The notes beneath the pieces were generated by a model. The model saw only the letters and a program-made list of their open reading frames with translations, searched no databases and was not told the origin of the DNA. The position numbers were made by a program, and so were the translations under genes. From Palaeococcus pacificus DY20341 (GTDB taxonomy: Archaea > Methanobacteriota_B > Thermococci > Thermococcales > Thermococcaceae), in the NCBI RefSeq assembly GCF_000725425.1, contig NZ_CP006019.1:62001-126000 (forward strand): a stretch of 64,000 nucleotides of DNA, written 5' to 3'. Shown in pieces: positions 1 through 64,000 of this stretch (positions within the stretch are counted from its first letter, which is position 1; the number at the start of each line of letters is the position of its first letter).

Positions 1-44
1 GAAAACAGCATGAGCTGGAAGAACGTGAATCCCTGATAGGATAA
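1..44 (+). CDS. possible 3' end of an upstream gene (partial)
   Basis: The first 44 bases read open in frame 3 as a charged C-terminal tail (KQHELEERESLIG) ending in TAA at 42-44. Frame 1 is also open to a TGA at 34-36. Too little is visible to identify the gene or be sure of the frame; the charged composition makes frame 3 slightly more likely. Confidence 0.3.
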   Translation, partial: KQHELEERESLIG

Positions 45-45
45 C

Positions 46-55
46 CTTTTATAAC
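46..55 (+). promoter_or_regulatory. TATA box of lrgAB
   Basis: CTTTTATAAC is centred about 27 bp before the ATG at 78. That places the transcription start at or next to the start codon, so the lrgA message is probably leaderless. No Shine-Dalgarno sequence is visible upstream of the ATG, which fits. Confidence 0.6.
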
Positions 56-77
56 TTTCTTTTTCTAAACTTCTTCC

Positions 78-419
78 ATGTACAAGGGACTGGCTATAAT
101 CTTTGGATTTCTCTTCATGGGTGAGGCGATAGCGGAAATCTTTGAGCTTTCAGTGCCAGGCAACGTCATAGGCATGATGCTCCTCACTTTAGCACTTTTA
201 ACCAATATCGTTAAGCTTGAGGATGTGGAGAGGGAAGCGGAGTTCTTTGTTAGAAATATGAGTGTAATGTTCATTCCTCCAGGCGTGGGCATTGTTTTGT
301 ATTGGGGCCTAATTAAGAGCCAAGCAATTCCGATTTTTGGAGCTTTGATAGTCAGCTTCCTCTTGACTCTGCTCTTAACGGCCAAATTCGTTGAACTTCT
401 ACGGGGGGAGAAAAAATGA
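78..419 (+). CDS. lrgA: LrgA/CidA family membrane protein
   Basis: The 113-residue protein has about four hydrophobic segments and the family pattern: an N-terminal helix, then SVPGNVIGMMLL near residues 24-35, then FIPPGVGI near 65-72. LrgA/CidA proteins are holin-like inner-membrane proteins that partner with LrgB. In bacteria they affect murein hydrolases or pyruvate/small-acid transport; archaea lack murein, so a transport role is more plausible here (inference). The gene overlaps the next by ATGA, so the two are co-transcribed. The start is taken at 78 because a TATA box lies 27 bp upstream. Confidence 0.85.
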   Translation: MYKGLAIIFGFLFMGEAIAEIFELSVPGNVIGMMLLTLALLTNIVKLEDVEREAEFFVRNMSVMFIPPGVGIVLYWGLIKSQAIPIFGALIVSFLLTLLLTAKFVELLRGEKK

Positions 420-1090
420 ACAGCTTTGGCATCTTTTTAACGCTGGCTGTGTTTTACCTTTTTTCAAAGTTCTACGAGAAGAGAAAAGTTTTTTACCTAA
501 ATCCGGTTCTCCTGTCGATAATTGTGATATCACTCATCTTGAAGGGTTTTAAAATAAGCTACGACTCTTATATGGAGAGTGCTCGCTTTATAAGCTTCCT
601 ACTCGGCCCAGCTGTTGTTAGTCTGGCTGTTCCCCTCTACAAGCAGCGGCATATCGTGAAAACATATGCAAAAGAAATCTCTGTTGGAGTCGTCTTTGGA
701 GGACTTTTGGCTATAGCAAGCGCATTTTATATCGCCAAATGGCTTGGTGCAAATTTGGACGTTCTCTTGAGCATAGCTCCCAAGAGCATCACAACAGCGA
801 TAGCGATAGGAGTTAGTGAGAAAATAGGTGGTATTCCGGCTTTAACTGCGGTTTTGGTTATTTTGACGGGAATCCTGGGCAACGCTGTGGGAGTTGAGCT
901 CTTAAATCTTGCAAGAATTAAAGATAGGGTCGCGAGGGGATTAGCCATGGGAATCACGTCCCATGGTCTTGGCACCGCGCGCATAATACTCGATGATGAG
1001 CTTAGCGGTGCTGTTAGCGGTCTTGGAATGGCTTTAAATGGTATCTTCACATCTCTCGTGCTTCCCTATTTAATCGAACTCCTCAAGTAG
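416..1090 (+). CDS. lrgB: LrgB family membrane protein
   Basis: The 224-residue polytopic protein has the LrgB hallmarks: FLLGPAVVSLAVPLY near residues 61-75, SIAPKSITTAIAIGVSEKIGG near 119-139, and a glycine-rich GITSHGLGTARI near 179-190. Length is normal for the family. It overlaps lrgA by four bases (ATGA), and the two probably form one membrane complex. Its last 21 bases overlap the convergent Tfx-type gene. The real substrate is not shown by the sequence. Confidence 0.87.
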   Translation: MNSFGIFLTLAVFYLFSKFYEKRKVFYLNPVLLSIIVISLILKGFKISYDSYMESARFISFLLGPAVVSLAVPLYKQRHIVKTYAKEISVGVVFGGLLAIASAFYIAKWLGANLDVLLSIAPKSITTAIAIGVSEKIGGIPALTAVLVILTGILGNAVGVELLNLARIKDRVARGLAMGITSHGLGTARIILDDELSGAVSGLGMALNGIFTSLVLPYLIELLK

Positions 1091-1489
1091 CCACTCACTC
1101 ACCTTGAGCTTGTCTTGGTTGTCGAGGAAAAGTGTGAAATCTCTCTTTGCTATTCTATCATCTATGGGGGCGTGCTCGACCAGAAAAGCTATTATCTCTG
1201 CAGTGCTGTAGGGCACGTGGACTTTCATATCATCGGCTTTTTTGAAGAGCTTTTGAGGGATGTCAAATATGTCCTCGCCCTTCTTTATGTCAACGCTTAT
1301 TTTGGAGTTTATCTGCTCCCAAAGGAGAAGCGTATTTTTGGCTTTTTCAATTTTTTCGAGGGCTCTGTGTTCTAATATGCTTACATTTGCCCTAGTAGTG
1401 CCTAAGAGCTCGGCTATCTCACTCTGCTTCAACCCTTTTGCCCTCAAGCGCAAAATTCTAATCTGCTGTTCAGTTAAGAAGCTCTTCAT
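1070..1489 (-). CDS. tfx: Tfx family DNA-binding transcriptional regulator
   Basis: The 139-residue protein carries an N-terminal helix-turn-helix of the Tfx type: FLTEQQIRILRLRAKGLKQ, then EIAELLGTTRANVSILE, near residues 3-40. An acidic C-terminal domain follows. Tfx was described as a DNA-binding regulator of the molybdenum formylmethanofuran dehydrogenase operon in a methanogen; the Thermococcales target is not known from this sequence. The start at 1489 is preferred over 1504 because GGTGT lies five bases before it. The gene is convergent with lrgB and overlaps it by 21 bp, so the two strands' messages are mutually antisense at their ends. Confidence 0.8.
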   Translation of the reverse strand: MKSFLTEQQIRILRLRAKGLKQSEIAELLGTTRANVSILEHRALEKIEKAKNTLLLWEQINSKISVDIKKGEDIFDIPQKLFKKADDMKVHVPYSTAEIIAFLVEHAPIDDRIAKRDFTLFLDNQDKLKVSEWLLEEFD

Positions 1490-1559
1490 AGCAAACACCT
1501 GCATTTAAACATCTTAATTTAACATTGATGTGACTATTAAAAACTTTTTCGATAGAAAA

Positions 1560-1568
1560 CTTTAAATG
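1560..1568 (+). promoter_or_regulatory. TATA box upstream of the trpS leader ORF
   Basis: CTTTAAATG is centred about 27 bp before the ATG of the short leader ORF at 1591, not before trpS itself (1674). This predicts a transcript starting almost exactly at the leader start codon and an 80-base leader ahead of trpS. Confidence 0.55.
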
Positions 1569-1590
1569 TTCTTTCCCCCATCCTAAACCC

Positions 1591-1620
1591 ATGTGCGGTG
1601 ATTGTTTTTGGCTCTGGTAA
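1591..1620 (+). CDS. candidate Trp-rich leader peptide of trpS (MCGDCFWLW)
   Basis: Nine codons followed by TAA encode MCGDCFWLW, with Trp at positions 7 and 9, the last codon before the stop. The ORF starts where the upstream TATA box predicts the RNA 5' end, so it would be read leaderless. Its stop lies 53 bases before the trpS ATG and the two are in different frames. Two Trp codons at the end of a short ORF ahead of tryptophanyl-tRNA synthetase is the layout of a ribosome-sensing leader. No clear terminator hairpin or Shine-Dalgarno-blocking stem was found by eye, so the mechanism is open. Chance occurrence is possible. Confidence 0.5.
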   Translation: MCGDCFWLW

Positions 1621-1673
1621 ATTGAATGCTGTTCTCTTTTGGTTAGTGTTTATTGGCTTTGGAGGTGTTTTGA

Positions 1674-2825
1674 ATGGATTTTAAAGTTACGCCATGGGAC
1701 GTTGAGGGTTTAGTAGACTACGACAAGCTAATAGTGGAATTTGGGACGACTCCATTAACGAACGAACTTTTAGAGAAAACCAAGGAACTTACGAAGAGTG
1801 AGCTTCCCCTCTACTTCAGGAGGAAGTTCTTTTTCTCCCACAGAGACTATAACTTGGTGCTCAAAGACTACGAAGAAGGCAAGGGCTTTTTCCTCTATAC
1901 AGGAAGAGGTCCTTCGGGTCCTATGCACATAGGTCACATAATTCCTTTCTTCGCCACAAAGTGGCTCCAAGAGAAGTTTGGTGTTAACCTTTACGTTCAA
2001 ATCACAGACGATGAGAAGTTCCTCTTCAAGCCTAAGCTCACATTTGAGGAGACCAAGAGGTGGGCTTACGAAAATATACTTGACATAATAGCGGTCGGCT
2101 TTGATCCAGATAAGACGTTCATCTTCCAAGACAGCGAATTCACGAAGATATATGAGATGGCCATCCCAATAGCCAAGAAAGTTAACTACTCAATGGCCAA
2201 AGCGGTCTTTGGCTTCACAGACCAGAGCAAAATTGGAATGATATTCTATCCCGCGATTCAAGCAGCACCAACGTTCTTTGAGAAGAGACGTTCATTGATA
2301 CCAGCTGCAATAGATCAAGATCCCTATTGGAGGATTCAAAGGGATTTTGCCGAGAGTCTCGGCTATTATAAAGCCGCTGCCATCCACTCCAAATTCGTGC
2401 CTGGTTTAATGGGTGTGGAAGGAAAGATGAGTGCTTCAAAGCCAGAAACGGCTATTTATCTAACGGATACTCCAGAGGAAGCAGGAAAAAAGATTTGGAA
2501 GTACGCCTTAACAGGGGGTCAGCCCACCTTAAAGGAGCAGCGTGAAAAAGGAGGAAATCCAGACAAGTGTGTCGTCTTTAAGTGGCTCGAGATATTCTTT
2601 GAAAGTGATGACAAAGCACTAATTGAGCGCTACCATGCTTGTAAGGGCGGAGAGCTTTTATGCGGTCAGTGCAAACGCTATCTCATAGAAAGGGTTCAAA
2701 ACTTCCTAAGGGAGCACCAAAAAAGGCGTGAAAAGGCCAAAGAGGAGATAGAGAAGTTCAAGTACACCGGCGAGCTCGCGCAGGAGCAGTGGAACAAATC
2801 CATTCCCGAGGCTTTGAGGGATTAA
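1674..2825 (+). CDS. trpS: tryptophanyl-tRNA synthetase
   Basis: This class I aminoacyl-tRNA synthetase charges tRNA-Trp with tryptophan in the cytoplasm. The 383-residue protein shows the HIGH signature (GPSGPMHIGH, residues 79-88) and the KMSKS counterpart (GKMSAS, near 250). YVQITDDEKFLF, near residues 106-117, and the N-terminal extension are typical of archaeal/eukaryotic TrpRS. A strong GGAGGTG at 1661-1667 sits six bases before the ATG. The 5' leader carries the Trp-containing mini-ORF described separately. The gene is followed by an independent promoter for the M1-like lipoprotein. Confidence 0.96.
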   Translation: MDFKVTPWDVEGLVDYDKLIVEFGTTPLTNELLEKTKELTKSELPLYFRRKFFFSHRDYNLVLKDYEEGKGFFLYTGRGPSGPMHIGHIIPFFATKWLQEKFGVNLYVQITDDEKFLFKPKLTFEETKRWAYENILDIIAVGFDPDKTFIFQDSEFTKIYEMAIPIAKKVNYSMAKAVFGFTDQSKIGMIFYPAIQAAPTFFEKRRSLIPAAIDQDPYWRIQRDFAESLGYYKAAAIHSKFVPGLMGVEGKMSASKPETAIYLTDTPEEAGKKIWKYALTGGQPTLKEQREKGGNPDKCVVFKWLEIFFESDDKALIERYHACKGGELLCGQCKRYLIERVQNFLREHQKRREKAKEEIEKFKYTGELAQEQWNKSIPEALRD

Positions 2826-2854
2826 TTTCCGGGCCTCTGCTCCCTTTTCGAAAA

Positions 2855-2864
2855 CTTTTTATAT
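2855..2864 (+). promoter_or_regulatory. TATA box of the peptidase-like pair
   Basis: CTTTTTATAT lies 33 bp before the lipoprotein ATG at 2897, with a G-rich Shine-Dalgarno-like run at 2887-2891. This supports a start at 2897 rather than the in-frame upstream ATG inside trpS. Confidence 0.5.
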
Positions 2865-2896
2865 TTGTGCACGTTTTATTCTTGCAGGGGGTAAAA

Positions 2897-4675
2897 ATGA
2901 AGAAAGCCCCAATTCTGGCTCTCATGCTGATCGCTGTGGTTCTTGTGAGTGCCTGTTTGGGTGAAGGCAATACGCCGGCAAGTTCAACGACTTCAGTGAC
3001 ATCAAGCTCTCCAACAGAAAGTAGTATCACGTCCGTTACTTCCTCTTACATGGAAGGACATGAAGGATCTGTGGAGTTTCTCTATCCTGAAAAACCGAGA
3101 GCCTTTGAGATAACCATCGAACAGCTCTACACCCTTATCACCCAGAAATATCGCCCGTCTTACAGCATTGACGGGAATCTTAGCGTGAGCTTTGATGGTG
3201 AGCACTACGTTACCGGAAACTTCTCTTTTGTTGTGCGCAACGTCTCCAGACAGAACCCCCTCTTTGTCTTTGTTGCCTACCCTAACAATCGTCGTGTCCT
3301 TTGGCTTAACCTCACGATTGAAGATGTTTTAGTTAATCTCAGTAGGGCTCACTACTACGTGAGAACCCTTTCCGGAACAGGTTGGGCCTACCGGGTTTAC
3401 TTCCTTAACTTCACGAGTTCTAAGGAGACTCTCCGCGGAAGGCTCGCTTATAAACTCGACTACGGTTACTTCGTCTCGAATGGAATAATCCAGTATATAA
3501 TGAGCCCGATTACTCAGTGGTTCATTTCCCCACTGGACGATGTTTTGAATGTCACTTTGTATGTCCCGAATGGAAGTATGGTCTTTGTCCCCTACGAAGG
3601 TGTCTTTAACTCTTCAGTTAGCCTTGAGAACGTCAACTTCTCCCGCTCTAACTATATTTTCTTCATCGGTGGTCTCTACGTGAGAAAAGATCTCACTGCA
3701 AGCAACATAAGCGTTCATGTTTTCATTCCCAAAGCCTGTTATCGCGACCTCTACTGGCCCACGGCAGAGATGTACATCACTGGCACGCTGACCTACTATT
3801 ACAAGTGGCTCAACGTGACGCTAGTGAATGATGTGTATATACTCCTTAGGCTTGGTTCGGTGGGGAGGGACTTCAAAGGGCTTACCTGGGGACGCTATGG
3901 CCTGATTGTTATCGACTGTGTTGGAGGAATGTCAAAGCTCGTCAATTCTGACATCAACATATTCTACCACGAACTCGCCCATCTCTGGTTCGGTGGTTAC
4001 GCAAACTTCGGCAGACTGAATGAGGGATTTGCGACTTACCTTGAGTGGAGAATGCTTGATGTATTTGGCCACAGAAAATACTTCTTTCAAAAGGTGGAAG
4101 AGGAGGTTATTAGATATCACTCCCGGATAAACATAGCTAGTGCCCTCGATTTGCGTTCGAGGGGTTACTCTGACCCGGCTGTTACTGCGATGATCTACAA
4201 CAAGGCGGCCTTCGCCTTTCGTTCGTTGGAACTGGTTATGGGCAGGGAAACCTTCGATCGTGCCCTTGAAGACCTGCTTAGAGATTGCCAAGGAACTTAC
4301 TGTGATCTCACGACTGTTCAGGTAGTCTTCGAGAACGTCAGCGGTCAAGATCTTGGCTGGTTCTTTGAGGAGTGGTTCAACTCCACAAAGTTGCCAGACT
4401 ACAAGATTGAAAACCTCACGCTGAGTAGCGAGAGCGGAAGCTACAGCCTCACGTTCACTATAACCGACACCAGCAACTTTATAATGCCTCTTGAGATAAG
4501 AACCGTCACAGAGGACGGCAGATTCATAGACAAAACTGTATGGGTTAACGGAAGCGCTGAAGTCAGCTTTAAGCTCGATGCCAAGCCTATGAGGATTATT
4601 CTCGACCCAAACGAATGGATGGTGAATGAGAACAAAGAATATGATGTGAATGGGATAAAGGTGATAGTTGAATGA
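2897..4675 (+). CDS. M1-like (gluzincin) metallopeptidase lipoprotein
   Basis: The 592-residue protein starts with a lipoprotein signal (LMLIAVVLVSAC, cysteine near residue 20) and a Ser/Thr-rich linker, so it is probably membrane-anchored outside the cell. HELAH at residues 358-362 is a zinc HExxH motif, and NEGFATYLEW gives the third ligand at E376. The two motifs are separated by 13 residues; canonical M1 aminopeptidases have 18. The following YNKAAFAFRSLELVMG and the C-terminal FFEEWFNSTKLPDY also resemble M1. A canonical GAMEN motif is not evident, so aminopeptidase activity is uncertain. The next gene overlaps its stop by ATGA, suggesting a joint function. Confidence 0.75.
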   Translation: MKKAPILALMLIAVVLVSACLGEGNTPASSTTSVTSSSPTESSITSVTSSYMEGHEGSVEFLYPEKPRAFEITIEQLYTLITQKYRPSYSIDGNLSVSFDGEHYVTGNFSFVVRNVSRQNPLFVFVAYPNNRRVLWLNLTIEDVLVNLSRAHYYVRTLSGTGWAYRVYFLNFTSSKETLRGRLAYKLDYGYFVSNGIIQYIMSPITQWFISPLDDVLNVTLYVPNGSMVFVPYEGVFNSSVSLENVNFSRSNYIFFIGGLYVRKDLTASNISVHVFIPKACYRDLYWPTAEMYITGTLTYYYKWLNVTLVNDVYILLRLGSVGRDFKGLTWGRYGLIVIDCVGGMSKLVNSDINIFYHELAHLWFGGYANFGRLNEGFATYLEWRMLDVFGHRKYFFQKVEEEVIRYHSRINIASALDLRSRGYSDPAVTAMIYNKAAFAFRSLELVMGRETFDRALEDLLRDCQGTYCDLTTVQVVFENVSGQDLGWFFEEWFNSTKLPDYKIENLTLSSESGSYSLTFTITDTSNFIMPLEIRTVTEDGRFIDKTVWVNGSAEVSFKLDAKPMRIILDPNEWMVNENKEYDVNGIKVIVE

Positions 4676-6057
4676 GGAGGGTTTTGGTTCTCTTAACTCT
4701 CCTTCTTCTCTCCCCTCTCACTTCAGCCGGCTACTATGTAATCTTGGACGAAGATTTGGCCACTTTAGAACCTTACGCTCAGAAAATTGCCGACTTTCAC
4801 AACGGCACTCTAATAGTCTCTGACTTCTCAAACCTGAGCTTTCTCCAAGACGGTGATTACGCTTTATTTGTAGTGGATTACTCAAAGTTCAGCGCTGATT
4901 TTGTCTATTCTCTTTATGACAGCCTCGATTTTGATGGAGATGGAATTTACAACCCTATCTTAGGTTTTTATCCCGTAAATAGTGAAGATGGATTCAAATC
5001 ATGGGTTAAGAGCTTAACCTCCCCCATGTCCGGTGCGGCGCTCTTTGTCAGGAGGGATGGAATGAGTTATGGAGAGTATCTAACACGCTCTCAAAATGCA
5101 TCTCTTATCTGGATATATGGGCACGGCGACCCTCTCGGTGTGGACTTAATCACATGGCGCTTTGATAGGGAGCACATGGGCAATCCAAAGGGAAAGGCAT
5201 TTATTTTTGAGTCGTGCAGTGTTGGAGAAGTTTGGAAAACAGGCAAACCCTTAGTTTTGGACTTACTCGCGGGCGGCTCTTTGGCGGTAGTTGCTTCAAC
5301 AGACATGGGTGGTGTATCATACCTACCACAAGAACTCTGGCTCTCAAATTACTCCCTCGGCAAGCTCGTCCAGATAAACAATGCCTACTTCATGAAGATT
5401 GGAGTTAGCCCAAAGGTGGTACTCTTTGGTGACCCCGCCCTAAAGTTTTCGAGTGAAAAGAGGTTTACAGAGGTTTCTATTTTAGAGGCAGGGATCTTTA
5501 AATATCTTTTTCCAGAAGTGAACGGTCATATTTATCTTCCTTCCGGTGAAAAGCCGGGCACTTTGGGAGGTATATTTCTGGCCGCAAAAATTTATTACGG
5601 TGTACTCAACCCTGTAAGCCTGTGGGACAGCATCGTGACCCAAGACGGGATATTTCCTCTCCTGCTCTTGGTTTACGCTCTAATACCTGCATTGAACTTC
5701 AAAAGGATAAGGCGTAGAGACGTAGCTTTGAGCCTAACAGCGTCTCTTGTTGTATTTATTCCTCTTGCTCTTATCTCTGAGGACGGGCCCTCTTCACTTC
5801 AAGTGTCTGCTAAGATAATTATTTTGTGGGCCCTTGCGCTTCTATCCTCTTTAACACTCCAAAAGATGCGCTATCTGTTCTTATTGCTCATGCTGCCATT
5901 TCTGATGGTGATATTTGCGGGCATTGCGGGGCTTGTGAGCCTGAGCTATGCCCTATTTGTCTCCCTAGTCTTTGTCATTGTGACGGTAATAGTTTCCGTG
6001 CTCCTCTATGTCCTAGTATTTGGGTTTGAAGCTGTGTCACGGGGTAAAAAAGCGTAG
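4672..6057 (+). CDS. gingipain-like (peptidase C25 / clan CD) membrane protein
   Basis: The 461-residue protein has a signal peptide (residues 1-19), an extracytoplasmic domain to about 310, and four or more membrane helices at the C-terminus. In the outer domain, YGHGDP (H151) and FESCSVGE (C182) match the His/Cys dyad of clan CD caspase-fold proteases, 31 residues apart. VVLFGDPALKF resembles the GDP element that closes the C25 fold. A fragment DFDGDGIYNP near residue 83 looks like a calcium loop. It is translationally coupled to the upstream M1-like lipoprotein. Protease activity is inferred, not shown. Confidence 0.6.
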   Translation: MRRVLVLLTLLLLSPLTSAGYYVILDEDLATLEPYAQKIADFHNGTLIVSDFSNLSFLQDGDYALFVVDYSKFSADFVYSLYDSLDFDGDGIYNPILGFYPVNSEDGFKSWVKSLTSPMSGAALFVRRDGMSYGEYLTRSQNASLIWIYGHGDPLGVDLITWRFDREHMGNPKGKAFIFESCSVGEVWKTGKPLVLDLLAGGSLAVVASTDMGGVSYLPQELWLSNYSLGKLVQINNAYFMKIGVSPKVVLFGDPALKFSSEKRFTEVSILEAGIFKYLFPEVNGHIYLPSGEKPGTLGGIFLAAKIYYGVLNPVSLWDSIVTQDGIFPLLLLVYALIPALNFKRIRRRDVALSLTASLVVFIPLALISEDGPSSLQVSAKIIILWALALLSSLTLQKMRYLFLLLMLPFLMVIFAGIAGLVSLSYALFVSLVFVIVTVIVSVLLYVLVFGFEAVSRGKKA

Positions 6058-6130
6058 AATGCAATTTTCGGCTTTTTTGACTTTTCTCTGAAAATTCTTT
6101 CATGCCTCGATCCCCCCTTTTTGTCACCTG

Positions 6131-6136
6131 TGTACA
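6131..6136. promoter_or_regulatory. TGTACA element upstream of the aromatic amino acid permease
   Basis: TGTACA sits about 100 bp before the permease start, within TGTGTACATGCGTGCA. TGTACA is the core of the TRP boxes bound by the archaeal regulator TrpY. A single hexamer is weak evidence, so this is only a candidate site. Confidence 0.25.
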
Positions 6137-6238
6137 TGCGTGCAGATGGACGTTTGTTTTATTTCATTAAAGGCTTGTCTTTACATAGAGCAAGGCTTAT
6201 TACCTCCGAAAAGCTTTCATGTTTCTGGAGGTGGTAAA

Positions 6239-7295
6239 ATGGCGTTGAGTAGGAACGAGGCACTTGCGTTAGCAATAGGAACTCAAATCGGGGCTGGTGT
6301 TTTAGGTTTGCCCTATGCGGCGAGAAAAATAGGTCTAATCCCAAGCATAGGTGTCATGTTCATTGTCGCTCTCGTCATGTACGTAACTGCTCTCTTTGTC
6401 CTTGAGCTTTCAGCAAAGAACGGCGGAAAGCAGATGTCCACGTTAGCTAAGGAAATACTTGGCAGGCCTGGAGGAGTAATAATGTTTGCAAGCGTTTCTC
6501 TAATGAGCTATGGTGCTCTATTAGCTTATATCTCTGGTGGAGGAGGTGTTTTCGCGAACCTCTTTGGCATAAACGAGGAGATAGGTGCATTAATCTTTTG
6601 GGCCTTTGCGAGCCTCATAATTTATAGAGGATTGGAGATGTCAGGAAGGAGCGAGCTAATTTTGAGCGGTGTTTTAATGATTCTCTTCATGATAGTTGCA
6701 GCAATGGCCATACCCCACGCAAAGGTGGAAAATGCATTCTATATGGGGAGCGAAGGGCTCGTAACGCTCTTTGGAGTTGCTATATTTGCATTCGGATGCC
6801 ACACAATAGTTCCAGACATCTACAAAGGGCTTGGGAACTATAGAGAGGCCAAAAAAGTGTTGCTCTTGGCTTTCTTAGTTCCCGCCATAATGTATTCACT
6901 CCTTAGTTCCCGCCATAATGTATTCACTCTTCGTGGCCTCATTCCTCTTAGTCTTTGGTGAGAATACTCCCCAAATAGCGACTCAAGCCCTCGAGCAGCT
7001 CTATGGAAGAACAGGAATGCTCATTGGAAGTTTAATCCCAATCTTTGCTATCCTAACGAGCTACATAGGCCTTGGCTTGGCTCAATTGGACAACATGGAA
7101 GAGTACTTAAAGATGAATAGAAAGCTCGCATGGGCCATAACAGTCCTTCCACCATTGGCACTCTACATGGGTGGAATTAGAGACTTCGTTGAGGTTTTAG
7201 GAGCTGCGGGAAGCACAGGCGATTTCATGGCCTTCATAATAATGCCTGTGGTACTTTACATAACTTATAAGCTTAGGCCTGCGTTCTTTAGGTAG
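6239..7295 (+). pseudogene. aromatic amino acid permease (AAAP/HAAAP-like), frameshifted
   Basis: The reading frame opens at 6239 after GGAGGTGG and runs as a polytopic amino acid permease. NEALALAIGTQIGAGVLGLP near residues 5-24 is the family's helix 1 signature. At about 6902 the frame is lost and continues in another frame to 7295. The cause is visible: a perfect 28-bp direct duplication at 6874-6929. Removing one copy restores one uninterrupted ORF of 342 residues with the normal helices downstream (VFGENTPQIATQAL). As written, translation stops at 6961 after about six helices. The duplication is exact and so recent; it could be a strain mutation, a reversible switch or an assembly error. 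Substrate specificity is inferred from family resemblance only. Confidence 0.8.
6874..6929 (+). repeat. 28-bp perfect tandem duplication inside the permease gene
   Basis: Positions 6874-6901 and 6902-6929 are identical, head to tail, with no mismatch. Twenty-eight is not a multiple of three, so the extra copy shifts the frame. There are no inverted ends or flanking target duplications, so this is replication slippage or an assembly artefact rather than an insertion element. Confidence 0.95.
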
Positions 7296-7362
7296 AGAGA
7301 AGTGGAGGTCAGCTGAGGGCAAACCATTTATTCTTTCCTTCCTTTCTTCCTTTGGTGATGGC

Positions 7363-9113
<1,751 letters not shown>

Positions 9114-9147
9114 TCAGAATACCGGGTAAGGGGTTATAAGCTTTAGC

Positions 9148-9864
9148 TCAGAAAAGCTCACCGCTGATGAACTTTCTCGTTATCTCATTCTTTGGTTTCT
9201 CAAAGACTTCCTCTGTGTTTCCGACCTCCACAACTCTACCCCTGTGGATGTGGGCCACTCTGTGGGCCAGCCGCTTTGCCTGAAAGAGGTTGTGTGTGGA
9301 GAAGACTATCGTTGTCTCATTTTCCCTAACAATTTCCTTCACTATCTCCTCGATTATTGCCGAGTTTGTGGGGTCAAGGTTTGCCGTTGGCTCGTCCATG
9401 AGCAGTAGCTTGGGCTCAAGGACTATCGCTCTCGCTATGGCCACGCGCTGTTTTTCTCCGCCGGAGAGGGACTTTGCCTTCCGGTTTTCATAGCCCTCAA
9501 GCCCAACAAGCCTGAGGACGTCCCTCACCTTCTTTTCTATTTCCAATTTTGGGTATCCCCTTATCCTAAGCCCGTAGGCGACGTTCTTAAAGACCGTTGT
9601 GTTGAACATCACGGGTATCTGGAAGACCATGGTGATGCTCTTTCTGAGGCTGTCGTTCCAGTCAACCTCTTCCCCGTCAAAATAATACTCTCCGGAATCT
9701 GGCTTTTCCAGAAGTGCGAGAACTCTGAGAAGTGTGGTCTTTCCGGCCCCGCTGTGCCCCATTATGCAGAATATTTCGCCCCTCTCGATTTCCAGACTCA
9801 CGTTATCGAGGGCCTTTGAGTTGTTATAGCTCTTTGTCAGTCCAACAACCTTAACGAAGCTCAT
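9148..9864 (-). CDS. tupC: ABC transporter ATPase, tungstate uptake (TupC-like)
   Basis: The 238-residue ATPase has Walker A GHSGAGKTT (near residues 36-44), the signature LSGGEKQRVAIARA, Walker B LLLMDEPTANLDP and an H-loop (STHN). It would energise the adjacent permease. The start is taken at 9864, where its ATG overlaps the permease stop (ATGA), instead of the GTG at 9873. The binding protein and permease identify the substrate class as tungstate; molybdate cannot be excluded. Tungsten uptake is expected in Thermococcales because of their tungsten-dependent ferredoxin oxidoreductases. Confidence 0.85.
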   Translation of the reverse strand: MSFVKVVGLTKSYNNSKALDNVSLEIERGEIFCIMGHSGAGKTTLLRVLALLEKPDSGEYYFDGEEVDWNDSLRKSITMVFQIPVMFNTTVFKNVAYGLRIRGYPKLEIEKKVRDVLRLVGLEGYENRKAKSLSGGEKQRVAIARAIVLEPKLLLMDEPTANLDPTNSAIIEEIVKEIVRENETTIVFSTHNLFQAKRLAHRVAHIHRGRVVEVGNTEEVFEKPKNEITRKFISGELF

Positions 9865-10568
9865 GACAGCCACTTCCTGATGAGGTTTGAGAGAAGGTTC
9901 ACCCCCAAGACTATGCCCATGAGGATTATTCCGAGGGCTATGGCTATGCTCATCTCAGCCCTCACTGTGTACATCTGGATTGCGGTCGTAAGGACGCGCG
10001 TGTTGTAGTAGCCTCCCCTTACGTAGATGTTTCCCCCTATCATCAGTGCTATTCCGAGTTCAGCAATAGCCCTGTTGAACCCGGCTATCACCGCGAGTAT
10101 TATTCCTCCGGCACTCTCAAAGACCACTTGGAGGGACGCTCTTATCTCGTCCGCGCCGAGGGTCAGAGCGAGCTCCCTTATTTCCTCCTCAATGGTCTCC
10201 AGTGAGTTCACGACTATGCTTATGATTATGGGGGTTATGAGTAAAGCCTGCCCGAAGCTTATTCCCATCTCGGTGTAGAGGAGCCCTAGTCCCCCGAGAG
10301 GCCCCTTTGGCACAAGGAAAAGATAGAGTATCAAGCCCCAGATAACAGTAGGTACCCCCATAAGTCCGTTAACAAAGGTCTTAACAAGCCACTTTCCGCG
10401 GAAGTTTTTAAGGCCTATCAGCATGGAGAGGGGAAGTGACCATGCAACGGCCATTATTGTGGCTATCCCCGAGACCTTTATTGACCTAAGGGCTATCTCT
10501 ACCACGTAAGGCTCGGTTATAAGCCCGAGGGCCTCTGAAAATCCCTGAAGTATGTAGTCCCATGCCAT
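9861..10568 (-). CDS. tupB: ABC transporter permease, tungstate uptake (TupB-like)
   Basis: The 235-residue membrane protein has five to six helices and the binding-protein-dependent permease loop ELALTLGADEIRASLQVVF near residues 138-156, where the ATPase docks. AVIAGFNRAIAELGIALMIGGNI follows, a stretch typical of TupB/ModB permeases. The start at 10568 is preferred because GGGAGG lies about six bases upstream. It sits between the ATPase and the binding-protein gene in one operon transcribed leftwards. Confidence 0.85.
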   Translation of the reverse strand: MAWDYILQGFSEALGLITEPYVVEIALRSIKVSGIATIMAVAWSLPLSMLIGLKNFRGKWLVKTFVNGLMGVPTVIWGLILYLFLVPKGPLGGLGLLYTEMGISFGQALLITPIIISIVVNSLETIEEEIRELALTLGADEIRASLQVVFESAGGIILAVIAGFNRAIAELGIALMIGGNIYVRGGYYNTRVLTTAIQMYTVRAEMSIAIALGIILMGIVLGVNLLSNLIRKWLS

Positions 10569-10606
10569 TCCGCGTCCTCCCAATAAATATGGGGGAAATA
10601 AAAATA

Positions 10607-11635
10607 TTAACCCTCCACCACTGTAGCCGGGAACTCAAAGAAGTCGTATGCGGCGTTGTGGCGGAACTTTGATGGGCACTCCGTGTAGCTGTCCCCGTCC
10701 TTCATGAAGCCGTATTTGAGCATCCACTTAAAGACGTTTCCCTCCTTCTTCTCCAGCACGGGAATCGCGGGGTAAAAGAGGGCCCTTCCAAACTCCTTCT
10801 TTCCGTATTCAGCTATTGCTTTCTGTCCCTCTTCGGAGGTGAGCCACTTGGCCAGGAGCATTGCACCATCAAAGTCCTTGCTTTCAATCTTCTCGGGGTT
10901 TATTATGATTATGGCGTACACGTTTATGAGCTGCTCCCCTTTGTCAACGAGCACGTCCAGATCTATTTTGCCCTCTTTCTGATATTTGAGGTATGTTCCA
11001 ATGTCCGAGAGGGTGTAGGCCTTTCTCTCGCTGGTGTAGAGGAGGGTGTTCCCCATTCCTGACCCTGTTGTTCCGAACCACTTCTCGTTCTTGAGCTCCT
11101 CAAAGTCAAAGCCTGCTGCTTTCCACAGGGCTATCTCCTTTGTATTGGTACCCGAACCGTCGTCCCTTGAGACCCACACGGGCTGGTCTGGGTGGGCTTT
11201 TCCATACTCCGCTATCTTCTTAAGGGCCTCGGTAACGCTCAATCCCCTGATTCCTGCCGGGTCGTCCTTTGGCCCGACGATTACGAAGAAGTTGTACGCG
11301 AAGACCTTTCTGTTGACCCCGTAACCTTCTTCCATAAACGCCTGCTCCTTGGAAAGCGCGTGGACTAAAATCGCATCACTTGCCCCGTTCTTTGCATCCA
11401 TTATTGCTCCACCTGTCCCTTTAGGTATGAAACGCAGCTCGATGTTGTATTTTTCCTTAAACGCCGGTGCAACAATATTCTCTAGGATTCCAGTGTCGTA
11501 CAAGCTTGTTGTCGTCGAAATTGTTAAGACTTTTGGCTTCTCGGAAGTGTCTGTCTCCTGAGGAGAGCTCCCAATGCACCCGAACGTCACGCCAATAATC
11601 AAAAGGACAGCAAAAACTGCAACCTTCTTATTCAT
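10607..11635 (-). CDS. tupA: tungstate-binding lipoprotein (TupA-like)
   Basis: The 342-residue solute-binding protein has a lipoprotein signal (LLIIGVTFGC, cysteine near residue 20). Its binding domain opens with TTTSLYDTGILENIVAPAF, the anion-binding start seen in TupA. SRDDGSGTNTKE near residues 160-171 and FGTTGSGMGNTL near 187-198 line the same pocket. Genes are ordered tupA-tupB-tupC from the promoter. The start is set at 11635 (GAGGTGA upstream) rather than the upstream ATG at 11689. Affinity for tungstate over molybdate is known for the family, not shown here. Confidence 0.87.
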   Translation of the reverse strand: MNKKVAVFAVLLIIGVTFGCIGSSPQETDTSEKPKVLTISTTTSLYDTGILENIVAPAFKEKYNIELRFIPKGTGGAIMDAKNGASDAILVHALSKEQAFMEEGYGVNRKVFAYNFFVIVGPKDDPAGIRGLSVTEALKKIAEYGKAHPDQPVWVSRDDGSGTNTKEIALWKAAGFDFEELKNEKWFGTTGSGMGNTLLYTSERKAYTLSDIGTYLKYQKEGKIDLDVLVDKGEQLINVYAIIIINPEKIESKDFDGAMLLAKWLTSEEGQKAIAEYGKKEFGRALFYPAIPVLEKKEGNVFKWMLKYGFMKDGDSYTECPSKFRHNAAYDFFEFPATVVEG

Positions 11636-11668
11636 AACGTGCTCACCTCTCACTAGGTGGGAAAAAAG

Positions 11669-11692
11669 ATTTATAAACATTTTGTACAAATG
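11669..11692 (-). promoter_or_regulatory. tupABC promoter: TATA box and TTGTACAA dyad
   Basis: Read on the minus strand, a TATA box TTTATAAAT (11669-11677) lies about 35-40 bp before tupA. Directly upstream is a 15-bp near-palindrome, CATTTTGTACAAATG on the plus strand, at 11678-11692, centred on TTGTACAA. A dyad touching the TATA/BRE region is where archaeal regulators commonly act. No regulator is identified. Confidence 0.45.
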
Positions 11693-11714
11693 TAAACGCT
11701 TTTATTTAACAACA

Positions 11715-12788
11715 TCATCCCAGAATCGCCACCACTCCCTTCCACTTTCCTCCAAAGCACTCGCTCGCTATGACCTTCTTACCCGTAAGCTCCTCCAAAA
11801 GCTTTACTCCTCCGTGGCACTTCTTAAATCCTGTTGCAATACCCACAATGAACTCCTCTACCTCTCTAAAACCGACTTTCTTAACTTTACTCGGCTCCAA
11901 TTCATTCTTAAACTTCCAAATGATTCTTCTTGGGTCGAGTAAAAGCTCCCTCTCTACTTCATCCAATATATCCTCGAAGTCGTATATGATATCGTCTTTT
12001 TTCCTCTCATCGCCCCCAAATAGGTTGAATCTTCCCGTTTGCCATTCTCTTAAGAAGTAGCGTGCTGTTTCCTCTAAATCTACTTCCCCACCTGTTCTTA
12101 TTATGCCCTTTCTCCGCCCTATGCCTTCTAAAATCTCTTCTTCGCTCTTAAACTCCTTTATTCCATATCTCTCAGTTAGAGCTTCTTTTCTCGTCTCTAA
12201 AATTCTTCTAATGAGTTTTAATGCGGGCTTCACGGGGTTTTCTATCTTATCCGCTGGAAATCCCCCTCTAATAACGAGTTCGTCAAAGTCATCTATGGGC
12301 ACGACACCGGGTGAATCTATTAACCAAATCTTTTTTGAGAGCTTTATGAGCTGCTTGCCCTTGGTGTAGCCGGGGATCGGTGCTGTCCCTACAGCTCTCT
12401 TCCCTTTTAGGACGTTTATTATTGTGCTTTTCCCGACGTTTGGGTAGCCCACCAATGCAACTTTCACTCTCTCCTCTTCTCCTTTTGGAAGTTTTTTAGC
12501 TAGTTTTTTAAGTTCTCTCCGCAGTATTCCTGTTCCGAGATGTTCTCTTGCACTTATGAAAACTATTGAGACATCTTTATGCTTTCTCTTGTACTCTTCC
12601 GCCCACGCCTTGGGCACTAAATCTGCTTTATTCATAACTATTAAGAGTTCTTTCCCGCTCTCTTTAACTAAGCGTTCCACTTTTTCGTTTCTCGTTCCAA
12701 TAGGATCTCTCGCGTCAACAACTTCAATAACAATGTCAGCTTCATTTATTACTTCCTTTACTACTCCCCACGCTTTCTTCTGCTTCAT
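11715..12788 (-). CDS. circularly permuted GTPase (YlqF/YawG family)
   Basis: The 357-residue protein shows G motifs in permuted order: NKAD (G4) near residue 54, then the P-loop GYPNVGKST (G1) and DSPGVVP (G3). This order defines the YlqF/YawG/Nog2-type GTPases, which act in large ribosomal subunit assembly. The archaeal branch is presumed to do likewise. The ATG at 12788 is preferred (AGTGA five bases upstream). Its 5' end overlaps the upstream small gene by 47 bp in a different frame. Confidence 0.85.
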   Translation of the reverse strand: MKQKKAWGVVKEVINEADIVIEVVDARDPIGTRNEKVERLVKESGKELLIVMNKADLVPKAWAEEYKRKHKDVSIVFISAREHLGTGILRRELKKLAKKLPKGEEERVKVALVGYPNVGKSTIINVLKGKRAVGTAPIPGYTKGKQLIKLSKKIWLIDSPGVVPIDDFDELVIRGGFPADKIENPVKPALKLIRRILETRKEALTERYGIKEFKSEEEILEGIGRRKGIIRTGGEVDLEETARYFLREWQTGRFNLFGGDERKKDDIIYDFEDILDEVERELLLDPRRIIWKFKNELEPSKVKKVGFREVEEFIVGIATGFKKCHGGVKLLEELTGKKVIASECFGGKWKGVVAILG

Positions 12789-13083
12789 CCCCATCACTCT
12801 CTCGCGTTATCTCAAATATCACAGTCCCACCTTCTGTGTATGGCGGCCCAGGATCGAGACATTGAACATAAGCTTTCTCTCCCGTTCCAAGCCCTATTTC
12901 GGGGGGATTAATACCTTTACGCAGTGCCACTATATATGGTAGCAGTGATGCAAAAGCATGAGTGCATACTGCATCGGTCTCTTTTAAAATGATTGTTGGA
13001 CCTTTTATAACTATTTTATGCCCTACTTTAAAAACTGGGCATTTTCCTCTAATCTCTACTACCCTAATTATTAATTTTTCCAC
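12742..13083 (-). CDS. TIGR04076-like small protein
   Basis: The 113-residue protein contains KCPVFKVGHKIVI and a central HAFASLLPYIVALRKG, the pattern of TIGR04076 (family of unknown function; IRGKCPxxxxGD-type N-terminus). A GTG start at 13083 is chosen because GGTGA lies five bases before it; the upstream GTG at 13092 would overlap that site. The acidic, serine-rich C-terminus (DGDEAEESVGSS) lies in the region that overlaps the GTPase gene. The family call is from pattern memory and moderate. Confidence 0.6.
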   Translation of the reverse strand: MEKLIIRVVEIRGKCPVFKVGHKIVIKGPTIILKETDAVCTHAFASLLPYIVALRKGINPPEIGLGTGEKAYVQCLDPGPPYTEGGTVIFEITRESDGDEAEESVGSSKGSNK

Positions 13084-13169
13084 GATATTCACCGAAACTT
13101 AAATAAGGTTTGTAGGAGTATTAATAATTTAGGATTGGTACAAATATTTTTGATTTAGGGATAACTCTC

Positions 13170-14621
13170 ATGGTGGTGCGTAACGTGTCTGAGAATATAG
13201 AAGAAAAAATTAAAAGGTTGAGGGAGCTAGGTAAAGCTGCCGCGGAACCTGAATCTTCAGCTCCCCCCTTAAAACCTACTAGGATACCTAAAAGGCCCCC
13301 TAAAAAGCCTTCTAGGATTGGGAGCCTGAGAGAGAGGGAGAGAAGAAAGAGAATTTTGATAGGAGCCGCAGTGGTTACTATAATCTTGTTGATATCTATT
13401 GCCGCTGCTTATATGTATATGCAAGGGAAGGCAGCTAGGGAGTTAGAGGCTGCTAAAAATGCTAAGCTTAATGAGGTTAATGCCTACTTCAAAGGAAATT
13501 TGAGTGATGACCCTGTGAAAAACCAATTGATTGTTAAGATTAAGGCTGCCCAAAGTATAGACGAGCTGGCTCAAATCGATGTAAAAGCTGCATATGAAGC
13601 TAGAGTTGCAGAAATCAAAAGAGAACAAGAATTGGAAGCTCAAAGAAAAGCACAGGAGGAGATTAATAAAGCCAAGAGTGAGAAGCTTGCTGAAGTGGAA
13701 TTGGAATTTAGTCCCCTACTGAACCAGCCTTTACCAGAAGATTTGAAAAATGAAGTTATAACCACTTTAAACTCCTTAAAAGACAGTATAAATAAAGCTC
13801 AATCTAAAGAAGAGATAAGCGAAGTTGATCCTACTCCGTATCTTGTAGATCTTTGGAGGAAGTACTATTACTACATCATAGATTCTACTCCATCTCAAAA
13901 AGTTATCTTGAAAAGGAATGGAGAAAAGCGTATATACACAAAAGTCGAAGCAAAATATGAGATAAGCAAGATTACTGACTATAGTGAGCTTTTAAAGTAC
14001 ACAATTGAGAAAGCTGAGATGGTTAAAATTGCTCTGGTTCTTACGAGAGAAAGCGTTGTGGGCGGCTACCTCCAGCCGGGTGAGAAAATACAGGTGTTTG
14101 CAAAGAACACTAGTAATATATATATGAAAATCGTTGATGAGGGTTTTGTGGATCTTGTGCTCCTACCCACACAGGCCGGTACAATTTCTGTGAGCGAGGC
14201 TCAATCTGAGTCCAACGCCTATACGAGCCAGTCTACAACTAAGTACAGCCAGACCACCTCAGAGTCTACCACATACAAACCGGGAACATCAACTATATCA
14301 AATTCTCAATCGACAGAGGAGAATGAAGAGTATTCAAGTGGGCAGACATCTTCAGAATCCTCAAGTGCTTCATACAACTACAACGTAAATCTTGGGGAAA
14401 TTCTAAAAGCCATTGCAGCTAATAAGATAGTAGCACCTGATGAAGTTAAGGAATCCTTGGATATGTATGGATGGAAGATTATGGAGCTAGAACAAGCAAC
14501 GAAGATGTTGGCATTAGACCCAAGTACACCCGTGCTAGTGATAATAGAAGTTCCTTCAGAGTTTGTCTCAGATATACTTACCTACAAGGATAAGCTGTAC
14601 ATAGCAAAAGTGATTGGGTGA
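13170..14621 (+). CDS. DUF515-like membrane protein of a pilus/secretion locus
   Basis: The 483-residue protein has a basic N-terminus, one membrane helix at about residues 65-85 (ILIGAAVVTIILLISIAAAY), a coiled-coil stretch rich in Ala/Glu/Lys (about 90-200), and an extracytoplasmic domain. A Ser/Thr-rich low-complexity run lies near residues 345-400. DUF515 proteins are found beside archaeal type IV pilus-like ATPase and platform genes, as here. The start is ambiguous: ATG 13170 (leaderless) or GTG 13185, which has a GGTG element upstream. It likely forms part of the assembly machine's envelope scaffold (inference). Confidence 0.6.
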   Translation: MVVRNVSENIEEKIKRLRELGKAAAEPESSAPPLKPTRIPKRPPKKPSRIGSLRERERRKRILIGAAVVTIILLISIAAAYMYMQGKAARELEAAKNAKLNEVNAYFKGNLSDDPVKNQLIVKIKAAQSIDELAQIDVKAAYEARVAEIKREQELEAQRKAQEEINKAKSEKLAEVELEFSPLLNQPLPEDLKNEVITTLNSLKDSINKAQSKEEISEVDPTPYLVDLWRKYYYYIIDSTPSQKVILKRNGEKRIYTKVEAKYEISKITDYSELLKYTIEKAEMVKIALVLTRESVVGGYLQPGEKIQVFAKNTSNIYMKIVDEGFVDLVLLPTQAGTISVSEAQSESNAYTSQSTTKYSQTTSESTTYKPGTSTISNSQSTEENEEYSSGQTSSESSSASYNYNVNLGEILKAIAANKIVAPDEVKESLDMYGWKIMELEQATKMLALDPSTPVLVIIEVPSEFVSDILTYKDKLYIAKVIG

Positions 14622-14631
14622 GGTGAGAAAA

Positions 14632-15696
14632 ATGAAAAAACTTTCTTTCTTTTTTGTGTTTTTACTTCTCTCTCCATTTGTAGTTGCTGATGTATATCCT
14701 CTTCCTAATCCAGGGCAGTATAATAATATTGGTATTCAAGCTTATGTGCTGATGGATTTAAATGTAACTTTAATTAATAGAGGGCCTTTTGATAAGTTTG
14801 TTTTGGTCAATCCTGCTTATAATTACACTATAATGCGAGAAGAAGGAGACTCATTAGCAATAATTGGCTCTGTTGGGGATTCGATACTAATTGATTATAA
14901 CTTAAGTAAAAACATGCTTAATTATTATCTAGGATTTTGGATGGAACCGTACGAAACAGTTAAGGTGAATATTAAAGCTGTTGAAGCTTGGCCAGTTAAC
15001 TTAACTGTTGAAGACTATCAAAACTTTGCTGATATAGCTTATAGTAACCGTTCTGCTGGTTACTATAATAAAACTCCAGTATTTAGTGCTTTATTTCAAA
15101 GCCCCGAAGAGAGCATCTTCTATGAAACAATATATCCGCAGATAATCGTTTATCCACAAAAATACTACACGTTAGATAAAATCTTCAAAATTGATGCATA
15201 CATAAATGTAGTTAAGTTTGAGGGGAAAATCACGCTAGTTTTGAAAAATGTTCCCAATGAGGATGGCAGTATCTTTAGAACGTACTTTGCCGTTGGAATG
15301 CCTGTAATATTTGAGGGTGCAAAGACCTATGACTTTACTCCAGACTACACAATGATGTTTAAAGAGTATATAAACGATTTCCTACCGGAATACTTCAATA
15401 TGAAGCCGATTACTCAGAAAATGGATACAGAGCAGAAAAAACCCGCCCAAAAATTCAAAATGTATTCCTTAACTAACACTTTATTAGTTGGAAAAACGGT
15501 TAAGAATGAACCTCCACAAATTAAGCAAAGTTCTGTACCTTCTTTTGACTATCCCATATGGATCGTTTGGTTGGGAGGAGATAAAGTTGAAATAAGCTAT
15601 CGTGTTAAATGGAATAACCGCGGGAAGGTGAGTCCTGTTGGAGGACAAAAAGAAAAAGAAATCTGGTTTATCTTGGATAGAAGAGATATTAGGTAG
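14632..15696 (+). CDS. secreted protein of unknown function, pilus/secretion locus
   Basis: The 354-residue protein begins with a Sec signal peptide (KKLSFFFVFLLLSPFVVA, cleavage near residue 19). The rest is an aromatic-rich, mainly beta extracytoplasmic domain with many potential N-glycosylation sites. No catalytic motif is recognised and there is no C-terminal anchor. GAGGTGA at 14620-14626 fixes the start at 14632. Its 3' end overlaps the ATPase gene by 59 bp. Position between DUF515 and the ATPase suggests an accessory or surface component of the same machine. Confidence 0.6.
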   Translation: MKKLSFFFVFLLLSPFVVADVYPLPNPGQYNNIGIQAYVLMDLNVTLINRGPFDKFVLVNPAYNYTIMREEGDSLAIIGSVGDSILIDYNLSKNMLNYYLGFWMEPYETVKVNIKAVEAWPVNLTVEDYQNFADIAYSNRSAGYYNKTPVFSALFQSPEESIFYETIYPQIIVYPQKYYTLDKIFKIDAYINVVKFEGKITLVLKNVPNEDGSIFRTYFAVGMPVIFEGAKTYDFTPDYTMMFKEYINDFLPEYFNMKPITQKMDTEQKKPAQKFKMYSLTNTLLVGKTVKNEPPQIKQSSVPSFDYPIWIVWLGGDKVEISYRVKWNNRGKVSPVGGQKEKEIWFILDRRDIR

Positions 15697-17467
15697 TGAG
15701 AATACTCCCTTAGACACGCTAATTAAAAGAGAGGAACCTAAAGTTAGTAAAGAGGAGCTCCCACCTAAACCCTCCAGCTTATTTGATATATTAAGCAGTG
15801 AAAAACCCGGCAAAGAGGAAGTATTATTAACTAAAAAAGCAAAAACTGATGTTTCAAAAGCAGGTCCTCCCCTACCCTCTCCCACTAAAAGGGGAGGCTT
15901 AAGTTTACAAGAACTATTGGGAAAGCCAGAGACTGAATCTTTTCAACTACCTTCTGCTACTACCGGTGAAGTTAAAGTATTGGATGCGTATGGAAACGTT
16001 CGTATTATCAGAATTAAAGGAGAGCCTGTACCTATTTATGAAATTCGGATTCCAGAACTAAGCAGCGAGGAACAAAGGCTCCTTAAAATGGCAAGGGATA
16101 GGGCCATTGTTGAGATCCAACTTGACCCTGAAAGTATTCCAAATGTGGAGGAAAGAAGAAGGATTTTTCTAAAGGCTGTAAGGGCCATGGTAAAAGAAAT
16201 GGCTCCAACTTTCTCGGAGGGTAGAATAGAGGTTATTACCGAGCTTATTGTCCAAAACATGATTGGTTATGGGAGATTGGATCCACTAATTAGGGACGAC
16301 AACCTTGAGGAAGTTATGGTAATTGGTACTAACAAACCTGTCTACGTGTGGCATAGAAGATTTAACATGTGTAAGACGAACATTGTTTTCAAGGATGATA
16401 AGGAGATATTAAACATAATAGAGCGTATTGCAAGGGAAATTGGAAGGAGAATTGACCAACAGAGCCCGCTTTTAGATGCCCGTTTACCAGATGGCTCTCG
16501 TGTTAACGCGACTATTCCCCCAATAAGCTTAGAGGGTCCCACAATAACAATTAGAAAATTCAAAAAAGATCCTTTGACGGTAATAGACCTTATAAAATAC
16601 GGTACGCTGAACACGGATATAGCAGCTATGCTGTGGATAATGGTGGATGGGCTTGGAGTAAAGCCAGCAAACGTTTTGGTTTCTGGTGGAACTGGTTCGG
16701 GTAAAACTACACTCCTCAACTCCTTGGCAATGTTTATCCCACCAAGTGAAAGAGTTATAAGTATAGAGGATACGGCGGAGCTTCAACTTCCAATCGAGCA
16801 CTGGGTAAGGCTTGAGACAAGACCTCCAAACATTGAAGGAAAGGGAGAAGTCACAATGGATGATCTAGTTAAGAACACTTTGCGTATGCGTCCCGATAGA
16901 ATTATAGTGGGTGAGGTTAGAGGTCCCGAGGCAAGAACGATGTTTACAGCCATGAACACAGGGCATGACGGTTGTATGGGTACTATCCACGCAAACTCCG
17001 CAAGAGAGACCATCGTTAGGCTTGAAAGCCCACCGATGAACGTTCCTAGGATTATGATACCCGCGTTGGACATTATACTTATGCTAGTTAGATTCCACAG
17101 CAGAAAGAAGGGAACCATTAGAAGGATTACGGAGATTGCTGAAGTTTCTGGAATTGAGGGAGAAAGCGTCCAGTTAAACAAGCTCTACAAGTACGATCCT
17201 GCTAAAGATGAACTCGTTCCTACGGGCGTCCCAAGCAGGTTCATGAATATATTATCCCAGCACACAGGAATGACGCCACTTGAGCTTGAGATTGAAAAAG
17301 AGAAGAGAAAACTGGTTCTTGATTGGATGATTGAAAGAGGAATTAGGGACATAGAGGAAGTGGGCTATTACATAAAAGAGTTCTACATAAGTCCTGAAGA
17401 CCTAATAAAGAAGATAGAGAGAGATAGTACTGTAGAGCTCGCTCAAAGGGCCCAAAAGTTAAGTTAG
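15638..17467 (+). CDS. type II/IV secretion-system ATPase (TadA/GspE/VirB11 superfamily)
   Basis: The 609-residue ATPase would power assembly of a type IV pilus-like filament or secretion apparatus on the cytoplasmic face of the membrane. Walker A is GGTGSGKTT (near residues 349-357), the Asp box follows (SIEDTAELQLP), then Walker B RIIVGEVRGPEA, then the His box TGHDGCMGTIHANS. The N-terminal 130 residues are variable. It starts at a TTG with GGTGA six bases upstream, inside the preceding gene. It is followed by two TadB/TadC-like platform proteins, the standard archaeal order. Confidence 0.9.
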   Translation: MEDKKKKKSGLSWIEEILGSENTPLDTLIKREEPKVSKEELPPKPSSLFDILSSEKPGKEEVLLTKKAKTDVSKAGPPLPSPTKRGGLSLQELLGKPETESFQLPSATTGEVKVLDAYGNVRIIRIKGEPVPIYEIRIPELSSEEQRLLKMARDRAIVEIQLDPESIPNVEERRRIFLKAVRAMVKEMAPTFSEGRIEVITELIVQNMIGYGRLDPLIRDDNLEEVMVIGTNKPVYVWHRRFNMCKTNIVFKDDKEILNIIERIAREIGRRIDQQSPLLDARLPDGSRVNATIPPISLEGPTITIRKFKKDPLTVIDLIKYGTLNTDIAAMLWIMVDGLGVKPANVLVSGGTGSGKTTLLNSLAMFIPPSERVISIEDTAELQLPIEHWVRLETRPPNIEGKGEVTMDDLVKNTLRMRPDRIIVGEVRGPEARTMFTAMNTGHDGCMGTIHANSARETIVRLESPPMNVPRIMIPALDIILMLVRFHSRKKGTIRRITEIAEVSGIEGESVQLNKLYKYDPAKDELVPTGVPSRFMNILSQHTGMTPLELEIEKEKRKLVLDWMIERGIRDIEEVGYYIKEFYISPEDLIKKIERDSTVELAQRAQKLS

Positions 17468-17476
17468 GGTGATCAA

Positions 17477-18541
17477 ATGGGACTTGGCGATAAATTTATT
17501 CATTTTTTGGAGAAAATTGGAGAAAGGACTCTAGAAGTGAGTGAGACTAGGGTATTGCGGCGTATTCCAGAACGAGCCACTATACAAGAGAGGCTAAAGT
17601 TGCTTAAGCAAATGCAGAAGGAGGTAGAGAAGGAAAAAGAGAGCAAAGCTGAGAAGGAAATTGAAAAAATATTAGAGTGGAGAAAAACGGAAGTTCAAGA
17701 ACCATTTAGTGCAAGACTTGCGGAGGGGCTTTTAAAGTACTTTAGAGGCCCTGTTGAGTCTCTTACCCAGTATATTAAGGGTCTTGACTATGATTTATAC
17801 AGAGCTAATATTAGGACAACTCAGGAGAAATTTGTGGCCCAAATGATAGTTGTATCAATTGTAATGACTATTTTTGCATTTATTTTTGCCATATTAATGG
17901 AGATGCCGCTTGATATATCGATTTTAATTGGATTACTTGGTTTTATCTTTGGATTTCTGTACATGAGGAACTACCCAAAGCTTGTCTTTAGAGCTAGACT
18001 CTATGAAGTAGAAAAAGCTCTGCCTTATGTATTGAGGCACATGGCTTCTCTGCTGAGTGCTGGTGTTGGTATTGCTGAGGCTATGCTTTCCGTGTCGGTA
18101 GCAGATTATGGCCCAATTTCAGAGGAGTTTGAGCTTATTATAAGAGATATGCGCTCAGGTGCTTCTTTTGAGGATGCATTGACGAGATTTGAGCAAAAAA
18201 TGGCTTCAGAGAGTGTAAGTAGAGTTGTCAAACAAATCCTTAGGGCAATTAAATTTGGTGGAAACCTCTCGGACATCCTATACAAACTTGCTGAAGACTT
18301 TTCCTTTGAATATCGGATGAAGCTTCTTGATTATGTTCAAAAAATAAATGGATTTGCATTTATTTACATGTTCTTGAGTGTTGTTATGCCTACCCTTTTC
18401 ATCGTAGCAATAATGGCAGCTTCAGCGATGGCTAAAACACTAGTAATCCCAGTTCAAGGAATGGCAGTGCTCTTACTCTTTGGATTTCCCTCAATGTCTC
18501 TGCTCATGGTTATTATGATAAAGCGTAGGGAGCCAAGGTGA
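17477..18541 (+). CDS. type II secretion system F-like platform protein (TadB/C-type), first copy
   Basis: The 354-residue membrane protein begins with a charged cytoplasmic, helical region (to about 120). Two membrane helices follow near residues 120-160, then a T2SF domain with LPYVLRHMASLLSAGVGIAEAML near 183-205, then two more helices near the C-terminus. It would form the membrane platform that the ATPase drives. It is one of two adjacent platform genes, as in several archaeal pilus loci where they act as a heteromeric pair. Confidence 0.85.
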   Translation: MGLGDKFIHFLEKIGERTLEVSETRVLRRIPERATIQERLKLLKQMQKEVEKEKESKAEKEIEKILEWRKTEVQEPFSARLAEGLLKYFRGPVESLTQYIKGLDYDLYRANIRTTQEKFVAQMIVVSIVMTIFAFIFAILMEMPLDISILIGLLGFIFGFLYMRNYPKLVFRARLYEVEKALPYVLRHMASLLSAGVGIAEAMLSVSVADYGPISEEFELIIRDMRSGASFEDALTRFEQKMASESVSRVVKQILRAIKFGGNLSDILYKLAEDFSFEYRMKLLDYVQKINGFAFIYMFLSVVMPTLFIVAIMAASAMAKTLVIPVQGMAVLLLFGFPSMSLLMVIMIKRREPR

Positions 18542-18547
18542 TAGGTT

Positions 18548-19456
18548 ATGGCACGTAAAGTATCAATTTTATTGTCTTTAGTTAAAGTAACGAGAAGAGT
18601 AATTCCAGAGAAATGGATTAAAAAATACGATGCCTATTTATACGCTGCTGGCATTAGATTTTTGGCTGCGGAGTATCTAACAGTTACAATTTTGATCGCT
18701 ATCCTAGCTGGAATAGTTCTAGCCATATTTAATCCCCTGTATGGGGTTGGAGCTTTTGTAGCAGTGTTTGGAGGAATAGGATTTTTCTATCCCTATTGGA
18801 GAACTGCCAAGAGGATAGAAGAGATGGAACAAATGATCCCTGATGCTTTTTTCTATTTGGCTAGCTCGCTGAGGGCAGGAATTTCATTTAGCGAAGCTTT
18901 AGAAGAGTTGACAACTGCAAGATTTGGGGCCTTGACTGAAGAATTTAAGAAAACCGTCTCGGAGATTAAAAAGGGTAGGCCCACTATAGATGCTTTGAAA
19001 GCTTTTGCTTTCCGTAATCGGAAGTCAAAAGTTCTTTACAGGTCTATGATGATTGTCATTGAAGCCTTTGAGAGAGGTGCCCCAATGGCGGATGTTCTCG
19101 TTTCTGTCGCTAACGATGTTCGTGAAATATTAAGAATACAAAGAGAGAGGAAATCCTCTACAGGAATGCAGACTATGTTCTTTATGGTGGCAAGTGGGGT
19201 GGTAGGTCCGATAATTCTAGGTATTGTTCCACAGATTATAGAGGCAATGATAGCAGCAAACACTTTCACATTGCCTTTAGACTCAATAAAACTCATCTTG
19301 ATGGGTTTTGTAGCTCTTCAAGCAATAGTATCGGGGCTGGGAATAGGGGTAATAAGAGAGGGCAAATTCTCAGCTGGTTTAAAGTATAGTGCGGGCTTAG
19401 CTGTTATGGGGGTTCTTTTCTTTGAGCTAGTCGGCATGGTAAATATAGGGCTGTAG
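18548..19456 (+). CDS. type II secretion system F-like platform protein (TadB/C-type), second copy
   Basis: The 302-residue protein has two N-terminal helices (about residues 35-80), a T2SF domain with IPDAFFYLASSLRAGISFSEALEEL near 97-121 (a shorter piece is diagnostic), and three or more C-terminal helices. It follows the first platform gene by six bases. It ends the operon, just before a hairpin shared with the convergent FKBP gene. No prepilin or prepilin peptidase gene follows. Confidence 0.85.
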   Translation: MARKVSILLSLVKVTRRVIPEKWIKKYDAYLYAAGIRFLAAEYLTVTILIAILAGIVLAIFNPLYGVGAFVAVFGGIGFFYPYWRTAKRIEEMEQMIPDAFFYLASSLRAGISFSEALEELTTARFGALTEEFKKTVSEIKKGRPTIDALKAFAFRNRKSKVLYRSMMIVIEAFERGAPMADVLVSVANDVREILRIQRERKSSTGMQTMFFMVASGVVGPIILGIVPQIIEAMIAANTFTLPLDSIKLILMGFVALQAIVSGLGIGVIREGKFSAGLKYSAGLAVMGVLFFELVGMVNIGL

Positions 19457-19466
19457 AAAAGTTAAA

Positions 19467-19485
19467 AAGAGGAATCACTCCTCTT
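19467..19485. terminator. bidirectional hairpin between the pilus locus and the FKBP gene
   Basis: AAGAGGA and TCCTCTT form a perfect 7-bp stem with a five-base loop. On the plus strand a T-rich tract (TTTTTCTTTTT) follows shortly after. The hairpin overlaps the last codons of the convergent FKBP gene, so it could end transcripts from both sides. Confidence 0.45.
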
Positions 19486-19951
19486 CAGCTTTTTCTTTTT
19501 GGATATCGACTATCTCAACTTCGAAGATGAGTGTTTTCCCTGCTAATGGGTGGTTGAAGTCGAGCGAAACACTCTCTTCTTTAATTTCACTAATCTTCGC
19601 AATCCCACTGTCTGTCATTACATACATGCCGACTTCGGGAGTCAGTCCAACTTGTTCGAACTCTCCCTTTGCGACATCCACGATTAAGTCTTCCCTTGGC
19701 ATGCCATATCCGAGTTCCGGTGGCACTGTAACGGTCTTCTTTTCACCAATTTCCATTCCGAGTAAAGCTTGATCTAGGCCGGGAATCAGCTCCCCAACAC
19801 CAATGTTAGCGCCAAGTGGACCGTACGTCCTATCCTCTAAAAAGATGCCAGCTTCCTTGGCAATGTCCTCGTAACTTGTATCAAAAATTTCCCCGTTTTC
19901 AAACTTTCCAATGTAGTTAAAAACTACAAAATCTCCTTTCTCAACTTTCAT
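19475..19951 (-). CDS. FKBP-type peptidyl-prolyl isomerase (SlyD-like)
   Basis: The 158-residue protein is a short archaeal FKBP. It has VVFNYIGKFENGEIFDTS near residues 7-24, the IGVGELIPGLDQALLGMEIGEK core, and an insert-in-flap domain (about 85-130) as in SlyD-type FKBPs. Such proteins speed prolyl isomerisation and act as chaperones. The start is 19951 because GGTGA precedes it by five bases. The acidic C-terminus (KEKAEEE) lies over the shared terminator. Confidence 0.9.
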   Translation of the reverse strand: MKVEKGDFVVFNYIGKFENGEIFDTSYEDIAKEAGIFLEDRTYGPLGANIGVGELIPGLDQALLGMEIGEKKTVTVPPELGYGMPREDLIVDVAKGEFEQVGLTPEVGMYVMTDSGIAKISEIKEESVSLDFNHPLAGKTLIFEVEIVDIQKEKAEEE

Positions 19952-20081
19952 TTCTTTCACCACAACTTAAATATTCAACTTTAGTTGGCGCTTAGCCTTA
20001 TAACGGTTTTGGTCAATAGTACACATTTTTGGGAAAGGAATATAAAGGAGGAGTAAAATATATTTAATTGGTGATATAAAC

Positions 20082-20375
20082 ATGGGATATTTTTTGGATA
20101 TGCTTAGGGAGGAGTTTAAGGATCTGAAGGTGAATGAGATTTACTCCACCCAGCTTGGCAATAGAAGTGTGGAAATTTTGGAAGTTTCAGCAGAAAACTG
20201 GAGATTTCTAGCGATGTTTCAAAGTGAAGAGAAGAAGGGTGGAGTTTACCTGTGGTCACTCATAATTACGAGCCCTAAAAACACGAGAACGATACAGGGA
20301 ATGGATAGGATGGATACACTAAAGCTTAGGATAAGGGACAACATAAAATCAATGATAGAAGGGCTTACAGAGTGA
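20082..20375 (+). CDS. hypothetical protein, 97 residues
   Basis: I do not recognise this gene. It is a soluble, charged alpha/beta-looking protein with no membrane segment, cysteine or obvious motif; the C-terminus (RIRDNIKSMIEGLTE) is helical. GGTGA lies about seven bases before the ATG, so it is probably translated. It ends one base before the convergent DUF2118-like gene. Confidence 0.6.
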   Translation: MGYFLDMLREEFKDLKVNEIYSTQLGNRSVEILEVSAENWRFLAMFQSEEKKGGVYLWSLIITSPKNTRTIQGMDRMDTLKLRIRDNIKSMIEGLTE

Positions 20376-20376
20376 T

Positions 20377-20871
20377 TTACTCCTCTGGAAGCAGGTAGTA
20401 TAGATAGTGGGGCCTGTTTGTGAACTCATCTATGTAGACAACTACGCCGCTTTTAGGTGGTTTTAAATAGTGTACTTCTCCTTTTTTTGTTGTTACGGCT
20501 GCAAAAGCATCGCTCTTTCTGACTCTGTTTCCTACGCCAGCTATGAGAGTAGACACAAAGCCTTCAACAGGGAGTATCATTAATTTGTCGCCTTTTTTGA
20601 GCTTGATTTGGGTTCTCCTGCCTGGTAAGACAATTATTGCATCTCTAAGCATTTTCATTTCGTTTTTGTCTACGTATAAATGAAACCTGTCATAAACCTC
20701 CTTTGTTAAAAATTTTGCTTTGTTCTTGTCTATGAAATTTGGTAGCTTATCCCCTTTTGAGAGCTTGACTTCAATGTTGTCTTGAATAATAATGCACTCG
20801 TTTTTTGCCTTTTCTTCTTCAAAACATTCATCGTAGCTTTTTTCCACAAATAGCATTGGCATCTTCTCCAT
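20377..20871 (-). CDS. DUF2118-like protein
   Basis: The 164-residue protein has a C-terminal lipoyl/barrel-sandwich-like part: KLKKGDKLMILPVEGFVSTLIAGVGNRVRKSDAFA near residues 95-130 (pieces GDKLMIL and GVGNRV are the useful marks). YLKPPKSGVVVYI follows. This resembles DUF2118, an archaeal family of unknown function. Start 20871 is chosen over a GTG at 20880 because the Shine-Dalgarno sequence would otherwise touch the start codon. Function is unknown. Confidence 0.55.
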   Translation of the reverse strand: MEKMPMLFVEKSYDECFEEEKAKNECIIIQDNIEVKLSKGDKLPNFIDKNKAKFLTKEVYDRFHLYVDKNEMKMLRDAIIVLPGRRTQIKLKKGDKLMILPVEGFVSTLIAGVGNRVRKSDAFAAVTTKKGEVHYLKPPKSGVVVYIDEFTNRPHYLYYLLPEE

Positions 20872-21051
20872 CTTTCTCACCCACCTTAACTACATCCCGA
20901 GGGTATTTAGCTTTTTAGATAAATGCTCAAACTTTAGGCAAAACTTTGGGGCTGGAAAAGGACGTAAAAATACCTAAAATAAACTGAAAAAAGGATATTT
21001 GATTTCCGAAAACTATTTAAGGTTTCGACTGCCTATTGACTCTGGATTAAA

Positions 21052-21882
21052 ATGGGAACTAAGGCAGTACTTTACTTCATTGCACTCATAATCCTTATGT
21101 CGGCTTTAACATCTCATACAGTTGGCTATGGAGAGGAGGGCGTTCACAGGGATTTCAGCACTATAAGCACAACAGCTTTTCTTATAACAGTAATATTGGC
21201 CGCTATATTCTTGGTGCTTCTCTTCCTGATTATGCGTGACCCCTTCCAACAAAAGCCAAAAGAAGACCGCTCCGCCTGGCTAACCCTCCTAGCTTACGCC
21301 GTCGTGTTTGGCTTTGGTTTGGTCATCTTCTTAATCGGCAGGCCCAAGCTCCGTCCCATTCAAAATGCAACCGCCCTCAATGGAACCTCCTCGTTCAGTG
21401 GGAGCTACATCCCAAATAAAGCTGTGAACTATTCCCCGTTGGTTAAAAGGGCCTTTATGAGCGACTCTTTGGTAAGCCTCATCACTTTATTTCTCCTCTT
21501 TGGGACAATAATTGTCTTTTCAGGAATAATGATAGTCAGACTCCACAAAGCGATGAGGATAAAGCGAATGAAGAGGGAGCTGGAGAATTTTGACAGGAAA
21601 ATTGAAGAAGAGGGGATAAAATTCATAGGGAAGCCTGAGGATATTGTAGTTGAGCTTTATAAAAAAGCAGTTCTTTGGCTTGAGGTTTTGGGGGTCCCAT
21701 ACAAAGCTAGTTGGACTCACTGGGAGCACTATAGTTTTGTTAAGCACAAGAGAGAAGCATTCAAAAACCTAACTTCACTTTTTGAGAAAGCAAAATATGC
21801 TCCAGAGAGAGTCACAATGAAAGATGCTGAAACGGCATATAATCTTTATAGGATAATTCGAGGTGAAAATGTTGAGGTTTAG
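21052..21882 (+). CDS. membrane protein with C-terminal DUF4129-like domain
   Basis: The 276-residue protein has an N-terminal hydrophobic helix, further helices near residues 38-60, 75-95 and 140-165, and a cytoplasmic C-terminal domain. That domain reads VVELYKKAVLWLEVLGVPY, then TWEHY-like THWEHYSF, and AYNLYRIIRG. DUF4129 domains of this type sit beside MoxR and DUF58 genes across bacteria and archaea, and they do so here. A TATA-like AACTATTTAAGG lies about 35 bp upstream. It overlaps the next gene. Confidence 0.75.
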   Translation: MGTKAVLYFIALIILMSALTSHTVGYGEEGVHRDFSTISTTAFLITVILAAIFLVLLFLIMRDPFQQKPKEDRSAWLTLLAYAVVFGFGLVIFLIGRPKLRPIQNATALNGTSSFSGSYIPNKAVNYSPLVKRAFMSDSLVSLITLFLLFGTIIVFSGIMIVRLHKAMRIKRMKRELENFDRKIEEEGIKFIGKPEDIVVELYKKAVLWLEVLGVPYKASWTHWEHYSFVKHKREAFKNLTSLFEKAKYAPERVTMKDAETAYNLYRIIRGENVEV

Positions 21883-22309
21883 GAGCCTTTGGGTGCTAGC
21901 GGTTCCTTTTTTAATTGTAGCTGGAGTAGCGGGTTCTTATCCCCTTAGATGGCTTTCCGTGCTAATAGCATCTCTGATCCTGCTCACTGCGTTCCTAGTC
22001 GAAGCGGAGGTATACTATGGGGAAAGAAAGAAAAAGAAAGAATTTGTTCAGATAGGAAAGAGCGAGTTTCAGAGGCTTACCGATTTAGTAAAGCTCGCTA
22101 AAAAGGGCAAAACGGCTCAAAACTTGATTGAAAATAAAATTGTGGAGATATATGCACTGGCAGAGGAGAAAAGCCTCCAAGATATTAGGAAGAGTCCCAA
22201 CAGGGCTCTGGAAGTTCTTCGCTCTGAAGGAGACTTTTTGCAGAACCTTGAGAAGGCCTTGGACTTCATTGAGGAGGATTTAAAGAGGATTAGGGGTGAA
22301 TTTGAATGA
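21869..22309 (+). CDS. hypothetical membrane-anchored protein of the MoxR cluster
   Basis: The roughly 146-residue protein has two N-terminal hydrophobic segments (about residues 7-45) followed by a charged helical cytoplasmic domain. No known family is recognised. GGTGA at 21862-21866 is too near the ATG at 21869 but stands exactly five bases from TTG 21872, which may be the true start. It overlaps the DUF4129 gene upstream and is overlapped by moxR downstream, so it belongs to the operon. Confidence 0.65.
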   Translation: MLRFRSLWVLAVPFLIVAGVAGSYPLRWLSVLIASLILLTAFLVEAEVYYGERKKKKEFVQIGKSEFQRLTDLVKLAKKGKTAQNLIENKIVEIYALAEEKSLQDIRKSPNRALEVLRSEGDFLQNLEKALDFIEEDLKRIRGEFE

Positions 22310-23259
22310 GGGTTGAAGAAGTATCTGAGAAAGGCAATCTTATACTAAACGAGGTTAAAAAGGCTATAGTCGGAAAAGAGGAAGTTTTGAGGTTGATATT
22401 GACAACAATCCTAGCTGATGGCCATATACTCCTTGAAGACTTGCCTGGATTAGCAAAAACTTTGATGGCGAAAAGCTTTGCTAAGGCTTTGGGAGTGGAG
22501 TTTAAGAGAGTGCAATTTACGCCAGATCTGCTCCCCTCGGATATACTAGGTGTTAGCGTCTTCAACCAAAAGACCCTCGAGTTTGAGTTCAAGAAGGGGC
22601 CGATTTTTACAAACATCCTTTTAGCGGATGAAATTAACCGTGCTCCTCCAAAAACACAGAGTGCTTTGCTAGAGGCAATGCAGGAAAGACAAGTGACAAT
22701 CGAGGGTAGAACATATCCACTAAAAGCTCCTTTTGTAGTTATAGCAACGCAAAATCCCATAGAGCAAGAGGGAACTTATCCCCTCCCCGAGGCCCAGCTG
22801 GACAGGTTCTTAGTGAGGCTTAGAGTGGGCTATCCAACGAAAGGCCAGGAGATTGAGATTTTAAAGAGAAGAATTGAAAGAAAGAGGGATGAAGTTGAGA
22901 TAAACCCTGTGGTTTCCCCCCAAGATGTTGTGGAGATGAGGAGGGGGATTGAGGAAGTATACATAAGTGACGCTATTTTGGACTACATAGTTGATATAAT
23001 AGAAGCCACACGGAGCGATAAGAAGAACGTGGAGATAGGGGCTTCTCCGAGAGGGAGCTTAGCTTTGATGAAGCTTTCTAGGGCATATGCTGCGCTGAAC
23101 GGCAGGGACTATGTTATCCCCGATGATGTTAAAGCCGTTGCGATTCCAGCATTAAGCCACAGACTTATACTTAAGAGAGAGCTTTGGTACCTCCACGTTT
23201 CCCAAGAGAAAGTCATGGAGAGGATTTTGGAAAAAGTTCCAGTGCCTAAGTTTGAGTGA
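22306..23259 (+). CDS. MoxR family AAA+ ATPase
   Basis: The 317-residue ATPase has the MoxR Walker A LPGLAKT (residues 46-52), Walker B ILLADEINRAPPKTQSALLEAM, sensor 1 FVVIATQNPIEQEGTYPLPEAQLDRF, and the C-terminal lid. MoxR proteins act as chaperone-like partners of von Willebrand-type proteins in assembly of enzymes or envelope complexes. The neighbouring DUF58 protein is the usual partner. ATGA overlaps on both sides point to one operon (21052-24919). Confidence 0.93.
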   Translation: MRVEEVSEKGNLILNEVKKAIVGKEEVLRLILTTILADGHILLEDLPGLAKTLMAKSFAKALGVEFKRVQFTPDLLPSDILGVSVFNQKTLEFEFKKGPIFTNILLADEINRAPPKTQSALLEAMQERQVTIEGRTYPLKAPFVVIATQNPIEQEGTYPLPEAQLDRFLVRLRVGYPTKGQEIEILKRRIERKRDEVEINPVVSPQDVVEMRRGIEEVYISDAILDYIVDIIEATRSDKKNVEIGASPRGSLALMKLSRAYAALNGRDYVIPDDVKAVAIPALSHRLILKRELWYLHVSQEKVMERILEKVPVPKFE

Positions 23260-23264
23260 TGCAT

Positions 23265-24497
23265 ATGAAGCCTATGGCGACGTCTAAAGCTGCACTCCTG
23301 CTTTTTGCACTTTGGGTTAGCATAATCGCTGCTTTTGGACTTGTTCGGTGGGAGATGGCCTATTTAACGCTCCCTATAATAACGCTGTTTTTTGTGGCAG
23401 TTATCTTCTTCAAACCTTCCCTTGATGTGGAAGTGGTGAGAACGGTTCCTAATGAGCGCATACTTGAAGGGGATATAGTTGAGATAAAGCTTAAACTAAA
23501 AGCAAAAGAGAGGATACCCAGTTTGAGAATAATAGAGGACATCCCTAACGACCTTGAGCTTGTTGAAGGGAATCGAGAGTTTGTGGTTTCATTGAGAAGA
23601 GGTGAAGAAAAAGAGCTGTCTTACAAGGTTAGGATAAAGAGAGGAATCCACAAGTTTGGAAAGGTTAGGATTGAGTATCAAGACCCATTTGGCTTCTTTT
23701 TCATATCCAAAACAATAGAGCACTTCAACGAAATCGTGGGTGTTCCAAAGCTTGAGGAAGTGGTGACTCCCTACTCCACCAAAGGAACTAAGGTAACGGT
23801 TGGGCCGCTCCCATCCCCAAGGGTTGGCGAAGGCGTTGAGTTCCACGCCATCCGCGAATATCAGCCTGGAGACCCACTAAAAATTATAAACTGGAAGGCA
23901 AGCGCAAAGATGAGTAAAATAATGAGCAACGAGTATGAGAGTGAGAGGAAAATTGATGTTGTTTTAATCGTTGATGCAACCTACAAGGGCAAAGAAGTCT
24001 TTGACCATTTGGTGAGAGCCGCTGCTTCCTTTATGCTGGATGCTTTAAACAACGGTACGAGCTTTGGGCTTTTGATATCTGAGGAAGTGCCTATGTGGAT
24101 AAGAATAGACTACGGAAAGAGGCACTTTTTTAAGTGCATAGACTTCTTGAGCATAGCTAAGCCTGACAAGAACAACATGATAGCCTATCAAGTAGAGCAC
24201 ATCATAAAGACCCGCTTCCCGGCGAGGGCTCAAATACTATACTTTTCACCTCTAATAACTGAGGAAGGTATGGAAGCAGTCAAGCTGCTCTATCATTATG
24301 GCTACAATGTTATAGTAATAAGCCCCAACCCCTACTCCACCATAAAGCCAAAAACCAAGGAGGAAGAGCTCGCTAAAAGAATTCTTCTTCTCAATAGAAA
24401 AGTTAAGCTCAGCAAGCTGGCTGCCTATGCGTTGATAGTTGATTGGGATATTCACAAGCCTTTGAAAAGCGCAGTCTCAGAGGTGATTAAAGTATGA
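23265..24497 (+). CDS. DUF58 protein (MoxR partner)
   Basis: The 410-residue protein has two N-terminal membrane helices (about 10-50), a beta-rich domain resembling a DUF11/CARDB-type fold, and the DUF58 signature GEGVEFHAIREYQPGDPLKIINWKAS-type motif (key piece YQPGDPLKIINWKAS). A vWA-like domain follows (VVLIVDATYKG). Start 23265 is favoured over GTG 23256 because AGTGA lies five bases upstream. Works with MoxR in an unknown envelope or surface process. Confidence 0.88.
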   Translation: MKPMATSKAALLLFALWVSIIAAFGLVRWEMAYLTLPIITLFFVAVIFFKPSLDVEVVRTVPNERILEGDIVEIKLKLKAKERIPSLRIIEDIPNDLELVEGNREFVVSLRRGEEKELSYKVRIKRGIHKFGKVRIEYQDPFGFFFISKTIEHFNEIVGVPKLEEVVTPYSTKGTKVTVGPLPSPRVGEGVEFHAIREYQPGDPLKIINWKASAKMSKIMSNEYESERKIDVVLIVDATYKGKEVFDHLVRAAASFMLDALNNGTSFGLLISEEVPMWIRIDYGKRHFFKCIDFLSIAKPDKNNMIAYQVEHIIKTRFPARAQILYFSPLITEEGMEAVKLLYHYGYNVIVISPNPYSTIKPKTKEEELAKRILLLNRKVKLSKLAAYALIVDWDIHKPLKSAVSEVIKV

Positions 24498-24919
24498 AAT
24501 TCAAAGTTAAGTTCTCGATAATCCCTTTCTTTCTGCTGCTGTTCCTGACATACGGCACTCCTCTCTTCAAGCTAGCTCTTTTCTCATTTGGGAGTTTTCT
24601 ATCGTACACTTTGGGTGTCCTGTTTTTGATTCCGTTTATTATCCTCTTGATTTACTATCGCATAGGCGGTTTTTATGGTGTTGCTCTTGTTTCTTTAGCA
24701 TTACTCCTTATAGAGAGTGCCCAAATGGATAGGCACAGTGCTCCAAAAGAACACTACTTGATTCTTACGTTGGCGATATCTTTGACTTTTCCGGCTTATG
24801 CGTTGATTGTGCTCCTAGCACCTATAATGCCTCCCTTAGAGGTTACCATGATAGCAGCTCTTATGCTCTTGGTGCTCTATGGTATCTCACTCCTGATAGA
24901 ACATGGGCAAACTAAATAA
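24494..24919 (+). CDS. small membrane protein of the MoxR cluster
   Basis: The 141-residue protein consists of about four hydrophobic helices with short loops. It overlaps the DUF58 gene by ATGA, so it is co-translated with it. No family is recognised; a membrane partner of the MoxR/DUF58/DUF4129 set is a reasonable guess from position only. Confidence 0.65.
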   Translation: MKFKVKFSIIPFFLLLFLTYGTPLFKLALFSFGSFLSYTLGVLFLIPFIILLIYYRIGGFYGVALVSLALLLIESAQMDRHSAPKEHYLILTLAISLTFPAYALIVLLAPIMPPLEVTMIAALMLLVLYGISLLIEHGQTK

Positions 24920-24952
24920 AGGGGTCTTCGGATATAATCGATGGGGAGTGGC

Positions 24953-25600
24953 ATGGGGCTATTCGGTGGAAAAGAAAATAATGTCTTTGAAGTTTTGCAC
25001 GATCACCTAAAAGCTGTTGAGAAGACATTGGAGAAGTTTAAAGAGCTCGTTGAAGCCTATCTCGACGAAGATTTAGAAAAAGCTGAGAGTCTAGTAAAAG
25101 AAGTTGAGCTATTTGAAAGGGAAGCGGATGGGCTGAGGAGAGGAATCGAAACTATGCTCTACAGAGGAGCTTTTTTACCTGTAAACCGGGGAGATTATGC
25201 ACGCTTGGTTGAGCGTATAGACAATGTTGCTGATGCAGCTGAAAGTGCTTCTCACATTTTAATACTCGCAAAGCCAAAGGTTCCAAAGGAGTTGGCTGAT
25301 GAGATAGTGAGAGTAGTCCAAGCCTCTTTAGAAACTTACCGCATGCTTGAAGAATCTGTCGTGTTCTTAGACAGGGATGTTGATAAAGCGCTGGAGTACA
25401 CTAAGAAGACTGAGGAGCTTGAAGAAGAGTCGGACAAATATGAACATGACCTATTGGGCAAAATATTCGAGAGTGAAGAAATTAGCACATATGCAAAGCT
25501 TATTTGGGATCAGATAATAACCAAAATCGGCGACATAGCCGATAGGGCTGAAGATGCCTCTGACCAAGTTATGCTCATAGCAATAAAAAGGAGGGGTTGA
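24953..25600 (+). CDS. DUF47/PhoU-like protein
   Basis: The 215-residue, almost wholly helical protein matches DUF47 (TIGR00153). Marks are EVLHDHLKAVEKTLEKFKEL near residues 12-31 and repeated acidic metal-binding stretches such as READGLRRGIET and RIDNVADAAESA, echoed by DIADRAEDASDQ at the C-terminus. DUF47 proteins resemble PhoU and are often linked to inorganic phosphate (Pit) transporters, but none is adjacent. Start 24953 is preferred (GGGGAG upstream) over 24941. serA follows directly. Confidence 0.85.
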   Translation: MGLFGGKENNVFEVLHDHLKAVEKTLEKFKELVEAYLDEDLEKAESLVKEVELFEREADGLRRGIETMLYRGAFLPVNRGDYARLVERIDNVADAAESASHILILAKPKVPKELADEIVRVVQASLETYRMLEESVVFLDRDVDKALEYTKKTEELEEESDKYEHDLLGKIFESEEISTYAKLIWDQIITKIGDIADRAEDASDQVMLIAIKRRG

Positions 25601-25601
25601 C

Positions 25602-26516
25602 ATGAAGGTTTTGATTGCCGCACCACTGCACGAAAAAGCGTTTGATGTTTTGAAGAACGCTGGTTTTGAGGTAGTTTACGAAGAGTATCCCAATGAGGAG
25701 AGGCTTTTGGAGCTAGCTAAGGATGTTGACGCTATAATCGTTAGAAGCAAGCCCAAAGTAACGCGCAAAGTCATAGAAAACGCTCCAAACCTCAAGGTTA
25801 TTGGAAGGGCTGGTGTTGGCCTTGATAACATTGATTTGGATGCTGCAAAGGAGAGGGGCATTGAAGTCGTCAACTCTCCTGGTGCCTCAAGCAGAAGCGT
25901 TGCCGAGCTTGCTTTAGCTCTAATGTTCAACGTCGCAAGGAAAATAGCATTTGCCGATAGAAAGATGAGGGAAGGCGTTTGGGCCAAGAAGCAGTGTATG
26001 GGCTTTGAACTTGAGGGTAAAACCTTGGGAATAGTAGGCTTTGGAAGGATTGGTTATAATATCGCAAAGATAGCCAAAGCTATGGGCATGAGCATTCTCC
26101 TCTACGACCCATATCCAAACGAGGAGAGGGCTAAAGAAGTAGGAGGAAAGTTTGTTGAGCTTGAGGAACTCTTAAAGGAAAGTGATGTCGTTACGCTCCA
26201 CGTCCCGCTCTTAGACAGCACATACCACTTAATCAATGAGGAAAGATTGAAGCTCATGAAGCCAACTGCCATCCTTATAAACGCCGCCCGCGGCCCTATA
26301 ATTGATACGAATGCTCTCGTTAAAGCACTCAAGGAAGGCTGGATTGCCGGCGCTGGCTTGGACGTCTTTGAGGAAGAGCCCCTCCCAGTCGGACATGAGC
26401 TAACGAAGCTCGACAATGTTGTGCTTACACCACACATAGGAGCCAGCACTGTGGAGGCTCAAATGAGAGCTGGCGTTGAGGTCGCTGAAAAGGTCGTTAA
26501 AGTTTTGAAGGGCTGA
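25602..26516 (+). CDS. serA: D-3-phosphoglycerate dehydrogenase
   Basis: The 304-residue enzyme oxidises 3-phosphoglycerate with NAD as the first step of serine synthesis. It shows NAD-binding GIVGFGRIGYNIAK (near residues 143-156), the catalytic Arg/Glu region (ILINAARGPIID; GLDVFEEEPLP), and the catalytic His in LTPHIGAST. It is the short form without the regulatory ACT domain, common in Thermococcales. Other D-2-hydroxyacid dehydrogenases look similar, so substrate is probable rather than proven. A hairpin overlaps its stop. Confidence 0.85.
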   Translation: MKVLIAAPLHEKAFDVLKNAGFEVVYEEYPNEERLLELAKDVDAIIVRSKPKVTRKVIENAPNLKVIGRAGVGLDNIDLDAAKERGIEVVNSPGASSRSVAELALALMFNVARKIAFADRKMREGVWAKKQCMGFELEGKTLGIVGFGRIGYNIAKIAKAMGMSILLYDPYPNEERAKEVGGKFVELEELLKESDVVTLHVPLLDSTYHLINEERLKLMKPTAILINAARGPIIDTNALVKALKEGWIAGAGLDVFEEEPLPVGHELTKLDNVVLTPHIGASTVEAQMRAGVEVAEKVVKVLKG

Positions 26517-26538
26517 TGCCCATTTTCTTATTCTTAGA
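26510..26538 (+). terminator. hairpin plus T-rich tract after serA
   Basis: GGGC-TGAT-GCCC (26510-26521) forms a 4-bp stem over the serA stop codon. The T-rich ATTTTCTTATTCTTAGATTTT follows. It resembles a short intrinsic terminator. Confidence 0.4.
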
Positions 26539-26559
26539 TTTTATGAAAAAGAGGAGTAA

Positions 26560-27825
26560 TTACAAATACCAGGAGCTGAAATCTCTTAATCCGAGCTTTT
26601 GGAGAGTTTGCATAACTCCCAGAGCGATTCCTTCTACTTCGATTCCTCCCTCACCTTTGTTGGCATCCCCAACTATGTAGACGTTTTCCATTGGGAAGTC
26701 TGGATGATTTTGTCCGGACGCGACTCTATTTACTGGGTTGCTCTCCATGTAGCTCTGCACCATTAAAATTTCTCCTTCTTCATCCAGCTCTGGAAAGAGA
26801 GTGTATAAGTCTTCAATTCCAAGCTCGCGCTCCCTCTTCAAGTCCTTGCTCCTAATGGCCTGGTGGGCCATTATAAGTGTGTAGCCCTCTTTTGTAAGCT
26901 CGGGTGATATTGCGGAAGGCTCATTGTAGCCGTTTATTCTCTTTGTGTCGAGAGTGAAAATAACGGTGTTTCCTATTCTAGGGCCGCCTTTTAGAGCAAT
27001 GTTGTATTTTATCCCTTCCGCAGGTTTTAGAGCATCTATTTCTCTTAGAAATTCTCTATCGAAGTTGTCTCTTCCAAAAAGCTCTACAGTCTCTTTTATT
27101 CCAATGTTCGAGATTAAGATATCGTAGGTAAATTCCTCCCCGTCGGATGTGATAATTTTGTTCTCATCGACTTCAACAACCCTCTTCCTAGTAAGCACTT
27201 TTCCTCCGTTTTCTTGAACTATTCTCGCAAGTTCGTCTGTTACAGCTTTACATCCTCCTTTTATCAGCCCCGGTCCTCCCCACTTTAAGGTCGCTTTTAT
27301 CTCTTTTGCGAGTTCTAAAGCCGGCACTTCTTCAAGGGTTAAGCTGATTGCCCAGCCAACGAAGCTCTCTAAGAAAGCAAAAACGAACTCGTTCTCTCCT
27401 ATTTTATCCTCAATCCAAACTTTTGCGTTCTCATACTCATTTTTCTTGGGGAGGCGATTTGCCTTAATCTCAGCAAGGAGTTTCATTGCTTTTGCTTTCT
27501 CCTTGAGGCTTAAGCGCTTCCATCCTTCGCGGTAGTGGAAGAGCTCTCTATTATAGAAGATTTTACCCTTTGGATTCGAGTTCACTATCTCAACTTTAGC
27601 ATTTAAGAGCTTGAGGAGATGAGCTAGAGGTCCGTCCGCTCCGTGAGGAACCATATGAAGAGCGCCTGTTGAGAGCTGAAAGCCTTTGTATGAGAGATTT
27701 GTGAAGCGGCCTCCGACGTATGGGGCCTTTTCCAAGACCACAACATCGTAACCTTCTTTCGCTAGGAATGCACTTGTTAGTAGTCCGCCAAGGCCAGCGC
27801 CAACGGTCACCACTTTTTTCTTCAT
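26560..27825 (-). CDS. FAD-dependent phytoene desaturase-like oxidoreductase
   Basis: The 421-residue flavoprotein has an N-terminal FAD dinucleotide fold (VVTVGAGLGGLLTSAFLAKEG, key GxGxxG at residues 8-13, then VVVLEKAPYVGGR). Its C-terminal NVYIVGDANKGEGGIEVEGIALG closes the FAD site. It belongs to the phytoene desaturase/amine oxidase superfamily. In Thermococcales the substrate is unknown; reduction or oxidation of isoprenoid lipids is possible. Start 27825 is chosen because GGTGG lies just upstream. It is convergent with serA and close to coaD. Confidence 0.75.
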   Translation of the reverse strand: MKKKVVTVGAGLGGLLTSAFLAKEGYDVVVLEKAPYVGGRFTNLSYKGFQLSTGALHMVPHGADGPLAHLLKLLNAKVEIVNSNPKGKIFYNRELFHYREGWKRLSLKEKAKAMKLLAEIKANRLPKKNEYENAKVWIEDKIGENEFVFAFLESFVGWAISLTLEEVPALELAKEIKATLKWGGPGLIKGGCKAVTDELARIVQENGGKVLTRKRVVEVDENKIITSDGEEFTYDILISNIGIKETVELFGRDNFDREFLREIDALKPAEGIKYNIALKGGPRIGNTVIFTLDTKRINGYNEPSAISPELTKEGYTLIMAHQAIRSKDLKRERELGIEDLYTLFPELDEEGEILMVQSYMESNPVNRVASGQNHPDFPMENVYIVGDANKGEGGIEVEGIALGVMQTLQKLGLRDFSSWYL

Positions 27826-27882
27826 CTTTTCCACCAAATTAAGAGTGCATGAGGAATTTATTAAATTTGTCGAAGGTTAGCT

Positions 27883-28356
27883 TCACCTTCTGTGTCTGGG
27901 ATTTCCAAAAGGGTCTATCAAGCCTGCCCTTATGAGTGAGGAGCTTATTTTATTTCCAAGCTTGCTTTTCACGATTCCAATTTTTACTATCTCTAGAGGC
28001 TTCAGCCCTTTTTCTCTCCGGGCTTTGTTAACCAAGAGGGCGCCTTTGTAGGTTTCTTCACTCACAACAATGGCATCCAATTCCTTCATTTCTGCGGTGA
28101 ATCCTATAGCTGAGTGAATTTTTATAATACGGTAATTTTTATAACCGTTAACCTCAAAGAACTTTAACAAGTCATTGAGTCTAATCCTGTAGGGAAGTAT
28201 TTTTTCAGCGTAGGGTTTCTTCTTTGTCATTTCATCAGCTGTTAAGCCTATATAAACGTATTTTCCCACCTCAAAGGCTTTTCTTAAGAGTGCCTTATGC
28301 CCAAGGTGAAGCCTGTCGAACGTTCCTCCAACGACTACTTTTTTGTATTTCTTCAT
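27883..28356 (-). CDS. coaD: phosphopantetheine adenylyltransferase (archaeal type)
   Basis: The 157-residue protein transfers AMP to 4'-phosphopantetheine, giving dephospho-CoA in CoA synthesis. It has the nucleotidyltransferase motif VVVGGTFDRLHLGHKALL (T/HxGH at about residues 11-19), and SSSLIRAGLI as the ISSTxIR counterpart. These match archaeal PPAT rather than the bacterial CoaD subgroup. It precedes the FAD oxidoreductase on the same strand with 57 bp between them. Confidence 0.9.
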   Translation of the reverse strand: MKKYKKVVVGGTFDRLHLGHKALLRKAFEVGKYVYIGLTADEMTKKKPYAEKILPYRIRLNDLLKFFEVNGYKNYRIIKIHSAIGFTAEMKELDAIVVSEETYKGALLVNKARREKGLKPLEIVKIGIVKSKLGNKISSSLIRAGLIDPFGNPRHRR

Positions 28357-28434
28357 TTCCTTCCCCACCTAATTTAGACATGGGAACCAATAACTTTTTT
28401 TATCTTTTATTAGAAAAACCTTGGGGGTGAGAGA

Positions 28435-29529
28435 ATGAAGAGGCTCTTGTTCTTAATTGTGGGGATGCTTATATTCTCAAACTTTGCTTTCGCTTATGAA
28501 GAGCAGCACTTGTTCGACTTAAACGTGTATATAACCGTTTCCGAATCAGGCTCGGCACTTTTTAGGATAAATGCAAAGTTGAAAGACCCAACCGAAATTG
28601 CTGAGCTTGAGAGCATTTTGAAAAAAGATGGAGAAGAAAAGGCAAATCAGGCCTTTGAAAACCTGCTTTATTCTTTAATCTACAGGAACTTTGTTGATGA
28701 TGTGAAAAAGAAGTATCCAGATGCTCAAATAGTAATCCCTGCTGATGGACTTGTCAAAGTAGGAAAAAACTGGAGTGCTGTGGTTCAGTTCAAGTGGTAC
28801 AACTATCTTGTGGAAGATAATAAAACCCTAAAATCTGGCTTTTATGGTCCATTGAGGTTCATATACAAAAATAGGGTTCTTAGCTATAAGTGGAACAACC
28901 TCTACCTCGTGCTCCCCAAAGAGGCTTACGTACTGAATTTGGCCCCAGCTCCTGAAGAATTTGAAGAAAACGTGGCTAAATGGGAGAACGGCGATTACCT
29001 CCCGATTGTAATTATAACATTTGATTCTGCAGTTTACGAGCAGGCTATGAACAAGACGATGGAGACTCAAAACAAAACAACGTTTGTTCCTTTCGAAGAG
29101 TTTTTAGCAAACACAACGAAAAGCATAACATTAAGCTACGACACTTGGAGCGGCTTCCTAAAGTTTAACGCCACGTTTGAAGGGATAGAACCGAGCGAAT
29201 ATCACGAAAAGAAAGTTCTGGAGGAGTTTGAGAAGGCGATGGACATCAACAGCATAAGCTCAAAGAGGGATGGAAATAAGCTTGTAATCTGGGGAGAGGC
29301 AAAACCTAGTATAAAATACGAGGAGAGCTTCACAAAGAAGAGCTGGAACGTGACGGTTGAACTGCCTTTCCGCTTTGACAGCGTTCACGTAAGCGGCCCC
29401 TTCGCGGCTATGAGCAGCGATGGCAAAAGCGTGAGCATCCTCTACGTCGAAAAGAAGAGCATATGTGGCCCGGGAGCTATTTTAGGGATATCGTTAATAC
29501 CTCTGCTACTCTATAGGAGAAGGAGGTGA
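28435..29529 (+). CDS. CGP-CTERM anchored surface protein
   Basis: The 364-residue protein has a signal peptide (residues 1-21) and an extracytoplasmic domain with several N-glycosylation sequons. At the C-terminus CGPGAILGISLIPLLLYRRRR (shown as CGP, then a hydrophobic helix, then RRRR) is the CGP-CTERM sorting signal, known mainly from Thermococcales. The Cys is presumably the anchoring point. The function of the domain is not recognised. GGGGTGAGAG precedes the ATG. The acyl-CoA synthetase gene begins four bases downstream. Confidence 0.8.
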   Translation: MKRLLFLIVGMLIFSNFAFAYEEQHLFDLNVYITVSESGSALFRINAKLKDPTEIAELESILKKDGEEKANQAFENLLYSLIYRNFVDDVKKKYPDAQIVIPADGLVKVGKNWSAVVQFKWYNYLVEDNKTLKSGFYGPLRFIYKNRVLSYKWNNLYLVLPKEAYVLNLAPAPEEFEENVAKWENGDYLPIVIITFDSAVYEQAMNKTMETQNKTTFVPFEEFLANTTKSITLSYDTWSGFLKFNATFEGIEPSEYHEKKVLEEFEKAMDINSISSKRDGNKLVIWGEAKPSIKYEESFTKKSWNVTVELPFRFDSVHVSGPFAAMSSDGKSVSILYVEKKSICGPGAILGISLIPLLLYRRRR

Positions 29530-29533
29530 ATTT

Positions 29534-30853
29534 ATGCACTTTTTCTTTTATCCTTCTTCGGTTGCAGTATTTGGCTCATTCAAAAGAGGAGCGATAGCCT
29601 ACGAAATTTTGAGAAACATCCTTGAAGGCGGCTTTGAGGGTGAAATAATCCCGGTAAATCCAAAGGGCGGCGAAGTTGAGATCGCTGGAAATAGGATTGA
29701 TATATTTAAAACACTGGAAAAAAGCGTTGATGTTGCGATAATAGCTATCCCCGCTCGTTTTGTTCCTCCACTCATAGAGGAGATTGGGGATAAAATCAAA
29801 GGTGCAGTTGTTATAAGTGCTGGTTTTTCTGAAGTCGGCAACGCTGAGCTTGAGAAGGAACTCCTCGAGAAGGCAAAAGAAAAAGGGGTTAGAATCATAG
29901 GCCCCAACTGTGCCGGCATCTTTGGAGTTCATGCTAGCTTTTTCGGCTCCTTTGAGGTTCGTGTTAATAAAGGGGGTTTAGCTTTAATCTCACAGAGCGG
30001 TGCCTTTGGAGGGGCAGCTTTAGCGATGGGCAATGAGGAGGGAATAGGCTTTTCGGCCTTCGTTTCCTATGGAAATGCCGCTGATCTAAATGAGAGCGAC
30101 TTTTTGAGATACTTCGCTGATGATGCTAACACAAAGGCTATAGCTCTTTACATTGAAGGCGTTAGGGATGGACGCCGCTTTATGGATGCTTTAAAGTATG
30201 CTGCCCAGAAAAAGCCAGTAATAATCTTGAAAGCGGGTAAAAGTAAAAGCGGAAGCAAAGCTGCGCAAAGCCACACCGGCTCTTTGGCGGGAAGTTATGA
30301 AATTTATAAAGCTGCGTTTACTCAAAGCGGGGCAATAGAAGTAGAAGAGATGGAAGAACTCTTCGATGCGGCGAAAGTTTTTGAAATGTATGCTAAGGCA
30401 GGTAAAAGGGTGGCTATAATCACCAACTCTGGCGGTCCTGGCGTTTTAGCCACGGATAAAGCAGAAAAGCTTGGCTTGGAGATTGCAGAGCTGAGTAAAG
30501 GGACAATAGAAGAACTCCGCTCGTTTTTGCCACCTCAATGTTCGACTAAAAATCCAATAGACTTAATTGCCGATGCTGATTACGAGCGCTATAAGAGAAC
30601 TATAGAGGTCGTTGCAAAGGATGAGAATGTGGATTCTATACTGGTAATCTGCGTGCCGCCGATATTCATTCCAAGTGAGGAGATAGCTAAAGCTGTGATG
30701 GACGCGGAGTGCGAGAAGCCGATCATAGTTAACTTCATGGCCGGAGAGCTCGTTAAAGGTGGGGTGGAACTATTAGAGAAGCACGGCATAAAGAACTTTC
30801 CAACACCGGAAAGGGCTGCAAAAGCTTTGAAATGGCTCACCCTTAGGGAATAG
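29534..30853 (+). CDS. ADP-forming acyl-CoA synthetase, alpha subunit-like
   Basis: The 439-residue protein matches the alpha chain of archaeal ADP-forming acetyl-/acyl-CoA synthetase, which turns acyl-CoA, ADP and phosphate into acid, CoA and ATP. It shows the CoA-binding N-terminal domain (PSSVAVFGSFKRGAIAYEIL), SQSGAFGGAALAMGNEEG, and AAQSHTGSLAGS, whose His is the phosphorylated residue in this family. The FAAL-like ATP-grasp beta chain is not adjacent. Thermococcales have several alpha paralogues with different acid preference; this one cannot be assigned. Confidence 0.85.
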   Translation: MHFFFYPSSVAVFGSFKRGAIAYEILRNILEGGFEGEIIPVNPKGGEVEIAGNRIDIFKTLEKSVDVAIIAIPARFVPPLIEEIGDKIKGAVVISAGFSEVGNAELEKELLEKAKEKGVRIIGPNCAGIFGVHASFFGSFEVRVNKGGLALISQSGAFGGAALAMGNEEGIGFSAFVSYGNAADLNESDFLRYFADDANTKAIALYIEGVRDGRRFMDALKYAAQKKPVIILKAGKSKSGSKAAQSHTGSLAGSYEIYKAAFTQSGAIEVEEMEELFDAAKVFEMYAKAGKRVAIITNSGGPGVLATDKAEKLGLEIAELSKGTIEELRSFLPPQCSTKNPIDLIADADYERYKRTIEVVAKDENVDSILVICVPPIFIPSEEIAKAVMDAECEKPIIVNFMAGELVKGGVELLEKHGIKNFPTPERAAKALKWLTLRE

Positions 30854-30854
30854 T

Positions 30855-30868
30855 TTCTTTTTTAATTT
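30855..30868 (+). terminator. T-rich terminator after the acyl-CoA synthetase gene
   Basis: TTTCTTTTTTAATT directly follows the stop codon. Archaeal RNA polymerase stops at oligo-T tracts without needing a hairpin. Confidence 0.4.
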
Positions 30869-30937
30869 ACACATCCTTTAGAATTCCATAGAGAGATCCC
30901 ACAAAAATACATTCATAAAAGAGTTTTGGGAAATCTA

Positions 30938-31025
30938 TGGTGCGGGGGGAGGGATTTGAACCCTCGAACCCCTGCGGGAGTGGATCTTGAGTCCACCGCC
31001 TTTGACCAGGCTCGGCAACCCCCGC
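30938..31025 (-). tRNA. tRNA-Leu (anticodon CAA)
   Basis: Eighty-eight nucleotides on the minus strand fold as a tRNA with a long variable arm. The acceptor 5' GCGGGGG pairs with 3' CCCCCGC, followed by A and an encoded CCA. The T arm is GGGTTCAAATCCC. The anticodon stem GTGGA/TCCAC holds the loop CTCAAGA, giving CAA at 30987-30989, which reads UUG. No intron is present. A TATA-like CTTAAAAACC on the plus strand at 31063-31072 (GGTTTTTAAG on the minus strand) lies about 40 bp upstream. Confidence 0.95.
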
Positions 31026-31114
31026 TCTAAAGAGCGGTCATCTAACTATGAGAGGGCTATGCCTTAAAAACCTTACGCCCAAACTTTTTTAAATCCGCTT
31101 TCCTCCCATCTATC

Positions 31115-31711
31115 ATGCCCTACCTGTATACCCAAAACTTTGAACTTCAGAAGAGGCTTGCGATGGAAAAGTTAAACGAAGCTTTAAACAGAGGGTTAGT
31201 TGATAGAGACATTATAAGTCTCCTTGAGAAGATAAACTCCCTCGAGAGCTATTTTACAACATCCTCCTGCTCCGGGAGAATAGTTGTTATGGAGATGCCG
31301 GACTTTGGGGATAAATTAAATGCTAAATGGCTCGGCAAATGGCACCGTGAAGTATCTCTCGAGGAAGTCAAGGAAGCGATAGCTAAGCACAATGATGGCA
31401 TGCTCTGGTTCATGCTCCACAGTCCGATTCTGCATGTTGCATCCAAAACGCTTGAAGACGCAGTTGCACTCTTAAACTTAGCCATTATGAGTGGATTTAA
31501 GAACTCCAACATTAAGAGCGTGAGCCATAAGAAGCTCCTCGTTGAGATCTACTCCACAGAGCGCATCGATGTCCCCCTTGGAGAAAAGGGCGAGATGTGG
31601 GTAAGTGAAGACTACTTAGAACGCGTGGTAGATATGGCCAATAGGCAGCTGAGGAGGAGCAAAAGAAAGCTTAGAACGCTTGAGGATGAAATTGGGAAGT
31701 TGAGCGTTTAA
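31115..31711 (+). CDS. taw3: wyosine tRNA methyltransferase Taw3
   Basis: The 198-residue protein methylates N4 of the tricyclic wyosine base at position 37 of tRNA-Phe (TYW3 homologue). The family signature TTSSCSGRIVVME lies near residues 48-60, then WFMLHSPILHV near 92-102, then the basic C-terminus. A TATA-like ACTTTTTTAAATCC about 25 bp upstream suggests a nearly leaderless message. It is divergent from tRNA-Leu, not tRNA-Phe. Confidence 0.88.
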   Translation: MPYLYTQNFELQKRLAMEKLNEALNRGLVDRDIISLLEKINSLESYFTTSSCSGRIVVMEMPDFGDKLNAKWLGKWHREVSLEEVKEAIAKHNDGMLWFMLHSPILHVASKTLEDAVALLNLAIMSGFKNSNIKSVSHKKLLVEIYSTERIDVPLGEKGEMWVSEDYLERVVDMANRQLRRSKRKLRTLEDEIGKLSV

Positions 31712-31804
31712 ATGCACAACGGTAAGATTTATAAACGATTGCCTTTAACCCAAATAAGAATCTCACGATAATTGAAGAACCGCATTTCTTGGAGGTGGTT
31801 TGGA

Positions 31805-31984
31805 ATGGAGATGGAAATTAAAGTACCTGTGTGCACATCATGCGGAAAGGAGATAACACCAAGAGAAAAGAGCACACACTTCCTCTGCCCCAACTGTGGT
31901 GAGGAAGTAATTTGGAGATGTGAAAGCTGCCGCGTTTTAGGCGTCACTTACAAGTGCCCCAAGTGCGGATGGGAAGGACCTTGA
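31805..31984 (+). CDS. small zinc-ribbon protein (HVO_2753-like)
   Basis: The 59-residue protein has four CxxC pairs (CTSC, CPNC, CESC, CPKC), enough for two zinc ribbons. It belongs to the archaeal small zinc-finger family often found beside the EF-1 beta gene, as here (10 bases upstream). It has been suggested to bind RNA or ribosomes. The start at 31805 follows GGAGGTGG; the longer in-frame reading from 31772 lacks a ribosome-binding site. Confidence 0.85.
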
Positions 31985-31994
31985 GGTGGTGTAG

Positions 31995-32270
31995 ATGAGC
32001 GATTTCAACTTAGTTGGAATTATTAAGGTAATGCCAACCGACCCAGATGTGAACTTAGACGAGCTTGAGGAGAAGATCAAGAGTGCAATCCCAGAGAAGT
32101 TCGGCTTCCAAAAGATTGAGAGGGAGCCAATAGCTTTTGGTTTAGTCGCTTTGAACGTTTACCTCCTCGGAAAGGATGCTGAGGGCTATTCCTTCGATGC
32201 TGTCGCCGAAGAACTCGAGAAGATTGAAGAAGTGGAGAGCGCTCAGGTTACAACAGTTTCAAGAATCTGA
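31995..32270 (+). CDS. ef1b: translation elongation factor EF-1 beta
   Basis: The 91-residue protein is the archaeal guanine nucleotide exchange factor for EF-1 alpha. The marks are VVGIIKVMPTDPDVNLDELE-like text (here VGIIKVMPTDPDVNLDELEE, residues 6-25), IAFGLVALNVYLLG, and the C-terminal EKIEEVESAQVTTVSRI. Length is normal. It is co-transcribed with the zinc-ribbon gene. Confidence 0.95.
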   Translation: MSDFNLVGIIKVMPTDPDVNLDELEEKIKSAIPEKFGFQKIEREPIAFGLVALNVYLLGKDAEGYSFDAVAEELEKIEEVESAQVTTVSRI

Positions 32271-32312
32271 ACTCTTTCTTTTTAATTTGTTTTGGTTTAA
32301 AATAGAAAGGGC

Positions 32313-33332
32313 TTAAAGCCCTATGTTTAGGAACTTAACTCCCTTTTCCTTGAAGTCATTGAGAATTTCTCTAAGCTCTTCGTTTTCTATTGAAGTGTAG
32401 AGCTCTTCAAACCTAGCTTTGGCCTTTTCTTGGCCCTCTTTGAGCTTGGCAAGCTCTCCAAGAGCGTTGAAAAAGTTCGCGTAGTCCTTGTTGACATCAT
32501 CGAAGGCATTCACAAGGACATCAACGTTTTCATAGACCTCCTCGAAGAGCTTTTCATTGAACAGTGCCTCTAGAAAGTTTTGGAGCGTTTCAAAGGCAAA
32601 GAGAAACAGATTTTCGTCCGTTTCCAATGCTTTGAGCATGGCCTTGCTTATATCTTTAAATGCTTCCCTGTAGTTCTCCCTCTCGGCCTCTATCTCAGAC
32701 TTCACGAGGAGAGCGTTGACCTCAATCTCATCGCTCCTTGGCTTTTTGAGAACCTCTCTGATGAGTTCTTCGGCTTTTTCATCCTTTCCAGCCTCATAGT
32801 AGAAGTGGGCCAAATCCACTAGGCTTATCAAGTAATTGAGCTCATCGTTAAGCTTCTGAAACTTCTCCCTTGCTTGTTCCATAAACTCAATAGCTTTTTC
32901 CAAGTCTTCGAGCTCTTCATGCGCAAGCGCCAAGTGGGCTAGTGTTAGGGCCTCTTCTGTTTCATCCCCTCTCTTTCTCTCAAGGTTTAAAAGCTCCTCA
33001 TAAGCGTTTATGGCCTCCTCAAGGAAACCAAAATGCTCGTAAGCATCTGCCAAGTGATAGAGTGCTTGGATGTACTTCTCTTCATTCTCCTTGACTTTTT
33101 CTAAAATGCGCTTATACGGCTCGATTATCTTTTCCTCTTTGTTTAAGTGGGCGTAGATGTGAGCTATCTCATGCGCCAAATCATAGCTCTCACACTCTAC
33201 CGCAGCATCTTCAAGTTTCTCGAGGAGTTCTATAATCTGATCTTCTCTTTCCACTGTGTGGAGATAATCATCCAGGAGTTCGAGTATCTTTTCACAGTCC
33301 TTTACTTCCAAAGCTTTTGAAAACTCTTCCAT
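32313..33332 (-). CDS. TPR-repeat protein
   Basis: The 339-residue, acidic, wholly helical protein is built of tetratricopeptide-like repeats. Clear units include YIQALYHLADAYEHFGFLEEAINAYEEL and LTLAHLALAHEELEDLEKAIEFME (key residues A..A.......A..Y). It is a likely protein-interaction scaffold. GGTGA precedes the ATG. It is divergent from the chaperonin gene, but no functional link is shown. Confidence 0.75.
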   Translation of the reverse strand: MEEFSKALEVKDCEKILELLDDYLHTVEREDQIIELLEKLEDAAVECESYDLAHEIAHIYAHLNKEEKIIEPYKRILEKVKENEEKYIQALYHLADAYEHFGFLEEAINAYEELLNLERKRGDETEEALTLAHLALAHEELEDLEKAIEFMEQAREKFQKLNDELNYLISLVDLAHFYYEAGKDEKAEELIREVLKKPRSDEIEVNALLVKSEIEAERENYREAFKDISKAMLKALETDENLFLFAFETLQNFLEALFNEKLFEEVYENVDVLVNAFDDVNKDYANFFNALGELAKLKEGQEKAKARFEELYTSIENEELREILNDFKEKGVKFLNIGL

Positions 33333-33390
33333 TTATTCTCACCACTTCAAAGTTTATCCTCTCTGTTAAAAACCTATGGATTTTTGTTAA

Positions 33391-33420
33391 ACGCATCTAT
33401 TTGCGTAAAATTTATAAATA
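33391..33420 (+). promoter_or_regulatory. chaperonin promoter: ACGCA/TGCGT dyad and TATA box
   Basis: TATA box TTTATAAATA (33411-33420) predicts a start near 33445 and a leader of about 60 bases. Just upstream, ACGCA (33391-33395) and TGCGT (33402-33406) form a perfect 5-bp inverted repeat with a six-base spacer, covering the BRE region. The known heat-shock repressor Phr binds downstream of TATA boxes; no clear Phr consensus was found there by eye. Confidence 0.5.
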
Positions 33421-33506
33421 ATTCAAAGGAACTTATTGATGGATACACAAAGAGTAACTAAAACCCCTCATAATGTATTTTAAAAAATAAAGGGAGGTGG
33501 GTCGAG

Positions 33507-35135
33507 ATGGCCCAACTCGCAGGACAACCAGTTGTTATTCTTCCAGAGGGAACCCAAAGGTATGTTGGTAGGGATGCCCAAAGGTTGAACATTCTTGCTG
33601 CAAGAATAATTGCTGAAACAGTTAGAACAACTCTCGGACCAAAAGGAATGGACAAAATGCTCGTAGACAGCCTCGGAGACATCGTCATCACAAACGATGG
33701 TGCCACAATCTTAGATGAGATGGACATTCAACACCCAGCTGCTAAGATGATGGTCGAGGTCGCCAAGACCCAGGACAAGGAAGCTGGTGATGGTACAACA
33801 ACAGCTGTCGTTATTGCTGGGGAGCTCTTAAGAAAGGCTGAAGAATTGCTTGATCAAAACATTCATCCAAGCATCATTGTTAAGGGTTACACAATGGCCG
33901 CTGAGAAGGCCCAAGAAATCATCGACAGCATTGCCAAGGACGTTGAGGTTGATGACGAGGCAACTCTCTTGAAGGCTGCCATAACCTCAATCACTGGAAA
34001 GAGCGCCGAGGAGGAGAGGGAATACTTAGCAAAGGTTGCTGTTGATGCCGTTAAGCAAGTTGCCGAGAAGATTGACGGTAAGTGGCACGTCGACATCGAT
34101 AACATCAAGTTCGAGAAGAAGGAGGGCGGAAGCGTTAAGGACACCCAACTAATCAAAGGCGTTGTCATTGACAAAGAGAGAGTCCACCCAGGAATGCCAA
34201 AGAGGGTCGAGGGAGCTAAGATCGCTCTCATAAACGAGGCCCTCGAAGTTAAGGAGACTGAGACAGACGCTGAGATTAGAATTACAAGCCCAGAGCAACT
34301 CCAAGCCTTCCTCGAGCAAGAGGAGAGAATGCTCAAGGAAATGGTTGACAAGATTGTTGCTACCGGTGCAAACGTCGTCTTCGTTCAAAAGGGTATTGAT
34401 GACTTGGCTCAACACTACCTTGCCAAGGCCGGCATCTTAGCCGTTAGAAGAGTTAAGAAGAGCGACATGGAGAAGCTCGCAAAGGCCACAGGTGCAAAGA
34501 TTGTCACCAACATAAGGGACCTCACAAGCGAGGACCTCGGTGAGGCAGAGCTCGTCGAGGAGAGGAAGATTGCCGGCGAGAACATGATCTTCGTTGAGGG
34601 CTGCAAGAACCCCAAGGCTGTGACAATCCTCATTAGGGGTGGAACGGAGCACGTTATTGATGAGGTCGAGAGAGCTTTAGAGGATGCTGTCAAGGTCGTT
34701 AAGGACATCGTTGAGGACGGCAAGATTATTGCAGGCGGCGGTGCCACTGAAATCGAATTGGCTATCAAGCTCGACGAGTTCGCTAAGGAAGTTGGCGGTA
34801 AGGAGCAACTCGCCATCGAGGCCTTCGCCGAGGCCTTGAAGGTAATCCCAAGGACACTTGCAGAGAACGCCGGTCTCGACCCAATTGAGACCCTCGTTAA
34901 AGTAACAGCAGCACACAAGGAGACGGGACCAACAGTCGGTGTCGACGTCTTCGAGGGCGGCCACGCCGACATGATGGAGCGCGGCGTCATTGAGCCAGTT
35001 AGGGTCAAGAAGCAGGCCATTAAGAGCGCCAGCGAAGCTGCAATAATGATACTTAGAATCGACGATGTCATCGCTGCAAGCAAGCTCGAGAAAGACAAGG
35101 GCGGCGACATGGGCGGTGGAGAAGACTTTGAGTGA
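33507..35135 (+). CDS. ths: thermosome subunit (group II chaperonin)
   Basis: The 542-residue chaperonin subunit assembles into a double-ring folding machine. It shows [13 protein letters not shown] near residues 42-54, [12 protein letters not shown] near 63-74, the ATP-binding [12 protein letters not shown] near 96-107, and the catalytic region [11 protein letters not shown]. The C-terminus ends in a Gly/Met/Asp tail ([11 protein letters not shown]). GGGAGGTGG precedes the ATG. Codon use is strongly biased, as expected for a highly expressed gene. Which paralogue it is cannot be told from one copy. Confidence 0.96.
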
Positions 35136-35136
35136 A

Positions 35137-35158
35137 GCCTTTTTCTTCCTTCTTTTGA
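35137..35158 (+). terminator. T-rich terminator after the chaperonin gene
   Basis: CCTTTTTCTTCCTTCTTTTG follows the stop codon directly and contains several T-runs of the archaeal terminator type. Confidence 0.4.
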
Positions 35159-35211
35159 TTCTGTTTATACGTTGAACTTCTAAAATTGTATTCTTCGGCT
35201 TTTCTATGCGT

Positions 35212-35218
35212 AAAAAAA
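35212..35218 (-). terminator. oligo-T terminator of the C/D box sRNA
   Basis: On the minus strand a run of seven T residues follows the sRNA by about 10 bases. Confidence 0.5.
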
Positions 35219-35228
35219 TCTTTTGGAG

Positions 35229-35288
35229 GGCGGTCAGACCATGCGAGTTTCCTCATCTATCGGTCGAAATCTCCGTCATCATCCCACT
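35229..35288 (-). ncRNA. C/D box guide sRNA, predicted 16S rRNA target
   Basis: On the minus strand: C box ATGATGA (plus 35276-35282), degenerate D' (CCGA) and C' (AGATGAGG), and D box CTGA (plus 35234-35237). The ends can pair (GGG...CCC). Spacing between boxes is about 12-14 bases, normal for archaeal sRNAs. The guide before box D, ACTCGCATGG, is complementary to CCATGCGAGT in the 5' part of archaeal 16S rRNA as I recall it. The fifth base before D would point to the U of CAUG for 2'-O-methylation. The other guide (CGGAGATTTCGA) has no target I recognise. A TATA box (plus 35306-35315) about 25 bp upstream and a T7 tract downstream make it an independent gene. Confidence 0.8.
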
Positions 35289-35305
35289 TAAAACTTGTTT
35301 TATCT

Positions 35306-35315
35306 GTTTTTAAAG
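35306..35315 (-). promoter_or_regulatory. TATA box of the C/D box sRNA
   Basis: On the minus strand CTTTAAAAAC is centred about 25 bp before the predicted sRNA 5' end near 35286. Confidence 0.5.
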
Positions 35316-35383
35316 TATTGCTTCTTAAGTGCAAAAATAAAAGTCTATGAAGCATATACAAAAAGTTGCTTTGAGAATTGCTT

Positions 35384-36154
35384 TCATTTGCCAATGCTTG
35401 CTAGATAGTCCCACACACCGAGAAGTTCAACATTGGAGACTTTAAGCAATTTAGCCTTCGGTACAAATCCATTAACCAATGATTTTGGAACGGCGATAAC
35501 CTGCACCACACCTTCTTTTGTAACCTCTGTTGAAATTTCAATAATCTGCTCGCTGAAACTCTTTAGAATGGATATTTCCCGCTTGTCAAGACCATCTTTG
35601 TTTAGCATTATCATAATAAACCATTTTGAGGTGGGATTTCTCTTGATAAGTCTACTATGTCCCACAAGGAATGTTTTAATTATTTTATCCCCAATTTTTG
35701 GACCAAAATGGTAATAAGCTCCTTCGAGGGTAGCGAGAAATATTCCAACGACCTTATTCTTTGGAATAACATTTTCATATAGCTTAGTGAGGAGTTCGAT
35801 AAACTTGTATATGGTAGTTTCTTCCCTCCATTCTATTGTGTATACGTAGGATTTGTCGCTTTTAATATTGTATTTTGAAGCAAAGAGATCTATTATGATT
35901 AATTTACCTTCTTCAGCGTATTTTTCAGCATTTAATCCGACATATTCCAGCCTTATGAACGTTTTTGTTAATGGCAGGCTTGTGTTGATTAGTACTCCAA
36001 ATCCTCCCTCTTCAAGAAGCTTTTTGAGAATTTTTATGCCTATCACCCAGCCCATTGAGTTCTCATTATACATCAGGGTCACTAAGCCTCCATTTATTAT
36101 GCCTCCTCCCAAAACGTCATCCACTTCGGAAACTCCTGTGGGGATGACGTCCAT
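35384..36154 (-). CDS. KaiC/RadA-like protein lacking a P-loop
   Basis: The 256-residue protein begins like a KaiC-family ATPase: IPTGVSEVDDVLGGGIINGGLVTL near residues 4-27. The place of Walker A is taken by MYNENSMGWVIG, without GKT/GKS, so ATP binding is doubtful. A Walker B-like hydrophobic strand ending in Asp (KLIIIDLF) remains near residue 84. Similar degenerate RecA-fold proteins in Thermococcales include DUF257 members, two of which lie at 44.1-45.5 kb. A TATA box (36189-36197) and a GAGGGGTG site support the start. Function unknown. Confidence 0.65.
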   Translation of the reverse strand: MDVIPTGVSEVDDVLGGGIINGGLVTLMYNENSMGWVIGIKILKKLLEEGGFGVLINTSLPLTKTFIRLEYVGLNAEKYAEEGKLIIIDLFASKYNIKSDKSYVYTIEWREETTIYKFIELLTKLYENVIPKNKVVGIFLATLEGAYYHFGPKIGDKIIKTFLVGHSRLIKRNPTSKWFIMIMLNKDGLDKREISILKSFSEQIIEISTEVTKEGVVQVIAVPKSLVNGFVPKAKLLKVSNVELLGVWDYLASIGK

Positions 36155-36409
36155 AGGACACCCCTCAATAGTAAATATTAAACTTAACTTTTATATAACT
36201 TTTTTGGGCATTATGCAAAAATATCCTAACCATTTTTAATGTTTATGCAATTTTTCATGAAACCTTTAAAGGCTATAGACTTGTTCTAGTACTTTTTGAT
36301 AGTTATTAATACGTTTCTATGAGTTTCTGTTGGTATTGTATTCTCTACCTTTGGCCGTTAAGACAGATTTCTTTTCTAAAAGAAAGGAGAAGAAGTTTAT
36401 AAAACTCCT
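36155..36409. other. intergenic region with promoter and an AT-rich hairpin
   Basis: This 255-bp gap holds the TATA box of the KaiC-like gene (minus strand, 36189-36197) and a perfect 8-bp inverted repeat, TTTCTTTT-CT-AAAAGAAA (36368-36385), 25 bp beyond the stop of the 96-residue gene. The repeat may act as its terminator. GTTTATAAAAC at about 36397 looks like a TATA box but no gene follows it. I see no coding signal or C/D box in the rest. Confidence 0.4.
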
Positions 36410-36700
36410 CTATGATTTGAGGCACTTCAAAAGCTTTCCTCTGTAGGAGAGCACAAGCTTAACCTGCTCGTCATGTATTTTGCTTGAAGCACTTATTGAT
36501 TTGTAGAGTTCCTCAAGCTCTTTTAAAAGATGTTCTACCTCAGCTCCTGCGTTTTTGCTTTTCCCATTGAGCTTTTCTACTTCGCTCAAAAGCTTGCCCC
36601 TCAAAAACGGCAGCACTTCAAAAGGCCTTCCCATAAAAGCCCAGTAAACACCTTCTTTCAAAATTTCTTCCAAAATAGCTCCTTCTTTAGAATAGTCCAC
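36410..36700 (-). CDS. hypothetical helical protein, 96 residues
   Basis: I do not recognise this gene. The protein is charged and probably all helical, with a coiled-coil-like centre (EVEHLLKELEELYKSI, about residues 54-69) and no membrane segment. The reading uses a GTG start with no good ribosome-binding site, so the start is uncertain. It may be regulatory, but nothing in the sequence says so. Confidence 0.5.
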   Translation of the reverse strand: MDYSKEGAILEEILKEGVYWAFMGRPFEVLPFLRGKLLSEVEKLNGKSKNAGAEVEHLLKELEELYKSISASSKIHDEQVKLVLSYRGKLLKCLKS

Positions 36701-36810
36701 TCTTTCAAATTTTTCCCTAGAGATTGGTTTCCCACTCCCTCCTCATAGCAATCACCAGTACTAGGCAGGTGTTAACCTTTATTAATTTTGTTCAACTTTT
36801 TTTGTCGATA

Positions 36811-36827
36811 TGGCGAATTCTTCGCCA
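36811..36827. promoter_or_regulatory. perfect inverted repeat TGGCGAA-TTC-TTCGCCA
   Basis: Two 7-bp arms separated by three bases lie in the gap between the divergent 96-residue gene and guaB, about 85 bp before the guaB TATA box (CTTAAAAACC, 36911-36920). It is GC-richer than its surroundings, which favours a protein-binding site. No regulator is identified. Confidence 0.4.
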
Positions 36828-36949
36828 AAATTTGTATAGATACTAAAAAATCTGGGAAAAGTGGGATTCACTTGTCATTATAACCACCTTCGGTGTTTGC
36901 CAGCACAAACCTTAAAAACCTCTTGTCATGTTTATGTTAAAAAGGGTGA

Positions 36950-38422
<1,473 letters not shown>

Positions 38423-38427
38423 GCCCT

Positions 38428-38464
38428 TTTTCTCTTCATTCTTTGGATTAAAAAGAAGAGAAAA
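38428..38464. terminator. bidirectional terminator between guaB and purL
   Basis: TTTTCTCTTC (38428-38437) and GAAGAGAAAA (38455-38464) form a perfect 10-bp inverted repeat. Each strand therefore presents a T-rich tract after its own gene. It fills the 42-bp gap between convergent stops. Confidence 0.6.
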
Positions 38465-40606
38465 TTACTCTCCCAAAAGCTTTGGGAGTGAATTGTAAAC
38501 TTCTTGAGCTTTCTCCAAGCTTAACCTTGTCAATTCTTCTTCCTTGTTCTTAAAGAGCAGTGCTTCTCCTTTCACTTCCCCTATCACAGCAAATTCGTCA
38601 AACAGCTCTCTGAGCTTTTCGAGGCTTTCCTTGTTAAAGCTGACTATAAAGCGAGCTTGGCTTTCTGAAAAGAGCACTTCCACCGGGGAGAGTTCTCTTT
38701 CCACTGGAACTTTACTTATGTCAACTTCAAAGCCCACTCCCCCAGCGAGAGCCATCTCCGTCAATGCCACCGCTATTCCACCTTTGCTCACATCGTGAAC
38801 CGCTTTCACCAAACCGAGTTCTATTGCCTTTAAAATGCCCTCTGCGTTCTTCTTCTCCCTCTCGAGCTCAACCTTTGGAGCAACTCCTCCATCAATGCCA
38901 AGAACGCGGTAGAGCTCACTTCCGCCGAGCTCTTTCTTCGTTATTCCAACTATCCCTATCATCTCACCTTCGCTCTTGAAGTTCATTGTAGTGATGTTCT
39001 CGAGCTTCACTCTACCGAGAGCAGCTACAACGGGGGTTGGCTTTATCGGTTTGTTGCCGACTTCGTTGTAAAAACTCACGTTCCCACTTACATAAGCTAA
39101 GCTAAAGGCTTTAGCGGCATCCCTCAAGCCTTTAATAGTCTCTATGAAGCTCCAGTAAACTTCGGGCCTTTCTGGAGAGGCGAAGTTTAAGTTATCCACT
39201 AAAGCTAAAGGCCTTGCTCCCACACTCACTAGGTTCCTCACGGCCTCAACTACGGCACTCATGGCTCCGTGGTATGGGTTTAGGTACGAGTAGGAGGGAT
39301 TTCCATCGCTCACAAAAGCCAGTCCATACTCATCGTTTATCTTTAAAACTGCTGCATCTAAACCGGGCTTTAGAACAGTCCTCCCCTGAACTTCGTGGTC
39401 ATACTGTCTATACACCCACTCCTTGTCTATTACATTTGGACTTGAGAGAACCCTAATGAGAGCTTCTTCAACGCTTATTTCCGGCGTTTCTACATCTTTT
39501 TCAATGCTATAGGGATTAGCTTCCCACTCTATTATGGGAACATCTGCCAGAAGGCCTATTGGCAAATCCGCTATCTTCTCATCGCCCCAATAGACGATGT
39601 AGCGCGGTTCTTCGATAGTCTCTCCAACCACAACCCATTCAAGCTCATACTTCTCAAAAATTTTTGTGATTTCATTTAAGTCCTCCTTCCTCACTGCAAA
39701 GAGCATTCTCTCCTGGCTCTCTGAAATCATGACTTCCATGGCATTCATGTTTGGCTCTCTTTGTGGTACTCTATCGGCGTAAATTATTGCACCGAAGCCT
39801 TTCTTCCCGGCCATCTCCGATGAAGCGCACGTCAATCCACCGCCGCCAAGGTCTTTAAGTGCCTTAACTTTGCCCGTCTTCAGTGCCTCAAGGGTTGCCT
39901 CAATTAAAAGCTTCTCCGTGAACGGGTCGGGAATTTGCACCGCGGAGCGGTCTTCCTCTTCTGCATTCTCGCTTAACTCTTCGCTCGCAAAAGTTACGCC
40001 GTGGATTCCATCTCTTCCCGTTTTGTTTCCCACCAAAACCAGGAGAAGTCCACTCTCCTCAACATAGCTGTGCACCAGTTCCTCGGGACTCATTAGGCCT
40101 ATGCATGCTACATTCACAAGTGTGTAGTTGTCAAGGCTTTCATCAAATTCCGTTTCCCCACCAACTGTTGGGACACCGATTCTGTTTCCATAATCAGCTA
40201 TTCCCTTAACAACATACTCGAAGAGATAGCGGTTGCGCTCCTTCTCAAGGGGCCCGAAGCGTATAGGGTCGAGGAGCGCTATTGGGCGAGCGCCCATACA
40301 AAGTATATCCCTCACAATTCCGCCAACGCCTGTGGCTGCTCCACCATAAGGCTCAACAGCCGAGGGATGGTTGTGACTCTCTATTCCAACAACTATAGCG
40401 GTGTTCTCATCAAACTTTACAACACCAGCGTCTTCTCCGGGGCCCAAAATCACGTGCTCGTTCTTGGTAGGTAGAAGCTTAAGCCATTTTCTACTTGATT
40501 TGTATGATGCATGCTCACTCCACATTACCTCAAGCATGGCCTTTTCAACTTCGTTCGGCTCTCTGCCGAGCCTTTCTCTAATGAGCTTTTCTTCGTGAGG
40601 AAACAT
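38465..40606 (-). CDS. purL: phosphoribosylformylglycinamidine synthase subunit PurL
   Basis: The 713-residue small-type PurL carries the ATP-dependent FGAR to FGAM step, with PurQ giving ammonia and PurS as the third subunit. Marks are MWSEHASYKSSRKWL near residues 28-42, GIESHNHPSAVEPYGGAATGVGGI, and LGGGGLTCASSEMA. The start at 40606 follows GGTGA by five bases; the upstream GTG at 40615 overlaps that site. It is the last gene of the operon purD-purP-purS-purQ-purL. Confidence 0.97.
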   Translation of the reverse strand: MFPHEEKLIRERLGREPNEVEKAMLEVMWSEHASYKSSRKWLKLLPTKNEHVILGPGEDAGVVKFDENTAIVVGIESHNHPSAVEPYGGAATGVGGIVRDILCMGARPIALLDPIRFGPLEKERNRYLFEYVVKGIADYGNRIGVPTVGGETEFDESLDNYTLVNVACIGLMSPEELVHSYVEESGLLLVLVGNKTGRDGIHGVTFASEELSENAEEEDRSAVQIPDPFTEKLLIEATLEALKTGKVKALKDLGGGGLTCASSEMAGKKGFGAIIYADRVPQREPNMNAMEVMISESQERMLFAVRKEDLNEITKIFEKYELEWVVVGETIEEPRYIVYWGDEKIADLPIGLLADVPIIEWEANPYSIEKDVETPEISVEEALIRVLSSPNVIDKEWVYRQYDHEVQGRTVLKPGLDAAVLKINDEYGLAFVSDGNPSYSYLNPYHGAMSAVVEAVRNLVSVGARPLALVDNLNFASPERPEVYWSFIETIKGLRDAAKAFSLAYVSGNVSFYNEVGNKPIKPTPVVAALGRVKLENITTMNFKSEGEMIGIVGITKKELGGSELYRVLGIDGGVAPKVELEREKKNAEGILKAIELGLVKAVHDVSKGGIAVALTEMALAGGVGFEVDISKVPVERELSPVEVLFSESQARFIVSFNKESLEKLRELFDEFAVIGEVKGEALLFKNKEEELTRLSLEKAQEVYNSLPKLLGE

Positions 40607-40611
40607 GAGAA

Positions 40612-41283
40612 TCACCTCTTGGCATACTCCACCATCGATTTGAACACCTTTAGCCCATCCTCACTTCCAAGCCATTTATCGCTCGCCCTCTCCGGATGGG
40701 GCATCATTCCCAAGACGTTACCCTTTTCATTGCTTATTCCCGCTATGTGCAAGAGCGAGCCGTTTGGATTTGCTTCTTCAATTATGTTGCCCTTTTCATC
40801 GCTGTACTGGAAGGCTATCTTTACTTTACCCAAGTCATCAGCGTAGTAATTGCCTTCAGCATGGGCTATTGGCATTCTAATGACTTCCCCTTCTTCATAG
40901 AATTTGGTAAACGTGGTTTGAGTGTCGCTGACTTTAAGGTAAACCCACCTGCACAGGAATCTTGGGATTTTGTTAGGTCTCAGTGCTCCGGACAAAAGCC
41001 CGCTCTCGGTTAAAACTTGAAAGCCATTACAAATTCCTAAAACCGGTTTGCCTTCACCGGCGAGAGCTTTGACCTCTTCCATTATCTCTGCCCTCGCGCT
41101 TATTGCCCCTGCTCTCAAATAATCGGCATAGCTGAAACCACCGGGCAAAACAACGCCGTCAAAGTCTTTGAGGCCTTGTTTGTACCAAACACGCTCCGCT
41201 TTACCTCCTGCTTTTTTTATGGCGCTGACGGTCTCAAAGTCGCAGTTTGTTCCAGGAAACACTATAACAGCGAATTTGGGCAT
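40612..41283 (-). CDS. purQ: phosphoribosylformylglycinamidine synthase subunit PurQ
   Basis: The 223-residue class I glutamine amidotransferase supplies ammonia to PurL. It has [10 protein letters not shown] near residues 8-17, the nucleophile Cys in [16 protein letters not shown] near 82-97, and the catalytic His/Glu in [13 protein letters not shown] five bases upstream fixes the start at 41283. It sits between purS and purL with overlaps or very short gaps. Confidence 0.97.
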
Positions 41284-41284
41284 G

Positions 41285-41530
41285 TCACTCACCCAAAGAC
41301 TCTATCTCGTATTCATATGTATGTATCACAGGGTTCGCGAGCAGGCGTTTGCACATCTCTTCCACTTCCTTTTCCGGCTCATCGCTCTCAAAGACAACCT
41401 CGAAGTACTTTGGAACTTTTAGCTCGTCAATTTTATAGCCCAAATTTTTGAGTGCCTTTCCAATAACTCTCCCTTCAGGATCGTTCAATCCTTCCTTTAA
41501 GCGAACGATAATTCTAGCCTTCCACTTCAT
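41285..41530 (-). CDS. purS: phosphoribosylformylglycinamidine synthase subunit PurS
   Basis: The 81-residue protein bridges PurL and PurQ in the FGAM synthase complex. Typical text is [24 protein letters not shown] near residues 7-30 and [17 protein letters not shown] at the end. The start at 41530 is fixed by GGTGA five bases upstream; the longer reading from 41566 overlaps the end of purP. Confidence 0.95.
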
Positions 41531-41540
41531 GAGCATCACC

Positions 41541-42680
41541 TCATGTAACAACCTTCTCAAGCTCATCTAACTCAATAGCCCTCTTAATTTCAAGAGCGAT
41601 CCTCCTTCCAGTGCTCATTGGCTTTCTCCAGAGGACGTTGCCATATGGGTGTCCCATCGCCATGTGAATGTTCGTTCCTCCTCCCGTCCTTGGAGCGACG
41701 TCGTAGATGTAGAAGTTGAGATCTTTGTCAACAGCCGTTTGGAGTGTGAATGGTCCAATAACACCGGGCGAGTAGTACTTCTTTGCAGCCTCCACATAGC
41801 GCTCGGCCATGTCGAAGACCTTCTCAAGGAGGGACTCCCTCAAAGTGGAGCTCGCGTGGCCGCAAACGGTGTATTCAGGCTCAAACTGGTGCTCTTGTAG
41901 AGTTAATTGCTGAGAGGCGGGCAATCTAACATGTCCATCCAAGCTCGTCTCAAAGCGCCAGTCAATTCCCAAAAGCTCAATCTCTTCATCAATGGGTGAG
42001 TAGAAGAAGTCAAAGTTGAAGACTGGTCCGATGATGTACTTTTCAATCCTCGCTTTAGTCAGGTCTTCCTCCGTGATTACGCCATGCTTTATTAGCTTCT
42101 CCGCTTTTTCCCGAAACTCTTTGTAGCTCGCAGCGGTGAAGAAGCCGCGCTCAAGCCTTTTCTTTGCGTGAGGGAGTTTAACAATTACAAGCTCGTTTAT
42201 GTCCTTTGGGTCTTCAACTGGCTCTGGATAAGGTAAGCCGGCTTTCTCCAAAAGCCAGTAATAGCTCTTTTCCTCACTCCTTTCCTCGCTCCTCAAGAGA
42301 TTTCTGCTCCCAAAGAGCGGCACCAAAAAGTCGTTTTCAACTTTATCAGTGCCAGTATAAACTACAAAGGAGCGGTTGGGAATGAAGATAACGTTTTTCT
42401 TCCTCAGCTCTTCTTGAATATCGATGATTTTGCCGAACTTCTCCAAAATTATTACCTCATCGATGAAGCCTTTTGTTAGGCTGTCCTTCGTCTTCTTAAG
42501 CTTGAAGTATTCTGCATAAGTTTTGTGCCTGCCTTTCTGAGACACGATGAGCGTCTTAAAACCCTCTTCTTTAGCACCATCTGCTATATCCAGAGCAGAG
42601 TGGCTCCCTATTGCTCCAATAATTATGTTTCCCTTATCGTAATTCTTCAAAACTTCCAAAATTTGCTCTCTTTCAATCAT
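41541..42680 (-). CDS. purP: FAICAR synthetase PurP (canonical copy)
   Basis: The 379-residue ATP-grasp enzyme makes FAICAR from AICAR, formate and ATP, the archaeal replacement for the PurH transformylase. It has GAIGSHSALDIADGAKEEGF near residues 23-42, ATP-grasp strands, and YDVAPRTGGGTNIHMAMGHPYG, which closes the active site. The start at 42680 is fixed by GGTGA five bases upstream. A second, shorter PurP lies at 60.4-61.3 kb; this copy keeps the purine operon context and is presumed the housekeeping one. Confidence 0.93.
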   Translation of the reverse strand: MIEREQILEVLKNYDKGNIIIGAIGSHSALDIADGAKEEGFKTLIVSQKGRHKTYAEYFKLKKTKDSLTKGFIDEVIILEKFGKIIDIQEELRKKNVIFIPNRSFVVYTGTDKVENDFLVPLFGSRNLLRSEERSEEKSYYWLLEKAGLPYPEPVEDPKDINELVIVKLPHAKKRLERGFFTAASYKEFREKAEKLIKHGVITEEDLTKARIEKYIIGPVFNFDFFYSPIDEEIELLGIDWRFETSLDGHVRLPASQQLTLQEHQFEPEYTVCGHASSTLRESLLEKVFDMAERYVEAAKKYYSPGVIGPFTLQTAVDKDLNFYIYDVAPRTGGGTNIHMAMGHPYGNVLWRKPMSTGRRIALEIKRAIELDELEKVVT

Positions 42681-42681
42681 T

Positions 42682-43980
42682 TCATTCACCTCTAATCTCA
42701 TTCATAATCCTAACTCTCTTCTCGACGCTTTCTTTGGTTCCCACATCAGCGCGGTAGAAAATCTCGCCCCTGACGTGCTTTATTCCTGCGGATGCAATCT
42801 TTTCCGCCTCTTCCAAAGAATTGGCAATTCCAACGACTGCCAGAGCTCTCGAACCGAGCATCCTGAAGTTCTCGTCTATTGATGCATAGTAAACTTTAGC
42901 TCCTTCTTCTCTGATTTTATCCTCGCTGATTTCAACGTTTACTCCCTTTATTGGATCAGTGGGATAGCCTTTTGGCGCGAGATACTTCACAACGGTGGCT
43001 TTCTTCTCAAATTCGGCTTTTTTGAGTGCTCCATCAACTATTCCCTCTGTAATTTCAAGGAGAGAAGTTTTTAGAATCGGAAGAACGTTCATTGCTTCTG
43101 GGTCTCCAAAGCGGGCGTTGAACTCAATTATCTTTGGCTCATCTTTGGCAAGCATAAACTGACCGTAGAGAATGCCTTTATAGGGAATCCCTTCTTTACG
43201 CATCGCGTCGATGATCTTTTTGAGAGTTTCAAAGGCCTTTTCGTAATCTTCCTTGTTAACAAATGGTAATAGGTGGTTTTCACAAGAATATGACCCCATT
43301 CCTCCAGTTATTGGTCCAACATCACCTTCATAAGCATGAGGATAATCTTGGGCTAATGGCATGGGTATTACTTTCTTTCCATCCGTGAAAACTTGAAATG
43401 TAAACTCTACCCCATCTGTTCTTTCTTCGACTAAAACTCTCCCATCCTTTTCGATGAGCGCCTTTGCGTACTCCTTTGCCTCTTCATTATCCTTAAGTTG
43501 ATAGCCTACAACCTTAACACCTTTCCCGCCTGTCAGTCCTAGGGGCTTTACAACAACGGGCTTTCCAAAATTGTCTATCCACTCTCTCATTTCTCCGACA
43601 TTGGTGAAAACTTTAAACATTTTTCTTCCAGGGATTTCATATTTTTCCATTATCTGTCTTGCAAATGCTTTATTGGTCTCAAGTTGAGCTGCTTCCTTTG
43701 AAGGGCCAACTGTTGGGATTCCTTTTCCCTCCAAAATGTCTACAATACCTCTTTCCAAAGGTGCTTCGGGACCTATAAACGCCAGCTCGACGCCCCACTT
43801 GAGAGCATGTTCAAGCACTTTAGGAACGTCGGTTTCCTTTACGAGCCCATAATTTTTACAGAGCCTTTTAATGCCTGGATTAACATGCTTAGCAACCACA
43901 TAAAGCTCGGCACCACTTTTAACCAGTGCCTCAGCGATAGCATTTTCTCTTCCACCACCACCTACTAAAAGGACTTTCAT
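42682..43980 (-). CDS. purD: phosphoribosylamine-glycine ligase
   Basis: The 432-residue ATP-grasp enzyme joins glycine to phosphoribosylamine, giving GAR. It shows MKVLLVGGGGRENAIAEAL at the N-terminus, GPEAPLERGIVD near residues 73-84, the ATP-binding KPLGLTGGKGVKV, and IEFNARFGDPEAMNVL with metal ligands. The start at 43980 is fixed by GGTGA five bases upstream, which discards a 30-residue upstream extension. It is the first gene of the purD-P-S-Q-L operon and carries the palindromic promoter element described separately. Confidence 0.96.
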   Translation of the reverse strand: MKVLLVGGGGRENAIAEALVKSGAELYVVAKHVNPGIKRLCKNYGLVKETDVPKVLEHALKWGVELAFIGPEAPLERGIVDILEGKGIPTVGPSKEAAQLETNKAFARQIMEKYEIPGRKMFKVFTNVGEMREWIDNFGKPVVVKPLGLTGGKGVKVVGYQLKDNEEAKEYAKALIEKDGRVLVEERTDGVEFTFQVFTDGKKVIPMPLAQDYPHAYEGDVGPITGGMGSYSCENHLLPFVNKEDYEKAFETLKKIIDAMRKEGIPYKGILYGQFMLAKDEPKIIEFNARFGDPEAMNVLPILKTSLLEITEGIVDGALKKAEFEKKATVVKYLAPKGYPTDPIKGVNVEISEDKIREEGAKVYYASIDENFRMLGSRALAVVGIANSLEEAEKIASAGIKHVRGEIFYRADVGTKESVEKRVRIMNEIRGE

Positions 43981-43997
43981 GACCATCACCAAATTTT

Positions 43998-44045
43998 TGT
44001 TAAAATTTGATATTTTTAAGTTTTGTTTTAACAAAAATTTGTTAA
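43998..44045 (-). promoter_or_regulatory. purD promoter module: palindrome, TATA box, half-site
   Basis: On the plus strand TTAACAAAAATTTGTTAA (44028-44045) has 8-bp arms around two bases. Seven bases away is the minus-strand TATA box CTTAAAAATA (44011-44020), and two bases further the element TGTTAAAATTT (43998-44008). The purC promoter repeats this layout with identical spacings. It is a candidate operator for coordinated purine control. Confidence 0.65.
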
Positions 44046-44114
44046 ATTCGTTTCCTATCACTTCCAGCAATTATTTAAACTGCAAAGTTACAATTTTATC
44101 ATGGGGGGAGAAGC

Positions 44115-44774
44115 ATGAACATCAATGAACTGCTTAAGTCAATACCTAGAAATGGTGTTTTGAGTATAATTGAGAGAGACCTTGAATCTAACGGAGAACT
44201 GTTTGGTCTTTTGCTTCTTAAAAAACTTTTAGAAGAGGGAAAAACTGTTTTTGTAATTGTATATGATCCTATTCTTGTGTTTAAGGAAAATTTGGAGATA
44301 CTCGGAGTTGACTTTGAGGGAGTATTGGGTAAGAATTTGTTTGTTTTTGATGTTTTTGGAAGCATACACAGGATAGAGCGTGATTTTGATGGTGTCTATC
44401 AAGTCAAAGGATACATAGATGATTCTGTATTCGTGAGTAAGTTTAGAGAGTTGCTCCTTAATGTCATGAAGGGTAGAAATGATGCCAAAGAGCTCTGGTT
44501 CTTTACATATTTGTCTTCAAGTGTCTGTAAACTTTTCTCAAAGCCTATAAAGACCTATAAACTTATATTGTCGGCTAAGTATGAGAGCAAGCATTGTGTT
44601 GAAGATATACGGGCGGTGGCAATTTACAACAGTTGGGAATGCCCGGAGCTTGAGGGAATTATTTACTCATATTCTGACATTGTTATTGAGACGTTCTTTA
44701 AGGACGGTCAGAAGGTTGGAATAATTACAAAAGGGGGCGAAGAGATTATTTTTGATTTATTCGGAGGTGACTAG
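44115..44774 (+). CDS. DUF257-like protein, first of a pair
   Basis: The 219-residue protein looks like a degenerate RecA/KaiC fold. It has alternating strands and helices (LLLLKKLLEEGKTVFVIVYD near residues 34-53; NLFVFDVFGSIHRIE near 75-89) but no Walker A. It resembles DUF257, a family first noted in Pyrococcus and of unknown function. GGGGGAG lies before the ATG. The next gene starts two bases after its stop and has a similar layout, so the pair may form a heterodimer. It is divergent from purD and may share its promoter region. Confidence 0.6.
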   Translation: MNINELLKSIPRNGVLSIIERDLESNGELFGLLLLKKLLEEGKTVFVIVYDPILVFKENLEILGVDFEGVLGKNLFVFDVFGSIHRIERDFDGVYQVKGYIDDSVFVSKFRELLLNVMKGRNDAKELWFFTYLSSSVCKLFSKPIKTYKLILSAKYESKHCVEDIRAVAIYNSWECPELEGIIYSYSDIVIETFFKDGQKVGIITKGGEEIIFDLFGGD

Positions 44775-44776
44775 CG

Positions 44777-45532
44777 ATGTATTCTTGGGAGTTTGAAGTT
44801 CTCGATAAGGAAATTGGCAAAATAAGACCTACTTCATACATCCTTCTCCATGAAGTGGATGCCCGCTCTAGAGGCAGGGAGTTACTCTTCGAACTTATTA
44901 AGAGGAAGCTCGAGAAAGATAACCTCGTAGGCTTCTTCAACATAAGCTACCCCATCCCAGTACTCTTTAAAATATTCAAAAAGCATGGGATAGACTTCAA
45001 AAAGTATTTAGAGAGCAGAAGATTTTCAATAATAGACACTTTTGGGAGCATCTACGGTTTAAAACACAATTGTGAGAACGTTTGGTATTTAGAAGGGGCA
45101 GTTTCGCTTGAACTACTCTCAGTAAAGTATGCACAAGTTGTTAAAGCACTAAAAGAGGAGTGGGCTCAACTTGGACTCTTTGATGGGAGAGAGCTTTGGG
45201 GAGTTGTCATGGATCTGTCAGAATATGAGAGAATCTTTAGTAAAGATGAGACATTGAGGTACCTTGAAGTCTCAGCGGACGTTAGGCGGAGACATGAAGC
45301 TTATATTAAATTCCCAAAAGGAACCAATATATGGGTATACTCAGGAAAAGGAAGCAAAGTGCTTCCCTCTATTTACAGAAGGTCCAATTACGTTTTAAGG
45401 ACAATGAGTGAGATTACTGATGGAGGAATTAGAAGAGAGCTTTTAGTAATAAAAACACCAGAGTTTGGCGAAGTAAAGCGGTTTGAATACAAATTTACCA
45501 AAAAGGGCATTGAAATATGGTCCGTTGATTAG
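44777..45532 (+). CDS. DUF257-like protein, second of a pair
   Basis: The 251-residue protein parallels its upstream neighbour: a helix, then NLVGFFNISYPIPVLFKIFKKHG near residues 54-76, then FSIIDTFGSIYGLK near 85-98, matching the FDVFGSIHRIE stretch of the first gene. No Walker A is seen. GGAGGTGA overlapping the previous stop ensures coupled translation. The role is unknown; both genes probably arose by duplication. Confidence 0.6.
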   Translation: MYSWEFEVLDKEIGKIRPTSYILLHEVDARSRGRELLFELIKRKLEKDNLVGFFNISYPIPVLFKIFKKHGIDFKKYLESRRFSIIDTFGSIYGLKHNCENVWYLEGAVSLELLSVKYAQVVKALKEEWAQLGLFDGRELWGVVMDLSEYERIFSKDETLRYLEVSADVRRRHEAYIKFPKGTNIWVYSGKGSKVLPSIYRRSNYVLRTMSEITDGGIRRELLVIKTPEFGEVKRFEYKFTKKGIEIWSVD

Positions 45533-45601
45533 CAATTTTTTGTCTAAATTTTCCGAAAAGCTTATTAATTTTTACATTCTTTTGTTAAGTTGGTGGTAGA
45601 T

Positions 45602-46033
45602 GTGAAGGTACTCGTCGTTATGGGGAGCAAGAGTGATTCTCACATCGCTGAGAAGGTTACTAAAGTTTTAGAGGAGTTTGGTGTTGAACACGAAGTGGAA
45701 GTTGCTTCTGCACACAGAAACCCGAAAAAAGTTGAGGAATTAGCAAAGAAAGACTACGACGTTTTCATAGCCATAGCGGGCTTAAGCGCTGCTCTGCCGG
45801 GGGTTATAGCTTCTCACACAACTAAGCCTGTGATAGGAGTTCCAGTTTCGGCTAAGCTTGGCGGGTTGGATTCCCTATTAAGCATTGCTCAAATGCCGCC
45901 TGGAATTCCCGTTGCTACAGTGGGAATAGACAATGGAAAAAATGCAGCATTGCTTGCCATAGAAATCTTGGCTTTAAAAGATGAAAACTTAAAGAAAAAA
46001 CTTGAAGAATACAGGGAGAAGATGCGAACATAA
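45602..46033 (+). CDS. purE: AIR carboxylase / N5-CAIR mutase
   Basis: The 143-residue protein makes CAIR in purine synthesis. It shows [15 protein letters not shown] near residues 5-19, [12 protein letters not shown] near 38-49, [26 protein letters not shown], and [20 protein letters not shown]. No purK is in the window, so it may act directly on AIR with CO2 (class II) or purK may lie elsewhere. A GTG start at 45602 with GGTGG five bases upstream is preferred over TTG 45590. It is convergent with purT. Confidence 0.94.
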
Positions 46034-46084
46034 CTGTTCTCTCTTCAGAGGCTGGTTTACCATCCTTTCTTTTTCAAAATGGAA

Positions 46085-46124
46085 CTGATTTTTTAATTCT
46101 TAAAATTGGAGAAGAAAAAATCAG
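46085..46124. terminator. bidirectional terminator between purE and purT
   Basis: CTGATTTTTT (46085-46094) and AAAAAATCAG (46115-46124) form a perfect 10-bp inverted repeat. Each arm gives a T6 tract at the end of the transcript on its strand. The right arm overlaps the purT stop codon. Confidence 0.6.
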
Positions 46125-47410
46125 AGCAGGTGCCTCTTTTTAATAAACTCTTGACTCTGCCACTCTCCGCTCCTAGCTTTGAGCTCTATCATGTGGGCAA
46201 CTTTCTCCGCCTTCTTCTTTGCTTTCTGCACATCATTGTCCCAAGCAAGAGCAACGCCCAAGCGTCTTCCCTTGTATGCTGAAGGCTTTCCAAAGAACCT
46301 AATTGTTGTGTTCGGAACGCTCAATGCATTGAAAACGTTCCTAAACCTTGGAGCGTAGCCCTCTTGATTCGATAGAATAACGTGGGTTGCTGCAGGGGTT
46401 AAAAGTGGGAACATCCTAACACCGTTCTCTTCAATTGCGGGTATCGGGAGCCCTAAAATCGCTCTAACGTGGAGTCCCATCTCAGAGAAGCCCGTTGGAT
46501 GGGATGCCATGGTTACCATTCCTGTGTCGTGGGGCCTCGGGGAAACCTCATTTGCCCAGACTTTGTCGCCTTTAACAAACATCTCAACTCCAAAAAGTCC
46601 TAGCCCCCCAAGCGCATCGGTAATTTTCTTTGCTATCCTGTAAACCTCGCGCTCAGCTTTTTCGCTTATCTCCGCAGGCTGCCAGCTTGAGTGATAATCT
46701 CCGTCAATTTGGTAATGGCCGACAGGCTTTGGAAAAGTTGTAACTATTTTACCGTTCTCATCGAGGTGCCTAACAGCTAGCTCTGTGATCTCAATATCAA
46801 AGTCAATATGCTCTTCAACGATTATTTTATCCGCACTACCGCGAGCTTTCTTCTTTGCTATCTCCCATGCCTTTGGAATGTCTTCAGGGCCTTTAACGAA
46901 GTAAGAGCCCTTTCCGCTCGAGCTCATTATCGCTTTCGTATGGCAGGGATAGCCAATCTTTTCGCACGCCTCGTAGAGCTCATCTAGGGTTGTAGCATAT
47001 GCGTATCTCGATGTGGGGACTTTTGCCTCTTTCGCCAGTGTTTCCCTAGTCCTCTCTCTGTGCATGGCTATCCAAGTGGCTTTAGCGTTCGGCACAACGA
47101 AGTAGCCTTCTTTTTCAATCTCAAAGAGTGCATCTAGGTTTATGGCCTCAATCTCCGGAACTATTGCATTGGGTTGCTCCCTCTCAACGACGCTCCAAAG
47201 GAAGTCTTTGTCCTTCATATTGCCGACATAGCTTTTATGAGCAACCTGCATGGCTGGAGCATTTGGATATCTGTCGACTGCAATAACCTCAACACCAAGT
47301 CTTTGAGCCTCTATGGCTATCTCCTTTCCCAATTCGCCGCTTCCAAGGAGGAGGATCTTAACAGCAGAATCCGTTAAGGGAGTTCCTATCTCATTTCTTA
47401 TCCCGACCAT
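46121..47410 (-). CDS. purT: formate-dependent GAR transformylase
   Basis: The 429-residue ATP-grasp enzyme makes FGAR from GAR, formate and ATP. It opens with IGTPLTDSAVKILLLGSGELGKE near residues 7-29, has SSSGKGSYFVKGPEDIP in the ATP site, and FGVEMFVKGDKVWANEVSPRPHDTGM-type metal-binding text (key piece NEVSPRPHDTGM). This separates it from the related PurK. Using formate twice (PurT and PurP) frees the pathway from folate, as expected for this group. The start at 47410 follows GGGTGG; the reading from 47440 overlaps the promoter element. Confidence 0.95.
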   Translation of the reverse strand: MVGIRNEIGTPLTDSAVKILLLGSGELGKEIAIEAQRLGVEVIAVDRYPNAPAMQVAHKSYVGNMKDKDFLWSVVEREQPNAIVPEIEAINLDALFEIEKEGYFVVPNAKATWIAMHRERTRETLAKEAKVPTSRYAYATTLDELYEACEKIGYPCHTKAIMSSSGKGSYFVKGPEDIPKAWEIAKKKARGSADKIIVEEHIDFDIEITELAVRHLDENGKIVTTFPKPVGHYQIDGDYHSSWQPAEISEKAEREVYRIAKKITDALGGLGLFGVEMFVKGDKVWANEVSPRPHDTGMVTMASHPTGFSEMGLHVRAILGLPIPAIEENGVRMFPLLTPAATHVILSNQEGYAPRFRNVFNALSVPNTTIRFFGKPSAYKGRRLGVALAWDNDVQKAKKKAEKVAHMIELKARSGEWQSQEFIKKRHLL

Positions 47411-47439
47411 ATTGACCACCCAATTGATTGACATTATCA

Positions 47440-47498
47440 TGTTAAAATTTGCAAATATTTAAGCGTTTTTGAACATAAAAATGGCAAAATTTTTAAAG
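47440..47498. promoter_or_regulatory. divergent purT/purM promoter region with pur-type elements
   Basis: TGTTAAAATTT (47440-47450) is identical to the elements before purD and purC. The minus-strand TATA box CTTAAATATT (47454-47463) follows. At the place expected for the palindrome, 47470-47487 (TGAACATAAAAATGGCAA) matches TTAACAAAAATTTGTTAA at 12 of 18 positions. A plus-strand TATA (TTTTTAAAG, about 47490-47498) serves purM. The match is weaker than at purD and purC. Confidence 0.45.
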
Positions 47499-47528
47499 CC
47501 TTACTGCGACTCCACTTTGGTGATGGCT

Positions 47529-48533
47529 ATGCTCACTTACGCTCAAGCTGGTGTTGATGATGAAAAAACCCAGAAAGCCCTAAGGGGAATTATCTCTCTT
47601 GCAAAAGCATCTTTTGAGTTTAGAAAAGGAAAGCTCGGCGAGCCTAAAGAGGACATAGGTCACTATGCCGCTTTGATGGATTTCAAGGAATTCTACCTCG
47701 CGATGACGACTGATGGGGTAGGCACGAAAATTTTGGTGGCCGAGGCAGTTGGAAAGTACGACACTATAGGTATTGACATGATAGCGATGAACGTTAACGA
47801 CCTAATTTGCGTTGGAGCCGAACCGATAGCTCTAGTGGACTATTTAGCGGTGAAAGAGCCCAATGATGAAGTTTTTGCCGAAATCGCCAAAGGGATATAC
47901 GAAGGAGCAAAGCAAAGTGGTATAGCTATTGTAGGAGGGGAGACAGCTGTCCTCCCTGAGCTTGTAAACGGCTTCGACTTGGCGGGAACTGCTATTGGTG
48001 TTGTTGAGAAAGAGAAGGTAATAACTGGGAAGAAAATAAAACCGGGAGATGCGGTAATAGGCATTGAAAGCTCTGGGATACACTCAAACGGGCTGACTTT
48101 AGCTAGGAAGCTCTTGATTCCAAAATATGGCCTTCATTATGAATATGATGGGAGAGAGCTCTGGGAGCACTTGCTCGAACCTACGAGGATCTACGTAAAG
48201 CCAATTTTGGAGCTTTTGGAGAGCGTTGAGGTAAAAGGATTAGCCCATATAACGGGGGGTGGGCTCTTGAACCTCAAGAGGATTACAGAATATGGCTTTT
48301 CCCTCGAGATGCCTGAGATAAAAGGAATATTTAAGCTAATTCACGAGAGCGGTGTCCCTCTTGAGGAGATGTTCCGCGTTTTCAACATGGGTATAGGTTT
48401 TGTGGTTGTTGTTGCTCAGGAGGAGAAGGAAGGAGCACTTGACGTGCTTAATAGATACTATCCCGCTCATGAAATTGGGATGGTTGTTAACGCACCTGCT
48501 GTCAATGTCGAGAATTACGGGATAACACTCTGA
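47529..48533 (+). CDS. purM: phosphoribosylformylglycinamidine cyclo-ligase (AIR synthetase)
   Basis: The 334-residue enzyme closes the imidazole ring, FGAM to AIR. It has [18 protein letters not shown] at the N-terminus, [31 protein letters not shown] (key DGVGTK), [11 protein letters not shown], and [12 protein letters not shown]. The start is set at 47529 because GGTGA lies exactly five bases upstream and family members begin with this text; the reading from 47469 adds 20 non-family residues. AIR feeds both the purine branch and ThiC. Confidence 0.95.
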
Positions 48534-48594
48534 CCCCTTTACTCTTTTTAAGGAGAAATATTCTTATATGTGTATAGATATAGTTTTAATAGGG

Positions 48595-49680
48595 ATGACC
48601 GTGAATTCGCTTGTACTGGCTGTGGGACAGGGGATAAATACTCTCTTAAAATTATCAGCTTTCGTTCTCCTTCTCCATGCATATGTAAGCTATAAACGGA
48701 AATCTGCATTATTCTGGTCTCTTGCATTTTTAGTAGATGCCCTATCCATAGTTTCAGATATTGTTAGCGAACAGTATGGCCTTGCTATATTTCAGGCCCT
48801 TGCGGTGTCTCTACTGTTCTATGGTGCGTTTATTCTCCTTGAAGAAGAGGGCATGTCCCCATCTCAGCCATACATTAAGAACATCGCTGGATTAGCTCCC
48901 TTAATCTTGACTCTGTATATAATTACGTATTATGCCCTCAAGGAAGGTGCAAATCCTAGTTTTGATGAGCTGGCGCTGATGTATGGAATTGCAGGCTTTT
49001 TCCACTTCTTCACTGGAGCTCTGCTCTTCGGCCTTCACGGCGTATACATGAAAAGAGGGACTTATTTAGCTGCCGCATTTATGATTTATGGTATACATAA
49101 GATGGATTATCCATTTTTGAGGCCTGTGGAATGGTTTGCTCCTATAGGTTTTATTTTAGGTGCACTGTTTACCCTTTTTGAGGTAGTTCTGGTACTTGTT
49201 GTGGTCTCTTCAGATGAGTTCCGGAATTTAAACAGGCCAGTCTCTCAAGTGGATTTTAAAGAGGGGGTCATGATAATAAGTCCAAGAGAGTACCCAAAGA
49301 TTAAAGAGCATTTAAGAGATGCCCCTGTCTTAGCTTTTCTTAGAAAAGTAAAAGAGGCTCCTGAGAACTGGGAGGTTTATTTTATAACCAAAGTGGCGGG
49401 CTATAGGAGCATTTCTCCCACAGAGCCGGAGAAGATTGTAGAACTATCATGCAGGTACTTAATAGAAGCAAAGAAAAAGGGAATTAGCGGCGTAATCCTT
49501 CTCGACTGCATCGAATATTTACGAGCTTATAACGAGTTTATTTCGATTGCAAAGTTTTTAAGTGCGCTCAAGGACTATATAACAGTCTATGGGGGTACAC
49601 TTGTCCTTGTAATAGACAGCACTGCGTGGGATGAAAAAGAGATGGGTATGCTTAAGAGGGTTTTGGGAGTTGAGGTGTAG
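48595..49680 (+). CDS. membrane protein with C-terminal DUF835 domain
   Basis: The 361-residue protein has about seven N-terminal hydrophobic helices (to about residue 210). A cytoplasmic DUF835 domain follows: GVMIISPREYPKIKE near 222-236, FLRKVKEAPENWEVYFITKV, and GVILLDCIEYLRAYNEF (Walker B-like Asp). DUF835 is an archaeal family linked to RecA/KaiC-like folds and signalling-type architectures. The ATG at 48595 is preferred: the upstream ATG at 48568 lies inside the TATA-like CTTATATG. A sensor role is plausible but not shown. Confidence 0.65.
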   Translation: MTVNSLVLAVGQGINTLLKLSAFVLLLHAYVSYKRKSALFWSLAFLVDALSIVSDIVSEQYGLAIFQALAVSLLFYGAFILLEEEGMSPSQPYIKNIAGLAPLILTLYIITYYALKEGANPSFDELALMYGIAGFFHFFTGALLFGLHGVYMKRGTYLAAAFMIYGIHKMDYPFLRPVEWFAPIGFILGALFTLFEVVLVLVVVSSDEFRNLNRPVSQVDFKEGVMIISPREYPKIKEHLRDAPVLAFLRKVKEAPENWEVYFITKVAGYRSISPTEPEKIVELSCRYLIEAKKKGISGVILLDCIEYLRAYNEFISIAKFLSALKDYITVYGGTLVLVIDSTAWDEKEMGMLKRVLGVEV

Positions 49681-49682
49681 AG

Positions 49683-49835
49683 ATGGAGATAACACTAAAG
49701 AGAAAAGCATTCCTTGAAGAGCTTCCAAAGGTTGTTGAAGAGCTTATTGGGGAGTACGGGATTGAATTGAAGAGGATAGAAATAGAAGAAGACAAAAAAG
49801 GCTGCTACACTGTTCGTGCAACATATGAGCGCTAA
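49683..49835 (+). CDS. small protein, 50 residues, tail-to-tail with purC
   Basis: Fifty codons encode MEITLKRKAFLEELPK... ending ...CYTVRATYER. GAGGTG stands a few bases before the ATG, and the gene begins two bases after the DUF835 stop, so it is probably the second gene of that operon. Composition is charged with one Cys and no motif I recognise. Its last four bases overlap the convergent purC stop. Confidence 0.6.
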   Translation: MEITLKRKAFLEELPKVVEELIGEYGIELKRIEIEEDKKGCYTVRATYER

Positions 49836-50518
49836 GTTAAGCGGTTGTAGAGTTCTTCGTAAGCGGAAATTAAATCTCCTTTGTTGAACCTAAAGACATC
49901 TTTGTCAAGGCTCTCTTTGGTCTCAGCATCCCAGAAGCGGCATGTGTCCGGGCTTATCTCGTCCGCTAGGACTATCTCTCCATTGGCATTCTTTCCAAAT
50001 TCAAGCTTGAAATCAACGAGAATAATGCCTTTCTTCTCAAAATACTCTTTTAATATCTCGTTCACCTTTAGAGCAATGTTCTCCATCTCCTTAATTTCGG
50101 CTTCACTTACTCCCAAGGCTCTCGCATGATAGTAGTTTATCATTGGGTCGCTGAGGGCATCTTCTTTGTAGTAGAGCTCTACTATTGGCTCTTTTAGCTG
50201 AGTGCCTTCGTTAAAGGGCAACCTCTTCTTTAAGCTTCCTGCCACGACGTTTCTAACCACGACTTCGAGTGGGTACATCTTTAAGTGCTCGACTATGAGC
50301 TTATTTTCTCCGGCTATTCCTATGAAGTGGGTCTTTATGCCGTTTTCCTCAAGGAGGCGGAAGAGCTTTGCGGATATTTGGGCATTGAGCCAGCCTTTTC
50401 CCTTAAACTGTGCTTTCTTCCCACCGTTAAATGCAGTAGCATCATCTTTAAACTCCATAATCACTTTTCCATCGTCAAGCGGGATAACCTTTTTGGCTTT
50501 TCCTTCATAGATCTCCAT
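49832..50518 (-). CDS. purC: SAICAR synthetase (canonical copy)
   Basis: The 228-residue enzyme joins aspartate to CAIR. It has MEIYEGKAKKVIPLDDGKVIMEFKD (start YEGKAKKV), FKDDATAFNGGKKAQFKGKG, IILVDFKLEFGKNANGE, and the signature DEISPDTCRFWD. All expected regions are present. The start at 50518 follows GGTGA by five bases. It is divergent from purF and shares the central palindrome with it. A second, diverged copy lies at 61.3-62.0 kb. Confidence 0.96.
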   Translation of the reverse strand: MEIYEGKAKKVIPLDDGKVIMEFKDDATAFNGGKKAQFKGKGWLNAQISAKLFRLLEENGIKTHFIGIAGENKLIVEHLKMYPLEVVVRNVVAGSLKKRLPFNEGTQLKEPIVELYYKEDALSDPMINYYHARALGVSEAEIKEMENIALKVNEILKEYFEKKGIILVDFKLEFGKNANGEIVLADEISPDTCRFWDAETKESLDKDVFRFNKGDLISAYEELYNRLT

Positions 50519-50535
50519 AACCTTCACCATAAAAA

Positions 50536-50625
50536 TGTTAAAATTTTTAATTTATAAGGCTTTTCTTAACAAAATTTTGTTAATTAAAGGGCAAAGCTTT
50601 TAAGCTTAATGATGTAAAATTTTAC
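50536..50625. promoter_or_regulatory. divergent purC/purF promoter with perfect 18-bp palindrome
   Basis: TTAACAAAATTTTGTTAA (50566-50583) is a perfect palindrome. Toward purC, seven bases separate it from the TATA box CTTATAAATT (50549-50558), and two bases more from TGTTAAAATTT (50536-50546): exactly the purD spacings. Toward purF, a TATA-like GCTTTTAAGC (50597-50606) is followed by the palindrome GTAAAATTTTAC (50614-50625) near the expected transcription start. Confidence 0.7.
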
Positions 50626-50688
50626 TCGAAACCTCTGAGGATTTTAGCATTTTGGTGTTAATATTGATGCTTATCAACGGGTGATAGC

Positions 50689-52020
50689 ATGAGGGAGAAG
50701 TGTGGCATATTTGCAGCAAAAACAAGAAGTGCCAGCAAAAAAGCTTATTACTCTTTGTTGGCGCTGCAGCACAGAGGTCAAGAAAGCGCAGGAATAAGCA
50801 CATGGCAAGAAGGACTAAAGACGCACAAAGGGCTTGGCCTGGTATCTGAAGTTTTTAAAAACGGTGTTCTGAATAAGTTTAACTCCAACTTGGCAATTGG
50901 ACACGTTAGATATTCCACTTTTGGCGGATTAAACGAAGCACAGCCTTTGGAAGTTGAGTGCTGCGGCCTTAGATTGGCTCTGGTTCACAATGGAACTTTG
51001 ACCAACTACACACTTTTGCGCAAGAAATATGAAAGGGAAGGCTTTAAGTTCAATACATCTGTTGACAGTGAGATTTTAGGGATCGCATTCTTGAGGCATT
51101 ATTATGAGAGCAAAGACGAGTTTGATGCAATGAGTAGGGTTTTTGAGGAAGTTAAAGGGGCATATTCTGTTGCTTTTCTCTTTGAAGGTAAAATACTCGT
51201 TGCTAGGGATCCAATAGGGTTTAGGCCTTTGAGCTATGGCTTTGGTGACGGTCATTACTTTGCATCTGAAAGCTCCTCATTGAGGATGTTTGACCTTGAG
51301 ATCAGGGATGTAAAACCAGGGGAAGTTTTTGTGGTGGGTGAAAATGTTGAAAGCAAAGTTTTAAGTGTAAAGCCACATGCCCACTGCGTTTTTGAGTACA
51401 TCTACTTTGCGAGACCAGACAGTGTAATAGAAGGGAGAGGCATTTACAAGGCCAGGCTTGAGATGGGGCGTCAATTGGCGAGGGAGGATAACGTTGAGGC
51501 CGATGTCGTGATAGCGGTGCCTGACTCTGGAAGGGCGGCGGCGATAGGATACTCTTCAGAGAGCGGCGTTCCTTATGAAGAGGGGCTTATAAAAAACCGT
51601 TACATAGGGAGAACGTTTATAATGCCGAAGCAGGAGCTAAGGGATTTAAACGTTCAGCTAAAGCTGAGCCCTGTTGAGGGAGTGATTAAAGGCAAGAGGG
51701 TTATCTTAATCGATGATTCAATCGTCAGGGGCACAACTATGAGGCGCATCGTAGCTATGCTCAAAAAAGCGGGTGCCAGAGAGGTGCACGTTAGGATAGC
51801 CTCTCCACCTATAAGACACCCTTGCTATATGGGAATAGACATTCCGAGCAGGCATGAACTTATAGCTTCTTGGAAGAGCGTTAAAAGCATTGAGAAGGAA
51901 ATTGGGGCTGATTCTTTGAGGTATTTAAGCATAGATGGATTGGTCAAGGCTGTTGGATTGAACGATTTATGCTTGGCTTGTTTAAATGGGGTTTATCCAA
52001 AAGATGCCTTCGACTTTTAA
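50689..52020 (+). CDS. purF: amidophosphoribosyltransferase
   Basis: The 443-residue enzyme starts purine synthesis, PRPP and glutamine to phosphoribosylamine. The Ntn nucleophile is Cys5 in MREKCGIF, so a four-residue propeptide is removed. HRGQESAGI and GHVRYSTFG follow, and the PRPP site is [16 protein letters not shown]. Four cysteines ([25 protein letters not shown]) match the 4Fe-4S ligands of the Bacillus-type enzyme. GGTGA precedes the ATG. The 5' leader of about 65 bases holds short inverted repeats (CCTCTGAGG; TTGAT/ATCAA). Confidence 0.95.
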
Positions 52021-52044
52021 GCAAAAACTTTATACGGCTTTTCT

Positions 52045-52063
52045 CTCACCAAACTTTGGTGAG
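52045..52063 (+). promoter_or_regulatory. perfect 19-bp palindrome at the nadB start
   Basis: CTCACCAAA-C-TTTGGTGAG has perfect 9-bp arms and ends three bases before the nadB ATG. It contains the GGTGA ribosome-binding site. The TATA box CTTTATACG lies at about 52028-52036, so the predicted transcription start falls inside the palindrome. It could be a repressor operator or, if the RNA starts earlier, a hairpin hiding the ribosome-binding site. Confidence 0.65.
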
Positions 52064-52066
52064 TAG

Positions 52067-53461
52067 ATGATAGGAATTATCGGCGGAGGAATCGCTGGCC
52101 TAACGGCTTCAATAGCCTTAGCAAGGAGAGGGTTTGAAGTTACGCTCATCCACGCTGGAATAAAGAACACAAACTCCTATTTAGCTCAGGCTGGAGTTGC
52201 TTTTCCTGTTCTTGAAGGGGATTCAATAAAAGCTCACGTTTTAGATACAATTAAAGCAGGACGCTACCTAAACGATGAGGAATCTGTTTGGAGTGTCATC
52301 TCGAAGGGCAGTGAAGCTTACGACTTCTTAACATCTCTCGGCTTGGAATTTGAGGCGAATGAAATTGAAGGAGGACATTCGTTCCCGAGAGTCTTCACCA
52401 TTAAGAACGAGACAGGAAAACACATGACAAGTCTTCTTTACTTAAGGGCCAAGGAGCTGGGAGTTCACTTTGTAGAGAAAACTGCAGGCTCTTTGGCGAT
52501 TAAAAACAACAAATGCTACGGTGTTTTCATTGATGGTGAGCTTTTAAAGTTCGATGCCACAATCTTAGCTGTTGGAGGGTACACCTCTCTCTTTAAGTAC
52601 TCTTCGGGCTCTCCTTTGAATTTGGGGATCTTAGTAGGGGACGCCATTATGAAAGGAGCTTTGGCAAGCAATTTGGAGTTTGTTCAGTTTCATCCCACGG
52701 GCTTTATTGGAAAGAAGGGAGTTGGACTAATAAGTGAGGCTGTTAGGGGACATGGGGCTAAGCTGGTTAATTCAAGTGGGGAAAGATTTGTAAACGAGCT
52801 CGAGCCGAGGGACGTTGTTGCGAGAGCCATCTATGCCCAAATGGAGAAAGGGGAAGATGTTTATCTAGATGCAACAAGGATAGAAGACTTTAAGTCTAAA
52901 TTCCCACAAATTTATGCTTTTTTAACTAAAGAGGGCATATCACCAAAGGAGGATCTGATTCCAATAGCCCCAATAGCCCACTACTCAATAGGGGGGCTTA
53001 GGGTTGATCTACACTACAGAACTAGCATTAAACATCTCTACGCCATAGGAGAGGCCGCGGATAACGGCTTCCACGGCGCTAATAGGTTGGCGAGCAACTC
53101 CCTTTTAGAGTGCATTGTGAGCGGTCTGGAGGTTGCAAGGACGATTTTTAGAGATATGCCGAAGTTTAAAGAAGAAAAAGAGCCAGAGGATACTACCCAA
53201 GAGCTCGGCGAGATTGGGGGTATTAAGGAAATCCTTTGGAGTCATGCTGGAATAGTGAGGACTCAAGAGGGACTTAAAGAAGGCCTGAAAAAGATTGAGA
53301 GCATCGAAGCAGACAGTAGAATTAAGCTCTTAGCAAGGGGCATATTGGAGTGTGCCCTAGCTAGGAAAGAAAGCCGAGGCGCACACTTTCGCAGGGACTA
53401 TCCATTCATGAGGAAGGAGTATGAGAGATTTAGCATATTTGACGGAACCTGCCATCTTTAG
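52067..53461 (+). CDS. nadB: L-aspartate oxidase
   Basis: The 464-residue flavoprotein oxidises aspartate to iminoaspartate, the first step of NAD synthesis here. It shows IGIIGGGIAGLTASIALARRG (FAD fold, residues 2-22), the active-site FVQFHPTGFIG, EAVRGHGAKLVN, and ANRLASNSLLECIVSG. It begins the series nadB, nadA, nadC, all on the plus strand in pathway order. The start lies directly after the 19-bp palindrome. Confidence 0.94.
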   Translation: MIGIIGGGIAGLTASIALARRGFEVTLIHAGIKNTNSYLAQAGVAFPVLEGDSIKAHVLDTIKAGRYLNDEESVWSVISKGSEAYDFLTSLGLEFEANEIEGGHSFPRVFTIKNETGKHMTSLLYLRAKELGVHFVEKTAGSLAIKNNKCYGVFIDGELLKFDATILAVGGYTSLFKYSSGSPLNLGILVGDAIMKGALASNLEFVQFHPTGFIGKKGVGLISEAVRGHGAKLVNSSGERFVNELEPRDVVARAIYAQMEKGEDVYLDATRIEDFKSKFPQIYAFLTKEGISPKEDLIPIAPIAHYSIGGLRVDLHYRTSIKHLYAIGEAADNGFHGANRLASNSLLECIVSGLEVARTIFRDMPKFKEEKEPEDTTQELGEIGGIKEILWSHAGIVRTQEGLKEGLKKIESIEADSRIKLLARGILECALARKESRGAHFRRDYPFMRKEYERFSIFDGTCHL

Positions 53462-53540
53462 CTTCCCACTTTTATGGCGTAAACTTTTAAGCATATAGTT
53501 GGGAGTATTTTTCAAGCATGAAATTAAGTGAGGTGTTCAT

Positions 53541-54443
53541 ATGGATATCATTGAGGAGATTTTAAAGTTGAAAGATGAGAAAAACGCGATAATCTTGGCT
53601 CACAACTACCAGCTTCCGGAAATTCAAGATATAGCTGACTTCCTTGGAGACAGCCTCGAACTAGCGAGGAAAGCCGTTGATGTTGATGCTGACATTATCC
53701 TCTTTGCAGGCGTTGATTTCATGGCAGAGACTGCCAAAATCCTAAATCCCACTAAAAAAGTGCTTCTTCCAACAAGAAGAGCAACGTGCGTGATGGCTAA
53801 CATGCTAAAGGTCGAGCACATCCTTGAAGCCAAAAAGAAGTATCCCGATGCTCCCGTCGTTCTCTATGTAAACACAACCGCCGAAACCAAAGCCTACGCC
53901 GATGTGACCGTTACATCAGCAAATGCTGCCAAGATTGTGGAAAAGCTTGACGCCGATACGATAATTTTTGGGCCTGATAACAATTTAGCGTACTATGTAG
54001 CAAAGAAAACCGGCAAGAGGATTATACCAATCCCAGAAGGCGGGCACTGCTATGTTCACAAGAAGTTCACCCTTGAGGACGTTGAAAGAGCAAGGAAAGA
54101 GTATCCAAATGCAAAGCTAATGGTTCACCCCGAGTGCAATCCCGAAGTCCAAGAGAAGGCCGATTTAATAGTCTCAACCGGTGGAATGGTTAGAAATGCT
54201 TGTCAGCACGACGAGTGGGTTGTCTTTACGGAGAAGGAAATGTGCTACCGCTTGCAAAAGCTCTATCCTGACAAAAAGTTCTATCCTGCAAAGGAGGAAG
54301 CCTTCTGCATTGGAATGAAATCAATTACGCTCAAGCACATTTATGAGTCCCTCAAAGAAGAGAAATACGAAATTGAAGTGCCCAAAGAAATTGCTGAAAA
54401 AGCCAAAAAGGCCATCGAGAGGATGCTGGAGATGAGCAAGTAG
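53541..54443 (+). CDS. nadA: quinolinate synthase
   Basis: The 300-residue enzyme condenses iminoaspartate with dihydroxyacetone phosphate to quinolinate using a 4Fe-4S cluster. The three cluster cysteines are in RRATCVMAN (C83), HPECNPEV (near 170) and EAFCIGMKS (near 256). [21 protein letters not shown] near residues 19-39 is the substrate motif. The length fits the compact Pyrococcus-type NadA. GGTG precedes the start; an upstream TATA-like ACTTTTAAGC indicates a separate promoter. Confidence 0.96.
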
Positions 54444-54504
54444 TTAAGTAGAGAGGTAAACTTTCCATTTTCTTTACTTCTTAACTGGACAAGGTGGTGA
54501 TGAT

Positions 54505-55332
54505 ATGATTTCCCTTACATACCTTCTCCGCTTTCTGGAGGAAGACGCCCCATTCGGCGATGTCACGAGCGAAGCTGTTATTCCCGAGGATTTAGAAGCT
54601 GAAGCGGTGATTATAGCAAAGCAAGATGGGATTATAGCGGGCCTGGAAGAGGCGAAAGCCCTTTTTGAGCACTTCGGCGTTAAAGTTGAGCTTAAAGCTA
54701 AGGACGGCGATGAAGTGAAGAAGGGAGCAGTAGTTATAAAGCTCGAGGGCAACGCACGAAAAATTTTGCTGGTGGAGAGGACAGCTCTCAACATCATGGG
54801 GAGGATGAGCGGCATAGCTACTCAAGTGAGAAGACTTATGGAGAAAGTTAGAGCTGTTAACCCAAATGTAAGGGTTGCCGGAACGAGGAAGACGCTGTTA
54901 AAGCCCCTCGATAAGAAAGCCCTCCTGCTCGGCGGCGGAGAAATGCACCGCTTTTCCTTGAGCGACGCCATACTCATAAAGGACAATCACCTTGCTCTCG
55001 TTCCGCTTGAAGAGGCAATTAAGCGTGCAAAGGCCTTCAGCGTCTATAAGGTTGTTGAGGTCGAGGTGGAGAGCTTGGAAGATGCTCTAAAAGCCGCTAA
55101 TGCTGGTGCAGATGTGATAATGCTCGATAACATGACGCCAGAGCAAATCGAAGAAGTCCTTGAGGCTTTAAAGCGTGAAGGGCTTAGGGATAGAGTTAAG
55201 ATTGAAGTGAGCGGCGGTATAACTGAGGAGAACATAGGGGATTATGCTAAGCTTGACATTGATGTTATAAGCCTCGGAGCTTTAACGCACAGCGTGAAGA
55301 ACTTCGATGTCAGCTTGGAGATTCTTCATTAG
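54505..55332 (+). CDS. nadC: nicotinate-nucleotide pyrophosphorylase (carboxylating)
   Basis: The 275-residue enzyme converts quinolinate and PRPP to nicotinate mononucleotide. It has EDAPFGDVTSEAVIP near residues 12-26, RTALNIMGRMSGIAT near 92-106, AGTRKTLLKPLDKKALLLGGG-type text (key GTRKT, LDK, GGG), ILIKDNHLA, and EVSGGITEENI. It completes the nadBAC set. It ends four bases into the convergent MFS gene. Confidence 0.95.
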   Translation: MISLTYLLRFLEEDAPFGDVTSEAVIPEDLEAEAVIIAKQDGIIAGLEEAKALFEHFGVKVELKAKDGDEVKKGAVVIKLEGNARKILLVERTALNIMGRMSGIATQVRRLMEKVRAVNPNVRVAGTRKTLLKPLDKKALLLGGGEMHRFSLSDAILIKDNHLALVPLEEAIKRAKAFSVYKVVEVEVESLEDALKAANAGADVIMLDNMTPEQIEEVLEALKREGLRDRVKIEVSGGITEENIGDYAKLDIDVISLGALTHSVKNFDVSLEILH

Positions 55333-56480
55333 TCCTTTTTCTTTTCCAGCAAAATCAAAAGCGCTGAGAATGGGGCAAAGATTAGGAGGGACAGTCTAAC
55401 TGAGATTTCTCCAATCTTCACATCTCCAAGGATTCCATAGGCAAAGCCAAAGAGGAGCTGGCCGAGGGTAGTTCCTAAGTTTGAGATAGCGTTCAGCCCG
55501 CCAATGGATGCAGAGACCCTTGAGGCCTTCATGGCTAAGAGCTTTCTTACGAGAGGCCTAAACGTGTGTATAGCAAATAGGGCCATGACCAGAGCTGGAA
55601 ATACAGTATATGGAGTTTTAATTGCGGCTAAAATTGGGGAAAGCGCTGCCAAAATCACTGCAAATCTAAGCACTCTCTCCTCTTTTCCAATATCGGCGAG
55701 CCATGAAGGAGCATATGCTAAGAGAGCACCAATTAACGAGGATAACCCAATGAGTGTGGCGGCACTTCCCTTTTCTATGCCCAAAGCCTCGGCAACGTAG
55801 ACGTATGTTATGTCGCCGGAGGAGAAGGCTATCGTGAAGAAGAAAAGTCCGCTCAAAGCTAAGATTTTCTTTGCATCAAATGAGCCAGAGGTCTTTTGGG
55901 TTCTTTTAGGCACAATCCACTCATAAAGGGCATAATATGCTGTGAGCATCAGCAGGGAGGTTACAACGAAGGACAGCGATGCAAGGAGCATTTGAGCTTT
56001 TATGCCCAAGCCTATGGTGAGGGCGTAGGTGTAGTTTCCGAGGAACGCGGCAAAGTTCCCAAAGAGGAAGTATAAAGCGGTTACTCTTCCTTTGAGCTCT
56101 TTGGGTGAAGAGATGACTATTACAAACTGAGCTATGGGCCAAGAGAGGCCGTTAAAAACACCGTTCAAAAGCTTAATTCCAACGACCTGCACCCAGGAAT
56201 TCGTCAGGGCGTAGAGGGGCATTACGAACGCGTTCCCAAACATCGCTAAAGCCCCTAAAAAGACCAGCTTTTTCTTTTTCTCGAGGAGCGAGCCGCCAAC
56301 TACGGAGGAAAAGGCTCGAGAGAGCACAAAAGCTATGGAAATTAATGAGATTGAAATCATTGAAGCATTCAATACATCGCGTGTATAAAACGCTACAGCT
56401 GGAGTGGCTAGTCTAAAGCCGATTGTACCTGTGAATGCCGATGCTATGAGTAGAGCTATGCCTAAAGTTTGCTTCTGCAT
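55329..56480 (-). CDS. MFS transporter
   Basis: The 383-residue protein has about 12 membrane helices and a loop-2/3 region of the MFS type (GGSLLEKKKKLVFLGALAMFG, near residues 57-77). The substrate is not evident. It is divergent from ribD across a 101-bp region with an inverted-repeat motif that could control both, so a role in flavin or vitamin transport is a position-based guess. A TATA-like GCTTTTTAATC lies upstream on the minus strand. Confidence 0.8.
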   Translation of the reverse strand: MQKQTLGIALLIASAFTGTIGFRLATPAVAFYTRDVLNASMISISLISIAFVLSRAFSSVVGGSLLEKKKKLVFLGALAMFGNAFVMPLYALTNSWVQVVGIKLLNGVFNGLSWPIAQFVIVISSPKELKGRVTALYFLFGNFAAFLGNYTYALTIGLGIKAQMLLASLSFVVTSLLMLTAYYALYEWIVPKRTQKTSGSFDAKKILALSGLFFFTIAFSSGDITYVYVAEALGIEKGSAATLIGLSSLIGALLAYAPSWLADIGKEERVLRFAVILAALSPILAAIKTPYTVFPALVMALFAIHTFRPLVRKLLAMKASRVSASIGGLNAISNLGTTLGQLLFGFAYGILGDVKIGEISVRLSLLIFAPFSALLILLEKKKD

Positions 56481-56520
56481 GGGCTCATCGAGTATTCTTG
56501 AAGGGTGTGATTAAAAAGCA

Positions 56521-56561
56521 TTTGTTCCATATTTAGAACAAAATTTTTTAAATTTGGAACA
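56521..56561. promoter_or_regulatory. divergent ribD/MFS promoter with TTTGTTC/GAACAAA dyad
   Basis: TTTGTTC (56521-56527) and GAACAAA (56536-56542) form a perfect 7-bp inverted repeat with an eight-base spacer. A further GGAACA lies at about 56556-56561, so TGTTCC/GGAACA occurs twice in inverted sense. The ribD TATA-like TTTTTTAAATTT lies between. The archaeal riboflavin kinase/repressor RbkR is a candidate binder; its Thermococcales site is not certain to me. Confidence 0.5.
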
Positions 56562-56581
56562 TCTATTGTTTATGATGACAT

Positions 56582-57622
56582 ATGGACGAAGAGTACATGA
56601 GGCTTGCCTTAGAACTCGCTAAGAAAGGGGAAGGAAAGACTAACCCAAACCCTATGGTGGGGGCGGTATTAGTTAAGGACGGCAGAGTCATTGGCACAGG
56701 CTATCACGAGCGCTTTGGGGAAAAGCACGCTGAAGTAAACGCCATAGAGGATGCCAAGAGAAAAGGCTACTCGGTTGAAGGCGCGACGATGTATGTCACT
56801 TTGGAGCCCTGCTCTCACTGGGGCAAGCAGCCACCCTGTGCAGATAGAATAATAGAAGAAGGCATTTCTAAAGTTGTCATTGCAGTGGAGGATCCAAATC
56901 TGTTCGTAAGAGGAAGGGGAATAGAAAAGCTCAGAAAAGCGGGCGTTAAGGTTGAAGTAGGTCTCTTAGAGGAGGAGGCAAAAACACTCAATGAAGTTTT
57001 TGTAAAATACATAACCACGAAAACACCTTTCGTCGCCATAAAGCTTGCTTTGACCTTGGATGGTTTCATAGCAACAAGAAGCTTCTCTTCAAAATGGATA
57101 ACCGGCGAAAAAGCAAGGAGAAAAGTGCAAGAGCTTAGGAAAAAGTATATGGCAATAATGGTTGGGGCCAATACAATTCTCAAAGACAATCCAAGGCTGA
57201 CTTGCAGAATAGAAGGGTGCAGTGAAAAGGTGAAAGTAATCCTTGATAGGCATGGATTAACTGCTAATGGAAATTTTAGGGCTTTTAAGGACGGAAGAGT
57301 GATAGTCTTCACTGAGAGCGAAAAAGAGTGGGATAATGCAGAAGTCATTAGGGAAACAAATCCCGAGAGAATACTAAAAATCCTTGGCGAAAAAGGAATA
57401 GACAGCGTTTTAATTGAGGGAGGAAGAATAGCATGCCAGTTCTTACCCTTTGCAGATAGGCTACATTTATTTTATGGGAACAAGCTCTTTGGGAAGGGAA
57501 TTTCCCCATTTGAGTGCTTAAACGTTGATAAAGTTAGTGATGCCCTTAAAGTCGAGTTTCTCAAGTTTGAAAGCTTTGGGGACAGCTTTTACGTGGAGGC
57601 AAGGCCATGTTCTCAGGGATAA
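56582..57622 (+). CDS. ribD: bifunctional riboflavin deaminase-reductase
   Basis: The 346-residue protein has an N-terminal deaminase domain with zinc ligands (KHAEVNAIEDA, TLEPCSHWGKQPPCAD) and a C-terminal reductase domain from about 145 (PFVAIKLALTLDGFIATRS, SVLIEGG). It carries two steps after GTP cyclohydrolase II. This is the bacterial type; many archaea use a separate reductase and a different route. No Shine-Dalgarno site is visible and the TATA box lies about 30 bp upstream, so translation is probably leaderless. Confidence 0.94.
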   Translation: MDEEYMRLALELAKKGEGKTNPNPMVGAVLVKDGRVIGTGYHERFGEKHAEVNAIEDAKRKGYSVEGATMYVTLEPCSHWGKQPPCADRIIEEGISKVVIAVEDPNLFVRGRGIEKLRKAGVKVEVGLLEEEAKTLNEVFVKYITTKTPFVAIKLALTLDGFIATRSFSSKWITGEKARRKVQELRKKYMAIMVGANTILKDNPRLTCRIEGCSEKVKVILDRHGLTANGNFRAFKDGRVIVFTESEKEWDNAEVIRETNPERILKILGEKGIDSVLIEGGRIACQFLPFADRLHLFYGNKLFGKGISPFECLNVDKVSDALKVEFLKFESFGDSFYVEARPCSQG

Positions 57623-58176
57623 TAGAGAAGGTTGCAAAGGCACGCTACTCAAGGGGAAAGCTCTACGTGGAGAAGGTTCTAGATGTGAATTTAGGAGACA
57701 GCGTTGCCGTTAATGGAGCATGCTTAACGGTGAGTGAAATTAGGGATCAAATAGTCTTTGACGTTGGTGAGGAAACGCTAAAGAGGACTAACTTAGCGAA
57801 AGCAAAGCTCGTTAACCTTGAAAGCGCCCTAAAGTTTGGAGATAGAATTGACGGACATTTGGTTACTGGACATGTCGATGGAACCCTAAAGCTGAGGAGA
57901 GTTCTAAAGAGAGGAAATACTTACTGGCTGGCCTTTGAAATGCCCAAGGAAAGGTTTGGCATAGTGGAAAAGGGAAGCATAGCCCTGAATGGGATAAGCC
58001 TAACGATTGCCAAAGTTGAGAAGAGCCAATTCTGGGTTCAGGTAATCCCCTACACCTGGGAAAACACCAACTTGAAGTTCCTAAAGGTTGGGGAGGAAGT
58101 AAACTACGAGATAGACGTTGTTGCGAGATATTTGAAGGGTATTTTGGGTGATAGATATGGACTTGGAAAAGCTTAG
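57607..58176 (+). CDS. ribE: riboflavin synthase (bacterial alpha-chain type)
   Basis: The 189-residue protein has two lumazine-binding repeats: MFSGIIEKV...VNGACLTV (residues 1-41) and GHLVTGHVDGTLKL...LNGISLTIAKV (about 85-136). It dismutates two dimethylribityllumazines to riboflavin. Archaea usually have an unrelated synthase, so this bacterial type points to transfer of the operon. It overlaps ribD by 16 bases and ribAB by 20. Confidence 0.94.
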   Translation: MFSGIIEKVAKARYSRGKLYVEKVLDVNLGDSVAVNGACLTVSEIRDQIVFDVGEETLKRTNLAKAKLVNLESALKFGDRIDGHLVTGHVDGTLKLRRVLKRGNTYWLAFEMPKERFGIVEKGSIALNGISLTIAKVEKSQFWVQVIPYTWENTNLKFLKVGEEVNYEIDVVARYLKGILGDRYGLGKA

Positions 58177-59326
58177 GAAAAGCATTCTTGAGGGTAAACC
58201 AATAGTTCTAATTGACGAAGATAGGGAAGTTGAAGCGGATTTGGTTTATCCCGCTGAAACAATAACTCCCCAAACATTAAACTTCATGCTCCAAGCTAAA
58301 GGGATGCTCTGTCTGGCTATGGATGAAGAAGAAGCTTTAAGGAGAGGCTTCTTTAAGCTTCCCTCAAAAGACAATGAGACGAACTTTTTAATAAGCGTTG
58401 ATTATAAAGAAACGTTTACAGGAATTAGCGCGGAAGAGAGGGCTTTAACTGCTAAAAAGATTGCCGAAGGACTAAGCATTGAGCACTTTCGCTATCCAGG
58501 TCATCTGCATCTTTTAGGGGGAGTTGGCATAAATAGAAGGAAAGGTCACACGGAAGCTTCCCTTGAGCTTATGGAAATGCTCGGGTTTAAGAGATATGCC
58601 CTAATAATTGAGCTCTTAGATGAAGAAGGAAACTCCCACAACTTTGAATTTATACAGAACTTTGCAGAAAAGCATGAGTTACCAGTGATCACAATTAAAG
58701 AAGTGCTTAAAGAAGTTGTGAAGAGAAAGAACTTCGTTAGAGTTTTTGCTGAAGCAAATCTACCCAGTAAATACGGGGCCTTTAAGATAGTCGCCTTTGA
58801 GAACCAGCTTGACTTTAAAGAGCATATAGCCATAATAAAAGAGCCCTATGATGTGCCTTTGGTTAGAATACACTCGGAGTGCTTAACAGGAGATACCTTG
58901 GCTTCTCTAAAGTGCGACTGTGGAAGTCAATTAGCCAATGCATTAAAAATGATTGCCCAGGAGGGAGGAATTTTACTTTATTTAAGGCAAGAAGGGAGAG
59001 GAATCGGATTAAAAAACAAGATCAAAGCCTATGAACTCCAAGATAAAGGCTTTGACACCGTTGAAGCGAATAAAATGCTTGGCTTTAATGAAGATGAGAG
59101 GGATTTCAGTGTTGCCTATCAACTGCTCAAAGCTTTAGGAGTCTCAAAAGTTAAGCTCTTGACGAACAATCCAGGGAAGGTTAAAGCTTTGGAAGAGTTT
59201 GGGATAGAGGTTGTTGAGGTTATTCCGATTTTTGGAGAAGTTAACAAGGTTAACAGGCCTTATTTAGAGGCTAAGATGCTCAAGCTTGGACACAATTTAA
59301 AACCGCTTTTGGAGGGAGAAGAATGA
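58157..59326 (+). CDS. ribAB: DHBP synthase / GTP cyclohydrolase II fusion
   Basis: The 389-residue fusion has an N-terminal DHBP synthase domain: VLIDEDREVEADLVYPAE near residues 17-34 and FRYPGHLHLLGG near 113-124. The C-terminal GTP cyclohydrolase II domain has zinc ligands in HSECLTGDTLASLKCDCGSQL and LRQEGRGIGL. Both active sites look complete. The start at 58157 follows GGTGA by five bases. The fused form is typical of bacteria. Confidence 0.95.
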   Translation: MDLEKLRKSILEGKPIVLIDEDREVEADLVYPAETITPQTLNFMLQAKGMLCLAMDEEEALRRGFFKLPSKDNETNFLISVDYKETFTGISAEERALTAKKIAEGLSIEHFRYPGHLHLLGGVGINRRKGHTEASLELMEMLGFKRYALIIELLDEEGNSHNFEFIQNFAEKHELPVITIKEVLKEVVKRKNFVRVFAEANLPSKYGAFKIVAFENQLDFKEHIAIIKEPYDVPLVRIHSECLTGDTLASLKCDCGSQLANALKMIAQEGGILLYLRQEGRGIGLKNKIKAYELQDKGFDTVEANKMLGFNEDERDFSVAYQLLKALGVSKVKLLTNNPGKVKALEEFGIEVVEVIPIFGEVNKVNRPYLEAKMLKLGHNLKPLLEGEE

Positions 59327-59784
59327 TTTACGAAGGGGATTATAAGGGCGAAGGTCTAAAAATAGGAATAGTTGTAAGTAGATTTAACGATTTACTCACT
59401 AAGGAGCTTTTAGATGGTGCATTAGACTGTTTTAAACGACATGGCGTTGAGAACATAGACATCTTCAAAGTTCCAGGAGCTTTTGAAATTCCATTTATCG
59501 CAAAAGAATTGGCGAAGAAGGAAAACTACGACGCAATTTTAGCGTTAGGAGCCGTTGTTAAGGGCGAAACATACCACTTTGAACTCGTTGCCAATGAGGT
59601 TGCTAAAGGAGTAGCCCATATAAACTTAACATACGAAACTCCGGTAATATTTGGTGTTATAACCGTTGATGACGAAATTCAAGGGCTGGACAGAGCTGGA
59701 ATAAAGTCAAATAAAGGCTTTGAATATGCTTTAGCGACTTTAGAGATGGCGAATTTAAAGAAAAAACTAAAGAAGGTGCCTTAG
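59323..59784 (+). CDS. ribH: 6,7-dimethyl-8-ribityllumazine synthase
   Basis: The 153-residue protein makes the lumazine precursor of riboflavin and normally forms a capsid-like or pentameric shell. It has IVVSRFNDLLTKELLDGAL near residues 16-34, VPGAFEIPFIAKEL, the phosphate site GAVVKGETYHFELVANE, and VIFGVITVDDEIQ. It overlaps ribAB by ATGA and ends the operon, three bases into the convergent purO gene. Confidence 0.96.
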   Translation: MIYEGDYKGEGLKIGIVVSRFNDLLTKELLDGALDCFKRHGVENIDIFKVPGAFEIPFIAKELAKKENYDAILALGAVVKGETYHFELVANEVAKGVAHINLTYETPVIFGVITVDDEIQGLDRAGIKSNKGFEYALATLEMANLKKKLKKVP

Positions 59785-60389
59785 AGGTTCTTCACTCCTC
59801 TTATTCCTATTTTAAATTTATCCCCAAAATCAACAACTCCAATAGCCAGCACTGGATGTGCAAAGCTAAGATTCAAAGCTCTCTCTGCTAGGTCATTTTC
59901 ATCTTTAAAGTCTAAGCTTAGCGTTTCAACACCATCAACATTGTACGTCGCGGTGAAGAATGCTTTCCCTTCCTCAAGCTTCACCTCTTTTACCCAAAGC
60001 TCATCCTTCCCCACGAAGCCGAGCCAAGCTTTATTGCCCTCCTTTTGAACTACCGCAGCAATTCTTGGCGTGTTATAATCATCGCGCTCGTACCCCATAG
60101 CGTCTAAAACGTGAATCAGCGCTTTTTTAGGACTCTCCTCCCCGAGGGCTTGGGCTATAAATGGTGTATGAGACCCATTGCTCACAACCGCGTACTCACG
60201 GAGGAGCTTAACCACAGGATAGCTCACGTAGGGGTTGTCCGTTTCAGTTAGGTTGACTATATACACTTCATCTCCCTTTATTACGGCCTTCCTGTTTGGG
60301 AATGAGCGAGAGCTTAAGCGGTAGAAGGCGAAGGGCTTTCCGTCGTTCAGGCCTACCCCAACCATTCTCCCGACGTAAACTCCTTTCAT
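59781..60389 (-). CDS. purO: archaeal IMP cyclohydrolase PurO
   Basis: The 202-residue protein closes FAICAR to IMP, replacing the PurH cyclohydrolase domain. Family text includes YVGRMVGVGLNDGKPFAFYRLSSRSFPNR near residues 4-32 (key YRLSSRSFPNR), VVSNGSHT near 92-99, DAMGYERDDYNTPRIAAVV, and GFVGKDELWV. It is the last gene of thiC-purC2-purP2-purO; its ATG overlaps the purP2 stop. Confidence 0.92.
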   Translation of the reverse strand: MKGVYVGRMVGVGLNDGKPFAFYRLSSRSFPNRKAVIKGDEVYIVNLTETDNPYVSYPVVKLLREYAVVSNGSHTPFIAQALGEESPKKALIHVLDAMGYERDDYNTPRIAAVVQKEGNKAWLGFVGKDELWVKEVKLEEGKAFFTATYNVDGVETLSLDFKDENDLAERALNLSFAHPVLAIGVVDFGDKFKIGIRGVKNL

Positions 60390-61315
60390 GTTACCACCTC
60401 CTCTAAGCGGTCCTCCTGAAGGGCAAGTTTAATCTCACGCGCAATCCTCTCACCCATAAGCATCTCCTCGCCCCAGTATAGGGCGGAATACCAGTGCTTC
60501 GCGTTGCTCCCACCGTCAATTCTCGAGGCAAAGCCTATGCAGTGGAAGTCGCCATCGTAGGCGAAGTGGAGCGCGAAAGGCCCTATGAAAGGCGGCTCGA
60601 GCTTTCTCATTGCCTCAACAAAGGCCAAACCGTAGTCGTAAAGCCTTGGGAGGAGGGATTCCCTAAGAGCAACGGCCTTGTTTCCAACTATGGTATAGGG
60701 TAGGGCTTTGAACGGCCTTCTCTTGTTTGAGTCTGCTATTACTAAGCGTTCATCGACTCCGAGGAGCTCCAAGCGGTTTAAAATCGGTGAGTAGAAGAAG
60801 TGGACGTAGATGTAGGCACCATCAATGAAACGCTCAATTCTATAAGGCTCGCTAACACTTTTGAGTTTATCCTCGAGCTCTCTTCCGTAGGCTATGAAGT
60901 GACCGCTTCCCCCTTTTGGGCCTTCCATTCTAACGAAGTATAGCTCATCATCCCTAACCTCGCTCAAATCAACGCTCTCCACTTGTGGAATTCCCGCCTT
61001 TTCGAGCGCTTTATCCACAAGCTCGAACTTTGTTTCCCACTTGAGGAAGCGCTTATTGCCAAAGAACCTTGCTTCGCTGTTTTCTATTGCATCAAGGCCT
61101 AAGTATGCAACGAAGGAGCCGTGCGGGATGATGATTCCCTCATCGCTTAGGATCTCCTTCAGGTCGTCCGCTACTATGAGCTCATCGACAACCGGAAGCG
61201 AAGCGTAAAAGTTTTTCCGCTTTGGAGAGGCATAAAGGCGAGTTTTGAATCCTTCTCTATTAGCCCCTAAAATGATTTGGAGTGAGGAATGGGAGGCTAT
61301 GGTTGAGATTATCAT
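60386..61315 (-). CDS. PurP paralogue (diverged FAICAR synthetase-like)
   Basis: The 309-residue ATP-grasp protein is clearly related to PurP: IASHSSLQIILGANREGFKT near residues 6-25, IIPHGSFVAYLG, FARIDGGSN-like ASRIDGGSNAKH near the end, and the shared C-terminus LEEVVT. It is 70 residues shorter than the canonical copy at 41.5-42.7 kb and differs in the N-terminal substrate region. Whether it makes FAICAR or does another formate/ATP ligation is unknown. It overlaps purC2 by ATGA and purO by four bases. Confidence 0.8.
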   Translation of the reverse strand: MIISTIASHSSLQIILGANREGFKTRLYASPKRKNFYASLPVVDELIVADDLKEILSDEGIIIPHGSFVAYLGLDAIENSEARFFGNKRFLKWETKFELVDKALEKAGIPQVESVDLSEVRDDELYFVRMEGPKGGSGHFIAYGRELEDKLKSVSEPYRIERFIDGAYIYVHFFYSPILNRLELLGVDERLVIADSNKRRPFKALPYTIVGNKAVALRESLLPRLYDYGLAFVEAMRKLEPPFIGPFALHFAYDGDFHCIGFASRIDGGSNAKHWYSALYWGEEMLMGERIAREIKLALQEDRLEEVVT

Positions 61316-61968
61316 TCAATCACCTCCAAAATCTCTTCCTGCTTCAAAACTTGCCCGTCTTTCATAACTCTCATCGTGTCGCCGCTTATCTCATCAATTA
61401 CCAAAAGTTCTCCGTTCTTTCTCCCAAACTCAAGTTTAAAGTCGATTATTTCAAGCCCCCTACTCTCAAAGAATTCCTTCAAAATTTGGGCAACTTTTCT
61501 TGTTATCCTCTTCATTTCTTCGATTTCTCCCTTTGAGGCTATGCCAAGCTTTTCCACAGCTTCATCGCAGATTAGGGGGTCCCCAAGGGCATCATCTTTA
61601 AGCGTGAACTCCACAATATTGAGCTCTTGGAGCGCCCTATGTTCCCCATAGCGCCTCAAAAAACTCCCGTAGGCTTTGAAGCGGTAGATAACCTCGAGAG
61701 GAATTTTCTCTGCTTTGAGGAATTTGGCATTTCTCTCATCAATCCGCTCAACGAAGTGCGTTTTTATTCCATGCTCCTCAAGAAGAGAAAAGAAGAACGC
61801 TGTCTGCTGAAGAACAGTATTTCCCTTGCCTTTCCTCGCACCTATTACTTCGTTGCCTCCCGTGTCCTCTTTACCTTTGAACCCTAAAATGCTGTCCTTG
61901 AAGTGAAAAATCAAGTGTTCGCCGTCTTCATAGACATCCTTGGTCTTTCCTCTATAAATCAGCCTCAT
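61312..61968 (-). CDS. PurC paralogue (diverged SAICAR synthetase-like)
   Basis: The 218-residue protein is related to PurC: MRLIYRGKTKDVYEDGEHLIFHFKD at the start (key YRGKTKDVY), GIKTHFVERID, PLEVIYRFKAYGSFLRRYG, and LEIIDFKLEFGRKNGELLVIDEISGDTMR. The canonical DEISPDTCRFWD is changed to DEISGDTMRVMKDG, losing the Pro, Cys and Trp. The start at 61968 follows GGTGA and lies five bases after the thiC stop. It may be the working SAICAR synthetase under some condition or have another role. Confidence 0.82.
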   Translation of the reverse strand: MRLIYRGKTKDVYEDGEHLIFHFKDSILGFKGKEDTGGNEVIGARKGKGNTVLQQTAFFFSLLEEHGIKTHFVERIDERNAKFLKAEKIPLEVIYRFKAYGSFLRRYGEHRALQELNIVEFTLKDDALGDPLICDEAVEKLGIASKGEIEEMKRITRKVAQILKEFFESRGLEIIDFKLEFGRKNGELLVIDEISGDTMRVMKDGQVLKQEEILEVIE

Positions 61969-61973
61969 ATCTC

Positions 61974-63251
61974 TCACCGTTTGAGCATGTCGTTTATGAG
62001 GCGTATCGCACACAGATCTCCACACATTGAGCAGGCCTCGGTTGAGGTTGGCCTATCTTCTCTTATCTCATCAAAGCGCTCTTTGTCCATTGCGAGCTCA
62101 AACTGCTTCCTCCAGTTGAGGCCTCCTCTTGCTAGGCTCATTCTGTAGTCTTTTTTGTAGTCTTCCTCGAAGCGCGTTAGGTTTACGGCATGGGCTGCCA
62201 GCTTTGTAGCTATCACGCCGAGGCGAACGTGCTCCTTAGTCGGCAAACCTAAGTGCTCGGCTGGTGTAACATAACAAAGGAAGTCCGCTCCATTCAAAGC
62301 GGCTATTGCTCCCCCAATAGCCCCAGCTATGTGGTCGTAGCCTGGGAAAATGTCCGTAACTAAGGGACCAAGTACGTAGAAGGGAGCGTTGTCCGTCGCG
62401 ACCTTTGCTATTTTTATCTGCATTGGGATTTGGTCTATTGGCACATGCCCGGGCCCTTCAACCATCGTTTGAACTCCAAATTCTCTCGCCCTTCTTACCA
62501 AGCGCCCTAATGTATAGAGCTCACTCATTTGGAGCTCGTCTCCAGCGTCTGGCAGACCGCCGGGTCTAAGACCATCGCCTAAGCTCAAAACCACGTCATA
62601 TTCCTTGGCAAGCTCCAAAAGGTAGTCGTAGTCTTTGTAGAACGGGTTCTCTTTTTCCCAATGGAGTATCCAAGCCGCCAAGAATGTGCCTCCCCTCGAG
62701 ACCATTCCCACGAGTCTCGTAGTGCGCTTCATCTTTTCGACAACCTCTTTAGTAACGCCGACGTGAATAGTTGCATAATCAATACCATCCTTAAAGTGTT
62801 TCTCAACAGCGTTCCACATGTCATCTTCGCTCATCTCGATGATGGCCTTCCCGTTGACGAGCATTTCCTCAGCAGCTTGATATATGGGCACCGTTCCAAT
62901 GGGCACATCAACAGCCCTCATGATTTTCTTCCTTATCTTGTCCAAATCACCGCCCGTTGACAAGTCCATTATCGTGTCGGCCCCGTACTTCATGGCTATC
63001 TTGGCCTTCTCAATCTCTTCTTCAACGTTCACTATGTCCCTTGAGGTTCCGATGTTTGCATTAATCTTTACCCTCACTCCTCTACCTACGGCGACTGGCT
63101 TTACCCAATCATGAACGAGGTTTCTAAAAATGACAGTATAACCTTTAGCAACGTTTTTTCTAAGCTCTTCTGCTTTTATCCCTTCTCTTTCAGCGATGAA
63201 CTTCATCTCTTCCGTTATTATTCCTTTTTTGGCGTCTTCCATTTGGGTCAT
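61974..63251 (-). CDS. thiC: phosphomethylpyrimidine synthase ThiC
   Basis: The 425-residue radical SAM enzyme rearranges AIR to the thiamine pyrimidine HMP-P. The C-terminal cluster motif is CSMCGDLCAIR-type text (CxxCxxxxC, near residues 405-413). Upstream are VEGPGHVPIDQIPMQIKIAK, GPLVTDIFPGYDHIAGAIGG (key DHI), and ANIGTSRD. The length is that of the short archaeal form. The start at 63251 follows GGTGA. A dyad lies 29 bp upstream. No TPP riboswitch is visible. Confidence 0.96.
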   Translation of the reverse strand: MTQMEDAKKGIITEEMKFIAEREGIKAEELRKNVAKGYTVIFRNLVHDWVKPVAVGRGVRVKINANIGTSRDIVNVEEEIEKAKIAMKYGADTIMDLSTGGDLDKIRKKIMRAVDVPIGTVPIYQAAEEMLVNGKAIIEMSEDDMWNAVEKHFKDGIDYATIHVGVTKEVVEKMKRTTRLVGMVSRGGTFLAAWILHWEKENPFYKDYDYLLELAKEYDVVLSLGDGLRPGGLPDAGDELQMSELYTLGRLVRRAREFGVQTMVEGPGHVPIDQIPMQIKIAKVATDNAPFYVLGPLVTDIFPGYDHIAGAIGGAIAALNGADFLCYVTPAEHLGLPTKEHVRLGVIATKLAAHAVNLTRFEEDYKKDYRMSLARGGLNWRKQFELAMDKERFDEIREDRPTSTEACSMCGDLCAIRLINDMLKR

Positions 63252-63279
63252 TTTTATCACCAAGTTATTAATTTACAAA

Positions 63280-63297
63280 ACTATGTTTTAACATAGT
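63280..63297. promoter_or_regulatory. 18-bp dyad ACTATGTT-TT-AACATAGT upstream of thiC
   Basis: Perfect 8-bp arms flank two bases, 29-46 bp before thiC, where a TATA/BRE region is expected. The core TGTTAAAA on the minus strand recalls the TGTTAAAATTT element of the pur promoters. A thiamine regulator of the ThiR type or the purine regulator are both possible. Confidence 0.5.
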
Positions 63298-63376
63298 GGT
63301 TAAAAGGGTTTTGGGAAATATTTATATTCAAGTTTTAGCTTGAGATAAATTGAAAGTTATCCTTGAGGTGTTGGAA

Positions 63377-64000
63377 ATGAAGCTGAAGGTTATCGAACAA
63401 AAGGGAACTGAAAGACTGAAGAGAGGATTTGCCAAGATGGTTAAGGGCGGCGTTATAATGGACGTTACAAACGCTGAGCAGGCTCAAATAGCCGAAGAAG
63501 CTGGAGCTGTTGCAGTCATGGCTTTGGAAAAGGTGCCCGCCGATATAAGAAAAGCGGGCGGTGTTGCAAGAATGGCCGATCCCAAAAAGATTGAAGAGAT
63601 TATGGATGCCGTTACTATTCCCGTGATGGCAAAGATTAGGATAGGTCACTATGCCGAAGCTCTTGCTTTGGAGGCTTTGGGCGTTGATATGATAGACGAG
63701 AGCGAGGTTCTAACACCAGCCGATCCGTACTTCCATGTAGATAAGCGCAAATTCAAAGTGCCATTTGTTTGCGGCGCAAGAAACCTTGGAGAGGCAGTTA
63801 GGAGAATTTGGGAAGGCTCCGCAATGATTAGAACCAAGGGTGAAGCGGGAACTGGGAACATTATTGAAGCGGTTAGGCATGTTCGCCTCGTTGATGACAA
63901 TATAAAGCTCCTCAAGCGCTTAGGGGATGAGCAGATTTATGGAATAGCTAAGAAGTTTGCTGAGCCATACTTGAGGCTCGCCAAGGAGATTAGGGAAATA
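63377..64000 (+). CDS. pdxS: pyridoxal 5'-phosphate synthase subunit PdxS (partial, 5' part)
   Basis: The 208 codons present run off the window end. PdxS makes PLP from ribose 5-phosphate, glyceraldehyde 3-phosphate and ammonia from PdxT. Text is diagnostic: [20 protein letters not shown] near residues 17-36, [50 protein letters not shown] (key Lys in MAKIRIGH), and [14 protein letters not shown]. The ATG at 63377 follows GGTGT by five bases. TATA-like ATATTTATATT lies about 55 bp upstream. Confidence 0.96.

Follow-up and report, generated by a model that had tools for sequence, protein, structure and literature searches.

A probably translationally coupled pair of M1-like and C25-like putative surface peptidases in Palaeococcus pacificus, with relatives in radical-SAM RiPP clusters of Thermococcales

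Introduction

Peptidases of the M1 family are defined by the GAMEN exopeptidase motif and by a third zinc ligand that follows HExxH after 18 residues. Such enzymes have been connected to RiPP maturation through AplP, an M1 enzyme that is reported to remove RiPP leaders and whose gene has relatives that are frequently encoded away from the cluster (PMC10885120). The terms 'C25', 'gingipain', 'caspase' and 'clan CD' do not occur in that paper (PMC10885120), and among the open-licence papers listed in our literature searches none describes, in its title or abstract, a C25-like/M1-like pair linked to a radical-SAM RiPP system.

Here we describe a pair of this kind in Palaeococcus pacificus DY20341, in a stretch of 64,000 nucleotides (positions 62,001 to 126,000 of a 1,859,370-base contig) that we refer to as the window. 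A first reading of this DNA (the original prediction) had proposed a metallopeptidase coupled to a caspase-fold membrane protein as a two-step surface proteolysis or processing system. We compare the two proteins with known peptidases, follow the pair through 94 genomes of the Thermococcaceae, and weigh what it may cut.

Results

Organization of the two genes

The two open reading frames of the original prediction are confirmed, as is their ATGA overlap (4672-4675); the features of the locus are collected in Table 1. The element CGAAAACTTTTTATATTT, assigned from knowledge of archaeal promoters, is the likely promoter of the two-gene unit, and the M1-like genes of relatives have comparable A/T-rich elements upstream. 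In all seven pairs that we found, that of the window included, the M1-like gene stands directly 5' of the C25-like gene with a 4-base stop/start overlap. The two genes are probably co-transcribed and translationally coupled.

Table 1. Features of the gene pair in the window, and precursor-maturase loci of related genomes
Feature	Position	Strand	Basis
BRE/TATA-like element CGAAAACTTTTTATATTT	2849..2866	+	sequence; ~30 bases 5' of the M1-like start
Shine-Dalgarno-like GGGGGT	2887..2892	+	sequence
M1-like metallopeptidase lipoprotein, 592 aa	2897..4675	+	PF01433 above cut-off; profile against PDB M1 enzymes
Lipoprotein signal sequence, lipobox Cys20	2897..2956	+	sequence; C20 nearly invariant in the M1-like alignment
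HELAH zinc motif (H358, E359, H362)	3968..3982	+	H358, E359, A361, H362 invariant 15/15
Third zinc ligand E376, 13 residues past H362	4022..4024	+	invariant 15/15
Y434, M1 catalytic-Tyr position (Y-x-K-x-A)	4196..4198	+	invariant 15/15; pairs with Y-A-K-G-A of M1 structure
Internal GGTGAT resembling a ribosome-binding site, 5' of the second gene	4660..4665	+	sequence; GGTG kept 5' of the overlap in 7/7 pairs
Stop/start overlap ATGA (relatives: ATGA or TTGA)	4672..4675	+	sequence; pair comparison
C25-like clan CD cysteine-peptidase-type membrane protein, 461 aa	4672..6057	+	hhalign, Foldseek; PF01364 below cut-off
Predicted signal peptide, residues 1-19	4672..4728	+	hydrophobic segment 6-24
LDFDGDGIYNPILGFYP stretch (L85-P101)	4924..4974	+	corresponds to D-x-DGD...GRxPV in archaeal C25
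His151 in GHG, putative catalytic	5122..5124	+	invariant 12/12
Cys182 in ESC, putative nucleophile	5215..5217	+	invariant 12/12
GDP element (G253-P255)	5428..5436	+	invariant 12/12; also ends archaeal C25 domains
C-terminal multi-helix membrane anchor, ~4-5 helices	5629..6036	+	hydropathy; helices in low-confidence model
Precursor and maturase loci of relatives	L152:7702-9372, L116:9673-11378, L117:4030-5730, L119:5004-6690, L150:11078-12776, L151:11372-13083		

The first protein is an M1-like lipoprotein

The first gene had been described as encoding a lipoprotein with HELAH, a Glu 13 residues downstream and no clear GAMEN, and each element was recovered: C20, H358-H362 and E376 are present, and GAMEN is absent from the window protein, the GAMEN stretch of an M1 structure falling on a variable segment. 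The protein matches PF01433 with E 1.4e-11 (44.9 bits against a cut-off of 27.7), and all 15 aligned M1-like sequences match the model at E<=1. A profile built from these 15 sequences and compared with the PDB retrieved M1 enzymes down to E 4e-21, with 97 sequences at E<=0.01; in this comparison the zinc site is aligned with a 5-residue gap, and Y434 falls on the M1 tyrosine. Five candidates for canonical M1 enzymes (L101-L105, E 2e-10 to 4e-7) were rejected, their longest frame being without HExxH.

Among the 53 listed M1-like relatives, HExxH is present in 52, the remaining one being a fragment, and GAMEN in none. The distance from HExxH to the glutamate, where it could be read, is 13 or 14 residues, with a single case of 17. 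A spacing of 13-14 together with the lack of GAMEN across relatives marks a thermococcal M1-like branch, not a classic M1 aminopeptidase. The lack of GAMEN also makes endopeptidase activity more probable for the lipoprotein than that of a classic aminopeptidase.

The second protein resembles C25 peptidases

For the second protein, the original prediction had named a His151/Cys182 dyad, a GDPAL element and a multi-helix anchor. In an alignment of 12 sequences including that of the window (mean column identity 58%) H151, C182 and G253-D254-P255 are invariant, so that the proposed check of H151/C182 in orthologues disclosed no variation, and several hydrophobic segments lie past residue ~315.

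The assignment to a family is less direct. PF01364 (C25) scores 15.5 bits in the window protein, under its cut-off of 23, and matches five of the 12 aligned members at E<=1 (best 0.0016). Comparison of the alignment with 13 archaeal C25 domains by hhalign gave E 6.3e-5 (probability 65%) and paired the DGD, GxxPV, HG and C elements. A trimmed structural model, weak at pLDDT 59.9, placed the gingipains RgpB, RgpB and Kgp at ranks 1-3 among 350,542 chains in Foldseek, with E 0.006-0.009 and TM 0.26-0.30. With this model, VIA returned Z below 8 and many unrelated Rossmann folds, with no C25 entry among the 50 rows listed, and a PDB profile search with the alignment gave no gingipain, just two chance-looking matches up to E 10. 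An AF2 model of the full protein, made with one relative (pLDDT 43), was excluded from fold claims. Taken together, sequence and model support the protein as C25-like, not as a proven C25 member. The gingipain-like reading of the original prediction is supported by hhalign (E 6e-5) and by the Foldseek ranking, and weakened by the quality of the model and the missed Pfam cut-off. What stands of the proposed surface system is a clan CD/C25-type protein coupled to an M1-type protein, both predicted to lie outside the membrane.

The short zinc-ligand loop, the missing GAMEN and the C25 score below the Pfam cut-off would also fit catalytically dead or decoy proteins, in which peptidase folds are used for binding. 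This we consider very improbable in view of the invariance of H358, E359, H362, E376 and Y434 (15/15) and of H151 and C182 (12/12).

Distribution of the pair

A C25-like protein was found in 14 of the 94 Thermococcaceae genomes, as 13 genes (one frame-broken) and one remnant, and an M1-like protein in 58 of the 94, short N-terminal-only matches counted. Adjacent coupled pairs occur in seven of the 13 genomes that keep a C25-like gene, that is, in six besides the window genome. Outside the Thermococcaceae no C25-like protein was detected in searches of 115 genomes of the phylum and of 23 and 200 genomes of two other archaeal phyla (run without a positive control), nor did viral contigs scanned with both alignments give any match.

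The pair of the window lies between the genes for TrpRS and FAH. Among the loci compared, this one contains an M1-like gene, a C25-like gene or both in 30 genomes (with the FAH flank only in L076, L198 and L200, and TrpRS only in L111): seven pairs, four C25-like genes without a full M1-like gene and 19 M1-like genes alone. The pair is therefore real and recurrent, but not obligatory. Of the results that were to refute the original prediction none appeared, since H151 and C182 do not vary, the two genes adjoin each other in six other genomes, and the structural model, weak as it is, points to gingipains.

Two further features of the window locus may be mentioned. Upstream of TrpRS are two small membrane-protein genes (78-1090), which we take to resemble the CidA/LrgB pair and which have the same order in G002 (L108:1116-2128). 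Just downstream of the pair is a permease-like gene (6240-7295), presumably of the APC kind; a frame shift near 6825-6961 interrupts it here, whereas in G002 it is intact (346 aa).

The distribution bears on the idea that the pair processes the cell's own surface proteins, by shedding or maturation, with the C25-like protein as main protease and the M1-like protein as its partner. Relatives of the gingipains process surface proteins, and both proteins are predicted to be membrane-anchored outside the cell. The patchy occurrence of the C25-like gene (14/94) indicates that it does not serve a core need, and no conserved gene for a surface-protein substrate was recognised at the locus; we therefore regard such a role as distinctly unlikely.

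Both families occur in RiPP clusters of related genomes

Genes for a Cys-rich precursor peptide of 53-77 residues were found in six of the 94 genomes (G015, G016, G018, G101, G102 and G116). Their leaders share the invariant residues F6, I8, E10, G12, S13, E15, G19 and N20 (E-x-G-S-x-E-x-x-x-G-N). In all six the precursor is followed by a radical-SAM/SPASM maturase, frame-broken in G101, and then by an M1-like gene (Table 1); an ABC-2 permease is present in five of the six and a DUF4932 protein in several. At three further loci (L122, L124 and L125) an M1-like gene adjoins a DUF4932 gene with no maturase nearby. The cluster maturases match the CefB/Clo7bot models (NF038107, TIGR04334) with E down to 3e-105, at 353 bits under the 600-bit cut-off, and the one precursor tested, from L152, has no Pfam or NCBIfam family match. 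The exporter of L152 consists of an ATPase of 349 aa and a permease of 271 aa, which leaves no room for a fused peptidase; after export, cleavage would thus fall to a surface peptidase.

The two C25-like genes beyond the TrpRS locus point in the same direction, as both follow a maturase or what is left of one. In G019 the gene is directly 3' of a Clo7bot-like maturase (E 1.3e-85), and in G005 directly 3' of what remains of a maturase (41 residues); nearby in G005 are another radical-SAM gene, PqqD-like and SagB-like genes and the exporter type of the RiPP clusters. The contig with the C25 remnant of G026 also carries a fragment of such an exporter. A hotspot between two genes that we label MESVE and helicase-like contains precursor, maturase and M1-like genes in G116 and G018, a maturase and a C25-like gene in G019, and an M1-like gene in G011 and G115; M1-like and C25-like genes thus occupy one slot in different species. 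RiPP-cluster and TrpRS-locus copies do not exclude each other, as G102 has both.

In the window genome there was no match to the known precursor model, no CefB-like maturase at E<=1e-40 and no cluster-type exporter at E<=1e-30; two other SPASM-type matches are present. A maturase was found at the TrpRS locus in none of the 30 genomes. Without precursor, maturase and exporter, the pair of the window is an orphan module, and would act on peptides that come from elsewhere or on some native peptide.

In the M1 tree, 18 TrpRS-locus proteins, that of the window among them, form one clade (96/91). Its sister consists of RiPP-cluster sequences (100/99) and the next clade is mostly RiPP (100/98), in a tree with long branches, including that of the window protein (1.01). 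The family is not RiPP-specific, since 23 of the 51 sequences belong neither to the TrpRS locus nor to a labelled RiPP cluster. In the C25 tree (unrooted, long rows), the window protein and two RiPP-cluster proteins are split from the other ten (99/99).

These relationships have to be set against a nutritional role, in which the pair degrades external protein or peptides for uptake. Other Thermococcales are peptide-fermenting, and a permease-type gene follows directly on the pair. Against this role, the reading frame of that permease is broken in the window, the lack of GAMEN makes a classic aminopeptidase unlikely, and the closest relatives of both proteins include members of RiPP clusters. 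We regard nutrition as possible, if rather doubtful.

Possible exchange and loss of the M1 body

C25-like proteins are paired with two distinct M1 lineages, that of G117 (genome 61% complete) standing apart from the rest in the tree. A comparison of G103 with G086 (L070 and L068) shows where two such loci differ. Their DNA is mostly 85-99% identical before the M1 body and over most of the C25-like gene, whereas identity is 30-56% through most of the M1 body, climbing towards its end; at the protein level the C25-like proteins are 93% and the M1-like proteins 35% identical. The region 3' of the C25-like gene also looks exchanged between these loci.

In G079, a draft genome that is 69% complete, the M1 signal sequence runs in frame into the final few residues of M1, and an intact C25-like start follows (L074:7120-7238). 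This near-complete, in-frame deletion has boundaries similar to those of the segment that differs between G103 and G086; a reading of the upstream remnant as a C-terminal M1 stretch was ruled out. M1-like genes stand in tandem in G025 (two copies), and G081 carries an additional copy that is broken. Both exchange and differential loss of tandem copies fit the variation of the M1 body.

This variation suggests a further possibility, namely that the orphan pair serves on its own as an immunity module, derived from the protease arm of RiPP clusters, that destroys RiPP peptides of neighbouring Thermococcales. It would combine a swappable M1-like surface protease with a constant C25-like membrane protease. 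Signal sequence and coupling site would stay fixed, and diversity would arise as the M1 body between them is exchanged. The replaced M1 body between flanks that are mostly 85-99% identical and the in-frame deletion of the body in G079 are the observations behind this proposal, which we hold to be unlikely.

Discussion

The reading that we prefer, with belief and doubt in about equal measure, is that the pair consists of surface peptidases that come from, or serve, RiPP peptides, and that its extracellular substrates are short peptides, RiPP-like or otherwise. Relatives of the pair adjoin genes for modified peptides, and the pair therefore probably cuts such peptides and not simply food protein. 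The first gene would provide a zinc peptidase with a lipid anchor, from a divergent branch of M1 (HExxH-x13-E), and the second a C25-like Cys/His peptidase held by its C-terminal membrane helices. Both families are also used by radical-SAM RiPP clusters of Thermococcales, in which the modified Cys-rich peptide would leave through an ABC-2 exporter and then be cut by a surface peptidase. In the window genome the pair is an orphan copy, located between the genes for TrpRS and FAH and accompanied by neither maturase nor precursor nor exporter. The genes with their motifs and overlap, their conservation, their neighbourhoods and the trees are observed directly; we infer the location of both proteins at the surface, their activity, the endopeptidase mode and the class of substrate.

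Two points extend the original prediction: the link to RiPP clusters, and the observation that the 13-residue spacing and the missing GAMEN mark the whole thermococcal M1-like clade. In Thermococcales, a gingipain-like membrane peptidase of archaea and an M1 lipoprotein with a short loop and no GAMEN are thereby linked to each other and to a radical-SAM RiPP system. If our preferred reading is correct, they are candidates for the means by which hyperthermophilic archaea finish modified peptides or defend against them, and the second protein would be a candidate C25-type RiPP protease.

The RiPP clusters are related to the CefB/Clo7bot systems through their radical SAM maturases, which score below the model cut-offs, and differ from them in that the tested precursor of L152 belongs to no NCBIfam or Pfam family. 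AplP is comparable in being an M1-type enzyme that is tied to RiPP clusters but can be encoded at a distance from them (PMC10885120); it serves bacterial class III/IV lanthipeptides, whereas the clusters considered here are archaeal and of the radical-SAM/SPASM type.

With the gingipains (C25, PF01364, clan CD) the second protein shares, in unchanged order, the elements DGD...GxxP, HG, C and GDP, and its weak model ranks gingipains first. It differs in its sub-cut-off Pfam score and in having a short outer domain followed by membrane helices, and no solved relative of it was detected by sequence. The first protein is homologous in sequence over ~300 residues to the M1 family (aminopeptidase N, tricorn factor F3), with which it has in common HExxH, the third glutamate in a NEGFA-like context and the tyrosine of Y-x-K-x-A; it is set apart by 13 instead of 18 residues between the zinc motifs, by the lack of GAMEN and by its lipid-anchored form of 592 aa.
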